Positions 1 through 64,000 of a stretch of 64,000 nt of DNA are shown piece after piece (the first letter of the stretch is position 1; the number at the start of each line of letters is the position of its first letter). The DNA comes from an uncultured Alphaproteobacteria bacterium. Its GTDB lineage: Bacteria > Pseudomonadota > Alphaproteobacteria > HIMB59 > GCA-002718135. The stretch spans positions 1-64,000 of the forward strand of contig CACKSN010000005.1 in assembly GCA_902602845.1 (NCBI GenBank). The letters run 5' to 3'. Below the pieces are notes generated by a model that worked only from the letters and a program-made list of their open reading frames with translations, did no database searches and was not told the DNA's origin. The translations under genes and the position numbers were made by a program.

Positions 1-382
1 TAATACTATATATTTCTGAAATAATTCCAGAAATTTTTTTTTTATTAATTAAAATGTCATTTGGCCATTTTATTTGAGTTTTGATATTACAAATATTTTC
101 AGTTACAGAACAAATCATATTAGTAATAAAAGCATTATTTAAAAAATGATTTTCTATTGGTAATATATTTTTAGATAAAATAGAAATATAGACATTATTT
201 TTTGGGCTTTCCCAAATGGTGCCCCGTCTTCCAAATCCTTTTTTTTGCTCATTTGCCATCAAGCACACATTTCTATTTAAAAAAAGTTTTTTAACCTCTG
301 ACATTGTTGAGTCTACAGATTCAATAAAGTGAAAATCAAAATTATTTTTATCTAACAAATTTTTGATTTTATCTATTAACAT
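1..382 (-). CDS. birA: Biotin--protein ligase BirA (partial, runs off left edge)
   Basis: Manual minus-strand translation from ATG at 382: MLIDKIKNLLDKNNFDFHFIESVDSTMSEVKKLF...GFGRRGTIWESPKNNVYISIL...KWPNDILINKKKISGIISE; GRRGR-like and KWPNDI motifs typical of BirA. Confidence 0.88.
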   Translation of the reverse strand, partial: MLIDKIKNLLDKNNFDFHFIESVDSTMSEVKKLFLNRNVCLMANEQKKGFGRRGTIWESPKNNVYISILSKNILPIENHFLNNAFITNMICSVTENICNIKTQIKWPNDILINKKKISGIISEIYSI

Positions 383-385
383 TAA

Positions 386-1822
386 TCAAATAATCAAATT
401 TGCTGATATATTTATCAATAAAGATGGATAAAATATAAAACAAATAATTAAAAACAAACTTATTGACAAAATAATTTTTGATTGAAAAGAAATTTTAAAA
501 TTAAGACTTCCTTCGTTTATACTTTCATCAAAATACATAATCTTAATAATTCTTAGATAATAAAAAGCAGAAATAACACTTGCTAGAACACCAAGTATTG
601 AAAGCACATATAACTCTTGTTCAATCGCAGCAATAAAAATATAAAACTTTCCAAAAAATCCAATAAATGGAGGTATACCAGCCATTGATAGCATAATTAT
701 TGAAATAGAAAGACTAACTATTGGATTGCTTTTACTTAGTCCCTTTAAATCACTTATATTAATTAAATATTCATTTTTAACTTTCAATGAGAGTATTATA
801 GCAAAAATTGCAATATTCATTATCATGTATGAAAACATATAAATTGATGCTGCCTTAATTCCATCATCATTTGCTGCAACTAAAGCGATTAAGATATAAC
901 CAATATGTCCTATTGAACTATAAGCTAACAACCTTTTAATATTTGACTGTGCAATTGCTGCAATTGCTCCAAGAAACATTGAGGCTATTGATAAAAATAA
1001 AATAATTTGACTCCATTCTAAGTAAAAATTTTCAAATGTAACTAAACAAAATCGGTAAATTAAAGCTACTGCTGCAATCTTAGGAACAATAGCAAAAAAA
1101 GCTGTAATTGAGTTTGGGGCTCCTTCATAAACATCGGGGGTCCACATATGGAAAGGTACGGCTGAAACCTTGAAAGCCAAGCCTACCATTACAAATACAA
1201 GCCCAAATATCAGACCTAAATTTAAATTATCATATTTAGATAAATAAAAACTTATATCATCAAAATTCATTGAACCAGTAAATCCATAAATTAAAGAGAA
1301 ACCATATAAAAGTATACCCGATGATAATGCCCCTAAAATAAAATATTTTACACCTGACTCAGCTGATAAAATTGAATCTCTTTTTATTGCTGCAGCAACA
1401 TATAAAGATAAACTTTGAAGTTCTATCGCTAAATACATAGACATCAAATTATTTGAAGCAATCATTAACATCATGCCAAGAGTCGAAAATAAGAATAAAA
1501 TAGGAATTTCAAAATTTTTAAGTTTAATGCCTAAAAAATAATCTTTAGAAATTAAAATGCTAGCTATTGATCCTAAAAGAACTAAAATTTTAAAAAAATT
1601 TATAAAAGATGAATTGCTAAATAAACTTTTATAATTTGCAAAATTTGATCCTCTATCTAAGTAAACAATTAAAATAGTTAAAAATAAAATGAAAACAGAT
1701 AAATTAGATGTCTGCCTAAATGCATTTTTTTTTGAGTAAAGACCAAATAACAAACATAAAAAAGAAGAACAAGCTAAAAAAATCTCTGGTATAAAAAGTA
1801 TATTAAAAATATTATTTAGCAT
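386..1822 (-). CDS. nuoN: NADH-quinone oxidoreductase subunit N
   Basis: 478-aa polytopic antiporter-like subunit, last gene of the nuo operon. Confidence 0.95.
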   Translation of the reverse strand: MLNNIFNILFIPEIFLACSSFLCLLFGLYSKKNAFRQTSNLSVFILFLTILIVYLDRGSNFANYKSLFSNSSFINFFKILVLLGSIASILISKDYFLGIKLKNFEIPILFLFSTLGMMLMIASNNLMSMYLAIELQSLSLYVAAAIKRDSILSAESGVKYFILGALSSGILLYGFSLIYGFTGSMNFDDISFYLSKYDNLNLGLIFGLVFVMVGLAFKVSAVPFHMWTPDVYEGAPNSITAFFAIVPKIAAVALIYRFCLVTFENFYLEWSQIILFLSIASMFLGAIAAIAQSNIKRLLAYSSIGHIGYILIALVAANDDGIKAASIYMFSYMIMNIAIFAIILSLKVKNEYLINISDLKGLSKSNPIVSLSISIIMLSMAGIPPFIGFFGKFYIFIAAIEQELYVLSILGVLASVISAFYYLRIIKIMYFDESINEGSLNFKISFQSKIILSISLFLIICFIFYPSLLINISANLII

Positions 1823-3296
1823 TGGCTATTTCGTAGTTTGTAATTATTGTTTCAATCGACAATCTCATTGGGTCTAAAAATAGATTTGGGAAAATGCCTA
1901 ATAAAATTACTGAAATTGCCAGTGGAATTAAAATAATTTTTTCTCTAGCGTCTATATCTAAAATATCTTCAAGTTTTTTATTAGTAATAGTTCCAAAAAT
2001 AATTCTTTTATAAAGGAATAACATGTACACAGCTGAAAGTATTATCCCAAATGCTGCACCAATAACAACGTAACTTGAAAATTTAAATGCTCCAATGATA
2101 ACTAGAAACTCTCCAACAAAACCACTAGTTCCTGGTAAGCCAACTGATCCTAGCATAAAAATCATAAAAACTGTTGCATATAGAGGCATTCTTTGAACTA
2201 ATCCTCCATAAAATTCAATTTCTCGAGTGTGCATTCGGTCATAAATAACACCAACACATAAAAATAAAGCTGCTGAGACTAGTCCGTGACTAATCATTTG
2301 CATCATTGCACCCTCTAAACCCTGTTGGTTAACTAAGAAAATTCCAATAGTTACAATTCCCATATGTGCAACAGATGAATATGCAATAAGTTTTTTAATA
2401 TCAGTTTGTGCTAATGCTACTAAGGAAGTGTATATTATGGCAATAATACTTAATGTCATTATTAAAGGAATAAAAAATTCTGTAGCTTCTGGAAGCATGC
2501 CTACTGAGAAACGAATGAAACCGTACCCACCCATTTTTAAAAGTACCCCTGCTAAAATAACAGATCCAGCAGTTGGAGCTTCAACATGAGCATCAGGTAA
2601 CCATGTATGAAAAGGCCACATAGGGATTTTAACTGCAAAAGAAGCAAAGAAGGCAAGCCAAAGAAACAATTGAGTATTATAGGAAAAATAATTACCTTGA
2701 AGAAACTCAATACTCATCGAATTTGTATTCCTGTACATTATAATGATACCAATCAACATGAGTACTGATCCCAAAAGAGTGTATAAAAAGAATTTAAAAG
2801 ATGCATAGATTCTTCTATTGCCACCCCAAATACCAATAATTAAATACATAGGTATTAATACTGATTCAAAAAAAATATAGAATAAAAGTATATCTATAGC
2901 GGCAAACATTCCTATCATTACTGTTTCTAAAAACAGAAAGGCAAGCATGTACTCTTTAACTCTTTTTTTAATATTATTCCAACTGGCTAATATACATAGT
3001 GGAGTCAAAAATGTACTTAATAAAATCATAAAAAGTGAAATACCATCAACTCCAACATGGTAGAAAAAATTAAAATCATCAAACCATCTAAATTTTTCTA
3101 CATATTGATATGAAGGATTTGAATAATCAAACTGTAACCACAATATTAAACTTAAAATAAAAGTTCCTATTGTTGTAAATAAAGCGCCCCATTTGATATT
3201 AATAGAGGTTGATTCATCTTCTTTAATAAAAATAATTATTAACGCTCCAACTAAAGGTAAAAAAATAATAACTGAGATTAAGGGCCAATCAATCAT
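1812..3296 (-). CDS. nuoM: NADH-quinone oxidoreductase subunit M
   Basis: 494-aa antiporter-like subunit; HTWLPDAHVEAPTAGSVILAG motif; position in operon. Confidence 0.96.
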   Translation of the reverse strand: MIDWPLISVIIFLPLVGALIIIFIKEDESTSINIKWGALFTTIGTFILSLILWLQFDYSNPSYQYVEKFRWFDDFNFFYHVGVDGISLFMILLSTFLTPLCILASWNNIKKRVKEYMLAFLFLETVMIGMFAAIDILLFYIFFESVLIPMYLIIGIWGGNRRIYASFKFFLYTLLGSVLMLIGIIIMYRNTNSMSIEFLQGNYFSYNTQLFLWLAFFASFAVKIPMWPFHTWLPDAHVEAPTAGSVILAGVLLKMGGYGFIRFSVGMLPEATEFFIPLIMTLSIIAIIYTSLVALAQTDIKKLIAYSSVAHMGIVTIGIFLVNQQGLEGAMMQMISHGLVSAALFLCVGVIYDRMHTREIEFYGGLVQRMPLYATVFMIFMLGSVGLPGTSGFVGEFLVIIGAFKFSSYVVIGAAFGIILSAVYMLFLYKRIIFGTITNKKLEDILDIDAREKIILIPLAISVILLGIFPNLFLDPMRLSIETIITNYEIANAK

Positions 3297-5204
3297 TTAA
3301 TAATATAAAAACCATGTAAGAATTATTACTAGGCCACCAAGCATAGCAAAAGCATAATGAAACAGATAACCTGATTGAAATAAACTTATATAAGCTGAAG
3401 ATTTTGAAATAACCCAAGAGATCCCGTTTGGCCCTAAACCATCAATAGTTTTTTCATCTCCTTTTTTCCAGAAAAAGTTTGCTAATTTGAAAAAAGTTAA
3501 AACAAATACTTTATGATATAACTCATCCACATACCATTTATTTCTAGAAAGAGAATACAAAGGATCTAAGTTATAGGAAAGATTTTTTGCTCTATTTAAA
3601 TTATTTGAATATATTAATACGCAGACGAGAATTCCGATTGCAACAGCAGATTTTGATATTAATGATTGTGCAAGAGGAAGATATTTATGAGAGCTTTCTG
3701 TTAATAATATTGCATTATCCCAAAATTCTTTTTTGTAATATCCAATAAAATAATCAGCAAAGAATATTCCAGAAAAAATAGAACCAATTGCAAGAATAAA
3801 TAATGGAACTGTCATAACAAAAGGTGACTCATGGGTGTGATCATAAATTTTATTTTCTGATCTATTTTCACCATGAAATGTAAGGAATAATAATCTCCAT
3901 GAATAAAATGCAGTAAGTAGAGCAGTAAAAATACCTACTAAATATGCAAAGTATGCTATTCCATTTGATGTATAGAAAGCATTTTCTAAAATACTTTCTT
4001 TTGAATAGTAACCGGACAGATATGGGAAACCAATAATTGCAAGAGATCCAATCCACATCATTGTAGCAGTAAAAGGTATTTTTTTGAAAAGCCCACCCAT
4101 TTTTCTCATATCCTGTTCATGATGCATTGCGTGGATTACAGAACCTGCAGAAAGAAATAGAAGGGCTTTAAAAAAAGCATGAGTTGTTAAGTGAAATATT
4201 GATGCATTATAAGCGCCTACGCCTGCTGCAAAAAACATGTATCCTAATTGACTACATGTTGAATATGCAATTACTCGTTTAATATCATTTTGAGTTAAAG
4301 CTATAGAGGCAGCAAAAATAGCTGTGGCCGCACCTATAAAAGTAATGAATAAATTAGTAAATGTAGCAAACTCATAAAGAGGACTCATTCTTGCAATTAA
4401 AAATACCCCAGCTGTTACCATTGTTGCGGCATGTATTAGGGCAGAAACAGGGGTAGGTCCTTCCATAGCATCTGGCAACCAAGTGTGTAAACCTAATTGG
4501 GCAGATTTACCCATTGCACCTATAAATAAAAGAAAACACAAAAAATCTAAAGTTGGAAAACTTAATGAAAGGAATTGAATTTGATGTTCACTAAATTGAT
4601 CCACTTGCTCAAATATACTGTCGAAACTTATTGTACCAAAAATGTAAAAAATTCCAGCAATTCCTATTGCATATCCAAAATCTCCTACTCTGTTTACGAC
4701 AAATGCTTTTATAGCAGCTTTATTAGCTGAATCTTTATGGTGCCAAAAACCAATTAATAAATATGAGGCTAGTCCAACACCTTCCCAACCAAAAAACATT
4801 TGCAGCAAGTTATTACTTGATACAAGAACAAGCATAAAAAAAGTAAATAAGCTTAGATAACCCATAAATCTTATTTTTGATGGATCTTCTTCCATATAAC
4901 CTATTGAATATAAATGAACACAAGCAGAAACAGTTGTAACCACAATGAACATCACTGCGGTTAAGGTGTCTAATCTTATTGACCAATCAACAATAAAGTT
5001 CCCAGAAGTGATCCAGTTAAGAATAAAGATTGTTTCAGTTGCCTTGTTATTAATAAACTGAATAAATATTATCCAAGAAAATAAAGCACAAAGAAAAAGG
5101 ATAGAAGTTGTTGATATTTGATAAACCTTATAATTAAACTGTTTACCTAGTAAAAAACAAAAAAGAAAACCAAGTAGAGGTAAAAATATAATTGAAGTTG
5201 CCAT
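3297..5204 (-). CDS. nuoL: NADH-quinone oxidoreductase subunit L
   Basis: 635 aa; GWEGVGLASYLLIGFW and HTWLPDAMEGPTPVSALIHAATMV motifs. Confidence 0.97.
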   Translation of the reverse strand: MATSIIFLPLLGFLFCFLLGKQFNYKVYQISTTSILFLCALFSWIIFIQFINNKATETIFILNWITSGNFIVDWSIRLDTLTAVMFIVVTTVSACVHLYSIGYMEEDPSKIRFMGYLSLFTFFMLVLVSSNNLLQMFFGWEGVGLASYLLIGFWHHKDSANKAAIKAFVVNRVGDFGYAIGIAGIFYIFGTISFDSIFEQVDQFSEHQIQFLSLSFPTLDFLCFLLFIGAMGKSAQLGLHTWLPDAMEGPTPVSALIHAATMVTAGVFLIARMSPLYEFATFTNLFITFIGAATAIFAASIALTQNDIKRVIAYSTCSQLGYMFFAAGVGAYNASIFHLTTHAFFKALLFLSAGSVIHAMHHEQDMRKMGGLFKKIPFTATMMWIGSLAIIGFPYLSGYYSKESILENAFYTSNGIAYFAYLVGIFTALLTAFYSWRLLFLTFHGENRSENKIYDHTHESPFVMTVPLFILAIGSIFSGIFFADYFIGYYKKEFWDNAILLTESSHKYLPLAQSLISKSAVAIGILVCVLIYSNNLNRAKNLSYNLDPLYSLSRNKWYVDELYHKVFVLTFFKLANFFWKKGDEKTIDGLGPNGISWVISKSSAYISLFQSGYLFHYAFAMLGGLVIILTWFLYY

Positions 5205-5207
5205 CTA

Positions 5208-5513
5208 CTATCCCTTAAGTTGATTAATTTTATTTACTTCTATTGATCCTAAATTTCTAAAAAATACTACAAGTATGGCGAGCCCAATTGCTGCTTCAGC
5301 AGCTGCAACAGTAAGTGTAAGCATTGCAAAAATTTGCCCTGAAATATCATTAATATATGCTGAAAAAGCAATAAAATTAATATTTACTGACAACAAGATA
5401 AGTTCTATAGACATTAAAATTATAATTAAATTTTTCTTATTTAAAAATATTCCTAAAACACCTAAGGTAAAAATAATTGCTCCAAGAAAAAGATAGTGTT
5501 CAAGAGTAATCAT
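5208..5513 (-). CDS. nuoK: NADH-quinone oxidoreductase subunit K
   Basis: 101 aa; [31 protein letters not shown] motif. Confidence 0.96.
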
Positions 5514-5516
5514 AAA

Positions 5517-6128
5517 TTAAATTCCTTCACCTATTTTTACTTTTTTCTTTTCTATAGCTGTTGATGCATCAACTGTATTTTGAGAATCTATATTTTGCTT
5601 TTTAACACCGCCTTTGTCTCTTAATGTAAGTGTAATTGAACCAATCATTGCAACTAATAAAATTATCCCACATATTTGAAATAAATAAAAATATTCAGTG
5701 TATAGTATTTGCCCAATCATTTTTGTATTCTCAACTTCATTAATTATAGGTTGTATTGGTGTTTGATTGTTGTAAATGTTAGAAGATCTATCTGTTAAAA
5801 AAAGTATTCCAAGTTCAATTACTAGAACTATACCTAATAATGCTCCAAAGGGTAAATATTGCAAAAAACCTTCTCTCAATTTTACAAAATTAATATCAAG
5901 CATCATTACAACGAACAGAAAAAGAACAGCAACAGCGCCAACATATACAACGACAAGGATCATTGCCAAAAATTCAGCACCTAACAAAACAAAGAGCCCT
6001 GATGCGTTAACAAAGCTTAAAATTAAAAATAAAACTGAATGAACAGGATTTTTTGCACTTATGACCATTAGAGCTGAAAGAACTGCAACAGATGAAAAAA
6101 GATAAAATGTTAATGAATAAAGAACCAT
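5517..6128 (-). CDS. nuoJ: NADH-quinone oxidoreductase subunit J
   Basis: 203 aa; VYVGAVAVLFLFVVMMLDI motif; operon position. Confidence 0.95.
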   Translation of the reverse strand: MVLYSLTFYLFSSVAVLSALMVISAKNPVHSVLFLILSFVNASGLFVLLGAEFLAMILVVVYVGAVAVLFLFVVMMLDINFVKLREGFLQYLPFGALLGIVLVIELGILFLTDRSSNIYNNQTPIQPIINEVENTKMIGQILYTEYFYLFQICGIILLVAMIGSITLTLRDKGGVKKQNIDSQNTVDASTAIEKKKVKIGEGI

Positions 6129-6130
6129 TC

Positions 6131-6610
6131 TTATCTATATTTTCTATCGAGATGAATATTTTGAGCAATTTCTTGCTCCCATCTATCTCCATTTTCTAAA
6201 AGCTTATCTTTATTATAAATTAATTCTTCTCTGGTTTCAGTGGCAAATTCAAAGTTTGGTCCTTCGACTATTGCATCAACTGGGCAAGATTCTTGGCATA
6301 AACCGCAGTAAATACATTTAGTCATATCTATATCATATCTTGTTGTTCTTCTGCTTCCATCTTCTCTTGGCTCAGCCTCAATTGTAATTGCCTGAGCAGG
6401 ACATACTGCTTCACAAAGCTTACATGCGATACATCTTTCTTCTCCACTAGGATACCTTCTTAGTGCATGCTCACCTCTAAAACGTGGACTTAATGGACCT
6501 TTTTCATGAGGATAATTTATTGTAACTTTAGATTTAAATATATATTTGAAAGTTAAAAATAGACCTTGAATTAATTCAAATAAAGTAAAAGATTTAATTA
6601 ATTTATACAT
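6131..6610 (-). CDS. nuoI: NADH-quinone oxidoreductase subunit I (2x[4Fe-4S])
   Basis: [16 protein letters not shown] and [16 protein letters not shown] motifs; start moved to internal Met (MYKLIKSF) from track start 6631. Confidence 0.95.
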
Positions 6611-6611
6611 T

Positions 6612-7613
6612 TTAATTTGGCAGCATGTCAAAATATACTAAAAAACCAGAAGTTACTACAACCCAAAACAAAGAAAAAGGCAGAAAAACTTTCCATCCAA
6701 GTCGCATTAACTGATCATATCTATATCTTGGGAAGGTTCCTCTAACCCAGATAAATAAAAACAATATAAATATTACTTTCACTGTAAACCATATTACTCC
6801 CGGAACAACATTTAATGGATATACATCAAATGGAGGAAGCCATCCGCCTAAAAAAAGAATAACAGTCATAGAAGACATTAAAATCATACTCGCATACTCA
6901 CCTAAAAAAAATAATACAAATGAAGCAGATGAATATTCAGTAAAAAATCCTGCAACAAGTGTTGACTCATCTTCTGGAAGATCAAAAGGCAATCTATTTG
7001 TTTCAGCTAAAGCAGATATAAAAAATATAATAAACATAGGCAATAATGGAATTGCAAACCATACAGTCTGTTGTGCTAAAACTATCTTTGATAAATTTAA
7101 AGAACCTACACATAATAATACTGTAATTATTACAAATCCTATAGATACTTCATATGAAACCATTTGAGCAGCTGATCTTAATGCCCCTAAAAAAGGATAT
7201 TGAGAGTTGCTAGCCCAACCAGCCATTATTATTCCGTATACTCCAAGAGACGATACTGCAAACAAATACATTATACCTACGTTAATATCAGAGACTACCC
7301 ATCCTGGAGAAAAAGGTATTACAGCCCAACCTGCTAGACTAAGTACCATTGTTATTATGGGTGCTAAGATAAATACAATTTTATTTGATCCACTTGGTAT
7401 AATATTTTCTTTAGTGAGAAGTTTTAATGCATCTGCAAAGCTTTGTAATATCCCAAAAGGACCTACTATATTTGGACCTCTTCTTAATTGTATTAGAGCT
7501 AAAACTTTTCTTTCAGCATAAACCAAAAAAGCTACAGATATTAAAACTGGTACGACAACAGCAAGTATTTGGGCAACGATTATTAACGCTGTAATTAATA
7601 TATCGTAAGTCAT
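6612..7613 (-). CDS. nuoH: NADH-quinone oxidoreductase subunit H
   Basis: 333 aa; [33 protein letters not shown] motif. Confidence 0.97.
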
Positions 7614-7620
7614 TTAATTA

Positions 7621-9660
7621 TTATGCTGCCTTATTTAAAATGTCTTTAGTACATTTTGCCATTGTTGCAGAAGATCTAGAAATAGAATCATTCATATAGA
7701 AATTTTCAATATTATATTTAATTTTAATATTCTCAATTTTACTTTTTTTAGCAAAAGTGATTTCACCATTAGAATTAACTTCATTTAAGAGGGCAAATTG
7801 ATGATAGTTACTTGTAAGTTCATTTCGAAGCTCTCCAAGATTATTAAAATTTAAATCTTTTTTAAATAAGTCACTTAAAACTCTAAAAATTTTCCACTCC
7901 TCCTTAGCTTCACCCAATGGATTATGGCACTTGGTTGTTTGAATAACTCTACCTTCAATATTCATATAAGTAGAACTTCTCTCAGTATATGCAGGAGTTG
8001 GTAAAATTATGTCAGCAATAGATGCTGAAACATCTCCATGATGACCAAGATAAACAACAAATGCATTTTTAAAAGTTGAAAAATTTATTTCGTCTAATCC
8101 CATTAAGAATACCACAGGTTTAGTTTTATCTATATGTTTTTTTAATTGTTTATTGTAATCAACATCAAATTTTCTATTATAAAATTTTAAATCTAATGCT
8201 CCTACTCTAGAAATATCTTGGTGTAGAATGTTTAATGGATTTATTTTTTTATTTTTTTGAATATTTTTTGCAATTAATCCTACAGTTTCTAATATTTTTT
8301 TTCCATGATCATTATTTATTGCTGAAGTACCTAATATTATAAGTGGGTTTTTTGCAGATTTTAAAACTTTATTAAAATCAGAATTATTGTTAGATAATTT
8401 ATTAAGATAATCTAAAGAATCAGACAGATGATTATAATTGTAACTAAGATCTAATTTAGGACCTATAAGACCAATTTTGCAGTTATTTTCAATATATGCC
8501 TTTCTAATTCTAGCATTGAGCACCGCAGCTTCCCATCTTGGATTGCATCCAATTAAAAGAATAGCATCAGCGTTTTCAATTTCTTGAATTGTCGAATTAA
8601 ATTTATAACTTGAAGATGAATTATCAATAATTTGTGCGTTATCAAATCTGCAGTCATAGTTTTTTGATTTTAATGAATGGCTAAATTTTTTTGAAGAATA
8701 TAAAGTTTCAATATCGGTAAACTTACCAGATAAAAATACAGTATTTTCTTCACCTCTTTTTGAAATTTCTTTTTTTATTAATTCAAATGCATCATCCCAT
8801 GAAGATTTTTGGAGTTTTTTATTTGATTTAGAATAAACACTATCCAATCTTTGGCTTGAAAGTCCATCAACTGCAAATCTAGTTTTATCACTTATCCATT
8901 CTTCGTTTGTTTCTTCATTTATTCTAGGAAGAGCCCTTAAAACTTTTTTTCCTCTTGTATCAATTCTTATACTAGAACCAATCCCATCAAATACATCAAA
9001 TGTTTCTGTCTTAGTTAATTCCCATGGTCTAGATTTAAATGCATATGGTTTACTTGTTAAAGCACCTACAGGACACAAATCAATTACGTTTCCAGACAAT
9101 TCTGACTCAATAGTTTTCTCTAAGTACGTAGTGATCTCAGCATTTTCACCTCTACCAAGTAATCCTATATCATCAACGCCCGCAACTTCTGTAGAGAACC
9201 TAACACATCTTGTACAGTGAATACACCTTGTCATAATTGTTTTGACAAGTGGTCCCATATTTTTATTTTGAACTGCTCTTTTATTTTCTTCATATCTAGT
9301 TTTATCAAAACCATAATACATCGCTTGATCTTGAAGATCACATTCTCCTCCTTGATCACAAATGGGACAATCTAATGGATGATTAATAAGAAGAAACTCC
9401 ATTACACCTTTACGAGCTTTTTTAACTGTTTCAGTATTTGTTTTTATGACCATTCCTTCTACAGCTGGCATAGCACATGATGCAATAGGTTTTGGAGCTT
9501 TTTCCATTTCTACTAAACACATTCTGCAATTTCCTGCTATTGAGAGTTTTTCGTGATAGCAAAATCTTGGAATTTCAGTACCTGCTTGTTCACAAGCTTG
9601 CATTACTGTCATTCCATTTTCAAATTCGTACTCTTTATTATCGATTGTTATCTTAGGCAC
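7621..9660 (-). CDS. nuoG: NADH-quinone oxidoreductase subunit G
   Basis: 679 aa; N-terminal 2Fe-2S plus CIHCTRCVRF cluster motifs; molybdopterin-like domain. Confidence 0.96.
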   Translation of the reverse strand: MPKITIDNKEYEFENGMTVMQACEQAGTEIPRFCYHEKLSIAGNCRMCLVEMEKAPKPIASCAMPAVEGMVIKTNTETVKKARKGVMEFLLINHPLDCPICDQGGECDLQDQAMYYGFDKTRYEENKRAVQNKNMGPLVKTIMTRCIHCTRCVRFSTEVAGVDDIGLLGRGENAEITTYLEKTIESELSGNVIDLCPVGALTSKPYAFKSRPWELTKTETFDVFDGIGSSIRIDTRGKKVLRALPRINEETNEEWISDKTRFAVDGLSSQRLDSVYSKSNKKLQKSSWDDAFELIKKEISKRGEENTVFLSGKFTDIETLYSSKKFSHSLKSKNYDCRFDNAQIIDNSSSSYKFNSTIQEIENADAILLIGCNPRWEAAVLNARIRKAYIENNCKIGLIGPKLDLSYNYNHLSDSLDYLNKLSNNNSDFNKVLKSAKNPLIILGTSAINNDHGKKILETVGLIAKNIQKNKKINPLNILHQDISRVGALDLKFYNRKFDVDYNKQLKKHIDKTKPVVFLMGLDEINFSTFKNAFVVYLGHHGDVSASIADIILPTPAYTERSSTYMNIEGRVIQTTKCHNPLGEAKEEWKIFRVLSDLFKKDLNFNNLGELRNELTSNYHQFALLNEVNSNGEITFAKKSKIENIKIKYNIENFYMNDSISRSSATMAKCTKDILNKAA

Positions 9661-10934
9661 TAAGCTACTCTTCTACTTCTTTCTTCAATTCTTTTTTCAA
9701 TTTCAGGTCTAAAATGTCTAAACAGACCTTGAATTGGCCAAGCAGCAGCATCACCCAAGGCACATATTGTGTGACCTTCTATTTGCTTTGTCACATCTAA
9801 AATTTTATCAATATCTTTATATTCAACATTACCATGAATCATTTTTTCCATCATTCTGTACATCCATCCAGTACCTTCTCTACAGGGGGTACATTGACCA
9901 CAGCTTTCATGTTTATAAAAATGTGATAATCTAGCTATTGCCTCAACAATATCTGTTGATTTATTCATTACAATGACAGCAGCAGTTCCTAATCCACTTT
10001 GAACTTCTTTTAGGCTATCGAAATCCATTCTAACAGTATCACAAATAGACTTGGGTAATAAAGGAACACTTGCGCCACCAGGAATTACAGCTAATAAATT
10101 TTCCCAACCGCCAATTACACCACCTGCATGTTTTTCAATCAATTCTTTTAGTGGTATGCCCATTTCTTCTTCTACATTACATGGGTTGTTTACGTGTCCT
10201 GAAATACTAAAAATTTTTGTTCCTGTATTGTTTACACTACCTAAGTTTGCAAACCATTTTGAACCACGTCTTAAAATAGTTGGAGATACAGCAATTGTTT
10301 CTACATTTGTAACTGTTGTAGGACATCCATATAAACCTGCGCCAGCAGGAAACGGAGGTTTTAATCTAGGCTGCCCTTTTTTACCTTCTAAACTTTCAAG
10401 TAAAGCAGTTTCTTCACCACAAATATATGCTCCTGCTCCTCTATGAAGGTAGATATCAAAATCCCAACCTGTGCCACAGGCATTTTTACCAATTAAATTA
10501 TTTGCGTAAGCTTCATCAATTGCTTTTTGTAAATTAGAAGATTCAGAATAATATTCACCCCTAATATAAATATAGCAAGTGTGTGCATGCATGGCAAAGG
10601 AAGCAACTAAACAACCTTCTAAAAGGAGATGTGGGTCGTTTCTCATAATTTCTCGATCTTTACATGTGCCTGGCTCTGACTCATCTGCATTAACGACAAG
10701 GTAATGATCTTTTCCAGAGTCTTTTGGCATAAATGACCACTTTAGTCCCGCGGGGAAACCTGCTCCTCCCCTTCCTCTTAATTGGCTATTTTTAATTTCC
10801 TCAACAATTTTTTCACTACCCATTTTAATAAGTTCTTTAGTATTGGACCAAATACCTCTTTTTTTAGCGCCCTCTAATTTCCAGTCTTCAAAACCGTATA
10901 AATTTTTAAAAATTTTGTCTTTTTCCTTAAGCAT
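9660..10934 (-). CDS. nuoF: NADH-quinone oxidoreductase subunit F
   Basis: [46 protein letters not shown]; start moved to MLKEKDKIF (track start 10970), leaving an 8-nt overlap with nuoE. Confidence 0.95.
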
Positions 10935-11526
10935 CAAATTTTCTTTCAGGCTGTGATGATTTTCTACCAATTTGTGAACCTACTTTTATTGATTTATTAT
11001 CTTTTAAATCTTGAAGTATTTTTTTAAAACTCTCTTCATCTAAGTCTTCATAATAATCATCATTGATCTGAACCATAGGAGCATTACAACATGCACCTAA
11101 GCATTCAACTTCAACAACGGTAAATATTTTATCATAACTTGTCTCACCAATATTGGTTTTACAAACTTCTTGCGCAACTTTAGAAAGTTTATCACTTCCT
11201 CTTAACCAACATGGAGTAGTTCTACAAATTTGTACAAAATTTTTACCAATAGGTTCTAAATTAAACATTGAATAGAATGTGGCTACCTCTAGAACTCTTA
11301 TGTAAGACATGCTTAAAGTTTCCGCTACTTTTTCCATTGAGTTCTTACTAAGCCATCCATTATTTTGTCTTTGTGCTAAATCAAGCAAAGGAATAACTGC
11401 GCTTTGAATTCGATTTGATGGATATTTTTTTATTATTTTTGAAATTTTTTTAAAATTTTCTGATGACCATTCAAAGTTATCATTAATTTTTTTATATACT
11501 TTATTATTTGTGCCAGGATGATACAT
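10927..11526 (-). CDS. nuoE: NADH-quinone oxidoreductase subunit E
   Basis: 199 aa thioredoxin-like 2Fe-2S subunit ([10 protein letters not shown] ... [16 protein letters not shown]). Confidence 0.95.
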
Positions 11527-12704
11527 TATCTATCTATCTCTCCAAAAACAATATCTAGGCTTCCTAGTATAGCAGCTATGTCAGCCATTAAGTGTCCTTT
11601 TGATAAATGATCCAATGTTTGAAGGTGTGCAAAACCTGGTGCTCTAATCTTACACCTATATGGTTTACTAGATCCATCAGAAACAAGATAAACTCCAAAT
11701 TCACCTTTTGGAGCTTCTACTGCACTGTAAACTTGACCAGCTGGAACACGATAACCTTCAGTAAAAAGCTTAAAATGATGAATTAAAGCTTCCATTGATT
11801 TTTTCATTTGATTTCTTTTAGGAGGTGTAATTTTATTATCCTCTATTGATATTGGGCCTGGTTTGATTTTATGCAAACATTGGTTAATAATGTTAATGCT
11901 TTGTCTCATTTCTTCTATTCGAACCAAATATCGGTCAAAACAATCACCTTTTTTTCCGACAGGAACATCAAAATCAACTTGGTCATAAGCATCGTAAGGT
12001 TGCGATCTTCTTAAATCCCAAGCAACACCTGCACTTCTTAAGACAGGACCTGAACATCCCCATTCTATTGCTTCAGCCTTTGATATAATTCCAATGTCAA
12101 CTGATCTTTGTCTTAGTATTCTATTATTAGTTAGCAAGCTTTCAAGGTCATCAACAAATTTTGGAAGAGTTTTAAAATGTTCAAATAATTTTTCTTCCAT
12201 ACCTTCTGGCATATCTTGATGAACACCTCCGGGTCTAAAATAGGCTGCATGAAATCTTGCACCAGATACTGCTTCATGAAATTCCAAAAGTTTTTCTCTT
12301 TCTTCAAAGCACCATAGGAATGGGGTTACAGCTCCTATATCAGCAGCGTATGCTGGTATGTTTAATAAGTGATTTAATATTCTAGTAACTTCAGCAAAAA
12401 TTACACGAATATATTTTGCTCTTTCAGGAACATCAATACCTAAAAGATTTTCAGTTGCTAATGCAAAAGCATGTTCTTGACACATTGGTGATACATAATC
12501 CAATCTATCAAAGTAAGGAACAGCTTGAAGATAAGTTTTATATTCAATTAATTTTTCTGTTCCTCTGTGGAGAAGTCCTATATGTGGTTCTGCTCGTTGT
12601 ACAACCTCTCCTTCCAGCTCAACAACTAATCGCAAAACACCATGTGCAGCTGGGTGCTGAGGTCCAAAATTAATTGTTGTTGTATTTAATTCTAATTCTT
12701 TCAT
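11526..12704 (-). CDS. nuoD: NADH-quinone oxidoreductase subunit D
   Basis: 392 aa; [22 protein letters not shown] motif. Confidence 0.97.
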
Positions 12705-12706
12705 TT

Positions 12707-13288
12707 TTAATTATCACCGGTGGATTTTTCATCTCCAAATAGATTATTTTCCATTCCTTCCCACGGAGATTCGCTATCAAAATCTCTAAACTCTTGAGAT
12801 AGTTTGACAGGTTCGTATATAACTTTTTTCTCAAGATCATCATAACGAACCTCAGTATGTCCAGTTAAAGGAAAATCTTTACGTAAAGGGTAACCCTCAA
12901 AATTATAATCAGTCATTATCCTCCTTAGATCAGGATGATTTAAAAATTCAATTCCAAATAAATCATAACATTCTCTCTCGTACCAATCAGCTGATCTATG
13001 AATATTTGTTATAGACTCTATATTTTCGTTTTCCTTTATAATAGTTTTAAGAATTATTTTTTTATTAATTGTTAAACTTTGTAATATATAAACTAAATCA
13101 AATCTAAATTCTCTTGATGGATAATCAACAGCTGTAATATCTAAGAGCTGGTTAAATTTAAGTTTGCTATTTTCTTTTAATTGAGCAAATATTTTTAAAA
13201 TATTTTTATTTTCAAATTCTATTTCTATAAGATTATTGTTTTCAACAATATTATTTATTCCGTTTATTTTTTTGAGAATCTGTATCAT
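12707..13288 (-). CDS. nuoC: NADH-quinone oxidoreductase subunit C
   Basis: 193 aa; [40 protein letters not shown]. Confidence 0.96.
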
Positions 13289-13294
13289 AATTTA

Positions 13295-13828
13295 TTATCT
13301 TTTAAATTTATTTTCTCTTCTAATTTTTTTTTGTAATTGAAGAATACCATAAACTAATGCTTCAGCTGTTGGTGGACATCCAGGCACATAAACATCAACT
13401 GGAACAATCCTGTCACACCCTCTAACTACTGAATATGAATAGTGGTAATATCCACCACCATTGGCGCATGAGCCCATTGAAATTACCCAACGTGGTTCAG
13501 GCATTTGGTCATAAACCTTTCTTAATGCAGGTGCCATTTTATTGGTCAGTGTTCCAGCCACAATCATTACGTCAGATTGCCTAGGACTTCCTCTTGGTAT
13601 TACACCATAACGATCAAGATCATACCTAGCCATATACGAGTGAATCATTTCTACTCCACAACATGCTAATCCAAAAGTCATTGGCCATAATGAACCTGTT
13701 CTAGCCCAGGTAAGAATTTTATCATAACTAGCAACTAAAAAACCTTTTGAAGAAAGTTCTGAATTGAGAGTGTCTTCTATATATTTATTAGCTTTTTTTA
13801 CTCCCACTCTAGTGCTCCCTTTTTCCAT
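13295..13828 (-). CDS. nuoB: NADH-quinone oxidoreductase subunit B
   Basis: 177 aa; [11 protein letters not shown] and [17 protein letters not shown] motifs; an in-frame GTG at 13807 is an alternative start. Confidence 0.95.
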
Positions 13829-14163
13829 TCATAAATAAAACCAATTGTTAATACTGTTAAGAATATCATCATTGACCAGAAACCGAATAATCCTATTTTA
13901 CCAAGTGTGATTGCCCATGGAAATAAGAAGGCCACCTCTAAGTCAAAAATAATAAATAATATTGCTACCAAATAAAATCTTACATCAAATCTCCCACGAG
14001 CATCATCAAAAGCTTCAAAGCCGCATTCATATGCAGATAATTTTTCTTTATCAGGTTGAGAGTCTCCTACTACAAATGAAAGCAGTGTCATTCCAACTGC
14101 TAAAGCTAAAGCTATAAATATGAAAATCAAAATTGGTAAATATTCAAATAGAAAATCTGACAC
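13798..14163 (-). CDS. nuoA: NADH-quinone oxidoreductase subunit A
   Basis: 121 aa; [39 protein letters not shown]. Confidence 0.96.
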
Positions 14164-14250
14164 TATAATCTCACAAATAAATTAGTAATGTATTTAACGA
14201 TTTATTCAATAATAACAACGTGTCTAGTTGCGACTTTAATACACAAAAGC

Positions 14251-14327
14251 TGGCGCGAGAGACGGGATTCGAACCCGCGGCCTCTGCCGTGACAGGGCAG
14301 CGTTCTAACCAGCTGAACTACTCCCGC
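14251..14327 (-). tRNA. tRNA-Asp(GTC)
   Basis: Cloverleaf read on minus strand: GCGGGAG acceptor pairing CTCTCGC, anticodon GTC, GGTTCGAATCC T-loop, encoded CCA. Confidence 0.95.
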
Positions 14328-14330
14328 GCA

Positions 14331-14406
14331 TGGTGGGTGTTGAGAGACTTGAACTCCCGACCCTCTCGGTGTAAACGAGATGCTCTACCAACTGAGCTAA
14401 ACACCC
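14331..14406 (-). tRNA. tRNA-Val(TAC)
   Basis: GGGTGTTTAGCTCAGTTGGTAGAGC...TTTACAC anticodon loop...GTTCAAGTC...CACCCACCA on minus strand. Confidence 0.95.
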
Positions 14407-14410
14407 AAAC

Positions 14411-14440
14411 AAAAACGGCTGTTAAATTATTTAACAGCCG
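14411..14440 (-). terminator. Rho-independent terminator downstream of hupB
   Basis: 11-bp stem CGGCTGTTAAA/TTTAACAGCCG followed by TTTTTG on the minus strand. Confidence 0.8.
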
Positions 14441-14458
14441 GTGCAAGAAAAAAATAAA

Positions 14459-14734
14459 TTAGTTATTTACTGAGTCTTTTAAAGCTTTTCCTACAGTAAA
14501 TTTAGGTCTTTTTGATGCTGGTATCTGAATTGACTCACCAGTTCGAGGATTTCTTCCAGTAGTAGCTTTTCTGTGACTAACGCTAAAGTTGCCAAAGCCT
14601 ACAATACTGACTTTTTCATCCCTTTTCAGAGCATTAGTAATAGAGTCTAGAAAGCTTTCAATTGCTCTAGTAGCATCAGATTTTGATAAACCTGCCGATG
14701 ATGCTACTGAGGCTATAAGATCATTTTTGTTCAC
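14459..14734 (-). CDS. hupB: HU-family DNA-binding protein
   Basis: 91 aa; GFGNFSVSHRKATTGRNPRTGESIQIPASKRPKFTVGKALKD. Confidence 0.95.
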   Translation of the reverse strand: MNKNDLIASVASSAGLSKSDATRAIESFLDSITNALKRDEKVSIVGFGNFSVSHRKATTGRNPRTGESIQIPASKRPKFTVGKALKDSVNN

Positions 14735-14853
14735 TATAAGTCTCCTTTGATAAATAAATATAAATAATCGTTCAAAATTCAGTAAGTCAATAATATTATG
14801 AATTAAATCCCAGATTCTAAGGAATTTATAAAAAAAATGGCTTAAAATATATA

Positions 14854-17247
14854 TTAATGAGTAATATTTTCTTTACCCTGATCAATTGTAGAGAGGTTTT
14901 TTTGACTACTTCTTATGCCTGATTCGCTCAAATTTATTGGATTAATGGCTTTAGTAAGTGAATGTTCCAAAATTGATATAGCTTCAGATACTGGTATAAT
15001 TTTAATATTTTTCAAAATTTCTTTATCGAATTCTGAAATCTCTCTCATATTCTCTTCAGGTATCAGTACTTTTTTTATACCTGCCCTAGTTGCAGCATAT
15101 ATTTTCTCCTTTAAACCACCTATAGGCAATACTCTTCCTCTCAAAGTAATTTCTCCAGTCATGGCAACATCTCTTTTAATTTTATTATTAGTCAGTGATG
15201 ATACTAAGGAATTAAAAATTGCAATACCAGCGCTAGGACCATCTTTTGGAGTTGCTCCCTCAGGAACATGAACATGTATATCAAGATTTTCAAAATCTTT
15301 TGGATTAATGCCTAAATTTAAAGATTTAGATTTTACGTATGAAGCAGCAGCTTGTATTGATTCTCTCATTACTTCACCGAGTTTACCAGTTATTGTCAAT
15401 TTACCTTTTCCTGAAGAAAGTGATACCTCAATAGATAATATTTCTCCGCCAACCTCTGTCCATGCTAGACCATTTGTAATGCCCACTAAATTTTTCTTTT
15501 CAATTTCATTTGATCTAAATTTAAAAACACCTAGGAAATTATTTAATTGCTTGTGATCTAATAATACTTTTTTCTTGTTAGATGTTTCTAGAATTTTAAC
15601 TGCTTTTCTACAAATCTTAGAGATTTCTTTTTCAAGATTTCTAACTCCGGCTTCTCTTGTATAATTTCTAATTACTTGATTAATAATTTTGGAATTAAAT
15701 TTAATTTCAGTTTTCTTTAGAGCATGATTTTTCAATTGTTTTGGTATTAGATATTTTTGCGCTATTTGATTTTTCTCTTTATCAGTGTAACCAGGAATTC
15801 TTATAATCTCCATTCTATCTAGAAGAGCCGGAGGTATATTTAATGTGTTTGCTGTACAAACAAACATTACATCTGATAAGTCGTAATCTAGCTCAAGGTA
15901 ATGATCATTAAATTTATTATTTTGTTCAGGGTCCAAGACTTCTAATAGTGCTGAGGATGGGTCACCTCTCCAGTCGGACCCTAATTTATCTATTTCATCT
16001 AAGAGAATAAGTGGGTTTGAGGACTTTGATTTTTTCATTGATTGTATAAATCTGCCTGGCATAGAGCCTATGTATGTTTTTCTATGTCCTCTAATTTCAG
16101 CCTCATCGCGAACACCACCTAGGGACATTCTAACGAAACTTCTTCCTGTAGCGTTAGCAATGGATTTTCCCAAAGATGTTTTCCCAACACCTGGTGGGCC
16201 AACTAAACATAATATCGGACCTTTAATTTTATCCATTCTTTTTTGAACAGCTAAATATTCTAAAATTCTTTCTTTAACCTTATTTAACCCATAATGATCG
16301 CTTTCGAGTATATTAGATGCTTTCTTTATATTTTTTGAGATTTGGGTTGGTTTGTTCCATGGTATTGACAATACCCAATCAAGATAATTTCTAATTACTG
16401 TGGCTTCTGCAGACATCGGACTCATTGACTTAAGTTTCTTTAATTCAGATTTGCATTTATCTCTAGCCTCTTTGGTTAATGAAAATTCATTAATTTTATT
16501 CTCTAATTCTGTTACCTCATCTATGTCTTCGTTTTCTCCAAGTTCTTTCTGGATAGCTTTCATTTGCTCATTGAGATAATATTCTTTTTGGGTTTTTTCC
16601 ATTTGTCTTTTTACTCTACCCTTAATTTTTTTTTCAACTTGAAAGGAGTCAATTTCCGAAACAAGATAGCCATAAACTTTATTTAATCTATCTTCAGTGT
16701 TTTCTATTTCTAGAATTTCTTGCTTTTGATCTAATGAAATATTTAGGTTAGCAACAATAACATCAACTATTTTGTTTGCTTCACTAAATGTCTTAATATT
16801 ATTTATTAATTCGACAGATACTTTTTTGTTAATTTTTTGATATTCTTCAAATTGTTCAACGATAAGTTTCTGAAGAGCTTTAATATTAGCATTGTTTTTT
16901 AAATCAATTTTTAAATCTAGAATAGAGGCTACTGTAAAATCTTTATTGAAATTTAATTTAGAAACTTTTGCTCTATATAAACCTTCAACTAAAACTTTGA
17001 GAGTTCCATCAGGTAATTTTAAAAGTTGAATTATTTTCGCCACAGTTCCATATTGATATAAATTTTTTTCACTAGGATTATCAATTTCAGAATTTTTTTG
17101 AGATAATAAAAAAATTTTTTTGTCACCCCCCATTACGGAATTAATAGCATTAACGGACAATTTTCTACCAACAAATAAAGGGGCTACCATATGTGGAAAT
17201 ACAACAATATCCCTTAGGGGTAAGACAGGTAGTAAGACTTTAATCAT
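14854..17247 (-). CDS. lon: ATP-dependent protease Lon
   Basis: 797 aa; GPPGVGKTSLGKSIA Walker A, DGPSAGIA catalytic Ser region. Confidence 0.97.
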   Translation of the reverse strand: MIKVLLPVLPLRDIVVFPHMVAPLFVGRKLSVNAINSVMGGDKKIFLLSQKNSEIDNPSEKNLYQYGTVAKIIQLLKLPDGTLKVLVEGLYRAKVSKLNFNKDFTVASILDLKIDLKNNANIKALQKLIVEQFEEYQKINKKVSVELINNIKTFSEANKIVDVIVANLNISLDQKQEILEIENTEDRLNKVYGYLVSEIDSFQVEKKIKGRVKRQMEKTQKEYYLNEQMKAIQKELGENEDIDEVTELENKINEFSLTKEARDKCKSELKKLKSMSPMSAEATVIRNYLDWVLSIPWNKPTQISKNIKKASNILESDHYGLNKVKERILEYLAVQKRMDKIKGPILCLVGPPGVGKTSLGKSIANATGRSFVRMSLGGVRDEAEIRGHRKTYIGSMPGRFIQSMKKSKSSNPLILLDEIDKLGSDWRGDPSSALLEVLDPEQNNKFNDHYLELDYDLSDVMFVCTANTLNIPPALLDRMEIIRIPGYTDKEKNQIAQKYLIPKQLKNHALKKTEIKFNSKIINQVIRNYTREAGVRNLEKEISKICRKAVKILETSNKKKVLLDHKQLNNFLGVFKFRSNEIEKKNLVGITNGLAWTEVGGEILSIEVSLSSGKGKLTITGKLGEVMRESIQAAASYVKSKSLNLGINPKDFENLDIHVHVPEGATPKDGPSAGIAIFNSLVSSLTNNKIKRDVAMTGEITLRGRVLPIGGLKEKIYAATRAGIKKVLIPEENMREISEFDKEILKNIKIIPVSEAISILEHSLTKAINPINLSESGIRSSQKNLSTIDQGKENITH

Positions 17248-17277
17248 ATATATTAAATGATGTATTGAAAATTAAAA

Positions 17278-18537
17278 TCAAGAGTTATTTGCTAAAATTT
17301 TATCACTATTATTTTTATTGGAAAAAATCAAAATTGGTTCTGATTTTTTGGTTATAGCATCTTTATTTATAATAATTGTTTCTAAATTTTTGTTATCTGG
17401 AGAGGAATACATTAATTCCATTAAAGTATCTTCGATGATTGTTCTAAGCCCTCTGGCACCTGTATTTTGCTCAACTGCTAGTTTAGATATTTCCTTTAAT
17501 GCATCATTTTTAAATTCTATATTTATGCCATCCATTTTAAATAATGCCTGAAACTGTTTAATTAAAGCATTTTTTGGCTCTGTCATTATTTTAATTAACA
17601 TTTCCTCATTCAACTCTTTTAAAGTTGTAATTACAGGCAATCTTCCTATGAATTCAGGTATCATTCCAAATTTTAGCAAGTCTCTATTTTCTAAATTACT
17701 TAATATTTCTCCAACTTTATCATTACTGATATCTATAGAAGAGTTAAAACCTATTGATGTACCTTTTAATCTGAATTTGATTATATCATCTAAACCCGAA
17801 AAGGCGCCTCCACAAATAAATAGTATGTTAGATGTATCAACTTGTAAAAATTCCTGTTGAGGGTGTTTTCTTCCGCCTTGAGGTGGAACACTAGCTACTG
17901 TGCCTTCCATAATTTTTAATAAAGCTTGTTGTACACCCTCCCCTGAAACATCTCTAGTAATTGAAGGATTATCACTCTTCCTTCCAATTTTATCTATTTC
18001 ATCAATGTAAACAATACCTTTTTGAGCACGTTCCACATTATATTCGGAAGCTTGCAATAGTTTTAAAATAATATTTTCTACATCCTCTCCAACATAACCC
18101 GCTTCAGTAAGACTAGTAGCATCTGCAACAGTAAAAGGAACATCTAAGATTTTTGCAAGAGTTTGGGCTAGTAGTGTTTTGCCTGTACCAGTTGGTCCAA
18201 CTAGTAAAATATTAGATTTTGAAATTTCTAAATTATCGAACTCAGGATTGGATAAACGTTTGTAGTGATTGTAAACAGCAACTGACAAAACTTTTTTTGC
18301 ATCTTCTTGACCAATTACATATTCATTTAAAAACCTATTAATATCTGATGGTTTTGGTATATCTTTTTTTATTTTAGACTTATTATTTTTATTATCCTCT
18401 TTGATTATATCCATACATAGCTCAACACATTCATCACAAACAAAAACAGTTGGGCCAGCAATTAATTTTTTTACTTCTTTCTGATTCTTGCCACAAAATG
18501 AGCAAAATAAGGATTCTTTATCAGTTTTTTTTGACAT
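17278..18537 (-). CDS. clpX: ATP-dependent Clp protease ATP-binding subunit ClpX
   Basis: N-terminal Cys4 zinc finger, [15 protein letters not shown], next to clpP. Confidence 0.97.
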
Positions 18538-19148
18538 TATTTCCTATTATTTACTATCTTATCAATTAGACCAAATTTAATAGCTTCATTAGGAGAAAAA
18601 TATTTATCTCTTTCCATAATGCTAGCAACTTCATTAATTTTTTTTCCAGTATGTTTAGAGTAGATTTCATTCAATCTTTGCTTTGTTTTCTTAATTTCAT
18701 TTGTCTGAATTTCTATATCAGTTACTTGACCTTGATAACCGCCGCTAGGTTGATGAACCATAATTCTAGAATTAGGTAAGGAAAATCTCATATCTTTTTC
18801 ACCTGCAGTTAATAATAGTGAGCCTGCTGATGCAGCTTGACCAACGCATATTGTCATAATCTTTGAAGAAACATATTGCATTGTATCATATATTGCTAAA
18901 CCTGACCAAACTATTCCTCCTGGTGAATTTATATAAAATGAAATTTCTTTTTTTGGGTTTTCTGATTCTAAAAATAATAATTGTGCACAAATTAAACTAG
19001 CAATGTTGTCATCAATAGGCCCGGTAAGAAAAATAATTCTCTCCTTTAATAGTCTGGAGTATATGTCATAAGCTCTTTCGCCCCTTGAAGATTGCTCTAC
19101 TACCATTGGAATTAGATTGTTAGTTAAGTTGTCAATTGGATTTTTCAT
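18537..19148 (-). CDS. clpP: ATP-dependent Clp protease proteolytic subunit ClpP
   Basis: 203 aa; [11 protein letters not shown] and MVHQPSGG motifs. Confidence 0.97.
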
Positions 19149-20503
19149 TAAACACTATCTCTCTTAATATCAAAAGTTTCTAGTTCAAGTTTTTTATACT
19201 GTTCATCATTAATACTTTTTTTAGTTATACTGGCCTTAGATATTATCCTATCTATTATTTTTTGCTCAAGTAACGGCCCCCTTATAGATTCTACGCTTGA
19301 TGGATTTTGTTTTAAATAATCCATTATCTGTTTTTCCTGACCTGGATATTGGCCTGCATACTGCATTATGCCTTGTGATAATTCTTCCTCTGAAATTAAA
19401 ATTTTTTCTTCTTTAGCAATATATTGTAAGAGAGCTCCTAATTTGACTCTTCTTTCAGAAATTTTTTTATATCTTTTTTTTAGTTGATCATCGCTTAAAG
19501 ATTTATCATCTTCGTCTAAATTATCATTTTTCTTTGCATTTTCTAACCTACTCCATATTTCCTTAAAATCATCTTCCAGAACACCTTCTGGTAAATCAAA
19601 ATCATACTGTTTATTTAAAAGATCCATCAATTGTTTTTTCTCTATCTGCTTAATTCCTTGAATATATTGTTGATTAGAATTATTTTTTAAGAAATTTCTT
19701 AATTCATCTTCGTTTTTAAATCCATTTTTTTTTAAATATTCATCATTAATTTCAAATTTAGTTTTTTCTTCTATAGAAATAACCTTTACTGAATAGGAAA
19801 TTTTTTTTAAATCTTTATTTTTTAATATTGTTGAAAGGTCAATATTTACTTTTTTATCATCTCCTATTTTGAATTTAGATATTAGTCCCTTATTAATTCC
19901 TGGAAGAATTTCTTGATCAATGCCTGTATCAATTGGAATATTATTTTGAGATTTCAAATACTCAGGTATATTTGTATCATCAGTCTTAAAATCTATAAAA
20001 ACCTTATCTCCCTTTTTAATTAACCTGTTAGTTGTTATTGTTTTAAAATTTTTTTGGCTTTCAATAAAATTTTTATATTGATCATCTAAATTTTTTTTAG
20101 ATAAATTAATCTCATATTGATTTAGTTTAATAGTTTTAAAATCTTGTAACTTAATTTCGGGCTGTAAATCTATTCTAATTTCGATTTTGGCTGGTTTATT
20201 TTTTTCAAATTGTTTTAAGTCAACCTTAGGTTGTCTAAATAAATTAAATTTCTTTTCCTTAATTAAATCACTTGTTTTGGTATTTACAACATTTTGTATA
20301 ACTTCATTTAGTATACTATCTTCATATTTTTTTTTAACTATACTTAAAGGCGCTTTACCTTTCCTAAAACCAGCAATTGAAACATTAGGAATAATATTTT
20401 GAATTTTTTGATTTATTTCTTTATCAATATCATCAAAAGGAATTTCTAAAGAATACTCTTTATAAAGTTTTTTTGATTTTAATTCTTTAATATCCATTTT
20501 CAA
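19148..20503 (-). CDS. tig: Trigger factor
   Basis: 451 aa; [21 protein letters not shown]; directly upstream of clpP. Confidence 0.94.
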
Positions 20504-20518
20504 AATTCAGTAGTAATT

Positions 20519-20603
20519 TGGTAGGCCGGAAAGGACTTGAACCTTCACACCTCACGGCACTAGAACCTAAATCTAGCGTGTCTACCAATTCCACCACCGG
20601 CCC
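20519..20603 (-). tRNA. tRNA-Leu(TAG)
   Basis: Minus strand GGGCCGG acceptor with CCGGCCT, anticodon loop TTTAGGT, long variable arm, encoded CCA. Confidence 0.93.
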
Positions 20604-20680
20604 AATTGCAAATTTGCTTTTATGTAGTTTGAGGTAAAAAACAATAGAGAATACAAATATTAAATAAAAAATTATAAAAA

Positions 20681-20758
20681 TGGGGCGAACGATGGGATTC
20701 GAACCCACGACATCAGGCACCACAAGCCTGCGCTCTAACCAACTGAGCTACGTTCGCC
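20681..20758 (-). tRNA. tRNA-His(GTG)
   Basis: Minus strand; anticodon GTG, extra G(-1) opposite C73, encoded CCA. Confidence 0.95.
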
Positions 20759-20810
20759 AAAAAATTTAATAAAAAGTTTTATTTTTATCTAATTTCGCTA
20801 TACCAAATAT

Positions 20811-21968
20811 ATGCAACTTTCAAAAAGAATATTTCAATTAGAAACTGAAACCGCCTTTGCAGTACTTGCAAAAGCTAATAAATTAGCTTCAGAAGGTAAG
20901 GATATTATAAATCTTGGAATTGGGCAACCTGATTTTAATACACCAATTAATATTCAAGAAGCAGCTATTAAAGCAATCAAAGATGGTAAACATGGATATA
21001 CTCCTTCAAATGGAATACCAGAGTTAAGAGAAGCAGTTTCTAATAAAGTATATGATGATTATCAAGCTAAAATAAATCCAGAAAATATTTTAATAACTCC
21101 TGGTGGGAAGCCGGTTATTTTTATGAGTACATTGATTTTAGGAGGCTCAAATAAAGAAATTATTTATCCAGATCCAGGCTTTCCTATTTATAGATCAATG
21201 ATTAAATACAGTGGTGCTAAACCGGTTCCATTATTTTTAGATGAAAAAGATAACTTTGAAATTAATTTAGACAAATTAAAAAATTTGATTACTGATAACA
21301 CAAGTCTAATAATTATAAATAATCCAAATAATCCAACAGGATCATTTATGAAAAAAAATAAAATTGATGAACTAATAAAAATTTTTAAAGAATATCCTAA
21401 TTTATATATTTTGAGCGATGAAATCTATAGCAAGATTATATTTGATAATTTACAGATGCCGTCTTTTTTAAAATATGATGAACTATTTGATAGACTTATT
21501 ATCCTAGACGGTTGGAGCAAAACTTATTGTATGACAGGATGGAGACTAGGCTGGAGCATTTGGCCAACTAAGCTTATTGAGTTTGCAAATAAACTTTGTG
21601 TTAATAATCATTCTTGTCCAACTTCAATATCTCAATATGCTGGGCTTGAAGCCCTAACTGGACCACAAGAAGAATTAAACAAAATAGTTTTAGAGTTTCA
21701 AAAACGAAAAGAATTTGTTTACAAAGAGATAAATTTATTAAAAAATATTTCTTGTTTCAAGCCTGGAGGAGCGTTTTATGCTTTTCCAAACGTTGTGAAA
21801 ACTGGATTGAGTGGAAAAGAGTTTTCTGATATAGCTTTGGAAAAAAAAGGTGTTGCACTGGTACCTGGCAATAGTTTTGGTGATAAAGCTGATAACTTTG
21901 TTAGAATAAGTTTTGCAAATTCTATAGAAAATATCGAAAAAGCTATTAAAAGGATATCTACAATATGA
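20811..21968 (+). CDS. PLP-dependent aminotransferase (class I/II, aspartate aminotransferase-like)
   Basis: 385 aa; INNPNNPTGSFM, SDEIYSKI, DGWSKTYCMTGWRLGW (PLP-Lys). Confidence 0.88.
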   Translation: MQLSKRIFQLETETAFAVLAKANKLASEGKDIINLGIGQPDFNTPINIQEAAIKAIKDGKHGYTPSNGIPELREAVSNKVYDDYQAKINPENILITPGGKPVIFMSTLILGGSNKEIIYPDPGFPIYRSMIKYSGAKPVPLFLDEKDNFEINLDKLKNLITDNTSLIIINNPNNPTGSFMKKNKIDELIKIFKEYPNLYILSDEIYSKIIFDNLQMPSFLKYDELFDRLIILDGWSKTYCMTGWRLGWSIWPTKLIEFANKLCVNNHSCPTSISQYAGLEALTGPQEELNKIVLEFQKRKEFVYKEINLLKNISCFKPGGAFYAFPNVVKTGLSGKEFSDIALEKKGVALVPGNSFGDKADNFVRISFANSIENIEKAIKRISTI

Positions 21969-22306
21969 AAAAAATTGAAGCCATAATAAAACCTTTCAAA
22001 TTATCAAGTGTAAAAGACTCACTTCATGAACTTGGTATATCAGGAATGACCGTTATAGATGTTAAAGGATTTGGAAGACAGAGAGGCTCTACAGGAGGAA
22101 TTGATACCAATGATAATTATGATGATGAATTTTTAGCAAAAATGAAATTAGAAGTAATTATTGAAGATAATCAAGTAGAAAAAGTTATTGAAGCCATAAA
22201 AACTACCGCATATTCTGGCAAAATTGGTGATGGGAAAATATTTGTTTCCAATATTGAGCAGGTAATTAGAATAAGGACTGGTGAAAAAGACAGTGAAGCT
22301 GTCTAA
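21965..22306 (+). CDS. glnB: Nitrogen regulatory protein P-II
   Basis: 113 aa; MKKIEAIIKPFKLSSVKDSL, B-loop SGKIGDGKIFV, C-term RIRTGEKD; T-loop apex divergent. Confidence 0.9.
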   Translation: MKKIEAIIKPFKLSSVKDSLHELGISGMTVIDVKGFGRQRGSTGGIDTNDNYDDEFLAKMKLEVIIEDNQVEKVIEAIKTTAYSGKIGDGKIFVSNIEQVIRIRTGEKDSEAV

Positions 22307-22349
22307 TTTTACTTTACTTTTATTAAAAAGTTAGTATTTAAGCCATAAT

Positions 22350-22401
22350 CGTTCAACTCATTGTGAGTCGGAAGTAGGTGCTTTAAGTGCTGAAGGAACG
22401 C
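22350..22401 (+). promoter_or_regulatory. Glutamine riboswitch (glnA RNA motif), copy 1
   Basis: CGTTCA-ACTCA-TTG-TGAGT-CGGAAGTAGGTGCTTTAAGTGCTGAAGGAACGC: P1 CGTTC/GAACG, P2 ACTCA/TGAGT, conserved CGGAAGTAGG and GAAGGAACGC. Confidence 0.9.
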
Positions 22402-22418
22402 ATGCAAAAGTTATAAAT

Positions 22419-22468
22419 CGTTCAATCTACAATGTAGATCGGAAGTAAGTTTAAAACTGAAGGAACGC
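22419..22468 (+). promoter_or_regulatory. Glutamine riboswitch (glnA RNA motif), copy 2
   Basis: CGTTCA-ATCTAC-AAT-GTAGAT-CGGAAGTAAGTTTAAAACTGAAGGAACGC: same core, different but still complementary P2. Confidence 0.9.
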
Positions 22469-22509
22469 GCATCAAAAGCAGATTTCATAACTAGAGCATG
22501 ATTTAACCG

Positions 22510-22550
22510 GGTAAAGCTGGAAAGCTTACCTTTTTGTTGAAGTAAGGAGA
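22510..22550 (+). promoter_or_regulatory. Candidate expression platform: two mutually exclusive hairpins over the glnA Shine-Dalgarno
   Basis: GGTAA-A-GCT-GGAA-AGC-TTACC hairpin plus U5; alternative CTTAC(22525-22529)/GTAAG(22542-22546) overlapping AAGGAG SD. Confidence 0.5.
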
Positions 22551-22555
22551 TAGAT

Positions 22556-23986
22556 ATGAAATTAAAAAGCTCGACTCCAAAAGATTTAATGTCTGAAATA
22601 AAAAACATGGACATTAAAATGGTTGATATGCGCTTTACTGATATACCAGGAACAACTCAACATTTTACTATACCTATTAAATTTTTAGACGAAGATATTT
22701 TTTCTGATGGACTTGGATTTGATGGATCTTCAGTAAGAGGTTTCCAAGAAATTCAAGACAGTGATATGATAGTTTTGCCTGATGCAACTACTGCATACAT
22801 TGATCCATTTTTTTCTGAAAAAACTCTAGCCTTGCACTGTAATATTAAAGATCCAGTAACTCTTGTAGATTATAGCAGAGATCCAAGAAATATTGCTAAA
22901 AAAGCTGAAGAATATCTTAAATCATCTGGAATTGGTGATACAGCTTACTTTGGTCCTGAAGCTGAATTCTTTGTTTTTAATAATGTTCAATTTGATTCAG
23001 GTTCAAACTTTGCTTTTCACGAAGTTGATTCCACTGAAGGTACATGGAATAGCGGCTCAGATGAAAATCCAAATCTAGGTCACAAACCTAGACATAAAGA
23101 AGGTTATTTTCCTTTACCACCAGTAGACACACTTCAAGATGTAAGAACGGAAATGGTAATGACAATGCAAGACATTGGATTAACTGTTGAGGCACATCAC
23201 CACGAAGTAGCAACAGGTGGTCAATGCGAAATTGATTTAGAGTTCTCTCCTTTATTAAAAATGGCAGATGATATGATGAAATACAAATATGTAGTTAAAA
23301 ATGTTGCAAAGCAACATGGAATGACAGCTACATTTATGCCTAAACCCTTGTTTGAAGATAATGGTTCGGGGATGCACGTTCATCAAAGTGTTTGGAAGGG
23401 TGGAGATACACTTATGTATAAAAAAGGTAATTATGCAAATTTAAGTGATTTAGCTCTTAACTATATTGGTGGTATCCTAAAACATGCGCCTGCACTTTTA
23501 GCATTTTGCGCCCCAACTACTAACTCATACAAAAGATTAGTTCCTGGTTTTGAAGCTCCAGTAAACATTGTTTACTCTCAAAGAAATAGAACAGCATCAG
23601 TAAGAATACCAGCTTACTCCCAGAGCCCAAAATCTAAGAGAATGGAATTTAGATGTCCAGATCCTTCAGCAAACCCATACTTAGCATTTTCAGCAATGTT
23701 AATGGCAGGGTTAGATGGAATAAAAAATAAAATTGATCCTGGAAAACCAACAGATATAAATCTCTATGCTGCTAGTGATGACGTGTTATCAAAGATACAG
23801 TCAACCCCTGGATCATTAGCTGAATCTCTTGAAGCACTAGAAAAAGATCATGCTTTTTTATTAGAGGGTGATGTATTTACTAAAGATGTAATTGATACCT
23901 ATATTAGCTATAAAAAAGAAAATGAGGTTGATCCAATTAACATTAGACCTCATCCACATGAGTTTAAATTATACTATGATGCGTAG
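22556..23986 (+). CDS. glnA: Type I glutamine synthetase
   Basis: 476 aa; [49 protein letters not shown]. Confidence 0.97.
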
Positions 23987-24008
23987 TAATTTTATTTATC
24001 TTTAATAG

Positions 24009-24034
24009 AAAACCGCCTTAGGGCGGTTTTTTTT
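24009..24034 (+). terminator. Rho-independent terminator of glnA
   Basis: AAAACCGCC-TTAG-GGCGGTTTT followed by a T run. Confidence 0.93.
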
Positions 24035-24070
24035 ATATTTTTAGCCCAACACTTTTGATAAGAAATATTA

Positions 24071-26005
24071 ATGGGTAAAAAATCCACTTATAACGCTAAA
24101 GATATTGAGGTTCTTGAAGGACTTGAACCAGTTCGAAAAAGACCAGGTATGTATATTGGAAGTACAAACCAAGATGGACTACATCATTTAGTCAATGAGG
24201 TTTTAGATAATAGTATAGATGAAGTTTTAGCTGGCCATGCAACTGATATAAATTTTCATTATAAAAAAGACGGCTCAATAAAAATAAAAGATAATGGGAG
24301 AGGTATCCCTATTGATTTTCACCCAAAATATAAAAATAAAAGAGCCGTCGAGGTTGTTTTAACAACACTTCATGCAGGTGGAAAATTTAATAGTGGTGCT
24401 TACAAAACTTCAGGTGGATTGCATGGAGTTGGGATTTCTGTTGTAAATGCCTTAAGCTCTTTATTAAAAGTCCAGGTCTTCAAAGATGGGAAAGTATATC
24501 GACAAGATTACTCAAAAGGGAAAATTAAAACAAAAATAAAAATAGATAAATGTAGCAAGAAACTAAAAGGAACTGAAATTACTTTTATGCCAGATGAAGC
24601 TATATTTGAAAATACAAAATTTGTTCCAAAAAAATTGTATAATTTTATAAATATGAAATCTGTATTAGTTGGTGGTACAACTATCAACTTTGAAATTGAT
24701 AAGGAACTAATTAAAGATAATACACCTAATAAAAAAAGTTTTTTTTACAAAAAAGGAATTGAAGATTATTTTGAATTTGAATACAAAAATAACACTAAAT
24801 TATTTGAGAAAAATTTTTTATTAAAATCGAATATTAATGAAAATGAAAATTTTGAAACATTAATTTCATTTAATATAAATGAAAATTCAAGCTTGATGTC
24901 TTACTGTAACACCATTGAAACACCAGATGGAGGTTCACATGAAAATGGTATTCGTAATGGAATTTTAAAAGCTATAAAACTTTATGGGCAAAAAAATCAA
25001 TTTTCGAAAATAAATAATATAAATCACAACGATATCTTTGATTATTCTAATGTTATTATTTCTATATTTATTAATGATCCAAGCTTTGAGGGGCAAACTA
25101 AAAAAAGAATAATAATGCCTAATTTACAAAAGGAAATTGAAAGTAAATCACAACAAGAATTTTTATTATGGTTAAATGCTAATAAAAAAAATTCAAAAAA
25201 ACTCTTAGAAATTTTAATTGAAAGAGCACTTCAAAGAACGGATCTGTCAAAAATTAAAGAACTAGATAGAAAAAATATCAAAGAAAGAAATAGACTGCCT
25301 GGAAAATTAGTTGATTGCTCTAGCAAATCAATAAAAGGGTCAGAAATTTTCATTGTAGAAGGTGACAGCGCTGGTGGTTCTGCAAAACAAGCAAGAAACA
25401 GAGAATTTCAAGCAATACTACCTTTAAGAGGTAAGATTTTAAATGTTTACAATGTTGGATTATCAAAAATAGCTGACAATAATGAAATTCAAAATCTTAT
25501 TCAGTCTCTGGGATGCGGTATTGGCAAAAATTTTGATATTTCTAAACTTCGTTATGAAAAAATTATTTTGATGACTGATGCTGATGTAGATGGTTCACAT
25601 ATTGCAACACTTCTAATTACTTTTTTTTACAAATATATGAAAGAACTTATCGATGAAAATAGACTTTATTTAGCTATGCCTCCACTATTTAAGATTTATG
25701 ATAAAAATAAATCATTTTACGCATTTGATGAAAATGAAAAAGACAAAATTGTAATAAAAGAATTTAAAAAAGAAAATTTCAACATTACAAGATTTAAAGG
25801 CTTAGGAGAGATGCCAGCTTACCAATTAAAAGAAACTACCATGGATCAAAATAAAAGAAGTTTAATCTCAATTACCACTGACCAAGCAAAAAAAAATTTA
25901 AAAATAACTGATAAACTATTTGAAACATTAATGGGCAAACAGGCTGAGTTACGTTTTAAATTTATTCAAAATAATGCTAACTTTATTAAAAATTTAGATA
26001 TCTAA
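24071..26005 (+). CDS. parE: DNA topoisomerase IV subunit B (ParE)
   Basis: 644 aa; YNAKDIEVLEGLEPVRKRPGMYIGS, VEGDSAGGSAKQARNREFQAILPLRGKILNV. Confidence 0.9.
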   Translation: MGKKSTYNAKDIEVLEGLEPVRKRPGMYIGSTNQDGLHHLVNEVLDNSIDEVLAGHATDINFHYKKDGSIKIKDNGRGIPIDFHPKYKNKRAVEVVLTTLHAGGKFNSGAYKTSGGLHGVGISVVNALSSLLKVQVFKDGKVYRQDYSKGKIKTKIKIDKCSKKLKGTEITFMPDEAIFENTKFVPKKLYNFINMKSVLVGGTTINFEIDKELIKDNTPNKKSFFYKKGIEDYFEFEYKNNTKLFEKNFLLKSNINENENFETLISFNINENSSLMSYCNTIETPDGGSHENGIRNGILKAIKLYGQKNQFSKINNINHNDIFDYSNVIISIFINDPSFEGQTKKRIIMPNLQKEIESKSQQEFLLWLNANKKNSKKLLEILIERALQRTDLSKIKELDRKNIKERNRLPGKLVDCSSKSIKGSEIFIVEGDSAGGSAKQARNREFQAILPLRGKILNVYNVGLSKIADNNEIQNLIQSLGCGIGKNFDISKLRYEKIILMTDADVDGSHIATLLITFFYKYMKELIDENRLYLAMPPLFKIYDKNKSFYAFDENEKDKIVIKEFKKENFNITRFKGLGEMPAYQLKETTMDQNKRSLISITTDQAKKNLKITDKLFETLMGKQAELRFKFIQNNANFIKNLDI

Positions 26006-26008
26006 GTT

Positions 26009-27490
26009 ATGAAGGAATATCTTTTAGTTATTGATCAAGGTACTACTAGTTCTAGAGTAGTATTGTATAACAAGAAATTTAAAATTATCGATATTGTTCA
26101 AAAAGAGTTTAATCAATATTTTCCTAATGAAGGCTGGGTTGAACATGATGCATTAGAAATTTGGAATGACATAAAAAATCTTATTAAAAAAATTATAAAA
26201 AAAAATAAATTATTATCTAAAAATATTATTTCAATTGGTATAGCAAATCAAAGAGAGACTACAGTGGTATGGAATAAAAAAACTGGTATACCTATTTATA
26301 ATGCAATTGTATGGCAGGACAGGAGAACTGGTTTGTACTGCTCTAATTTAAGAAAAAAAGGATTACAAAAAAAAATACAAAAAATTACTGGATTAGAACT
26401 GGATCCTTATTTCTCAGCAACAAAAATAAAATGGATTTTTGATAATGTTAAAATAGCAAAGAATAATCTTAAAAATAATAATCTTTTATTTGGAACTATA
26501 GATACTTGGTTGTTATGGAATTTAACAGAGGGTAAGTCGCATCTCACTGATATTACAAATGCATCAAGAACTATGATTTTTGACTCTAAAAAAGAAGAAT
26601 GGTCTAATGAAATGTTAAAAATATTTGGAATATCAAAAAAAATATTACCCAAAGTTGTTGAAAATTCTTATAATTTTGGATCAACAAAATTATTTGGAAT
26701 GCCTATAACTATTGGTGGTATGGCAGGTGATCAACAATCAGCTACTATTGGCCAAGCATGTTTTAACAAAGGTCAATCAAAAAGCACTTATGGGACTGGT
26801 TGTTTTTTGCTTATGAATATTGGTAATAAATTTAAAATATCCAATAATAGATTGCTTACTACTGTTGCTTTTAAAATTAATGGAAAAAAAATGTTTTGTT
26901 ATGAAGGCAGTATATTTGTTGCTGGATCTGCAATTCAATGGCTAAGAGATAATTTAAATTTTTTTAAAGACTCAAATGAAACTGATAAACTTTACGATAA
27001 GGCAAATGATGACGAAAATATATATTTTATTCCTGCTTTAACTGGGCTAGGAGCTCCATATTGGAATTCTAATGCAAGAGGTACTTTCTTTGGTTTAACA
27101 AGAAAAACTAGCAAGGAGGATATTATAAAAGCAACTTTAGATAGTTTATCATATCAGACATACGAATTAATCGAGTGTATGGAAAAAGACTCAAAAATAA
27201 AAATTAATGAAATAAAAGTTGATGGAGGTATGGTAAAAAATAATAATTTTCTACAAAGTCTGTCTAATATTACACAAATAAAGATAATAAGACCTAAAAA
27301 TATTGAAACTACTTCGCTAGGAGCTGCTTATCTGGCAGGTTTGCAATCTGGTATAATAAAAAATACTAATCAAATTAATAGTTTATGGGAAAAAGATAAA
27401 GTTTCTAAGGCTAAAATTTCAAAAAATAAATCTAAATTAAATATCAAAAATTGGAAAACAATTATAGGGGCAGTAAATAAGTTTTATTAA
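26009..27490 (+). CDS. glpK: Glycerol kinase
   Basis: 493 aa FGGY kinase; LVIDQGTTSSR, GWVEHDALEIW, GGMAGDQQSATIGQACF. Confidence 0.93.
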   Translation: MKEYLLVIDQGTTSSRVVLYNKKFKIIDIVQKEFNQYFPNEGWVEHDALEIWNDIKNLIKKIIKKNKLLSKNIISIGIANQRETTVVWNKKTGIPIYNAIVWQDRRTGLYCSNLRKKGLQKKIQKITGLELDPYFSATKIKWIFDNVKIAKNNLKNNNLLFGTIDTWLLWNLTEGKSHLTDITNASRTMIFDSKKEEWSNEMLKIFGISKKILPKVVENSYNFGSTKLFGMPITIGGMAGDQQSATIGQACFNKGQSKSTYGTGCFLLMNIGNKFKISNNRLLTTVAFKINGKKMFCYEGSIFVAGSAIQWLRDNLNFFKDSNETDKLYDKANDDENIYFIPALTGLGAPYWNSNARGTFFGLTRKTSKEDIIKATLDSLSYQTYELIECMEKDSKIKINEIKVDGGMVKNNNFLQSLSNITQIKIIRPKNIETTSLGAAYLAGLQSGIIKNTNQINSLWEKDKVSKAKISKNKSKLNIKNWKTIIGAVNKFY

Positions 27491-28302
27491 TTATTGTGGT
27501 TTAACCAATTTGTTAGCTCTACTGAGTGCATTTTTTCATTAAGCACATCGTTATAAAAAAATAACTCATTGGGTAGAATATTACTTTGATCTACAAAAAT
27601 TTCTTTTTCTTTTTTTAAATCAGATAATTTTTCATATATTTTATTTTCTAGTAAAATTTCTTTTCTTTGCTCCATTAAGCCAGCCATCCATTTTGGATTA
27701 AATTCTGGATGATACTGAACTGCCCAAACACAAGATTGATCAAAGTTAAAAGATATAGATTGATATTTACTTTTTTCGTTAGATGCTAAAACTAATGTGT
27801 CTTTTGGCAAGGTTTCAGCTTCATCATAGTGCCAACAAAAAGCATTAAATGAATTTTTTTTATTTTTATACATATCATGATTAATGCCTTCATCACTTAA
27901 TTTAATGTTCTTAGCTAATATTGCCTCAAGTCCATTTGGATTCTTTCTAACTTTACCTCCAGCGGCTGTAACCAAAACTTGTAAACCCCAACAACTTCCA
28001 AATATCTTATTCTTTCTTTTGAATAATTCCTTAGCTAACTCTATTTGTTTTATTATAAATTTATTTTCATCATAAATATTAAGAAGACTTCCAGTCCAAG
28101 CTACTGCCTGAAAATCATCTAAATTAACACCTAAAGGAAGATATTTGTCGTGTACTGCAGGATGGATTATTGTGATATTAATTTTTGAATTACTGTTTTT
28201 TTCTAAAATATTTTTGTAAACTTCAAACTGAGTTTCCATTCCTAATCTTATATAACGATCGGAGGCCTCTTTTTCATTTCCATCTACCAATAAAAGGTTC
28301 AT
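27487..28302 (-). CDS. Class I glutamine amidotransferase-like protein
   Basis: 271 aa; FGSCWGLQVL nucleophile elbow, VQYHPEF. Confidence 0.82.
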   Translation of the reverse strand: MNLLLVDGNEKEASDRYIRLGMETQFEVYKNILEKNSNSKINITIIHPAVHDKYLPLGVNLDDFQAVAWTGSLLNIYDENKFIIKQIELAKELFKRKNKIFGSCWGLQVLVTAAGGKVRKNPNGLEAILAKNIKLSDEGINHDMYKNKKNSFNAFCWHYDEAETLPKDTLVLASNEKSKYQSISFNFDQSCVWAVQYHPEFNPKWMAGLMEQRKEILLENKIYEKLSDLKKEKEIFVDQSNILPNELFFYNDVLNEKMHSVELTNWLNHNN

Positions 28303-28345
28303 ATTTATCTTTATTTTTAATCTATCATGAAATATTAAAAACTAA

Positions 28346-29239
28346 ATGAAAATAAAACTTGGTATTGCCCCTATTGCATGGAGTAATGATGATATGCCTG
28401 AACTTGGTGGAGATACTCCAATTGAAAAATGTTTAGAGGATGCAAGAGTATCTGGATTTTCAGGCATAGAATTGGGAGGTAAATTTCCAAGAAATCCTGG
28501 AATAATCAAGTTTCTTTTAGAAAAATTTGGACTAAAAATGCCAGGAGGTTGGTATGGTTCATTGTTGAGAGAAAGAAGTGCAAAAGAAGAATGGCTAGCA
28601 CTTCAAGATCATTTAAATTTATTAAAGTTAATTAATGCAGATGTTTTTGTTTTTGCTGATGTATCTGGATCAATCCAAGGTGATCAATCAAAAGCTCTTA
28701 GTAAAAGACCAATACTTGAAAAAGATGAATGGGATAGCTATTGCAAAAAAATAAGTGAATTATCTGATATGCTGATGGATGAAGGAATACCAATGTCATA
28801 TCACGAGCATATGGGAACTATTATACAGTCTGAGGAAGATGTAGATCGATTTATGGATATGACAAATCACAATACATTTTTACTTTATGACACTGGACAT
28901 TTGATGTTTGCTGAAGCAGATTATGAGAGAGTATTAAAAAATTATATTTCTCGAATTAACCATGTTCATTGTAAAGATATAAGAAAAGATATTTTTTTAA
29001 AATCTATTAAAGATGACTTAAGCTTTAGAGAGTCGTTTTTAAATGGTGTTTTCACTGTTCCAGGTGATGGGTGTATTGATTACGATCCATTAATTAAGAT
29101 ATTATATGAGGCAAAATATCAGGAATGGTTAATTATTGAGGCTGAACAAGATCCAAAAAAAGCAAACCCTCTTGAATATGCAAAATTAGGACATAATTAC
29201 TTGCATAATATAATAACAAAAAATGGGTATTCTTTTTAA
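28346..29239 (+). CDS. iolE: IolE-like inosose dehydratase / xylose-isomerase-like TIM barrel
   Basis: 297 aa; GIAPIAWSNDDMPELGGDTPIEKCLEDARVSGFSGIELGGKFP; HVHCKDIR. Confidence 0.8.
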   Translation: MKIKLGIAPIAWSNDDMPELGGDTPIEKCLEDARVSGFSGIELGGKFPRNPGIIKFLLEKFGLKMPGGWYGSLLRERSAKEEWLALQDHLNLLKLINADVFVFADVSGSIQGDQSKALSKRPILEKDEWDSYCKKISELSDMLMDEGIPMSYHEHMGTIIQSEEDVDRFMDMTNHNTFLLYDTGHLMFAEADYERVLKNYISRINHVHCKDIRKDIFLKSIKDDLSFRESFLNGVFTVPGDGCIDYDPLIKILYEAKYQEWLIIEAEQDPKKANPLEYAKLGHNYLHNIITKNGYSF

Positions 29240-29672
29240 AATTACTTTAAGTACTTTAATTTCATTCATTCCTTTATATGTTCTAGCTCACAAAGTCACA
29301 TTAGAAGACAAATCGTTAGAAAAGATTGTCAATGAAAGAATGGCAATAATGCAAAAAATTAAAAGCACATCAACGAAACTTTACAGACTAATAAATTCAG
29401 ATCAATATGAGGATATGCTAAAACTTAATGAAACTCTTCTTCATTCAGCATCTGAATTTAAAGATTATTATCCCGAAAATAGTCAAGCAGAAGGAGCTAG
29501 TGATAATATTTGGAGTGATCGAGAAACATTTAATGAATACAACCAAAACTTTGTAGATGATATCGAAATGATATCTTTAGGCATAGAACTAGAAGATAAC
29601 GAAATGATAAGTGATGCTATTAAAGCAATGGCTGCAAACTGCAGCACTTGTCATAAAAAATTTAGAAATTAA
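29223..29672 (+). CDS. Cytochrome c' (class II c-type cytochrome) family protein
   Basis: 149 aa; N-terminal signal peptide, four-helix-like body, C-terminal CSTCH haem motif (NCSTCHKKFRN). Confidence 0.8.
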   Translation: MGILFKITLSTLISFIPLYVLAHKVTLEDKSLEKIVNERMAIMQKIKSTSTKLYRLINSDQYEDMLKLNETLLHSASEFKDYYPENSQAEGASDNIWSDRETFNEYNQNFVDDIEMISLGIELEDNEMISDAIKAMAANCSTCHKKFRN

Positions 29673-30379
29673 TTATTTAATCTTAAGTGAGGATTATATT
29701 TCCATTCTAAATATTTAACAAATTGAACCATTAGAAAATTTAGAAAAAGATAAAGAATTCCTGCTGCAATAAATGCTTCAATTGGTGCAAATGTTTTAGC
29801 CATTATCTTTCTCGCTATACCAGTCATTTCCATGTATGTTGTAAGACTAACTAAAGAAGTAGCTTTAACCATTAATATTAACTCATTTCCATAAGATGGA
29901 AGAACTTTTCTAATAGCTATAGGCAATATAATTTTTCTTAAAAGCAAAAATTTTGTAAAACCAAGAGATAAACCAGACTCAACTTGACTTTTTTCAATTG
30001 ATTGAATGCCTCCTCGAAAAATTTCCGCTCCATATGCAACAGTGTTAATTGTAAGTGCTATTACCCCACACCAGAAAGGCTCTTTTAATGCATACCACAA
30101 AAAACTTTCTCTTATAAATTTGACAGAACCTAATCCAAAATAAATTAAATATATTTGAACCAGCAAAGGTGTACCTCTAATTATAAAAATATAACCAGCA
30201 ATCACTTTGGATAAAATTATAATTTTAGAGACTCTTCCTAATGCAAATAATAATGCTAAGATAAAACCTATGGGTAAAGAAATTAATAGTAATAAAATCG
30301 TATTGTCCAAACCTGATAATACTAAAAAAAAATTATTGAAAATCAGAGAATTTGTAATGTTATTAAAAAAATCTATCAT
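29669..30379 (-). CDS. Polar amino acid ABC transporter permease (HisM-like)
   Basis: 236 aa; FIIRGTPLLVQIYLIYFGL, EIFRGGIQSIEKSQVESGLSLG EAA-like loop. Confidence 0.88.
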   Translation of the reverse strand: MIDFFNNITNSLIFNNFFLVLSGLDNTILLLLISLPIGFILALLFALGRVSKIIILSKVIAGYIFIIRGTPLLVQIYLIYFGLGSVKFIRESFLWYALKEPFWCGVIALTINTVAYGAEIFRGGIQSIEKSQVESGLSLGFTKFLLLRKIILPIAIRKVLPSYGNELILMVKATSLVSLTTYMEMTGIARKIMAKTFAPIEAFIAAGILYLFLNFLMVQFVKYLEWKYNPHLRLNN

Positions 30380-31086
30380 GTTGAAAATCCCTTAGAATAA
30401 TTAATTTCTAAAGATTTAAAAACTCGACTAGAGAGAGTAGTTAAGCATAAATATAATATTGCTGCAGTTATCAAGAAAGTTAGGGGAGAGTGTTCTACAT
30501 TTGAAGATATTCTGGTTTGACGCATGATTTCAACTAGTCCAGTTACTGAAATTAAAGAAGTATCTTTAAGAGTTATCTGCCATACATTGCCTATTCCAGG
30601 TAGTGCATGCCTTATTACTTGTGGAGAAATAACTTTTAAGAAAATATTAAATTTATTCATACCAAGTGCGCGCGCAGCTTCTATTTGACCTTTGGATATT
30701 GATAAATAGGCAGCTCTTAGAACCTCACTGGAATACGTTGCTGATATAACAGCTATAGCAATAGTAGCAATTGTAAGAGCATTCAGCTCTATGTACTTAT
30801 TATATCCAAATACTTTAGCGATACTCATTACAAGAGAATTTCCTCCAAAAAAAATTAAATATATTACTAATAGCTCTGGAATACCTCTTATTACTGTGGT
30901 GTAAAAATTAGCAAAAAAATTTGTTATTCTATTTTGAATTATTTTTGCCCAAACAGTAAGAATTGCTAAAAATAAACCTAAACCCATTGATAAAATACTC
31001 ACAACTAAAGTCATAAGTGTTGCAACAAGAAATTCATCGCCCCAACCTGCATCTCCAAATACTAATTTTTCAAATTTAAACATCAA
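30376..31086 (-). CDS. Polar amino acid ABC transporter permease (HisQ-like)
   Basis: 236 aa; VIRGIPELLVIYLIFFGG, EVLRAAYLSISKGQIEAARALGM. Confidence 0.88.
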   Translation of the reverse strand: MMFKFEKLVFGDAGWGDEFLVATLMTLVVSILSMGLGLFLAILTVWAKIIQNRITNFFANFYTTVIRGIPELLVIYLIFFGGNSLVMSIAKVFGYNKYIELNALTIATIAIAVISATYSSEVLRAAYLSISKGQIEAARALGMNKFNIFLKVISPQVIRHALPGIGNVWQITLKDTSLISVTGLVEIMRQTRISSNVEHSPLTFLITAAILYLCLTTLSSRVFKSLEINYSKGFST

Positions 31087-31972
31087 ATCTAAGTGATTTT
31101 TTAATCAGTTCTCCATTAGTTGTTTTTATATTTGATAAAATTTTTTTATTTAATCGTATATCATCCAAACCAGCAAGATGTACAAGCGCGATTGGATTAT
31201 TTGGTAAATAAGGTTCAAGAAATTTTTTTTGAATATCATCATATATTGGAAGATGAAATTCACACATCCAATTACAGTATGAAGGAAGGAATTCAGTCGG
31301 TACTTTATCTTCATGAACAGTTAATGCCAAAGCTACTTGATCAGTTCCAAAAATTCTACCTTTTCTTGCAGCTAATTTTATATTCTTTTGAAAAATATCC
31401 CATATAAATTTATTTGAACTAATAGCAAAAGCACCAGCATTAAGCGTTGAATAGAAAGCAAATTTTTTACCTAAGTTCTTTGAAACTGACTTTCCAATAT
31501 TTTTAAAATTAATTGTTTTAACTTTAATAGGAAAATTTAAAAACCAATCTACTTTAGCAGTATTAAAGTATGCTCTATCGCTTTGAGGAGTTATAGTTAA
31601 GCAATCATTTCTTGCGCCCTTTTCATATAGAAGAAATGAATTCAGGTCATTTAACCAAATATCAGCATCTAACCAAATATAAATTTTATAATTTTCAAAA
31701 TAATCTGGCAGATAAGCTCTTGCAACTTGTGTTTTTAAATGATCTCTTCCAAGTATTTTATATTGAGGTACTTTCGCATCCCATTTTGCATCTCTTATTT
31801 TAATATTATTTTCTTTTAAATAATTTATTTGTTCTTCATCCATGCCTGTATTTAAAACAGCAAAATGATAATCATCCAAGATATTATTTTTTTTTAATGA
31901 GAGAAATAATTCTTTTAAAAGATGGAAATATTTATTATCTGAGGAACTTACAATTATTTTATCGATAGACAT
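31076..31972 (-). CDS. Glycosyltransferase-like protein of unknown specificity
   Basis: Translation from MSIDKIIVSSSDNKYF; IYIWLDADIWLND resembles a DxD-type sugar-nucleotide site, plus YSTLNAGAFA and FGTDQVALAL. Confidence 0.55.
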   Translation of the reverse strand: MSIDKIIVSSSDNKYFHLLKELFLSLKKNNILDDYHFAVLNTGMDEEQINYLKENNIKIRDAKWDAKVPQYKILGRDHLKTQVARAYLPDYFENYKIYIWLDADIWLNDLNSFLLYEKGARNDCLTITPQSDRAYFNTAKVDWFLNFPIKVKTINFKNIGKSVSKNLGKKFAFYSTLNAGAFAISSNKFIWDIFQKNIKLAARKGRIFGTDQVALALTVHEDKVPTEFLPSYCNWMCEFHLPIYDDIQKKFLEPYLPNNPIALVHLAGLDDIRLNKKILSNIKTTNGELIKKSLRFDV

Positions 31973-32032
31973 TAATTTAAATAGATTATTTAAACAGATT
32001 TTAATATTAGGAAAGAATATTAATAATAATAA

Positions 32033-32108
<76 letters not shown>

Positions 32109-32166
32109 ATAAATTAAACTGATAAAGTGTTTTGTATTGTTATTCAATTAAATATTTTATTATTAG

Positions 32167-32343
32167 TCAATTTTTCAAGTCTTCTGTATTTTCATCAGTC
32201 AACCATTGCATCAAATCTAAGCTAGCACATTTTTTTGAACAGAAGGGTATGAAAGGTTCTTTTGCAACCTTTTTACAAGTTGGGCATTTTACTCTTTGTT
32301 TTAAAGATAAAATATTATTTTTCTTCTTCTTCTTTACTTCCAT
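32167..32343 (-). CDS. yacG: DNA gyrase inhibitor YacG (zinc-binding), missing from the ORF track
   Basis: Manual translation [58 protein letters not shown]: CPxC...FCSxxCxxxDL...W pattern of YacG. Confidence 0.85.
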
Positions 32344-32552
32344 CTGAAAGTAATTCGGCCCTTTGTTAAATCATAAGGAGTCATTTCTACTGTAACTTTG
32401 TCACCTGCTAAAACTCTAATTCTATTTTTTCTCATCTTACCTGAAGAATGTGCTAAAATTTCATGATCATTTTCTAATTTAACTTTAAACATTGCATTAG
32501 GAAGTAATTCTAAAACTACACCTTGAAATTCAATTGAACCTTCTTTTGGCAT
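32334..32552 (-). CDS. infA: Translation initiation factor IF-1
   Basis: 72 aa; [60 protein letters not shown]. Confidence 0.96.
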
Positions 32553-32586
32553 CTAATTCCTTTTTTTTAACTTTATATAATTAAAT

Positions 32587-33870
32587 TTATTTCTTTTGTC
32601 TAATTTTTACTGACATTTTATGTGCATCTAAACCCTCAATACCAGCCATAATTTTAGTGTCTTCTTTAATAGAATTAAATGATTTAGAATTAATTTTTAC
32701 TAAAGAATTTCTTTTCATGAAATCTAAAACTCCCAAACCTGACGAAAATTTTGCTGAACCAGAAGTTGGCAAAATATGATTTGTACCAACAATATAATCA
32801 CCAAAAGCTTCAGCAGAATAACTACCAACAAATATTCCTCCAGCATTATTAATTTTTGATAACAAAAAATTGTACCTTTTAATTTGAATATGAAGATGTT
32901 CAGGGGCAATATGATTTATTATATTATAACTTTGGTCTAAATCTCTAACAATTAGAATTAATCCATTATTTTTTAAACTTTTTTCTATTATTTGCTTCTT
33001 TTCAGTTGTTTTGAGCAAAATGTTGATTTCTTTTATGACTTTATTAGCAAATTTTAAACTGTCAGTAATTAAGATGGACTGTGCATTAACGTCATGTTCT
33101 GCTTGTGCCATTAAATCTGATGCAACCCAAGAGGGGTCATTGTCTTCATCTGCAACTACAACTATTTCTGAAGGTCCTGCTATTAAATCTATTCCAACTT
33201 TACCAAATAGTTGTTTTTTTGCCTCTGCAACAAAAGCATTACCGGGACCAAATATTTTATTAACTGGTTTAATTGTTTTTGTTCCAAGAGCTAGAGCAGC
33301 TATTGCTTGTGCTCCACCAACAAAATAGGTTTCACTTATATTCAATTCTTTAACCAATGATAAAAAATAAGGATTAATATTTTTACTAGGTGGAGTGACA
33401 CACACAATTCTTTTTACGCCAGCTATCTTGGCAGGAACTACATTCATTATTAAAGATGACGGATAAAATGCTTTGCCACCTGGAACATATACACCAACTG
33501 ACTCTATTGGCTTCCATTGAGACTTCAACATAATGTTATTTTTTACTTGTGTAATGTCTTTAGGAAATTGTTTTTTATGAAAAATTGTAATATTTTTAAT
33601 TGCTTTCCTAAAACTTTTGATTACGTTTTTATCAACACTTGTCGAAATTTTTTTAGTTTGTAAGTTCAATTTCAAATCATTATTTTTAATATTTATTTTA
33701 TCAAATTTTTTTGAATATTTATAAATTGCCTCATCTCCATTTTTTTTTATGTCAATTATTATATTTTTTACTATTCGAGCTATTCTAGTACTAACTTTAT
33801 TGTTTCTTTTAATAAGAATATTTTCAAGATTATTATTAACTATATTTTTTTTTAAATTTACAATTTTCAT
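32587..33870 (-). CDS. hisD: Histidinol dehydrogenase
   Basis: 427 aa; GVYVPGGKAFYPSSLIMN, GPGNAFVAEAKKQLFG, SAEAFGDY. Confidence 0.96.
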   Translation of the reverse strand: MKIVNLKKNIVNNNLENILIKRNNKVSTRIARIVKNIIIDIKKNGDEAIYKYSKKFDKINIKNNDLKLNLQTKKISTSVDKNVIKSFRKAIKNITIFHKKQFPKDITQVKNNIMLKSQWKPIESVGVYVPGGKAFYPSSLIMNVVPAKIAGVKRIVCVTPPSKNINPYFLSLVKELNISETYFVGGAQAIAALALGTKTIKPVNKIFGPGNAFVAEAKKQLFGKVGIDLIAGPSEIVVVADEDNDPSWVASDLMAQAEHDVNAQSILITDSLKFANKVIKEINILLKTTEKKQIIEKSLKNNGLILIVRDLDQSYNIINHIAPEHLHIQIKRYNFLLSKINNAGGIFVGSYSAEAFGDYIVGTNHILPTSGSAKFSSGLGVLDFMKRNSLVKINSKSFNSIKEDTKIMAGIEGLDAHKMSVKIRQKK

Positions 33871-34514
33871 GAAATTATATTTTCAATTTCTGAGATAATT
33901 TTTTTTATTTTAATCATATCAGTTTTATATGCTGATCTATTAATGATAAGTTTAGATTGAATTTTCATTATATCTTCAATCTTTACGAGTCCATTTTCTT
34001 TTAATGTTTTACCAGTTGAGACTAAGTCTACTATTCTTCTACACATATTTAATGATGGAGCTAATTCCATAGATCCATTTAATTTAATTATTTCTGTTTG
34101 AATACCTTTTGAGGAAAAATATTTTTTTGTTATATTTGGATATTTTGTTGCCACTCTAATATTACTCCAAGTTTCAGGATCTTCTTTTTTTAAAAGACTT
34201 TGCTTTGCTGCCACTGAAATTTTACAATGTCCAATATTCAGATCTAGAGGAGCATAAACTTCTGAATAATCATTTTCTTGAATGACGTCTTCTCCAGCAA
34301 TTCCAATCTGTGCAGCACCAAATGCAACAAAAGTACATGCATCAAATGCCCTGACTTTTATAAACTCAATGTTCTTGTTATTGGATTTGAATTTTAATTT
34401 TCTAGTATTTTTATCGAATAATAAAGGATCTGGAGCAAATGACGTTTTTAAAAGAATTTTTTTACATTCTTTGATTATTCTTCCCCTTGGGACTGCAATA
34501 ATTATCTTACTCAT
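33867..34514 (-). CDS. hisG: ATP phosphoribosyltransferase, short form (HisG_S)
   Basis: 215 aa; IIIAVPRGRIIKECKK, GIAGEDVIQE, VDLVSTGKTLKENGL; lacks the C-terminal regulatory domain of long HisG. Confidence 0.92.
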   Translation of the reverse strand: MSKIIIAVPRGRIIKECKKILLKTSFAPDPLLFDKNTRKLKFKSNNKNIEFIKVRAFDACTFVAFGAAQIGIAGEDVIQENDYSEVYAPLDLNIGHCKISVAAKQSLLKKEDPETWSNIRVATKYPNITKKYFSSKGIQTEIIKLNGSMELAPSLNMCRRIVDLVSTGKTLKENGLVKIEDIMKIQSKLIINRSAYKTDMIKIKKIISEIENIIS

Positions 34515-34561
34515 AAAAAATGAGCTTAATATATTGTGATTTAAAAAAAAACTAGGAAAAG

Positions 34562-35818
34562 TTAGCTTTTAATTCTTTTTATTTTTGCACCTAAGTTGCC
34601 TAGATATTTCTCTATTTTTTCATATCCTCTGTCTAAATGATATACACGATTAATAACTGTTTGACCTTCGCAGCAAAGAGCGGCTAGTACCAAACTTACA
34701 CTAGCCCTCAAATCACTAGCCATTACTTGTGCTCCTCTAAATTTTTGATTTCCTTTTATCAAAGCCTTATCTTTATGTAATTTTATCTTTGCTCCCAATC
34801 TATTTAATTCTGGAACATGCATGAACCTGTTTTCAAAAACTGTTTCCTTTATTTCAGATTTACCACTCACTATGGTCATTAATGACATAAGCTGAGCTTG
34901 TAAATCAGTAGGAAAACCGGGATATGGCTCAGTAACTACTTTAATACCCTTCAAAGATTTGGATGTTTTAATTTTTATTAAATTTTTTTTAACATCTATA
35001 TTAGCACCCATGTTTTTAAGAATTTTTATTAATGAACCTAAATGATCAGAGTTCAAACTCTTAATTTTAATATCAGTATTTAACATTACTGCTAAAATTA
35101 TAAATGTTCCGGCAACAATTCTATCAGGTATTATTGTATGTTTTGCTTTACAAAGGCTATCCACACCTTGAATATATATTTTATCTGTTCCAAGACCTTC
35201 TATTTTTGCCCCCATAGAAATCAAACATTTTCCCAAGTCTTCTATTTCTGGCTCCATAGCTGCTTTTTGAATAACTGTTTCACCTTTAGCCAATATAGAA
35301 GCCATTAAAATATTTTCAGTTGCACCGACACTTGGAAAGGGAAGTTTAATTCTATTACCTATTAATTTTTTTGATACTTTTCCAATAACAAACCCATTTT
35401 CAATTTTAAAATTTACTCCTAATTTTTCTAAGCCATTTAAATGAATATCAATTGGTCTAGTTCCTATTGCGCAACCTCCTGGTAAAGAAATCCTAGAATA
35501 ACCAAATCTTGATAAAAGAGGGCCTAATATCAACACTGAAGCTCTCATTTTTCTTACAATATCATAATCCGCTGAAATATTTTTGATATTTTTATTATTT
35601 ATAGTGATTAATTTTTTATTTTTTTTTATAACTGCACCATAACCGTTAAGCAATTTGATCATGTTATTTATATCATCAACATTTGGAATATTTGATAAAG
35701 TTAAATCTTCACTACTCAATAGTGAAGAAACAAGTATTGGCAAAGCAGCATTTTTTGAGCCGTGAACATTAATATCGCCTTTCAGATTTTTTTTTCCAGT
35801 AATTAATAATTTATCCAT
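34562..35818 (-). CDS. murA: UDP-N-acetylglucosamine 1-carboxyvinyltransferase
   Basis: 418 aa; HGSKNAALPILVSSLL, RKMRASVLILGPLL, YPGFPTDLQAQLMSL. Confidence 0.96.
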   Translation of the reverse strand: MDKLLITGKKNLKGDINVHGSKNAALPILVSSLLSSEDLTLSNIPNVDDINNMIKLLNGYGAVIKKNKKLITINNKNIKNISADYDIVRKMRASVLILGPLLSRFGYSRISLPGGCAIGTRPIDIHLNGLEKLGVNFKIENGFVIGKVSKKLIGNRIKLPFPSVGATENILMASILAKGETVIQKAAMEPEIEDLGKCLISMGAKIEGLGTDKIYIQGVDSLCKAKHTIIPDRIVAGTFIILAVMLNTDIKIKSLNSDHLGSLIKILKNMGANIDVKKNLIKIKTSKSLKGIKVVTEPYPGFPTDLQAQLMSLMTIVSGKSEIKETVFENRFMHVPELNRLGAKIKLHKDKALIKGNQKFRGAQVMASDLRASVSLVLAALCCEGQTVINRVYHLDRGYEKIEKYLGNLGAKIKRIKS

Positions 35819-35941
35819 TATTTTTTTTTGCTTTTTTTCTTTTCAAAATATTTGACTTTAATTGATCTTCTAATCTTTTTAGCCTAGAACTTCTAACTAA
35901 ATTTTTAGTCTGTTTTTTTTTTGTATTTTTATTTTCTGTCA
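35819..35941 (-). CDS. Small highly basic protein (about 40 aa, GTG start), hypothetical
   Basis: Manual translation VTENKNTKKKQTKNLVRSSRLKRLEDQLKSNILKRKKSKKK; fills the gap between murA and DUF2256 gene. Confidence 0.35.
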
Positions 35942-35944
35942 CAA

Positions 35945-36127
35945 TTAAGATGTTTTTATGTTAGAAATATTTTTTTTAGAGCATTTTTTTGAACAGTAAA
36001 TAACATTCTTCCAATCTCTTTCCCATTTTTTTCTCCAATAAAAAGGTCTTTTGCATACAATGCAAATTTTCTTTGGAAGATTGATTTTATTGATTTTATT
36101 CAAAAAGATAGAAATATGTATATGCAA
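35945..36127 (-). CDS. DUF2256-like small zinc-ribbon protein
   Basis: [33 protein letters not shown] matches CPVCxRPFxWRKKWxRxWxxVxYCSxxC pattern. Confidence 0.75.
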
Positions 36128-37247
36128 CTAAAATAGCTGGCACTGCACTATATAAAGTGGCTAATATTGCTGCTTTGGGAGTAAGAGCAATTGCAGGAAA
36201 TAAAGCATCTCCATCGTTAGATATTGCATTTCCAAGTTCAGCAGATAAAGGAATGTATCCATTCAAATAAAATGTGGCTACAACTACTTGAGGTCCACAC
36301 CCAGGAAGAAAACCAAATAATATCGCAACTAGAGGAACTAGTGGCATCCAAAGATCGAAAAAAACTTTTAAATCTAAGTTAGAAAAATACATAAATATTT
36401 CAAATATTAAAAAACCACTAATTACCCATGTTGTTACAAAATTTGTTGTATCTATTACTCTAGATATATAACCTCTACTTTTGTCAGTAGAACATTGAAA
36501 ATCACTTAAAGGATTTAGTGACCACATAAATATTGAAAGAATTGCACCAGAGGAACCGATAAGAACAAATAATGAGTTATAAATATCTGATGTTAGTTCA
36601 ATTCTAAAAGCTGATAAAAATCCCATAATAAAACCAGGAATAAAAATAAATATCCAAAAAATATTAAATTTAGAAACAAAAGTTTTTTTAATTTTCTCAA
36701 ACTCAATTTTTACAATTGATTTTGGCTGCATAAATTGAGTACCATGAATTAAATCAACACAATATCCTGAAATAGAGCCTACTAAAATTCCAATAATAAA
36801 TATTAACAATCCAGTAGAAGGTTCAATTGCTAAAATTAGAAAAGCTGCATCTCCCATTGTTGCAGTTAGAACAGCAACTAATGACCCAAAAGATATTCTT
36901 CCTTGAATATATTGAGTTACAACAATAATAGCTCCACCACAACCTGGTATTGCTCCAAGAAAAGCAGCTAAAGGAACATGAATTTTTTGAGTTTTAGATA
37001 AAAATATTTTAACATCAAATTTTGTTAAGCTATCAAGTCCAATAAATACAAATAAAGTGAAACCTACAAAAACAGAGACTTGAATGTAAGCATCTATCAT
37101 TGAATTTCTTATAATATTTCCAAATTCTCCACTTTGAAAAGCTAATGCTAAAATGAATAATCCAAAAAAAGATTTTTTTAATAATCTTCCTTCGTTGGCA
37201 AAGATAATTTTTTTCTGATTATTTATGACATTTATTAAAGCATTCAT
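36096..37247 (-). CDS. Putative 10-TM manganese/heavy-metal exporter (ArsP_2-like)
   Basis: Two repeats of glycine/proline-cysteine motif: [21 protein letters not shown] and [20 protein letters not shown]; internal start [10 protein letters not shown] preferred over track start 37355, which overlaps mntR. Confidence 0.7.
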
Positions 37248-37266
37248 ATTATATTTATAGCTAAAT

Positions 37267-37286
37267 AATATAGCTATAGCTATATT
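37267..37286. promoter_or_regulatory. Perfect 20-bp palindrome, candidate MntR operator
   Basis: AATATAGCTATAGCTATATT equals its own reverse complement; lies between the corrected starts of the exporter (37247) and mntR (37326). Confidence 0.65.
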
Positions 37287-37325
37287 TCTATTAATTTTTT
37301 TTAAATTTTGTGATATTTTAATATT

Positions 37326-37715
37326 ATGTCTTTTAGGAAAGTAAGAAATGCCCATAAAACAGAGAATACAGAAGATTATTTAGAATTAATTTCTGAGCTA
37401 CTTTCTCAAAAAGGAGAGGCAAGAATAGTAGATATTGCAAATAAATTGGGAATTGCGCAAGCTACAGCAAACAAAACTGTTCAAAGGCTTCAAAGTCAAG
37501 GTTATATTAAAAGAGAACCATACAGGTCAATTTTTTTAACAGTTAGGGGGCAAATGATAGCGAGTAAATCAAGAAAAAGGCATAATACAGTGCTTAAATT
37601 TCTTTTAAATTTAGGATTAGATGAAAGAACAGCATCTGCCGATGCCGAGGGCATTGAGCATCACGTTAGTGAAAAAACTCTTAAAAAAATGGAAAAATTT
37701 AACTTCTCTAAATAA
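37326..37715 (+). CDS. mntR: MntR-like (DtxR family) metal-dependent transcriptional regulator
   Basis: 129 aa; EDYLELISELLSQKGEARIVDIANKLGIAQATANKTVQRL wHTH; AEGIEHHVSEKTLKKM metal-site region. Confidence 0.85.
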   Translation: MSFRKVRNAHKTENTEDYLELISELLSQKGEARIVDIANKLGIAQATANKTVQRLQSQGYIKREPYRSIFLTVRGQMIASKSRKRHNTVLKFLLNLGLDERTASADAEGIEHHVSEKTLKKMEKFNFSK

Positions 37716-37751
37716 ATTAATTATTGCCAAATCAAATTAGAAAAATTATAA

Positions 37752-37789
37752 AAAAAGAAGGGACACGGCGAATATATCCCTTCTTTTAT
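37752..37789. terminator. Terminator hairpin between convergent mntR and methyltransferase gene
   Basis: AGAAGGGA ... TCCCTTCT stem with flanking A run / TTTTAT. Confidence 0.7.
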
Positions 37790-37877
37790 CGTATGGTTTA
37801 TGAATTCAAATAAACCTAATTATCTTTTATCCGATTCTCTAATTAGTAACAAATTTTTAAGTAAAAATTCTCAAAAA

Positions 37878-38501
37878 TTAAAATTTTTGCAAAATAACGA
37901 TTTTTATTTTTATTATATCTTTAAAATCCTCATTAAATGGTAAATATTTGATAGGCCTTGATATATATTTAACTTTAAAAATATCTGATTGAGATTTTAA
38001 AATATAATCAAAATCTTGTTTTTTCCATAGGTCAATTCTATGTGAAAAAATAAAATTACCATTTGTAACCAAATAAAATGACAAATTAGAAAATAATTTT
38101 TGAAAATTTTTGCAATATGTCATCGCACCAATTAAAGATACTAATTCAAATTTAATTTTATAATTATACCTAGTCTCAAAATTAGCTGTAATCAAATTTT
38201 TATAAATATCCTTTTTTTTTGCTAAAATTAGGCTTTTTGATGATATGTCTAAGCCATAAATATTTGAATTTGAAAAAATTTTTTTTAATTCTGTACCAAA
38301 TAGTCCTGTTCCACATGCAAGATCTAAAATGTTTTTAGGTGCTTTTTTTAATTTCCTTTTTAAAATATTTGCTGATTTCACAGGAGCTTTGTAATTCCAA
38401 TTATTTAGAGTTTTATCGTAATCAGAAGACCAATTATCATAATACTTTTTTGTAATATTTACATTACCTATCCCATCAACTAATGATTTTTTTTTATTCA
38501 T
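37878..38501 (-). CDS. SAM-dependent methyltransferase
   Basis: 207 aa; ILDLACGTGLFGTEL motif I. Confidence 0.78.
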   Translation of the reverse strand: MNKKKSLVDGIGNVNITKKYYDNWSSDYDKTLNNWNYKAPVKSANILKRKLKKAPKNILDLACGTGLFGTELKKIFSNSNIYGLDISSKSLILAKKKDIYKNLITANFETRYNYKIKFELVSLIGAMTYCKNFQKLFSNLSFYLVTNGNFIFSHRIDLWKKQDFDYILKSQSDIFKVKYISRPIKYLPFNEDFKDIIKIKIVILQKF

Positions 38502-39300
38502 ACAAAAGTGATGGTATTCTTTTTCTATCTTTTTTTACTTTGTCTAAATCAATTTGAGTATTTAGTACTTTTGGTTTTTTAGCGGCTTTATTTAATATTT
38601 TACCCCATGGATCTACTAATAATGAATGCCCATATGTCTTTCTTTTATTATGATGGGTACCACACATGTTTGTTGCAATTAAATAAACGTTGTTCTCAAT
38701 TGCTCTAGCTCTTACCAATATCTCCCAATGATCCTTACCGGTAGTAGCTGTAAATGCTGCAGGCATTAATATAACTTCAGAACCTTTTTTTGATAACCTT
38801 CTAAATAAACTTGGAAAACGTACATCATAACAAATTGTAAATCCAATTTTAGTATTTTTAAATTTAATTAATTTAATATTTTTTCCTGCTTGAAATGATG
38901 CTGACTCTTTATAAACTTCATTTTTACTAACCTTAACATCAAACATATGAATTTTATCATAGAAAGTTTTGATAGTCCCATTTGAATCTATCAAAAAAGA
39001 TCTATTGACAAGCTTTTTTTTATTTTTAACTTTTAATAATAGTGATCCAATATTTATATTAATCTTATTTATTTTTGCAAATTTTTTACTCATATTTAAT
39101 ATTGGACAATCTTTTTCATAAGTTGAATATTTAAATAAGTAATCATTATTGTTAGTAATTAAATTTGAACATTCAGGCGTACAAATTATATCCGGCCTAA
39201 ACTTTAGTGTTTCTTTAAAATATCTTTCTAGTTGCTTGGCATTATCAATAGGAGTTGCTTTAGCTTGAAACTGTATCTGAGATACTTTTAAAATTCTCAT
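38494..39300 (-). CDS. Carbon-nitrogen hydrolase (Nit/omega-amidase-like)
   Basis: 268 aa; CTPECSN, YDKIHMFDV, GFTICYDVRFPSLFR (Glu-Lys-Cys triad). Confidence 0.88.
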   Translation of the reverse strand: MRILKVSQIQFQAKATPIDNAKQLERYFKETLKFRPDIICTPECSNLITNNNDYLFKYSTYEKDCPILNMSKKFAKINKININIGSLLLKVKNKKKLVNRSFLIDSNGTIKTFYDKIHMFDVKVSKNEVYKESASFQAGKNIKLIKFKNTKIGFTICYDVRFPSLFRRLSKKGSEVILMPAAFTATTGKDHWEILVRARAIENNVYLIATNMCGTHHNKRKTYGHSLLVDPWGKILNKAAKKPKVLNTQIDLDKVKKDRKRIPSLLYE

Positions 39301-39389
39301 ATTTTAATATTACTACAAATCTATAAAATTTTAGAAATTATAAATTTATATTAATTTAACTATATTTTTATTTAAACTAAAGTATATAA

Positions 39390-40184
39390 ATGCAAAAAAT
39401 GAATAAATTGTTAGAAATTTGGAAATCTAATCAACCAGTTATTAATGCATGGTTATCAATTCCTAATTCATTTACTGCAGAAGCATTTGGAAAAATGGAG
39501 TGGGACTCTATCACTATTGATATGCAACATGGTCAAAATGATTATCAGTCAAGCATTTCAATGCTTCAAGCACTTTCAAATAGCAATTCAGTACCTATGG
39601 TAAGGGTTCCATGGAGTGAGCCAGGTATCATAATGAAAATGCTAGATTTAGGTGTAATGGGTATCATTGCTCCTATGATTAATACAAAAGAAGATTGTGA
39701 AAATTTTGTATCTTACTGCTATTATCCTCCGATTGGTCAAAGAAGTTTTGGTCCTATGAGAGCTCAATTAATTTATGGTCAGGATTACTTCAACAAAGCA
39801 AACGAAAATGTAATGAGTTTTGCAATGATTGAAACAAAACAAGCGGTTGAAAATTTAGATGAGATTATGTCAGTACCTAATTTAACTGGTGTTTATATTG
39901 GTCCAGCAGATATGAGTTCATCATATGGTTTGCCTCCAAAATTTGATGTAAGAGAAGATCCAGTATTTTCTAATATTAAACTTATTGCTCAAAAAGCAAA
40001 AGAGTATGGCAAGATAGCAGGAATTCATAATGGAACAACAAGTTATGCTAAAGAAATGATTGGGTTGGGATATAAGTTTGTAACTATTTTATCAGATTTT
40101 AGAGTTATGAGCTCAAATTCTCAAAAAATAGTTGATGAAATGAAAAATCAAAATTCAGATAAATCTTCATCAAGCTCGTATTAA
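39390..40184 (+). CDS. HpcH/HpaI family aldolase
   Basis: 264 aa; ITIDMQHGQNDYQ, MVRVPWSEPGIIMKMLDLGVMGIIAPMINTKEDC, GVYIGPADMSSSYG. Confidence 0.88.
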   Translation: MQKMNKLLEIWKSNQPVINAWLSIPNSFTAEAFGKMEWDSITIDMQHGQNDYQSSISMLQALSNSNSVPMVRVPWSEPGIIMKMLDLGVMGIIAPMINTKEDCENFVSYCYYPPIGQRSFGPMRAQLIYGQDYFNKANENVMSFAMIETKQAVENLDEIMSVPNLTGVYIGPADMSSSYGLPPKFDVREDPVFSNIKLIAQKAKEYGKIAGIHNGTTSYAKEMIGLGYKFVTILSDFRVMSSNSQKIVDEMKNQNSDKSSSSSY

Positions 40185-40345
40185 TTTCTTTTTTTAAAAT
40201 AGGGTATTAGAAAAACAATACATGCTAAGAAAAAAAATATACTTCCACCCATAGCCCAAAAGTTTCCAATACTTGATATTATAAAACACAGTGAAGAGAT
40301 TACAAAAAGTATCCACCCAATAAAATTTAATAAATTATCATTCAT
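40181..40345 (-). CDS. Small membrane protein (54 aa), hypothetical; missing from ORF track
   Basis: Manual translation MNDNLLNFIGWILFVISSLCFIISSIGNFWAMGGSIFFFLACIVFLIPYFKKRN: two TM segments; ATG overlaps the ABC-F stop codon. Confidence 0.6.
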   Translation of the reverse strand: MNDNLLNFIGWILFVISSLCFIISSIGNFWAMGGSIFFFLACIVFLIPYFKKRN

Positions 40346-42146
40346 TTTTTAATTTTTCCTCTATTTCTAAAATCTCTAACCATCTATCTTCTTTTATTTT
40401 TAGTTCTTTATTCAAAGACTCCATTTTTTTTGTTATTTCTAAGTATCTTTCATAGTTTTCCAAGTATATATTTGACTGTTTTAATTCATTAGTCATTATA
40501 TTTAATTCTTCCTGAATTGCATTTATCTCTTTTGGAATATTTTCTAGTTCGAATTTATATTTATATGATAATTTTAAAGACTTGATTATTTTGTCATTCG
40601 ATTTTTTATTTTTTTTTGGACTTTTATTTGTATTGTTTTTAATCTGTGAATTTAAAAAATCACTATAGCCACCTAAAAATAATGAAACGTTGCCATTAGT
40701 ATTAAAATGAAGAATTTTATTAACTGTTTGATCTAAAAAATCTCTGTCATGTGATACAATTAATAATGTACCCTTATAATTTGATAGCATTTCTGTTAGT
40801 AAATCTAACGTTTCTAAATCAAGATCATTAGTTGGTTCATCTAAGATTAAGCCTGTTTTAGGGTTTGATAATACTTTAGCAAGAAGAAGCCTATTTTGTT
40901 CGCCACCTGATAGTGTTTGAATTGTATGATTAACATTTTTAGGATCAAACTGAAAATCTTTAACATAACTGCAAACATGCCTATCTCTACCTTGAACTTT
41001 TAAATAATCACCGCCAGATGGAACCAAAATATCTTTTACTGATTTTCTTCCATTTAAATCATTTCTCATTTGGTCAAAATATGAAAATTCTAAGTTCTTT
41101 TTTAATTTTAATTTTCCCCCTGTAATTTTAACTTCATTTAATAGAGTCTTTAAAAATGTAGATTTTCCTGTTCCATTTTTCCCAAGTAATCCTATTCGAT
41201 CATTTTTTGCTATTTTAATAGAAAGTTTTTCAAATACTTTATCTTTTTGATTAGGGTATTTAACGTCAACGTCTATATATTCAGCAATAAATTTTGATTG
41301 ATCGACTGATTTTTTTGCAATTTGAGGTTTTAAAGATTTGATTGCACTTCTATAAGACGCCTCATCTTTTTCTAATTGTATTTTTAACTCTTTGGCTCTT
41401 CTTAATCTTTTTTCATTTCTTTTTACTCTAGCTTTAACTCCCTTATTAGCCCATTCTAGTTCGATATTGACAAATTGTTTTCTATTTCTTAATTCTCGAT
41501 ATTCCTGATCTAAAAGTTCCTCAGACCATTTATCAAAATTTTTGAAACCATTTGGACTTACTCTTAACCTTCCTCTATCTAACCAAAATACTTTATTGGT
41601 AAAATTACTTAAAAAGGTCCTATCATGACTTACACATAAGATTGTTTTATTTAAATCTCTAAGATAATTTTCTAACCACTGAATACATTCTAAATCTAAG
41701 TGATTTGTTGGCTCATCTAGAAGAAGAACATCAGACTCCTTTAATAAAGATCTAATTAAATATACTTTTCTTATCTGACCACCAGATAGACTTCTGATCT
41801 CTGAAAATTTATTTAAATTTAATCTTTCACAAAAAATATCAATATAATGTTTATTTTTTTCATTTATTAAATCTTGCAAACTTTCTAGTATTGTAGAATT
41901 ATTAATTTTTTCAAACTTTTGATTAAAATAACTGACTTTTAAATTAGGAAAATTCCAAATAATTCCATTGTCTACATCTTGTTCACCACTAATAGTTTTC
42001 ATTAGAGTACTTTTTCCTACTCCATTTTTACCCACCAGGGCAACCATATCATTTTTATGAAGATTGAGATCCAGATTTTGAAAAATAGTTTTTTTACCAA
42101 ATTTAATCTCAACTTCTCTTAGAGAAAAAATGAGGTCGCTAGGCAC
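40338..42146 (-). CDS. uup: ABC-F family ATPase (Uup-like)
   Basis: 602 aa, two ABC domains (GKNGVGKSTLMKT, GKNGTGKSTFLKT; LSGGQIRKVYL, LSGGEQNRLLLAK), C-terminal coiled coil. Confidence 0.85.
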   Translation of the reverse strand: MPSDLIFSLREVEIKFGKKTIFQNLDLNLHKNDMVALVGKNGVGKSTLMKTISGEQDVDNGIIWNFPNLKVSYFNQKFEKINNSTILESLQDLINEKNKHYIDIFCERLNLNKFSEIRSLSGGQIRKVYLIRSLLKESDVLLLDEPTNHLDLECIQWLENYLRDLNKTILCVSHDRTFLSNFTNKVFWLDRGRLRVSPNGFKNFDKWSEELLDQEYRELRNRKQFVNIELEWANKGVKARVKRNEKRLRRAKELKIQLEKDEASYRSAIKSLKPQIAKKSVDQSKFIAEYIDVDVKYPNQKDKVFEKLSIKIAKNDRIGLLGKNGTGKSTFLKTLLNEVKITGGKLKLKKNLEFSYFDQMRNDLNGRKSVKDILVPSGGDYLKVQGRDRHVCSYVKDFQFDPKNVNHTIQTLSGGEQNRLLLAKVLSNPKTGLILDEPTNDLDLETLDLLTEMLSNYKGTLLIVSHDRDFLDQTVNKILHFNTNGNVSLFLGGYSDFLNSQIKNNTNKSPKKNKKSNDKIIKSLKLSYKYKFELENIPKEINAIQEELNIMTNELKQSNIYLENYERYLEITKKMESLNKELKIKEDRWLEILEIEEKLKNE

Positions 42147-42265
42147 TAATTATAATATTTGTAATAAATAACTATAGAATCAAGAATAGCAAAAAATATT
42201 AATATTATTGCAATTCTTGTTATCGACCACTGGCCTTTAGGGAAAATTAAATCGAAATATTTCAT
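42146..42265 (-). CDS. Small single-TM protein (39 aa), hypothetical; missing from ORF track
   Basis: Manual translation MKYFDLIFPKGQWSITRIAIILIFFAILDSIVIYYKYYN; its TAG overlaps the GTG start of the ABC-F gene (TAGTG). Confidence 0.45.
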   Translation of the reverse strand: MKYFDLIFPKGQWSITRIAIILIFFAILDSIVIYYKYYN

Positions 42266-42306
42266 ATTGTATAAATAATACTTAAAATGTGAGATTCAAT
42301 ACATTT

Positions 42307-42333
42307 GATAAAAGCGGGCAATTAGTGCCCGCT
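42307..42333 (-). terminator. Rho-independent terminator downstream of the 42341..42703 gene
   Basis: Minus strand AGCGGGCA-CTAAT-TGCCCGCT then TTTTAT. Confidence 0.82.
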
Positions 42334-42340
42334 ATAACAA

Positions 42341-42703
42341 TTATCTACTATAAACATAAAAGCCTATTGCAAATAATGCAGTTAAAATAATATTTACATA
42401 CGCTGTGGCTCCAGCCACGGCTCCAGTTACAATGTGAAATAAAATAATTAATGTGAATAATAACCCCCCAATAGCAAATAACATTCCAATTGACTTTAGA
42501 TTTTCTGCAGCAATATCTGGAAATCTCCAACTCCAAATGCCATTGACTATAAACACCACTCCAAGAAATTGCCCAATGGTAATTAAATCGTCAGTTGGTG
42601 TCCAACCAGCTTGTTGAATAAAAACAGAAGTTAAGAACAGGCTTCCTAATCCATTTATTAAAAGAATTACAGCTTGAGCTTTAAAAATAGTTCTAAGATT
42701 CAT
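42341..42703 (-). CDS. Hypothetical four-TM membrane protein
   Basis: 120 aa hydrophobic ORF with its own terminator. Confidence 0.6.
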   Translation of the reverse strand: MNLRTIFKAQAVILLINGLGSLFLTSVFIQQAGWTPTDDLITIGQFLGVVFIVNGIWSWRFPDIAAENLKSIGMLFAIGGLLFTLIILFHIVTGAVAGATAYVNIILTALFAIGFYVYSR

Positions 42704-42769
42704 AAATTTCTCCTAAAAACTATTTATTTAATTATTTAGATTCTAACAAAAAACTTATTGAAGTAAAAA

Positions 42770-43366
42770 CTATTGAGAATTAATCCACTTAATACAATCT
42801 TCAAGTCTATCATCACCCCAGAATACCTCACCTTTGTAAATAAAAGTAGGACTCCCAAATACCCCTGCTTTGTATGCATTTTCTGTATTTTGCAAATATT
42901 GATTTTTTATATTTGCTGACTTTGAATTTGTTATAATTTCATCTTTATCTAAATTAAGTTCATTAATTACTTCTGAGAGATTGAGGTCAATTGCTGGCTC
43001 TTTACCCTGTTGAAACCACTTTTTATAAGTAAGTGTCACATATTCAACACCCCAACCTTCTTTCATTCCTAAAACTGCAATTTGATTAGCCAAATCAAAT
43101 TCTTTAAGAGGATAAGGCGCGGGTACTTTAGCAAAAAATCCATAAAATTTTGCTCTTCTTTCAATATCTCTCCACATATAATCAGATTTAATTTTTTTTG
43201 ATGGTGGTGTAAACGGTATGTTATCCATGTCCATCATGATCTTTCGAACACTAAAAGGATGCCAATTAAACTTTATATTTTCTTTTTTAGCAACATCAGC
43301 CAATCTATTTACTGAAAGATAGGTGTATGTACTGCCTATAGAAAACCAAAAATCTATTTCTGTCAT
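42770..43366 (-). CDS. DsbA-family 2-hydroxychromene-2-carboxylate isomerase-like protein
   Basis: 198 aa; DFWFSIGSTYTYLSVNRL, GVFGSPTFIYKGEVFWGDDRLE. Confidence 0.85.
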   Translation of the reverse strand: MTEIDFWFSIGSTYTYLSVNRLADVAKKENIKFNWHPFSVRKIMMDMDNIPFTPPSKKIKSDYMWRDIERRAKFYGFFAKVPAPYPLKEFDLANQIAVLGMKEGWGVEYVTLTYKKWFQQGKEPAIDLNLSEVINELNLDKDEIITNSKSANIKNQYLQNTENAYKAGVFGSPTFIYKGEVFWGDDRLEDCIKWINSQ

Positions 43367-43459
43367 ATAAGAATTATATATATTATTTTAAAATATTTGT
43401 ATTAATTAATTTATTATTAATAAATAAAACTAATAAATTATAAATAAGTTTAAATTAAT

Positions 43460-44617
43460 ATGCAATCAGATTTTAAAAAAGAAATTCTAACATGTTTTGG
43501 CGGAGCATTTCTAATCATGTTTATGATAGGTGTATATTTTGTTTATCTACCATGGAATATGGAAAGGCTAAATATTTCAGAAACTCAACTTGGTATTTCA
43601 ATTTGTGCATTTGGTTTTGCAAATCTTTTCGCCAATCAGTTTGGTGCAAGAATAATGGTACCAAAAATTGGCACATCAAATACAATAATATTAGGAATAA
43701 TAATTTTCTCTTACTTACCAATGATAATTGCAAGTGTTCCAAATTATTTTTATTTTACATTATTTTTTATTCCAATTGGAATAGGAGCTGGATTAATTTT
43801 TCCAGTTTTGAATTCCCAAATGGCAATCATTGAACATAAAACAAAAAGAATACTTATACCTTTTACACAAGCATGTTTTTCTGCAGGTTCCTTGTGCGGA
43901 GCTTTAGGTGCTGCTTTATTTATCAAATTAATACCTGATCCAAGAATTACTTTTTTTATAATAGGAACATTATTTTTTTTTTACGCTATTTGTTTTTACA
44001 TCTTTGGTCTTAAAAAAAAATATGAAATCGATGAAAAAGTTGAAGGATTTCAGTTACCTAAAAATAATATTTTAATCTACGGATTTTTGTTGATGATGAA
44101 CTTTGCTACTTTAGGTATTATTATTGATTGGTCACCAGTATGGTTAACAAAAGAATTAGGCGCTCCTTTATTCCTGGGTGGACTAATCATTATTTTTTTT
44201 AATGGGGGAGAAATATTTGCTAGAGTAGCTGCAAGTAAATTAATAAAAAAATTTGGTGATATAACTGTGGGTAGCTACTTTAGTATAATATCGTGTATAA
44301 TCTTATTCATATCTATTTTCACATCAAATCTATACATAATTCTTTTTGGAATTTTAATATTTGGTTTTGGAACAGCAAATTTTGTTGCTGTGGTTTTGAG
44401 ACAAGCAATAAGTGAAACAAATGAATCAATAAGTCTTACAGTTTCAAATTTATTAACTCTTGGTTTTGCTGGTTTTATTTTTGGACCTGCAATTGTTGGG
44501 TATTTGGCAGAACTTATTAGTTTAACTTTTAATATGTATTTACTGTCAATAATTTGGGCATTCAATGGATGGGCTCTATTTTACTTAATTAATAAAAATA
44601 AATTAAATGAGGATTAA
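43460..44617 (+). CDS. MFS transporter
   Basis: 385 aa, about 12 TM segments, fucose-permease-like layout. Confidence 0.75.
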   Translation: MQSDFKKEILTCFGGAFLIMFMIGVYFVYLPWNMERLNISETQLGISICAFGFANLFANQFGARIMVPKIGTSNTIILGIIIFSYLPMIIASVPNYFYFTLFFIPIGIGAGLIFPVLNSQMAIIEHKTKRILIPFTQACFSAGSLCGALGAALFIKLIPDPRITFFIIGTLFFFYAICFYIFGLKKKYEIDEKVEGFQLPKNNILIYGFLLMMNFATLGIIIDWSPVWLTKELGAPLFLGGLIIIFFNGGEIFARVAASKLIKKFGDITVGSYFSIISCIILFISIFTSNLYIILFGILIFGFGTANFVAVVLRQAISETNESISLTVSNLLTLGFAGFIFGPAIVGYLAELISLTFNMYLLSIIWAFNGWALFYLINKNKLNED

Positions 44618-44642
44618 TTTGTGATATTATAATTTTTACTAA

Positions 44643-44717
44643 GCCGCAGTAACTCAGGGGTAGAGTAACTCATTGGTAATGAGTAAGCCGGCAGTTCGAA
44701 TCTGCCCTGTGGCACCA
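44643..44717 (+). tRNA. tRNA-Thr(GGT)
   Basis: GCCGCAGTAACTCAGGGGTAGAGTAACTCATTGGTAATGAGTAAG...GCAGTTCGAATCTGCCCTGTGGCACCA. Confidence 0.93.
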
Positions 44718-44726
44718 TATTTATTT

Positions 44727-45134
44727 TTATTTTTCAGATCTAATAAACTTACGCAAATTAGGATCAAGTTTATAATAATCTAGTTTTCCTTTTGTAAATA
44801 TATATGAGATTGTTTTTAGTTTTGTTGGATTTTCAAACATACCTGCAGATATGCTTATAGAGTTACCTTTTTTGATTTTATAAAAAATACTCGCACCACA
44901 TTTGTTACAGAAACCTCTTTTTGCAAATTTTGATGAGTTGTACCAACGCAAGGTACCTTTATTCATAAAAATAATATTTTCTTCAAGACAGTTTGTATAG
45001 GCAGCAAAATTCCCATGAGTTTTCATACACTGATTGCAATGGCAATTAATTACATGACGAAGTTTTCCAAAGATCTTAATTTTAACTCCACCACAAAGAC
45101 ATTTTGCAATTTGAAATTGTTCTTTTTGGATCAT
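44727..45134 (-). CDS. GFA (glutathione-dependent formaldehyde-activating enzyme-like) family protein
   Basis: 135 aa; CLCGGVKIKIFG, CHCNQCMKTHG, RGFCNKCGASIFYK. Confidence 0.87.
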   Translation of the reverse strand: MIQKEQFQIAKCLCGGVKIKIFGKLRHVINCHCNQCMKTHGNFAAYTNCLEENIIFMNKGTLRWYNSSKFAKRGFCNKCGASIFYKIKKGNSISISAGMFENPTKLKTISYIFTKGKLDYYKLDPNLRKFIRSEK

Positions 45135-45135
45135 A

Positions 45136-45534
45136 TTATAATTTAGAATAATTTTTTAAAAATAATATACCTGTTAACATAGATATGACGGTAAATATGT
45201 ATGCATTAACTGTAATAACTTCAATATTTGTTTCTCCAGGACTATCTGTAATAACATATCTCCAAAAATTTATTGAACAAGCTAACTGAAATACAAAAAT
45301 TGAAAAAAAAATAGGTAATTGACTTTCTAATCCTCTAAATAATATTGCAGTCAAACCAATACTAAAAGTAACAAATATTATTCCAATAATCTCTGATAAG
45401 CCAGCAACTGCATGATTAAAAAAACCTAAATTGGCTATTGCAAACTCATCCGTAAAAACTAGAAGCTGAATTGCATAATATAGGAAAAAAAAGATATTTA
45501 TAATGATAATTAATATGTCTATTTTTTTATTCAT
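45136..45534 (-). CDS. Hypothetical membrane protein
   Basis: Multi-TM ORF; internal MNKKIDILI start preferred over track start 45552. Confidence 0.55.
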   Translation of the reverse strand: MNKKIDILIIIINIFFFLYYAIQLLVFTDEFAIANLGFFNHAVAGLSEIIGIIFVTFSIGLTAILFRGLESQLPIFFSIFVFQLACSINFWRYVITDSPGETNIEVITVNAYIFTVISMLTGILFLKNYSKL

Positions 45535-45570
45535 TTTTATATATGATATCATCTATTAAACTTTCGTAAC

Positions 45571-46227
45571 ATGAAAATAACTTTATATTATTTTAAAATA
45601 CCGTTTTGGAGAGCTGAAGTAACACGTTTATCTCTATTTATTGCTGATATTCCTTTTGATGATCATAGAATTGAAGGAGTTGAATATGACAAGTTTAAGA
45701 AAACAGGTATATTACCTAACGGTAAAATTGCCCCATTTAAACAACTGCCAGTTTTAGAGGTTGATGGAAAAATCTTTGCACAAACGGGCGCTATTGCAAG
45801 ATACTGTGGTAAACTTTCTGGCTTATATCCTAAAGATGATAATTATAAATCAGCATTAATTGATCAAATTATTGAAGCAGCTCAAGATATAAATTTTCTA
45901 GTCACTTTATCTGGCAGAGATAAAGACTCAGAAAAAAAGAAGTTAGCAAGGGAGATACTAGCAACTAGGCATTTGCCAAAATGGTTTCAATATTTAGAAA
46001 ATCTAAATAATCAAAATGATCAATCAGTTTTTTTTGTAGGAAAAGACTTAACTATAGCTGATCTAGCAATTTGGAGATTACTAGGTTGGCTAACATCAGG
46101 TCTTTTAGATGGAGTGCCAATAAATATTTTAGAACCATATGAAAGATTAAAAAAATTGAGAGCAGAAATCTACAATCATCCAAAAATAAATGAATGGATG
46201 ATGAAAACATATGGAAAAATAATTTAG
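45571..46227 (+). CDS. Glutathione S-transferase family protein
   Basis: 218 aa; QLPVLEVDGKIFAQTGAIARYCGKLSGLYP. Confidence 0.87.
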   Translation: MKITLYYFKIPFWRAEVTRLSLFIADIPFDDHRIEGVEYDKFKKTGILPNGKIAPFKQLPVLEVDGKIFAQTGAIARYCGKLSGLYPKDDNYKSALIDQIIEAAQDINFLVTLSGRDKDSEKKKLAREILATRHLPKWFQYLENLNNQNDQSVFFVGKDLTIADLAIWRLLGWLTSGLLDGVPINILEPYERLKKLRAEIYNHPKINEWMMKTYGKII

Positions 46228-46235
46228 CAATAAAA

Positions 46236-46970
46236 ATGACTGCATTAAGTGTTAATGTTAACAAGTTTGCTTTAGTAAGAAATGCTAGAGGAGCTGATTT
46301 ACCAAACTTAATTGAAATTAGTAATAAATGTTTAAACTACGGTGCTGATGGAATTACAGTACATCCGCGTCCTGATGAAAGACACGCAAAATTTTCTGAC
46401 CTTGATCCCTTAAAAAATTTATTATCAAAATTTGAAAATAAAGAATTTAATGTAGAGGGATATCCATCAGATTTTTTTGTCAAAAAAGTAATTGAAGTTA
46501 AACCAGATCAAGTAACTTTAGTCCCAGATCCACCTGGTGCTTTAACCTCTTCTTTTGGTTGGGATTGCGAAATTAACAAAAATTTATTAACAGACATAGT
46601 TAGTGAATTTAAGAAAAATGATATTCGAGTTTCAATATTTATTAACCCATCTATAAAAACACTAGAAAATTTAGAAGTAATACAAACTGACAGAGTAGAA
46701 CTTTATACTTTCGATTATGCTAATACTTTTAATGAAAATAAGGAAAAAGCAATTAAAAATTATATTGCTGTAACAAACTATCTAAAAAAAGAGTTTCCAA
46801 AAATTGAATTAAATGCTGGTCATGATTTAAATTTAGAAAATTTAAAGTTTTTTTTAGATAATATAAATAATATTAAAGAAGTATCTATTGGCCATGCTCT
46901 CATATGTGATACTTTTGAATTTGGCTTACAAGAAACAATAAAAAAATATTTAACCCTAACAAATAATTAA
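46236..46970 (+). CDS. pdxJ: Pyridoxine 5'-phosphate synthase
   Basis: TALSVNVNKFALVRNARGADLPNL, GADGITVHPRPDERH, LNAGHDLN; internal start chosen, avoiding overlap with GST gene. Confidence 0.93.
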   Translation: MTALSVNVNKFALVRNARGADLPNLIEISNKCLNYGADGITVHPRPDERHAKFSDLDPLKNLLSKFENKEFNVEGYPSDFFVKKVIEVKPDQVTLVPDPPGALTSSFGWDCEINKNLLTDIVSEFKKNDIRVSIFINPSIKTLENLEVIQTDRVELYTFDYANTFNENKEKAIKNYIAVTNYLKKEFPKIELNAGHDLNLENLKFFLDNINNIKEVSIGHALICDTFEFGLQETIKKYLTLTNN

Positions 46971-47588
46971 GTGACTTTTATATTTTGGCTTCAGTTTGCT
47001 ACTGTTTGTGTTGCAGGAGCAATGTCACCGGGTCCAAGCTTAGCGTTAATTATAAGAAATAGTATTACAATTAATCGATTTGCTGGCTTTATGACTGCTA
47101 TTGGTCATGGATTAGGTATGGGCGTGTATGCTGTATTTGCAGTTACTGGATTGTCGATAATTTTAACAGCAAACGAATTATTATTTCAATTAATTCAAAT
47201 AATTGGAATTCTTTTTTTATTATATTTAGGTTTTCAATTTATATTTAAAAAAAACAAGGAAATAGATAAAATTAAGGAACAAAAAAGTATTAATTCTTTC
47301 CTACAAGGATTTTCGATAGCGATTTTTAATCCTAAAATTCTTATATGGTTTTCAGCTGTCTTTTCTCAATTTGTAAAAATTGATGCCTCCTTTTTTTCAC
47401 ATTCAATTCTTGTAGTTACTGCTTCTGTAATTGATGGCATGTGGTATATTATTGTAACCCTTCTTGTAACAAGTTATGGAATGAATGATTTCTTCCAAAA
47501 AAGGCAGGGTATAATACAAAAAATATCAGGATTTATTTTAGTATTAATTGGTGTTTTGCTAATTATAGATTTCTTCCAGGACTCTTAA
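46971..47588 (+). CDS. LysE/RhtB family amino-acid exporter (GTG start)
   Basis: 205 aa; GAMSPGPSLALIIRNSI motif, about 6 TM. Confidence 0.85.
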   Translation: MTFIFWLQFATVCVAGAMSPGPSLALIIRNSITINRFAGFMTAIGHGLGMGVYAVFAVTGLSIILTANELLFQLIQIIGILFLLYLGFQFIFKKNKEIDKIKEQKSINSFLQGFSIAIFNPKILIWFSAVFSQFVKIDASFFSHSILVVTASVIDGMWYIIVTLLVTSYGMNDFFQKRQGIIQKISGFILVLIGVLLIIDFFQDS

Positions 47589-48641
47589 AATATTTTTTCC
47601 CATAATTTTTTCAATATCCAAATATTTATAACCTCTTTTTTCTAAAGACTCTTGAATTATCATATGATCTAAACAATCATTCCATGAACAAGGTAGGCAA
47701 TCAAGTCCGTCATAGTCACTGCCTATACCTACATAATCAATACCTATTTGATTAATTACATATTCAATATGATCAACAAATATTTCTACACTTGGGCATA
47801 TATACGCCAATTTTTTTTGAAGAAAATGCTGTTTTGCAATCCATTGAGAAGTTTTATTGGAATATTTTCTTTCAATAGAATTTAATTCATCAAGATATTT
47901 ATTCCTTTCTTTTGATTCTCTTTCTTTAAAAGATTTATCAATAAAAAAAGGATATGGATTTAAACCAATTAATCCTTTTGATTTTTTGATAGCTTGCATT
48001 TGATCATCTTTTAAATTACGAAAATGTGGACACAAATTATACACACTAGAATGTGAGGCAATAAAAGGTTTAGTACTGACAGATGCAATGTCCCAAAAAC
48101 TTTTCTCTCCAATGTGAGAAACATCGACTAACACATTATTATCTTGGCAAATAGCAATAACCTCTTTCCCAAATTCATTTAAGCCGTGGCTTTTAAGTTT
48201 TGACAAATTGTATGTCTCATCATAATTTGATGAAACCCAATCCAAAGAATGATTCCAAGTTGGGCCAAAATAGAAAAGTCCCCTTTCGATAAAATGATAT
48301 AAATTATTGATATCATTTTCTAAACCCTCTCCACCTTCCATTGAAATTGGAAGCATTGTCTTATTTTTATCTATTGCTTCATTAATGTCTGAGAGTTTTT
48401 TAGGGATGATAATTTCTTTATGTGATGAAATTCTTTCAATCTCATCATACATTTTATCAGCTCTCTTAAAAAAATTTGGTTCTTTAGCATTGCTAGAGAC
48501 CCAAATGATTAAAATCTCTAAATCAATTTCAGATTTTAGTAACCTTGGTATGTCCGTATGCCCATGCGATGTAAGTTTTGTAACATCTTCACCTTCAATA
48601 ACTCTTTGCACAAGATCATTATGCAAGTCAGCAACAAACAT
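47559..48641 (-). CDS. Membrane dipeptidase (peptidase M19 family)
   Basis: 360 aa; ADLHNDLVQRV, VDVSHIGEKSFWD, FIASHSSVYNLCPHFRNLKDDQ, GIGSDYDGLD. Confidence 0.9.
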   Translation of the reverse strand: MFVADLHNDLVQRVIEGEDVTKLTSHGHTDIPRLLKSEIDLEILIIWVSSNAKEPNFFKRADKMYDEIERISSHKEIIIPKKLSDINEAIDKNKTMLPISMEGGEGLENDINNLYHFIERGLFYFGPTWNHSLDWVSSNYDETYNLSKLKSHGLNEFGKEVIAICQDNNVLVDVSHIGEKSFWDIASVSTKPFIASHSSVYNLCPHFRNLKDDQMQAIKKSKGLIGLNPYPFFIDKSFKERESKERNKYLDELNSIERKYSNKTSQWIAKQHFLQKKLAYICPSVEIFVDHIEYVINQIGIDYVGIGSDYDGLDCLPCSWNDCLDHMIIQESLEKRGYKYLDIEKIMGKNILRVLEEIYN

Positions 48642-48645
48642 CTAA

Positions 48646-49212
48646 TTATTTTACAATCTCCATTTTAATTATTTTATCTGGATCAGCAGGTGGCTCACCT
48701 CTTGTGATATTATCAACATATTCCATACCTGCAGTAACTTGAGCCCAAACGGTATATTGACCATCTAAAAAAGAGCAATCATTAAAACAAATGAAAAATT
48801 GACTATTGGCGCTATTTGGATTTTGAGCTCTTGCCATTGATACTGCCCCCCTACCATGATTCTCAGAAGAAAATTCTGCCTCAATGTCAGGAAGTTTAGA
48901 TCCACCTGTTCCCGCTCTTGATAAGTTGAAATTATCATTACTTGAATTTCCAAATTCTACATCACCGGTTTGAGCCATAAAGCCATCTATAACTCTATGA
49001 AAAACAACTCCGTCATATTGTCCTTCTTCAATAAGTTGTTTGATTTGTTTTACATGTTTTGGTGCTACGTTTGGTTTAGTCTCTATTACCACAACACCAT
49101 CTTTAAGTGTCATATGAATAGTATCTTTCTTTTCATCAGCCATTGAAATCCCCCCTTTTAAGAATATCGAGAATATGAAGATGAAAATAAATAGTTTTTT
49201 AAGTTTATTCAT
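48646..49212 (-). CDS. Peptidylprolyl isomerase, cyclophilin type, with signal peptide
   Basis: 188 aa; VVFHRVIDGFMAQTGD, GAVSMARAQNPNSANSQFFIC. Confidence 0.92.
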   Translation of the reverse strand: MNKLKKLFIFIFIFSIFLKGGISMADEKKDTIHMTLKDGVVVIETKPNVAPKHVKQIKQLIEEGQYDGVVFHRVIDGFMAQTGDVEFGNSSNDNFNLSRAGTGGSKLPDIEAEFSSENHGRGAVSMARAQNPNSANSQFFICFNDCSFLDGQYTVWAQVTAGMEYVDNITRGEPPADPDKIIKMEIVK

Positions 49213-49258
49213 ATTTGTTTACTTTACCTTCACCCAAATTGTTTTATATATATATGTA

Positions 49259-49723
49259 ATGCACATCTTTGAAGAAAATATCAAGAAATTAGATCTAAAA
49301 ATTCCAGATATGCCAACTCCACTTGCAAATTACGTACCCTTTAAGGTTGCAGATAATACTGTTTATGTATCTGGTCAAGGACCCGTAATTGATGGTAAAA
49401 TACTTTATAGTGGAAAAGTTGGTGTAGATATTTCTGAAGAGGAAGGAATAAAAGCTGCTGAAACTTGTTGTATTAATATTATTGCAGCTCTAAAAACATC
49501 GATAGATGGTGATTGGGACAGACTAGATTCTTTTTTAAAACTTGGAGGTTTTGTAAATTGCACTGATAACTTTACCAATCAACCAAAGATCATAAATGGA
49601 GCATCAGATTTATTAGTCAATATTTTTGGTGACAAAGGAAGACATTCAAGATTTGCAGTTGGCTCAAACGCACTTCCTCTAAATATTTCTGTTGAAATAG
49701 ACGCCATTATAAAAATCAAATAA
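49259..49723 (+). CDS. RidA family protein
   Basis: VYVSGQGPVIDGKILYSGKVG, HSRFAVGSNALPLNISVEIDAI; start at MHIFEENIKKLD avoids overlap with divergent cyclophilin gene. Confidence 0.85.
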   Translation: MHIFEENIKKLDLKIPDMPTPLANYVPFKVADNTVYVSGQGPVIDGKILYSGKVGVDISEEEGIKAAETCCINIIAALKTSIDGDWDRLDSFLKLGGFVNCTDNFTNQPKIINGASDLLVNIFGDKGRHSRFAVGSNALPLNISVEIDAIIKIK

Positions 49724-49733
49724 TAAACTTAAT

Positions 49734-50867
49734 ATGAGTAAATATTTTTTTTGCTCTTCGCTTAATGATATTAAAAAATCAATTTGGAATGAATGTGTTG
49801 GAAATGATCATCCATTCTTGCAATATGAATTTCTTCACGCATTAGAAAAAAGTAAAAGTGCAAATACCAAAACAGGTTGGCAACCATATCATTACATAGA
49901 AAAAGAAAATGATAAAATTATTTCATTATGTCCACTTTACATAAAGAGCCATTCGTTTGGAGAATATATCTTTGATCATTCTTGGGCTGATGCTTATCAT
50001 CGATATGGAATAAATTATTATCCAAAACTTCAATCTGCAATTCCGTTTACACCCGTTACTGGTGATAGAATTGTTTTAAATAAATCAGTTAAAGATAAAA
50101 AGAAAAAACAAGTTCAAGTAATTAAGAATATTATAGAAGAAGCTAAAAAAATAAATGTTTCTTCCCTGCATTTTAATTTTGTTAATGATGCTTCTAATTG
50201 GAATGATATTGAAAATATTATGATTAGATCAGGGATACAGTTTCATTGGAATAATAATGAATATAAAAAATTTGATGATTTTTTAAATGACTTATCTTCT
50301 AGAAAAAGAAAAATAATTAGACGGGAAAGACAATGTATTGAAAAAAATAACTTACAAGTAAAATTACTTAATGGAGATGATATTAAAGAAGAGCATATAA
50401 GTTTTTTTTACGATTGCTACTTAGATACTACAGGAAGAAAATGGGGATCTACTTATTTAACTAAAGAATTTTTCTTTGAAATATTAGATAATTTCAAAAA
50501 TAACATTTTGCTTATAATGGCGTTCCAAGATGATAAAATGGTTGCCTCTGCAATTAATTTTATAAGTAAAACACATTTATATGGTCGTTTATGGGGATCA
50601 AAATACGAAGTACCCTTTTTACATTTTGAGCTTTGTTACTATCAAGCTATAGAATATGCCATTAGAAATAACATTAAAATAGTTGAGGCTGGTGCTCAAG
50701 GTGAACATAAGTTACAGAGAGGCTATGTTCCTACTAAAACATGGAGTGCGCATTGGATTAAAGATCAAGAATTCAGCAAGGCAATTCAAAATTTTCTTGA
50801 TAATGAAAGTCAGTTAATTGATAGTCAGAAAGAAAGATTAAATGATTTTCTCCCGTTCAAAAATTAA
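49734..50867 (+). CDS. FemAB-like / GNAT-fold N-acyltransferase family protein (DUF482-like)
   Basis: 377 aa; CVGNDHPFLQYEFLHALEKS, RKIIRRERQ, VEAGAQGEHKLQRGYVP. Confidence 0.82.
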   Translation: MSKYFFCSSLNDIKKSIWNECVGNDHPFLQYEFLHALEKSKSANTKTGWQPYHYIEKENDKIISLCPLYIKSHSFGEYIFDHSWADAYHRYGINYYPKLQSAIPFTPVTGDRIVLNKSVKDKKKKQVQVIKNIIEEAKKINVSSLHFNFVNDASNWNDIENIMIRSGIQFHWNNNEYKKFDDFLNDLSSRKRKIIRRERQCIEKNNLQVKLLNGDDIKEEHISFFYDCYLDTTGRKWGSTYLTKEFFFEILDNFKNNILLIMAFQDDKMVASAINFISKTHLYGRLWGSKYEVPFLHFELCYYQAIEYAIRNNIKIVEAGAQGEHKLQRGYVPTKTWSAHWIKDQEFSKAIQNFLDNESQLIDSQKERLNDFLPFKN

Positions 50868-53158
50868 GCAAGTTCTTTTTTAACTTCTTGCTTATTTGAA
50901 AATTCAAAACTAATTTTTTTATCCTTGCTTGTTATTTCTACGTGACCACCCTTAGATAATTTTCCAAAAATCAGTTCTTCAGCCATAGGTTTTTTGACTT
51001 TTTCTTGTATTACTCTTCCCAATTCTCTTGCACCATAGACCTCATCATAACCTTCTTCAGCTAATAATTCTTTTGCTTCCTTATTAATTGATAATGAAAC
51101 TCCTTTATCTTCTAGTTGAGCCTCAATTTCTATGATGAACTTATCTACGATAGAAAGTACTATATTTTTAGATAAATGATTAAAATGAATTATTGAATCA
51201 ATTCGATTTCTAAATTCGGGTGAAAAGATTCTATTAATTGCATCACTACTATCATCATTAGATCTTTTTGTATTAAATCCTATTTTGTTTTTAGATACAT
51301 CAATTGCACCAGCATTAGTTGTCATGATTAATATAACATTTCTAAAATCTACAGTCTTTCCATTATGATCAGTTAATTTTCCATAGTCCATTACTTGAAG
51401 AAGTATATTGAATAAATCAAAGTGAGCTTTTTCAATTTCATCTAAAAGCAGTACACAATGAGGATTTTGATCTACGCCATCTGTTAATAATCCCCCTTGA
51501 TCAAAACCAACATAACCTGGTGGAGCCCCAATCAGTCTGCTCACAGTATGACGTTCCATATATTCTGACATATCAAATCTAAGAAGTTTAATTCCAAGAG
51601 TATTGCTTAGTTGTTTAGCTACCTCAGTCTTTCCAACTCCAGTAGGTCCAGAAAATAAATAGGAACCAATTGGTTTTCCATCTTCTCTAAGTCCTGCTCT
51701 TGCTAACTTTATGGAAGAAGAAAGCTCTTCTATAGCTTTGTCTTGACCAAATACAAAATTTTTCAAATCTCTTTCTAGATTTTTTAGACTATTCTTATCA
51801 CTTTGATTAACAGATTTTGTTGGAATTCTTGCCATTAAGGCAACAACTGCTTCTATGTCTTTTGATAGAATAATTTTCTTTCTTTTCTCTTCGGGCAATA
51901 AATATTGTGATGCACCTGCTTCGTCAATGACATCAATGGCTTTATCAGGAAGCTTTCTATCACCTATATATTTATTTGATAATTCAACAGCGCTAATAAT
52001 TGCTTCAGGTGAATATTTAATATTATGATGTTCTTCATAGTAAGTTTTTAACCCTTCAAGAATTTTGATTGTCTCATCTTTTGATGGTTCTTTGACGTCA
52101 ATTTTTTGGAATCTTCTAACCAAAGCTCTATCTTTTTCAAAATAGTTTTTAAACTCCTTATAAGTAGTTGACCCAATGCATTTAAGAGTACCATTGCCTA
52201 GAGAGGGTTTTAATAAGTTACTGGCATCCATTGATCCTCCACTGGTTGCTCCTGCACCAATAACGGTATGGATTTCATCTATGAATAAAACAGCTTTGTC
52301 TTTTTTTTGTAACTCTTTAAGAACTGCTTTTAATCTCTCTTCAAAATCACCTCTGTATCTTGTACCTGCAAGTAGAGCACCCATATCCAGTGAATATATA
52401 ATTGCATCCTCCATAATTTTAGGTACTTTTTTTTCTGTAATTCTTTTTGCTAATCCTTCAGCAATTGCTGTTTTCCCAACACCTGGGTCTCCAACAAATA
52501 AAGGATTATTTTTTTGTCTTCTGCATAAAATTTGAATTGTTCTATCTAGTTCTTTACTTCTTCCGATTAGCTTGTCAATTTTACCATCTTTTGATTTTTC
52601 GTTTAAGTTAATACAAAACTGACCTAAAGCACTTTTTGATTTTTGTTGTTCATTATTGTCGTTTGTTTGACTATCTACAAATTCTTCATTTTCAAAACTT
52701 TCATTACTTTTAGAAATACCATGTGAAATATATTGCACAGCATCTAATCTGCTCATATTTTGTTGATGAAGAAAATATACTGCATGACTTTCTTTCTCAG
52801 AAAATAAAGCTACAATCATGTTAGCCCCTGTAACACTCTCTCTCCCACTCGATTGCACGTGAATAGCAGCTCTTTGTAAAACTCTTTGAAAACCATTTGT
52901 TAATTTTGGCTCTCCAGTAAAGTTCTCTTTTAGATTTTCTAAATCATTAATAATAAACTTTTCAACACTTTCTTTTAAATTTGAAATATCTACTGCGCAC
53001 GCTTTAAGAACACTAATTGCATCTTGGTCTTCCAAAAGAGAAAATAATAAATGCTCTAGAGTTACATACTCATGCTTATAAGTAGTCGCTAGTTGATATG
53101 CTTCTCTTAATGTTTTTTCTAAATTTTGTGACAGCATTAACTTTTTTCCATTGTGCAT
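50864..53158 (-). CDS. clpA: ATP-dependent Clp protease ATP-binding subunit ClpA
   Basis: 764 aa; two Walker A motifs ([30 protein letters not shown]), adjacent to clpS. Confidence 0.96.
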
Positions 53159-53472
53159 TGTAAAGGATGTTCATTTTTTTTTGCCATATCCATTACTGAT
53201 TTACACTTAGATTCAGCAACCTCATAAGTAAAAGTTCCACAAACGCCAATACCATTTTTGTGAACGTGTAACATAATTTGAGTAGCTTCCTCTTGTTTTT
53301 TATTAAATATTTTTTCTAACACCATAACAACAAATTCCATTGGTGTATAATCATCATTTAGAAGCAAAACGTTATACATTGATGGTTTTTTTGTCTTAGG
53401 TTTTGTATCTAATAAGAGACCTCTTTGAAAATCGTCCTTATTATTGTTACTATTTTGATCTTCATTTGCCAT
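53137..53472 (-). CDS. clpS: ClpA adaptor protein ClpS
   Basis: 111 aa; [45 protein letters not shown]. Confidence 0.96.
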
Positions 53473-53555
53473 ATTTACTAAATAATATGTTTTAAAATAT
53501 TTTAAAGTATTTTTCTGTTTGAAAGCATCGAAAATCTTATGTTAATCAAGAAAAA

Positions 53556-54668
53556 ATGAAAAAAAATTTATTATTAATCATTATTTTAAATAGCTTTTTA
53601 ATATTAGGTTTTTCATCAAATATTTTTGCTAAAAAAGCAGCAATCGTTATTGATTTTGATACAGAAGAAGTATTATTCGAAGTTAATGCAGATACGAGGA
53701 ATTATCCTGCATCCTTAACAAAAATAATGACTCTCTACATAGTTTTTGATTATATTAAAAAAGGAAAGCTTAGTTATGATAGTCAATTGAGTGTATCAAA
53801 TATTGCCGCTTCAAGATCACCAAGCAAGCTTTATTTAGAAGCAGGCTCAAATATAAAAGTTAGAGATGCAGTTAATGCGCTTATAATTAAATCAGCAAAT
53901 GATGTAGCAACTGTGGTTTCTGAAAATATATCGGGCAGTGAAAAAGAGTTTGCTAAGCTTATGACAGGCTATGCAAAAAATTTAGGTATGCATAATACAA
54001 CATTTAAAAATGCGTCAGGTCTTCCCAATAGAGCGCAATTAACAACTGCAAGAGATATGGCAAAACTTTCACATGCACTAATTTCAAATTTTCCAGAAGA
54101 GTATAAATTGTTTAGCAAAACAAAATTTACTTATAAGGGAAAGACTTACAAAACACATAATAAATTAATGTTAAGCTACGAAGGTGCTGATGGAATTAAA
54201 ACAGGATATATCAAAGCATCTGGTTTTCAGTTAGCTTTTTCAGCTGTTAGAGATGATAAAAGATTAATAGGAATTATTTTTGGAGGTGATACAGGAAGCC
54301 AACGAAACAAATCTTTAAAAATAATAATGGATAAAGAATTTGCTGAATTAAATATTAAGACAAAAAGTAATAATAAAAAAATAGTTAAAAAAGATGAGAC
54401 TCCAAACAAAAAAATTGAAAACAAAAAAAATGCTTATTCCATTGTTGTTGGAACATTTAAGTATAGAAATAATGCAGAAAAACAAATCAAATTAATTAAA
54501 AGTAAATATCCAGTTTCTACTAAAGATAAAATTTCAAATGTTGTGCTGATAAAAGTAAGTGGTAAACAACTTTATGAGTCTAGATTTGAAAATTTTTCTA
54601 AAAAAGAAGCGTATACAGCCTGTAAAAGACTGAAAAAATATAATCGTGATTGTTTTGTTAGATTGTAA
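53556..54668 (+). CDS. D-alanyl-D-alanine carboxypeptidase (S11) with C-terminal SPOR domain
   Basis: 370 aa; YPASLTKIMTLY (SxxK), KSANDVATV (SxN), DGIKTGY (KTG), C-terminal SPOR-like region. Confidence 0.92.
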   Translation: MKKNLLLIIILNSFLILGFSSNIFAKKAAIVIDFDTEEVLFEVNADTRNYPASLTKIMTLYIVFDYIKKGKLSYDSQLSVSNIAASRSPSKLYLEAGSNIKVRDAVNALIIKSANDVATVVSENISGSEKEFAKLMTGYAKNLGMHNTTFKNASGLPNRAQLTTARDMAKLSHALISNFPEEYKLFSKTKFTYKGKTYKTHNKLMLSYEGADGIKTGYIKASGFQLAFSAVRDDKRLIGIIFGGDTGSQRNKSLKIIMDKEFAELNIKTKSNNKKIVKKDETPNKKIENKKNAYSIVVGTFKYRNNAEKQIKLIKSKYPVSTKDKISNVVLIKVSGKQLYESRFENFSKKEAYTACKRLKKYNRDCFVRL

Positions 54669-56064
54669 ACTTATAATTTACACCGCTTAGATATAACTGA
54701 TTTTCGATAATTGCTATCAAAGACCTAAGGCCTTCTTGAGAAGTAGACTCTGCTCTACAAGTTAGTTGGTTTTGAGTATTACTAGCTCTCATTAGAAACC
54801 ATCCATCATCATTTTCAACTCTTATTCCATCAATATCTATTATTTTACCTTCTGTATTTTTTATTCTTTCTTTTATTTCTTCAATAATTAAAAATTTTTT
54901 GGTTTCATCTACATCAAACCTTGTTTCAGGGGTTGAATAAGTTTTTGGATAAATATTAATTAACTCATTCAAGGATTTTTCTTGATTACATAATATTCGC
55001 AATAAGCGTAATGCAACGTACATTGCATCATCATAACCATAAAAATCATCTGCATAACATACATGACCACTCATTTCTCCTGATAAAGGGGATTTTAATT
55101 CTTTCATTTTTTCTTTTATTGGAGAGTGACCGGTTTTAGACATAATAGGATCACAATTAAGTTTTTTTGCTTGATCAAAAAAAACTTTACTACATTTAAC
55201 ATCCATAATTATTTTTGGGTTATCGTATAAGTTAGCAATTTCAGTGCATAGTAACAACATGTACTGATCCGCCCAAACTAAATTGCCTAAGTTGTCTACA
55301 ACACCTAAACGATCTCCATCTCCATCAAAAGCCAGACCTATGTCACATTTGTTAACTTTGACTGACTTTATTAGTTGCTCCATATTTTTTGGAACAGTTG
55401 GATCTGGATGATGATTAGGGAAATTTCCATCAACTTCTTCATTAATTAATATATTTTCAGAATTATTTAAATTGTTTGTAACTTCCTTAATGACAGCTCC
55501 CATCGCACCATTGCCAATATCCCAAGCAATTTTTATTTTTTTATTGAGATTAATATTTTGTAATAATCTTTCGTTATAATCTTTTTTAATATCTTGATTA
55601 ATAATCTCACCTTCCATTAATTTTAAATCATTTTGATCAATTAATTTTTGAAGGCTTTGAATGTCTTCGGCATAAAAAGAATGTTTAGCTAGAACCATTT
55701 TGAAACCATTATATTCTGAAGGGTTATGTGATCCTGTAACCATTATAACAGCATCTGCATTAAGATGGTAATGGGCAAAATAAGTCATTGGGGTTGGACC
55801 CATACCAATATTGATAACTTTTACTCCTGCATCCTTTAATCCTTCACAAAGAGCTTGATGTAAATCTGGCGATGTTAATCTTCCATCATAACCAGTAGCT
55901 ATAATATTAGATTTTAATCTATTAATTACAGTATATCCAAATGTTCTACCTATCGTATACGCTGTATTTTCATTAATATTCTCTCCAACTACTCCTCTAA
56001 TATCATATTCTCTGAGAACCTCTTTATCAAAATTTTCAATTTTCAATTTATTTTCCAGTTCCAT
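54658..56064 (-). CDS. Phosphomannomutase/phosphoglucomutase
   Basis: VTGSHNPSEYNGFKMVL (active Ser), FDGDGDRLGVVD; internal start MELENKLK. Confidence 0.92.
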   Translation of the reverse strand: MELENKLKIENFDKEVLREYDIRGVVGENINENTAYTIGRTFGYTVINRLKSNIIATGYDGRLTSPDLHQALCEGLKDAGVKVINIGMGPTPMTYFAHYHLNADAVIMVTGSHNPSEYNGFKMVLAKHSFYAEDIQSLQKLIDQNDLKLMEGEIINQDIKKDYNERLLQNINLNKKIKIAWDIGNGAMGAVIKEVTNNLNNSENILINEEVDGNFPNHHPDPTVPKNMEQLIKSVKVNKCDIGLAFDGDGDRLGVVDNLGNLVWADQYMLLLCTEIANLYDNPKIIMDVKCSKVFFDQAKKLNCDPIMSKTGHSPIKEKMKELKSPLSGEMSGHVCYADDFYGYDDAMYVALRLLRILCNQEKSLNELINIYPKTYSTPETRFDVDETKKFLIIEEIKERIKNTEGKIIDIDGIRVENDDGWFLMRASNTQNQLTCRAESTSQEGLRSLIAIIENQLYLSGVNYKFTI

Positions 56065-57343
56065 AATACTTAAATCCCAACTCATTTAAATCTTCTGGAG
56101 TATAAATATTTCTTAGATCAAAAATTATTTTTTCTTTTAAAATTTTTGATATTTTTTTAAAATTTAATGCTCTAAATTCATTCCATTCTGTTCCGATAAT
56201 AATTGCCGATGCTCCTTCACAAGCATCATAAGCAGAATTAAAAAAAACAAGGTTTGAATTTTCTTTTTTAGCATTATTCATTGCTTCGGGATCATAACAT
56301 TGAATATTAAATCCTTTTTCAAATAGTTTAGATGCAATTTTCATGGAAGTAGAATCCCTAACATCATCAGTATTAGGCTTGAAGCTTAAACCCAGAAAAC
56401 AAATAGTAGATTTATTCTCAATATTTGAAATAATCTTATCTGAAATTTTAATTATACGATCTTGGTTAGATTTATTAACAGCATTAATGATTGATAAATC
56501 AATATTTTTCTTTTTGGCAGTTGAAGCAAATGCCTTAACATCTTTTGGAAAACACGATCCGCCAAATCCAGGTCCAGCATTCAAAAATTTAGATCCAATT
56601 CTTTTATCTATACCCATTGCATGTGCAACTTGTTGAACATCAGCTCCTACTACTTCACATAAGTCAGCAACCTCATTAATAAAGGCTATTTTAGTTGCCA
56701 GAAAACTATTTGATGCATATTTAATGATCTCTGAAGTTTCGATAGATGTTGCAACGATTGGAGTTTCTTTTAGAAATAAAGGTCTGTAAAGTTCTTTCAT
56801 GATATTTTCAGATTTTTTATTTTCTGTGCCAATAATCACTCTATCTGGCCTGATAAAATCATTGATTGCAGATCCCTCTCGAAGAAATTCTGGGTTGGAT
56901 ACTATATCAAATAGTTTTTGATCAACTTTTCCTAAAATTATCTTTTTTATCTCTCTTGTAGTTCCAACTGGCACAGTAGACTTAGTTACAACTAAACAAT
57001 ATTTTTTTATATTATCAGCAATTTCTTCAGCAACTTGCCATACAGCACTTAAATCAGTCTCTTCCTCTAATCTTTTTATTGGAGTTCCTACAGTAATAAA
57101 AATTATATCTGAATTTTCTAAGTTGTTTTTTATATTTGATTTGAAAGATATTAATTTTGTTTTATTGATATGTTTGTCCAGAAGTTCATCCATACCTGGC
57201 TCAAAAAAAGGACACTTACCTGATTTCAGTATTTCAAGGCGTTTCTCATCTTTATCTATACAAGTTACAGAATGGCCAAATTCAGCAAAGCATGCTCCCG
57301 TGACCAAACCAACATAACCAGTTCCAACTATTACTAATTTCAT
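56048..57343 (-). CDS. ugd: UDP-glucose 6-dehydrogenase
   Basis: 431 aa; IVGTGYVGLVTGACFAEFGH, NAGPGFGGSCFPKDVKA, LGLSFKPNTDDVRDS. Confidence 0.94.
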   Translation of the reverse strand: MKLVIVGTGYVGLVTGACFAEFGHSVTCIDKDEKRLEILKSGKCPFFEPGMDELLDKHINKTKLISFKSNIKNNLENSDIIFITVGTPIKRLEEETDLSAVWQVAEEIADNIKKYCLVVTKSTVPVGTTREIKKIILGKVDQKLFDIVSNPEFLREGSAINDFIRPDRVIIGTENKKSENIMKELYRPLFLKETPIVATSIETSEIIKYASNSFLATKIAFINEVADLCEVVGADVQQVAHAMGIDKRIGSKFLNAGPGFGGSCFPKDVKAFASTAKKKNIDLSIINAVNKSNQDRIIKISDKIISNIENKSTICFLGLSFKPNTDDVRDSTSMKIASKLFEKGFNIQCYDPEAMNNAKKENSNLVFFNSAYDACEGASAIIIGTEWNEFRALNFKKISKILKEKIIFDLRNIYTPEDLNELGFKYYGTGK

Positions 57344-57410
57344 TATGATCCTATAACCTTGATTACATTTGTATTAAATGAGAAATTATAATTTATAGGC
57401 TAAATAATTG

Positions 57411-58421
57411 TTACTTTACAGTATGTACTGAACCTCTTTCAATAATTTTTGATTTTGCAAGAAAATTAAGATTTTTATCTTTTTTATGTAATAAAATATT
57501 TATTGCTCTTTTACCCAATTCTTTCACTGGAAAAGATGCTGCTGTCAACGGTGGTGAACTTAAATCTCTTACAAGAGGTCCATCAAAAGTGATAATTGAT
57601 ATATCTTTGCCAATTTGTAAATTTAAATCATTACATGCTTTTATTGCACTTAAAGCTGAAAATTCTGTAGAACAAATAATAGATGAAATCTCTTTATTAA
57701 CATTTATCATATTTCTAATTATTTCAAAACTTTTTTCTGGCTCTTCTAGCTTTACTGAAGCATAATAATTTTTATTAAATTCAATTTTATTTTTTTTAAG
57801 AGTTTGTAAAAAAGATGCTTTGCGTTCATTTGCAAAATTATATTTTTCTGAAATATTAATATAAGAAATGTGTGTATGATTTTTTTTAATTAAGTAATTA
57901 GTAATACTCTCAATTGCGCCAAAATTATCTAAATCAACCCAAGAAAAGTTGATATTAGATTTGGTCTTACCCCAAGCAACATAATTTATTTTATATTTAT
58001 TTAAAATTTCTATACGTTTGTCATTTATTTTAATATTTTGAAGTACTATATTTTCTATTTTTTGTTCTAAAATTAATTTTTCGTAAGCTTTTATTTCTTC
58101 GTTTTCACTTTTTGCGAATAAGATCTGCAATTGTATACTTTCAGACAATAACTCATCCGACATACCTGATATAAATTGAAAAAAATTACCTTGGTTAAGA
58201 GTACTTGAATTAGTTCCATAAATTGGAAGTACATAACCTACTGTCTTTGTTTTGCCAGACGCTAAAACACTTGCATATGGATTAGGGCTATATTGGTATT
58301 TTAAAGCATATTTTTTTACTTTTTCTCTTGTTTTCTCACTTACATCTGAATAACCACCAAGTGCTCGAGAGACGGTAGTAATCGATAAATCAAGTTTTTT
58401 TGCCAATTCCTTTATATTCAT
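57411..58421 (-). CDS. LacI family transcriptional regulator
   Basis: 336 aa; MNIKELAKKLDLSITTVSRALGGYSDVSEKTREKV. Confidence 0.93.
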   Translation of the reverse strand: MNIKELAKKLDLSITTVSRALGGYSDVSEKTREKVKKYALKYQYSPNPYASVLASGKTKTVGYVLPIYGTNSSTLNQGNFFQFISGMSDELLSESIQLQILFAKSENEEIKAYEKLILEQKIENIVLQNIKINDKRIEILNKYKINYVAWGKTKSNINFSWVDLDNFGAIESITNYLIKKNHTHISYINISEKYNFANERKASFLQTLKKNKIEFNKNYYASVKLEEPEKSFEIIRNMINVNKEISSIICSTEFSALSAIKACNDLNLQIGKDISIITFDGPLVRDLSSPPLTAASFPVKELGKRAINILLHKKDKNLNFLAKSKIIERGSVHTVK

Positions 58422-58457
58422 AAAAATATTGAATAACTTAGAAATAAGGAATTGACA

Positions 58458-58473
58458 ACCAAAACGTTTTGGT
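58458..58473. promoter_or_regulatory. LacI-family operator 1
   Basis: 16-bp perfect palindrome ACCAAAACGTTTTGGT directly after TTGACA, between lacI-type gene and aglE-like gene. Confidence 0.82.
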
Positions 58474-58509
58474 AAAAAATATAATTATATTTATAAATAT
58501 GGAGGAATA

Positions 58510-59820
58510 ATGAATAAATTATTTAAATTATTATTAGTTACCTTCTCATCATTTTTCATAAGCATTTCTGCATTTGCAGGAGGTCATGCTTACACTGGTC
58601 CAGATTTAACTGGACAAAAGGTAGTTATGTTTGGTCCTTGGTTATCGCCAGAGCAAGAAACAATGAGAGAAGTAGGTGCTATTTTTGAAAAAGCTACAGG
58701 TGCTACATTTGAATATGGTGGTTCTGATAGTTTTGAACAACAAGTAATGATCGATCTAAAAGCAGGAAGTGCTGCAGATTTAGTTGTCTTTCCGCAACCA
58801 GGTCTTGCTGCTAATGCTGCTGCTATGGGAGGATTAGTTCCACTAGGAGATGACATAAAACAAATGGTTTTAGATAATTATGCTGCTGGTCAATCATGGG
58901 TTGATCTTTCAACTTATGCTGATGAAAACGGTAATGATCAGTTTAATGCAATTTTCTTTAGAACAAACGTAAAAAGTTTAGTTTGGTATTCGCCAGATAA
59001 CTTTGAAGATAATGGCTACGAAGTTCCTGGAACCATGGAAGAATTAATTGCACTAACAAGACAAATGGCATCAGATGGAAATACTCCGTGGTGTATTGGT
59101 CTAGGTTCAGGTGCAGCAACTGGTTGGCCTGCAACTGACTGGATGGAAGATATCATGTTAAGAACACATACGCCTGATGTTTACGATATGTGGGTATCCA
59201 ACGAAATGCCTTTTAATGACCCAAGAGTTATAGAAGCAATGAATTTCTTTGGAACTTTTGCGTTGAATGATAAGTTTGTAAATGGTGGATCTAAAGCAGT
59301 AGCAACTACTGATTTTAGAGATGCTCCTAATGGACTTTTTACCTCTCCTGCAGAGTGCATGATGCATAGACAAGCAAGTTTTATACCTGCATTTTTCCCA
59401 GAGGGTGTAGAAGCTGGTGTTGATTATGATTTCTTTTATTTTCCAGCATATGCTACTAAGGATTTAGGAACTCCTGTACTAGGGGCTGGAACATTAGTAG
59501 CTGCTACTAATGATAACCAAGCAACAATAGAGTTCATTAAATTTTTAATGCATCCTGAGGCTCACGAATATTGGATGGCTAAAGGGGGCTTCCTTACACC
59601 TCATAAAGGCGTTGATGGAAGTAAATATGCTAGTGAAACTTTTAGAAAACTAGGTGAAATTCTAACAGGTGCTACAACCTTTAGATTTGATGCTTCTGAC
59701 TTAATGCCAGGTGCGATTGGTGCAGGTACTTTCTGGACTGGTATGGTTGATTATACCAATGGAAAGTCCGCACAAGATGTAGCTGATGCGATCCAAGATA
59801 GTTGGGACGCAATTAAATAA
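58510..59820 (+). CDS. aglE: Alpha-glucoside ABC transporter substrate-binding protein (AglE-like)
   Basis: 436 aa; signal peptide; family-1 sugar-binding fold (SAADLVVFPQPGLAANAA, GAATGWPATDWMEDIMLR). Confidence 0.82.
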   Translation: MNKLFKLLLVTFSSFFISISAFAGGHAYTGPDLTGQKVVMFGPWLSPEQETMREVGAIFEKATGATFEYGGSDSFEQQVMIDLKAGSAADLVVFPQPGLAANAAAMGGLVPLGDDIKQMVLDNYAAGQSWVDLSTYADENGNDQFNAIFFRTNVKSLVWYSPDNFEDNGYEVPGTMEELIALTRQMASDGNTPWCIGLGSGAATGWPATDWMEDIMLRTHTPDVYDMWVSNEMPFNDPRVIEAMNFFGTFALNDKFVNGGSKAVATTDFRDAPNGLFTSPAECMMHRQASFIPAFFPEGVEAGVDYDFFYFPAYATKDLGTPVLGAGTLVAATNDNQATIEFIKFLMHPEAHEYWMAKGGFLTPHKGVDGSKYASETFRKLGEILTGATTFRFDASDLMPGAIGAGTFWTGMVDYTNGKSAQDVADAIQDSWDAIK

Positions 59821-59833
59821 TTCCTCTTGTTGA

Positions 59834-59870
59834 AACAGGCGAACAATTATCTTGTTCGCCTGTTTTTTTT
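59834..59870 (+). terminator. Strong intrinsic terminator inside the transporter operon
   Basis: 13-bp stem AACAGGCGAACAA / TTGTTCGCCTGTT, 5-nt loop, then T run. Confidence 0.93.
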
Positions 59871-59886
59871 ATATATTTAAAAGTTA

Positions 59887-60870
59887 ATGAGTGTTTTCAA
59901 TTTATTTTTTATTGTTTTTCTTGGAATACTAGTATTCATTTTATATTTTCATATTTCTAATTCAGTTCTAGATTATTTAGAAAAAAAAAATAATAGAAGA
60001 TATAATTTTGAAAATTCAATAAGAGTTATAATCTTCATAGCTCCTGCATTTATAGTGTTATTTATATTTATTTTGTATCCAGTTTTTGAAACAGTAAGAC
60101 TAAGTTTTTACGATAAATTTGGCAGGGAATTTGTTGGACTTTATAATTATAAGTGGGCAATTAATGATCCTGAGTTTCAAAGAAGTATTTTAAACAACTT
60201 GGGCTGGTTATTAATAGTTCCTACTTTAAGTACTTTTTTTGGGTTAGTTATAGCGAACTTAGCCGATAAAGTTTGGTGGGGATCAATTGCAAAGTCAATT
60301 ATTTTTATGCCTATGGCAATTTCTTTTGTAGGGGCTGGAGTAATTTGGAAATTTATTTATGAATATAGAGGTCCTGGTGATACACAAATTGGACTTCTTA
60401 ATGCAATAATTGTTTCATTTGGTTATGAACCTCAAGCTTGGCTTACCATTCCAATCTGGAATAATATATTTTTAATGGCTATTATGATTTGGATACAAAC
60501 AGGTTTAGCTTTAGTAATTTTTAGTGCAGCCTTAAGAGGTATTCCAAAAGAAACACTAGAGGCAGCAAGAATTGATGGTGCAAGTGAATTAAAAATATTT
60601 TTTTCAATTATTATTCCTTACCTTGAACAAACAATTTTAGTAATTTGGACTTTAATTACTATTATTGTTTTAAGAATATTTGATATTATTTTTGCTATGA
60701 CAAATGGTGAATGGCAAACAGGGGTGCTTGCTAATCTTATGTATGATTGGATGTTTAGAGGTGGCGGGGACTCAGGCAGAGGTAGTGTTTTAGCAATTGT
60801 AATAATGATTGGAGTAATACCTATTTTAGCATGGAACTTATATAAACACCGACAGGAACAAAAAATTTAA
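59887..60870 (+). CDS. aglF: Alpha-glucoside ABC transporter permease (AglF-like)
   Basis: 327 aa; EAA loop LEAARIDGASELKIFFSIIIP; adjacent to AglE-like SBP. Confidence 0.82.
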   Translation: MSVFNLFFIVFLGILVFILYFHISNSVLDYLEKKNNRRYNFENSIRVIIFIAPAFIVLFIFILYPVFETVRLSFYDKFGREFVGLYNYKWAINDPEFQRSILNNLGWLLIVPTLSTFFGLVIANLADKVWWGSIAKSIIFMPMAISFVGAGVIWKFIYEYRGPGDTQIGLLNAIIVSFGYEPQAWLTIPIWNNIFLMAIMIWIQTGLALVIFSAALRGIPKETLEAARIDGASELKIFFSIIIPYLEQTILVIWTLITIIVLRIFDIIFAMTNGEWQTGVLANLMYDWMFRGGGDSGRGSVLAIVIMIGVIPILAWNLYKHRQEQKI

Positions 60871-62009
60871 TGAAAAAAATTAATATTTCATCCTTTTTTT
60901 CTCAATTATTATTAATGTTTTTTGTAATATTATGGATAATACCAACTTTTGGACTCTTTATAAGTTCTTTAAGAGATAAAGATTTATTAGCTATAAGTGG
61001 TTGGTGGACATCACTTACTACAACAAAAGTCAATGAAATTCATAGAATGGCTGGTATGGAAGAACAAATTAATGAAGATGGGTTTTTTCTTATTAAGGGA
61101 AATTTATTCGAATATAATACAGGAAAAAAAATTCAATCATTTGGTATTACATCAAAAAATATTAATGAATTTGCAGTCAATGAAATAGCAACCTTTAAAG
61201 ATAATAGTCAAGTTACAGTAAATGAAAATGGTGTATATATTTGGAAATCACAACAAGAATTTTCAAAAAAGAAAGGCAAAAGACTATTTATTACAGCTTT
61301 AAGCCCACCTTCATTTACTTTTGATAATTATAAAGAAGTTTTATTTAAAGAAGGAATAGGTCAAGCATTTTTAAATACAACCGCTGTAGCTTTACCATCA
61401 ACATTAATTCCATTAATAATATGCTCTTTTTTTGCATACGCTCTTACATGGATGAAATTTTATGGAAGAGATACATTGTTGGCAGTAATAATTGCCTCAT
61501 TAGTAGTGCCGCTTCAAATGTCACTAATACCCATACTCACAATATATAATGATTTTGGTGCTTTATTTGGTGTGGCAGCAAAATCATACCCAGGAGTTTG
61601 GATGGCTCATACAGGCTTTGGTCTTGCATCAACAACTTTCTTATTAAGAAACTTTATTAAATCTTTACCAAATGAAATGATGGAAGCTGCAAAAGTAGAT
61701 GGAGCATCTCATTATGATATCTTTATCAGAATAATACTTCCATTATCAGTACCTGCTTTTGCATCAATATTTATTTTGCAATTTTTATGGTGTTGGAATG
61801 ACTTATTAGTTGGACTTGTTTTTTTAGATCAAGTTCCAAGTGAAATAATATTAACTGCAAAATTAAAAGAGCTATTAGGTTCTAGAGGTGAAAATTGGGA
61901 AATTTTAACCACTGGTGCATTTGTTTCAATGACAGTACCTTTGTTTATCTTCTTTGCCTTACAGAGATATTTTATAAGAGGTCTGGTAGCTGGTTCTGTA
62001 AAAGGTTAG
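60870..62009 (+). CDS. aglG: Alpha-glucoside ABC transporter permease (AglG-like)
   Basis: 379 aa; MEAAKVDGASHYDIFIRIILPLSVPA; extra periplasmic insertion after TM1 (ISGWWTSLTTTKVNEIHRMAG...ALSPPSFTFDNYKEVL), as in AglG. Confidence 0.82.
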   Translation: MKKINISSFFSQLLLMFFVILWIIPTFGLFISSLRDKDLLAISGWWTSLTTTKVNEIHRMAGMEEQINEDGFFLIKGNLFEYNTGKKIQSFGITSKNINEFAVNEIATFKDNSQVTVNENGVYIWKSQQEFSKKKGKRLFITALSPPSFTFDNYKEVLFKEGIGQAFLNTTAVALPSTLIPLIICSFFAYALTWMKFYGRDTLLAVIIASLVVPLQMSLIPILTIYNDFGALFGVAAKSYPGVWMAHTGFGLASTTFLLRNFIKSLPNEMMEAAKVDGASHYDIFIRIILPLSVPAFASIFILQFLWCWNDLLVGLVFLDQVPSEIILTAKLKELLGSRGENWEILTTGAFVSMTVPLFIFFALQRYFIRGLVAGSVKG

Positions 62010-62013
62010 GATA

Positions 62014-62322
62014 TCAAATTTTAAGGTAAATTTTGTCACCTTCTACCTTTACATCATATGTCTTCAAAGCAACACATGGAGGATCCTGTATTACTTCTCC
62101 TGTTTTGATATTAAATATTCCTTGATGCATTGGGCATTCAATCTCATCATCTGTAACTAAACCATCTTCAAGATGAACTTCTTCGTGGGTGCAAATACCA
62201 TCAGTTGCAAAAAAACCATCTTTAATATTATAGATACAGAAGGTTTTATCACCATGATCAAATCTGATAAGATCTTCAAAATCAATTTGATCTTTGTCAC
62301 AAACAAATATCCAATTTTCCAT
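62014..62322 (-). CDS. Rieske [2Fe-2S] ferredoxin (MocE/NirD-like)
   Basis: 102 aa; CTHEEVHLEDG ... CPMHQGIFNIKTGE Rieske motifs. Confidence 0.9.
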   Translation of the reverse strand: MENWIFVCDKDQIDFEDLIRFDHGDKTFCIYNIKDGFFATDGICTHEEVHLEDGLVTDDEIECPMHQGIFNIKTGEVIQDPPCVALKTYDVKVEGDKIYLKI

Positions 62323-62413
62323 AAGTTAAATATAGTTATAAAAATTTTTTAAACAACAATGTATGTCTATTATTAGTTAAATTTAAATTAAATATAATTA
62401 TCTTTTTCTTGAC

Positions 62414-62429
62414 TCCAAAACGTTTTGGA
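62414..62429. promoter_or_regulatory. LacI-family operator 2
   Basis: 16-bp palindrome TCCAAAACGTTTTGGA, same CCAAAACGTTTTGG core as operator 1; TTGACT overlaps its first base, TATATA follows at 18-nt spacing. Confidence 0.82.
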
Positions 62430-62459
62430 ATTTATATAAGGTTTTATTAAATCAATCTT

Positions 62460-63242
62460 ATGACTAATGTAATTATTTGGAACGAAAATATTCATGAAAT
62501 AGAAAATGAAGATGTTAAGAAAATTTACCCAAATGGTATTCATAATTGTTTAAAAGATTTTTTATCAAAAGATTCTAATTTAGTTGTTCAAACAGCTACT
62601 CTTCGAGAAAATGAACATGGTCTAAGTGAAAATAAATTAAAAAATTGTGATGTGCTTATTTGGTGGGGTCATAAAGCTCATGAAGAAGTATCTGACAAGA
62701 TAGTAAATTTAGTACAAAGAAGGGTTTTAGAAGGTATGGGTTTAATTGTTTTACATTCTGGACATCATTCAAAAATTTTTAAAAGACTAATGGGTACAAA
62801 TTGTAATCTCATGTGGAGAGAATACGGTGAAAAAGAAAGGTTATGGATATGCAATCCTGGACACCCAATATGTGACGGTTTAGAACCTTACTTTGAATTA
62901 GAAATGGAAGAAATGTATGGTGAGCCATTTCAAGTACCATCTCCAGATGAAACACTTTTTACAAGCTGGTTTGAGGGTGGAGAAACATTTAGATCTGGAT
63001 TATTATATAAAAGAGGAAATGGTAATATTTTTTATTTTCGTCCTGGTCATGAAACATATCCAACTTATTTTAATAAAAACATTCAAAAGATTTTAAATAA
63101 TGCAATACATTTTGTTAAATCAAAAAATAAAATAATATGGGAAGATATTCATTCTCCAAATCCAAAAAGTAATAGATCTAAACCAATTGAGAATATAGAT
63201 AAAAAAGGTTTTACAGTAGATCACCCAACAGAAAAAAATTAA
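62460..63242 (+). CDS. thuA: ThuA-like domain protein (trehalose utilization family)
   Basis: 260 aa; [64 protein letters not shown]. Confidence 0.85.
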
Positions 63243-63243
63243 A

Positions 63244-64000
63244 GTGAAATTAGGTATAGTTGGAACAGGAAATATTTCTTCAAGACACTTGGATGAATTT
63301 CAGAAAATTGAAAATGTTAACATTGAAGCAGTTTGTGATACTAACGAACAAAACTTAAATAAATTTTTAAATAAATACAAATCAAACAATATTAGAGGAT
63401 ATTCAACTCTAGAGGAAATGCTAGAAAAAGAAAAAAATTTTGACGGAATAAGTAACACAACACCAGATAAATTTCATAAAGAGACTACACTGAAAATTTT
63501 AGAAAAAGGCTACAATATTTTTTGTGAAAAACCTTTAGCTGAAAACTATCAAGATGCGAGAGAAATGGTTCAGGCAGCATTACGGTCTAATAAAATTAAT
63601 ATGGTCAATTTTACATACAGAGAATCTAGCGCGTATCAAAAATTGGTAAAAATTGTAAAATCAGGTGAAATTGGTGTTCCAAGACATGTTAGTGCTTGCT
63701 ATTATCAATCTTGGTTAGCTAGTAATAAATGGGGCGATTGGAGAAATGACGATAAATGGCTTTGGAGACTTTCTACAAAACATGGCAGTAATGGTGCTTT
63801 AGGTGATACAGGTGTTCATATTTTTGATTTCACAGTTAATGCTGTTGGAGATATCAAAAAAATTTTTGCAGATTTAAAAACTTATTATGACAAAGGAGAT
63901 AAAATTAAAAATTACGTCTTAGATGCAAATGATGGTTTTAATTCTTTAGTTAGATTTGAAAATGGTGCAATTGGAACAATAACAAATACTAGATATGCAA
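63244..64000 (+). CDS. Gfo/Idh/MocA family oxidoreductase (partial, GTG start, runs off right edge)
   Basis: Manual translation VKLGIVGTGNISSRHLDEFQKIENVNIEAVCDTNEQN...FCEKPLAENYQDAREM: Rossmann GxGxxxxxH and EKP motif. Confidence 0.87.
   Translation, partial: MKLGIVGTGNISSRHLDEFQKIENVNIEAVCDTNEQNLNKFLNKYKSNNIRGYSTLEEMLEKEKNFDGISNTTPDKFHKETTLKILEKGYNIFCEKPLAENYQDAREMVQAALRSNKINMVNFTYRESSAYQKLVKIVKSGEIGVPRHVSACYYQSWLASNKWGDWRNDDKWLWRLSTKHGSNGALGDTGVHIFDFTVNAVGDIKKIFADLKTYYDKGDKIKNYVLDANDGFNSLVRFENGAIGTITNTRYA

Follow-up and report, generated by a model that had tools for sequence, protein, structure and literature searches.

In Proteobacteria the glutamine sensor is GlnD, and the GlnD-PII-GlnE cascade reports glutamine to glnA and to ammonium uptake. 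An RNA sensor of the same amino acid, the glutamine-I riboswitch (glnA motif, RF01739), has been reported in environmental sequences with glnA, PII and ammonium transporter genes (PMC2864571, PMC6316151). A 2018 review termed the class restricted to cyanobacteria, where the characterised switches activate expression, and stated that the associations with glnA, PII and ammonium transporters had come to light only in environmental sequence data from uncultured strains (PMC6316151). Tandem copies are also on record: a 2022 survey filed 157 doublets and 4 triplets as pseudo-cooperative (PMC9481103). Another system of similar design is the tandem glycine riboswitch, in which two homologous amino-acid aptamers, separated by a short linker, serve one expression platform. 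Since the literature already reports both the class and the tandem arrangement, neither is new here. Within the literature that could be searched, the proposed helix of the linker, a platform shared by both aptamers, the identity of the host genus, its regulon of four loci and the coincidence with GlnD and GlnE loss, all described below, appear to be new, although an earlier description of the helix is conceivable.

The DNA analysed, a 64-kb stretch referred to here as the window, carries glnB, a 249-nt gap and glnA, all on the + strand. glnB (21965-22306) encodes a PII signal protein of 113 aa (PF00543, 115 bits; 29 relatives compared), and glnA (22556-23986) a type I glutamine synthetase of 476 aa (TIGR00653, 662.8 bits), whose Shine-Dalgarno sequence, AAGGAG (22544-22549), precedes its ATG (22556) by 6 nt. 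At the end of glnB a hairpin followed by a T-rich tail (22288-22304), terminator-like by consensus match only, suggests that glnA may have a separate transcript. The initial annotation had placed two tandem glnA-motif riboswitches in this gap, in what it took to be a streamlined alphaproteobacterium, and had proposed a covariance-model search. Using cmscan against all 4227 Rfam families, we found both units above the RF01739 gathering cut-off of 35 bits. Aptamer 1 (22348-22404) scored 56.4 bits (E 9.3e-10) and aptamer 2 (22417-22471) 60.4 bits (E 7.5e-11), both E-values being for 64 kb and all families. The extent given earlier, 22350-22468, was thus right in location and slightly too narrow in its bounds, which run from 22348 to 22471. 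Both aptamers span model positions 1-53 of 53, that is, the full length, and their alignment to RF01739 includes P1, P2, P3 and the conserved core, CGGAAGUA and GAAGGAACG. The pair is situated in the 5′ leader of a nitrogen-metabolism gene. The Glutamine-II model RF01704 gave a partial match of 12.4 bits, below its cut-off of 33, and no other Rfam family among those scanned had a meaningful score in the gap. Membership of both units in the glutamine-I class is therefore firm, and, with two full-length matches well over the cut-off, the earlier observation was right far beyond chance. Its description of the host is also supported, and its remark that the motif is best known from cyanobacteria and marine metagenomes accords with published work (PMC2864571, PMC6316151).

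The P2 stems of the two units, ACTCA/TGAGT and ATCTAC/GTAGAT, pair as the annotation had claimed. In a set of 28 representative leaders both strands of P2 and of P3 vary while their pairing is kept, and in each of the two alignments 0 of 500 shuffles attained the whole-structure covariation score. A one-off local duplication of a single aptamer in the window was rejected because the genus has doublets at four loci. Beyond what had been noted before, we found a conserved linker, a conserved downstream element and repetition of the whole arrangement at the other loci of the genus.

Linker and element are near-invariant in all 157 distinct doublets that we collected (that the survey, PMC9481103, also counted 157 is a coincidence of number). 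The linker reads GCATGC, one to three A, AGTTAT; the element, shortly 3′ of aptamer 2, has the form TTTCATAACTAGAGCATGA at glnA and TTTCCATAGCTAAGCATGA at ammonium transporter (amt) and cpATP-grasp (circularly permuted ATP-grasp) loci. In the window the element lies at 22483-22501; 51 of 61 genus genomes contain it when up to 2 mismatches are allowed, and most of these matches have 0. The two sequences are complementary, CATGC to GCATG and AGTTAT to ATARCT, around a small A-rich internal loop. In the window the linker (22401-22414) is complementary to 22487-22500: the 5′ strand comprises CATGC (22401-22405) and AGTTAT (22409-22414), the 3′ strand ATAACT (22487-22492) and GCATG (22496-22500). 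The proposed helix of 11 pairs, P0, begins at the base adjoining P1 of aptamer 1, thus abutting that stem, and encloses aptamer 2.

The predicted linker-element duplex has an energy of about -11 kcal/mol in every leader class; for each of 72 distinct combinations, only about 0-1.3% of linker shuffles matched or beat it. RNAalifold recovered P0 unprompted in two separate alignments, one of glnA leaders and one of amt/cpATP-grasp leaders. In the window the computed probability of P0 was 0.16, and it rose to 0.99 once the aptamers were constrained to their bound-like fold. Under the same constraint it was at least 0.59 in 24 of the 28 representatives and remained low in leaders L180, L197, L214 and L176. 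P0 is nearly invariant, and covariation therefore barely tests it. The few variants are a wobble change from ATAGCT to ATAACT against AGTTAT, one G-U (L141), one lost pair (amt leader L178) and the loss of the last two pairs in four glnA representatives with the linker GTTTGAAT. P0 is a likely helix, and we infer that it forms in the cell.

A subgroup of glnA leaders (L042, L182, L197 and L198) has GTTTGAAT in place of GTTATAAA as linker, and the stretch before the element is AGAACTTTC in place of GCAGATTTC. In these leaders AAAGUU of the linker might pair with AACUUU, possibly as a coordinated shift of P0. In the alignment of amt and cpATP-grasp leaders P3 of aptamer 1 is usually GAAA-capped (GACGAAAGUC), as it is not at glnA, and the internal loop of P0 differs in parallel, AA/AA at amt and cpATP-grasp and AAA/AGA at glnA; a tertiary contact is possible.

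The element is more invariant than pairing needs, including at the internal-loop bases and the preceding TTTC(C), as might be expected if it were mainly a site for a protein, a small RNA, a transcription factor or a third ligand, with the complementarity to the linker secondary. We regard this as unlikely: the linker complementarity is present in all leader classes, and the element accompanies doublets, being absent from the three single aptamers that precede a third ammonium transporter among the loci examined in the genus.

The initial annotation had read the tandem as giving a steeper or two-input response. The literature class for tandem glutamine-I pairs, pseudo-cooperative, under which the 157 doublets and 4 triplets of the survey stand (PMC9481103), would make them two independent, complete riboswitches in series, each having a separate platform, for a steeper response, with linker and element unrelated to coupling. 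Against such independence, the aptamers of the doublets lie just ~12-18 nt apart, with no terminator or Shine-Dalgarno sequence between them (in the window the gap is 12 nt, by terminator scan and sequence), and the near-invariant linker is complementary to a conserved element beyond aptamer 2. Two independent switches are thus improbable here. The window holds two homologous aptamers with no platform between them, a feature of the glycine-type architecture of two aptamers and a single platform. Because no terminator or Shine-Dalgarno sequence separates the aptamers and the linker is predicted to pair with the element beyond aptamer 2, we favour two aptamers on one shared platform over two complete switches. 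The class, the tandem and the host named in the annotation stand; on the meaning of the tandem, the sequence suggests a more specific reading, a shared platform. The locus thus resembles the reported tandems in having two glutamine-I aptamers in series and differs from them in showing no sign of a second, inter-aptamer platform. It is like the tandem glycine riboswitch in its two homologous aptamers, short linker and proposed single platform, and unlike it in aptamer fold and ligand and in that the predicted inter-aptamer helix encloses aptamer 2; coupling here is predicted.

The order after aptamer 2 is element, a covarying hairpin, H, and the Shine-Dalgarno sequence. In the window H (22502-22541; fold z = -2.1) has an inner stem GGTAA-GCT/AGC-TTACC and an outer stem TTTAAC/GTTGAA. 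In relatives its sequence varies freely while the fold is kept with different stem sequences (z to -4.7). A run of T follows the inner stem in the window (22509-22531, then T residues), so that H could be an aptamer-controlled intrinsic terminator and control transcriptional. H, however, was not reported by the terminator scan, the window's U-tract sits within the outer stem, and relatives (for example L180, L181, L197 and the amt loci) have H without a U-tract. As the U-tract is missing outside the window's own subgroup, termination is a poor candidate for the general mechanism; we rejected it as the general platform and consider it very unlikely for the window.

At amt leaders TTTCCAT, just before the 3′ strand of P0, pairs with the Shine-Dalgarno sequence ATGGAG(G/T/A) at -5.1 to -8.6 kcal/mol, with shuffle fractions of 0-0.08 in amtB2 and amtB1b and 0.01-0.2 in amtB1. 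The pairing is weak at glnA of the window (-4.0, shuffle fraction 0.3), where TTTC (22483-22486) is possibly a weak anti-Shine-Dalgarno sequence, and cpATP-grasp leaders have none worth naming. Sequestration of the Shine-Dalgarno sequence is accordingly suggestive at amt leaders and weak in the window, and we did not adopt it as a proven mechanism. In nested folding, accessibility of the Shine-Dalgarno sequence went from 0.74 to 0.55 in the window, with almost no change in most relatives; nested thermodynamics was uninformative for the choice between ON and OFF.

In cyanobacteria, glutamine riboswitches of both type 1 and type 2 turn their genes on (PMC6316151), and here too glutamine binding might expose the Shine-Dalgarno sequence. 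The cyanobacterial targets, however, are glutamine synthetase inhibitors, whereas here they are glutamine synthetase and ammonium transporters, for which, by pathway logic, activation would be positive feedback. We thus doubt activation and, from end-product logic, infer translational repression.

We therefore propose, with somewhat more confidence than doubt, that the glnA leader is a composite glutamine riboswitch with two glutamine-I aptamers on one platform, standing in for the lost GlnD and GlnE. Glutamine would fold both aptamers, and the folded aptamers would let the linker pair with the downstream element as P0. Enclosing aptamer 2 and abutting P1 of aptamer 1, P0 would feed both aptamers into a single structural decision. 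The platform (P0, hairpin H and the Shine-Dalgarno sequence) would most likely lower glnA translation at high glutamine, as end-product feedback. At amt leaders TTTCCAT could pair with ATGGAG of the Shine-Dalgarno sequence, closing an H-type pseudoknot on P0. The same module would control two ammonium transporters and the cpATP-grasp operon and would, in this genus, take the place of the lost GlnD/GlnE glutamine-sensing cascade.

RF01739 was found in 48 of the 49 genomes of the window's genus, with 2-8 matches each, and in none of 32 genomes of the sister family of the same order. Those relatives that carry a name are recorded as uncultured Alphaproteobacteria and come from single cells (AG-... 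isolates). The sole genus genome without a match, G015 (82% complete), also lacks a PII match, which could mean no more than that its assembly does not cover the locus. Among 387 genomes drawn across the class, RF01739 was confined to this genus and one other, unrelated family (f10), there in single copy. It occurred in 146 of 243 cyanobacterial-class genomes, no two within 150 nt of each other among the matches listed. No related leader was found in a phage collection. The doublets of the genus lie before glnA, before two ammonium transporter genes that neighbour each other and encode the 'marine subtype' (TIGR03644), and before the cpATP-grasp operon; one genome of 96% completeness (G253) has eight matches, which form four doublets. 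The third ammonium transporter, present in few genomes, has a single aptamer. In the unrelated family, a single riboswitch precedes the same cpATP-grasp gene. The leaders are like the glutamine-I riboswitches described before in their full-length model match, conserved core, P1-P2-P3 and association with nitrogen genes; unlike in earlier reports, they belong to a defined alphaproteobacterial genus, the copies at glnA, amt and cpATP-grasp are doublets, and there is an apparent helix between linker and element.

GlnD was detected in 0 of 49 genus genomes against 29 of 32 in the sister family, and GlnE in 0 of 49 against 27 of 32. Most genus genomes are 53-89% complete; GlnD is also absent from four further genus genomes of 90-96% completeness. 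The PII T-loop reads GSTGGIDTNDNYDDEF in the window versus the canonical GHTELYRGAEYVVDF in the sister family; in the genus it has the form GSTGG(I/M)DxxxxYDDEF, with a variable tip and, in one case, F in place of the tyrosine. Similarly, the adenylylation motif of glutamine synthetase is NLYDLPPEE in the sister family versus IN(L/I)Y(A/E)A in the genus, and is degenerate in the window (INLYAASDD). The altered T-loop and synthetase site fit a loss of covalent control of PII and glutamine synthetase. The module would do the same job as the cascade, reporting glutamine to glnA and ammonium uptake, but as an RNA sensor at the mRNA level.

Loss of GlnD and presence of the riboswitch fall essentially on one branch of the tree and could be a coincidence. 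Cyanobacteria provide a second co-occurrence: they carry the riboswitch and are likewise without the known glutamine-sensing enzymes (PMC6316151). In f10, GlnD is found in three of four genomes alongside the single riboswitch on cpATP-grasp, and the two can thus coexist. In this free-living marine genus, a composite RNA locked by the linker-element helix may have displaced GlnD (and GlnE) and become the glutamine sensor of glnA and the genes for ammonium uptake, a proposal we make tentatively. The genus, across whose nitrogen-uptake genes the switch recurs and where neither GlnD nor the synthetase modifier GlnE was found, is one identified marine alphaproteobacterial source of the environmental glutamine riboswitches. 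It makes two questions testable: whether the central glutamine signal can pass from a protein cascade to an RNA as a genome is streamlined, and whether a shared linker helix makes two aptamers cooperative.

The genus T-loop exceeds that of the sister family by one residue. Genomes of the genus have a single PII gene, those of the sister family usually two. No genome of either clade reached the NtrC family cut-off. Most genus genomes encode an NtrC-type response regulator (449 aa, 189 bits, below the cut-off; G000:C9:24186-25487), which we treat as a related response regulator; the sister family gave just shorter matches to the first part of the NtrC profile.

The cpATP-grasp operon under the tandem riboswitch in the genus also encodes alpha-E and transglutaminase-like proteins. 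The occurrence of a tandem riboswitch before it in the genus and of a single one before its first gene in f10 (L113:1200-4639; L224-L227) suggests a link of the operon to glutamine or nitrogen status. The f10 leader has a Shine-Dalgarno sequence, GAAAGAG, complementary to CTCTTTC 3′ of its aptamer. The cpATP-grasp leaders (L113:1322-1450 and others) contain an upstream open reading frame of 17-20 codons, which runs up to or next to the point where the main gene begins (TGATG or TAA-atATG) and so suggests translational coupling of the two; its own Shine-Dalgarno sequence sits in the loop region of the leader hairpin.
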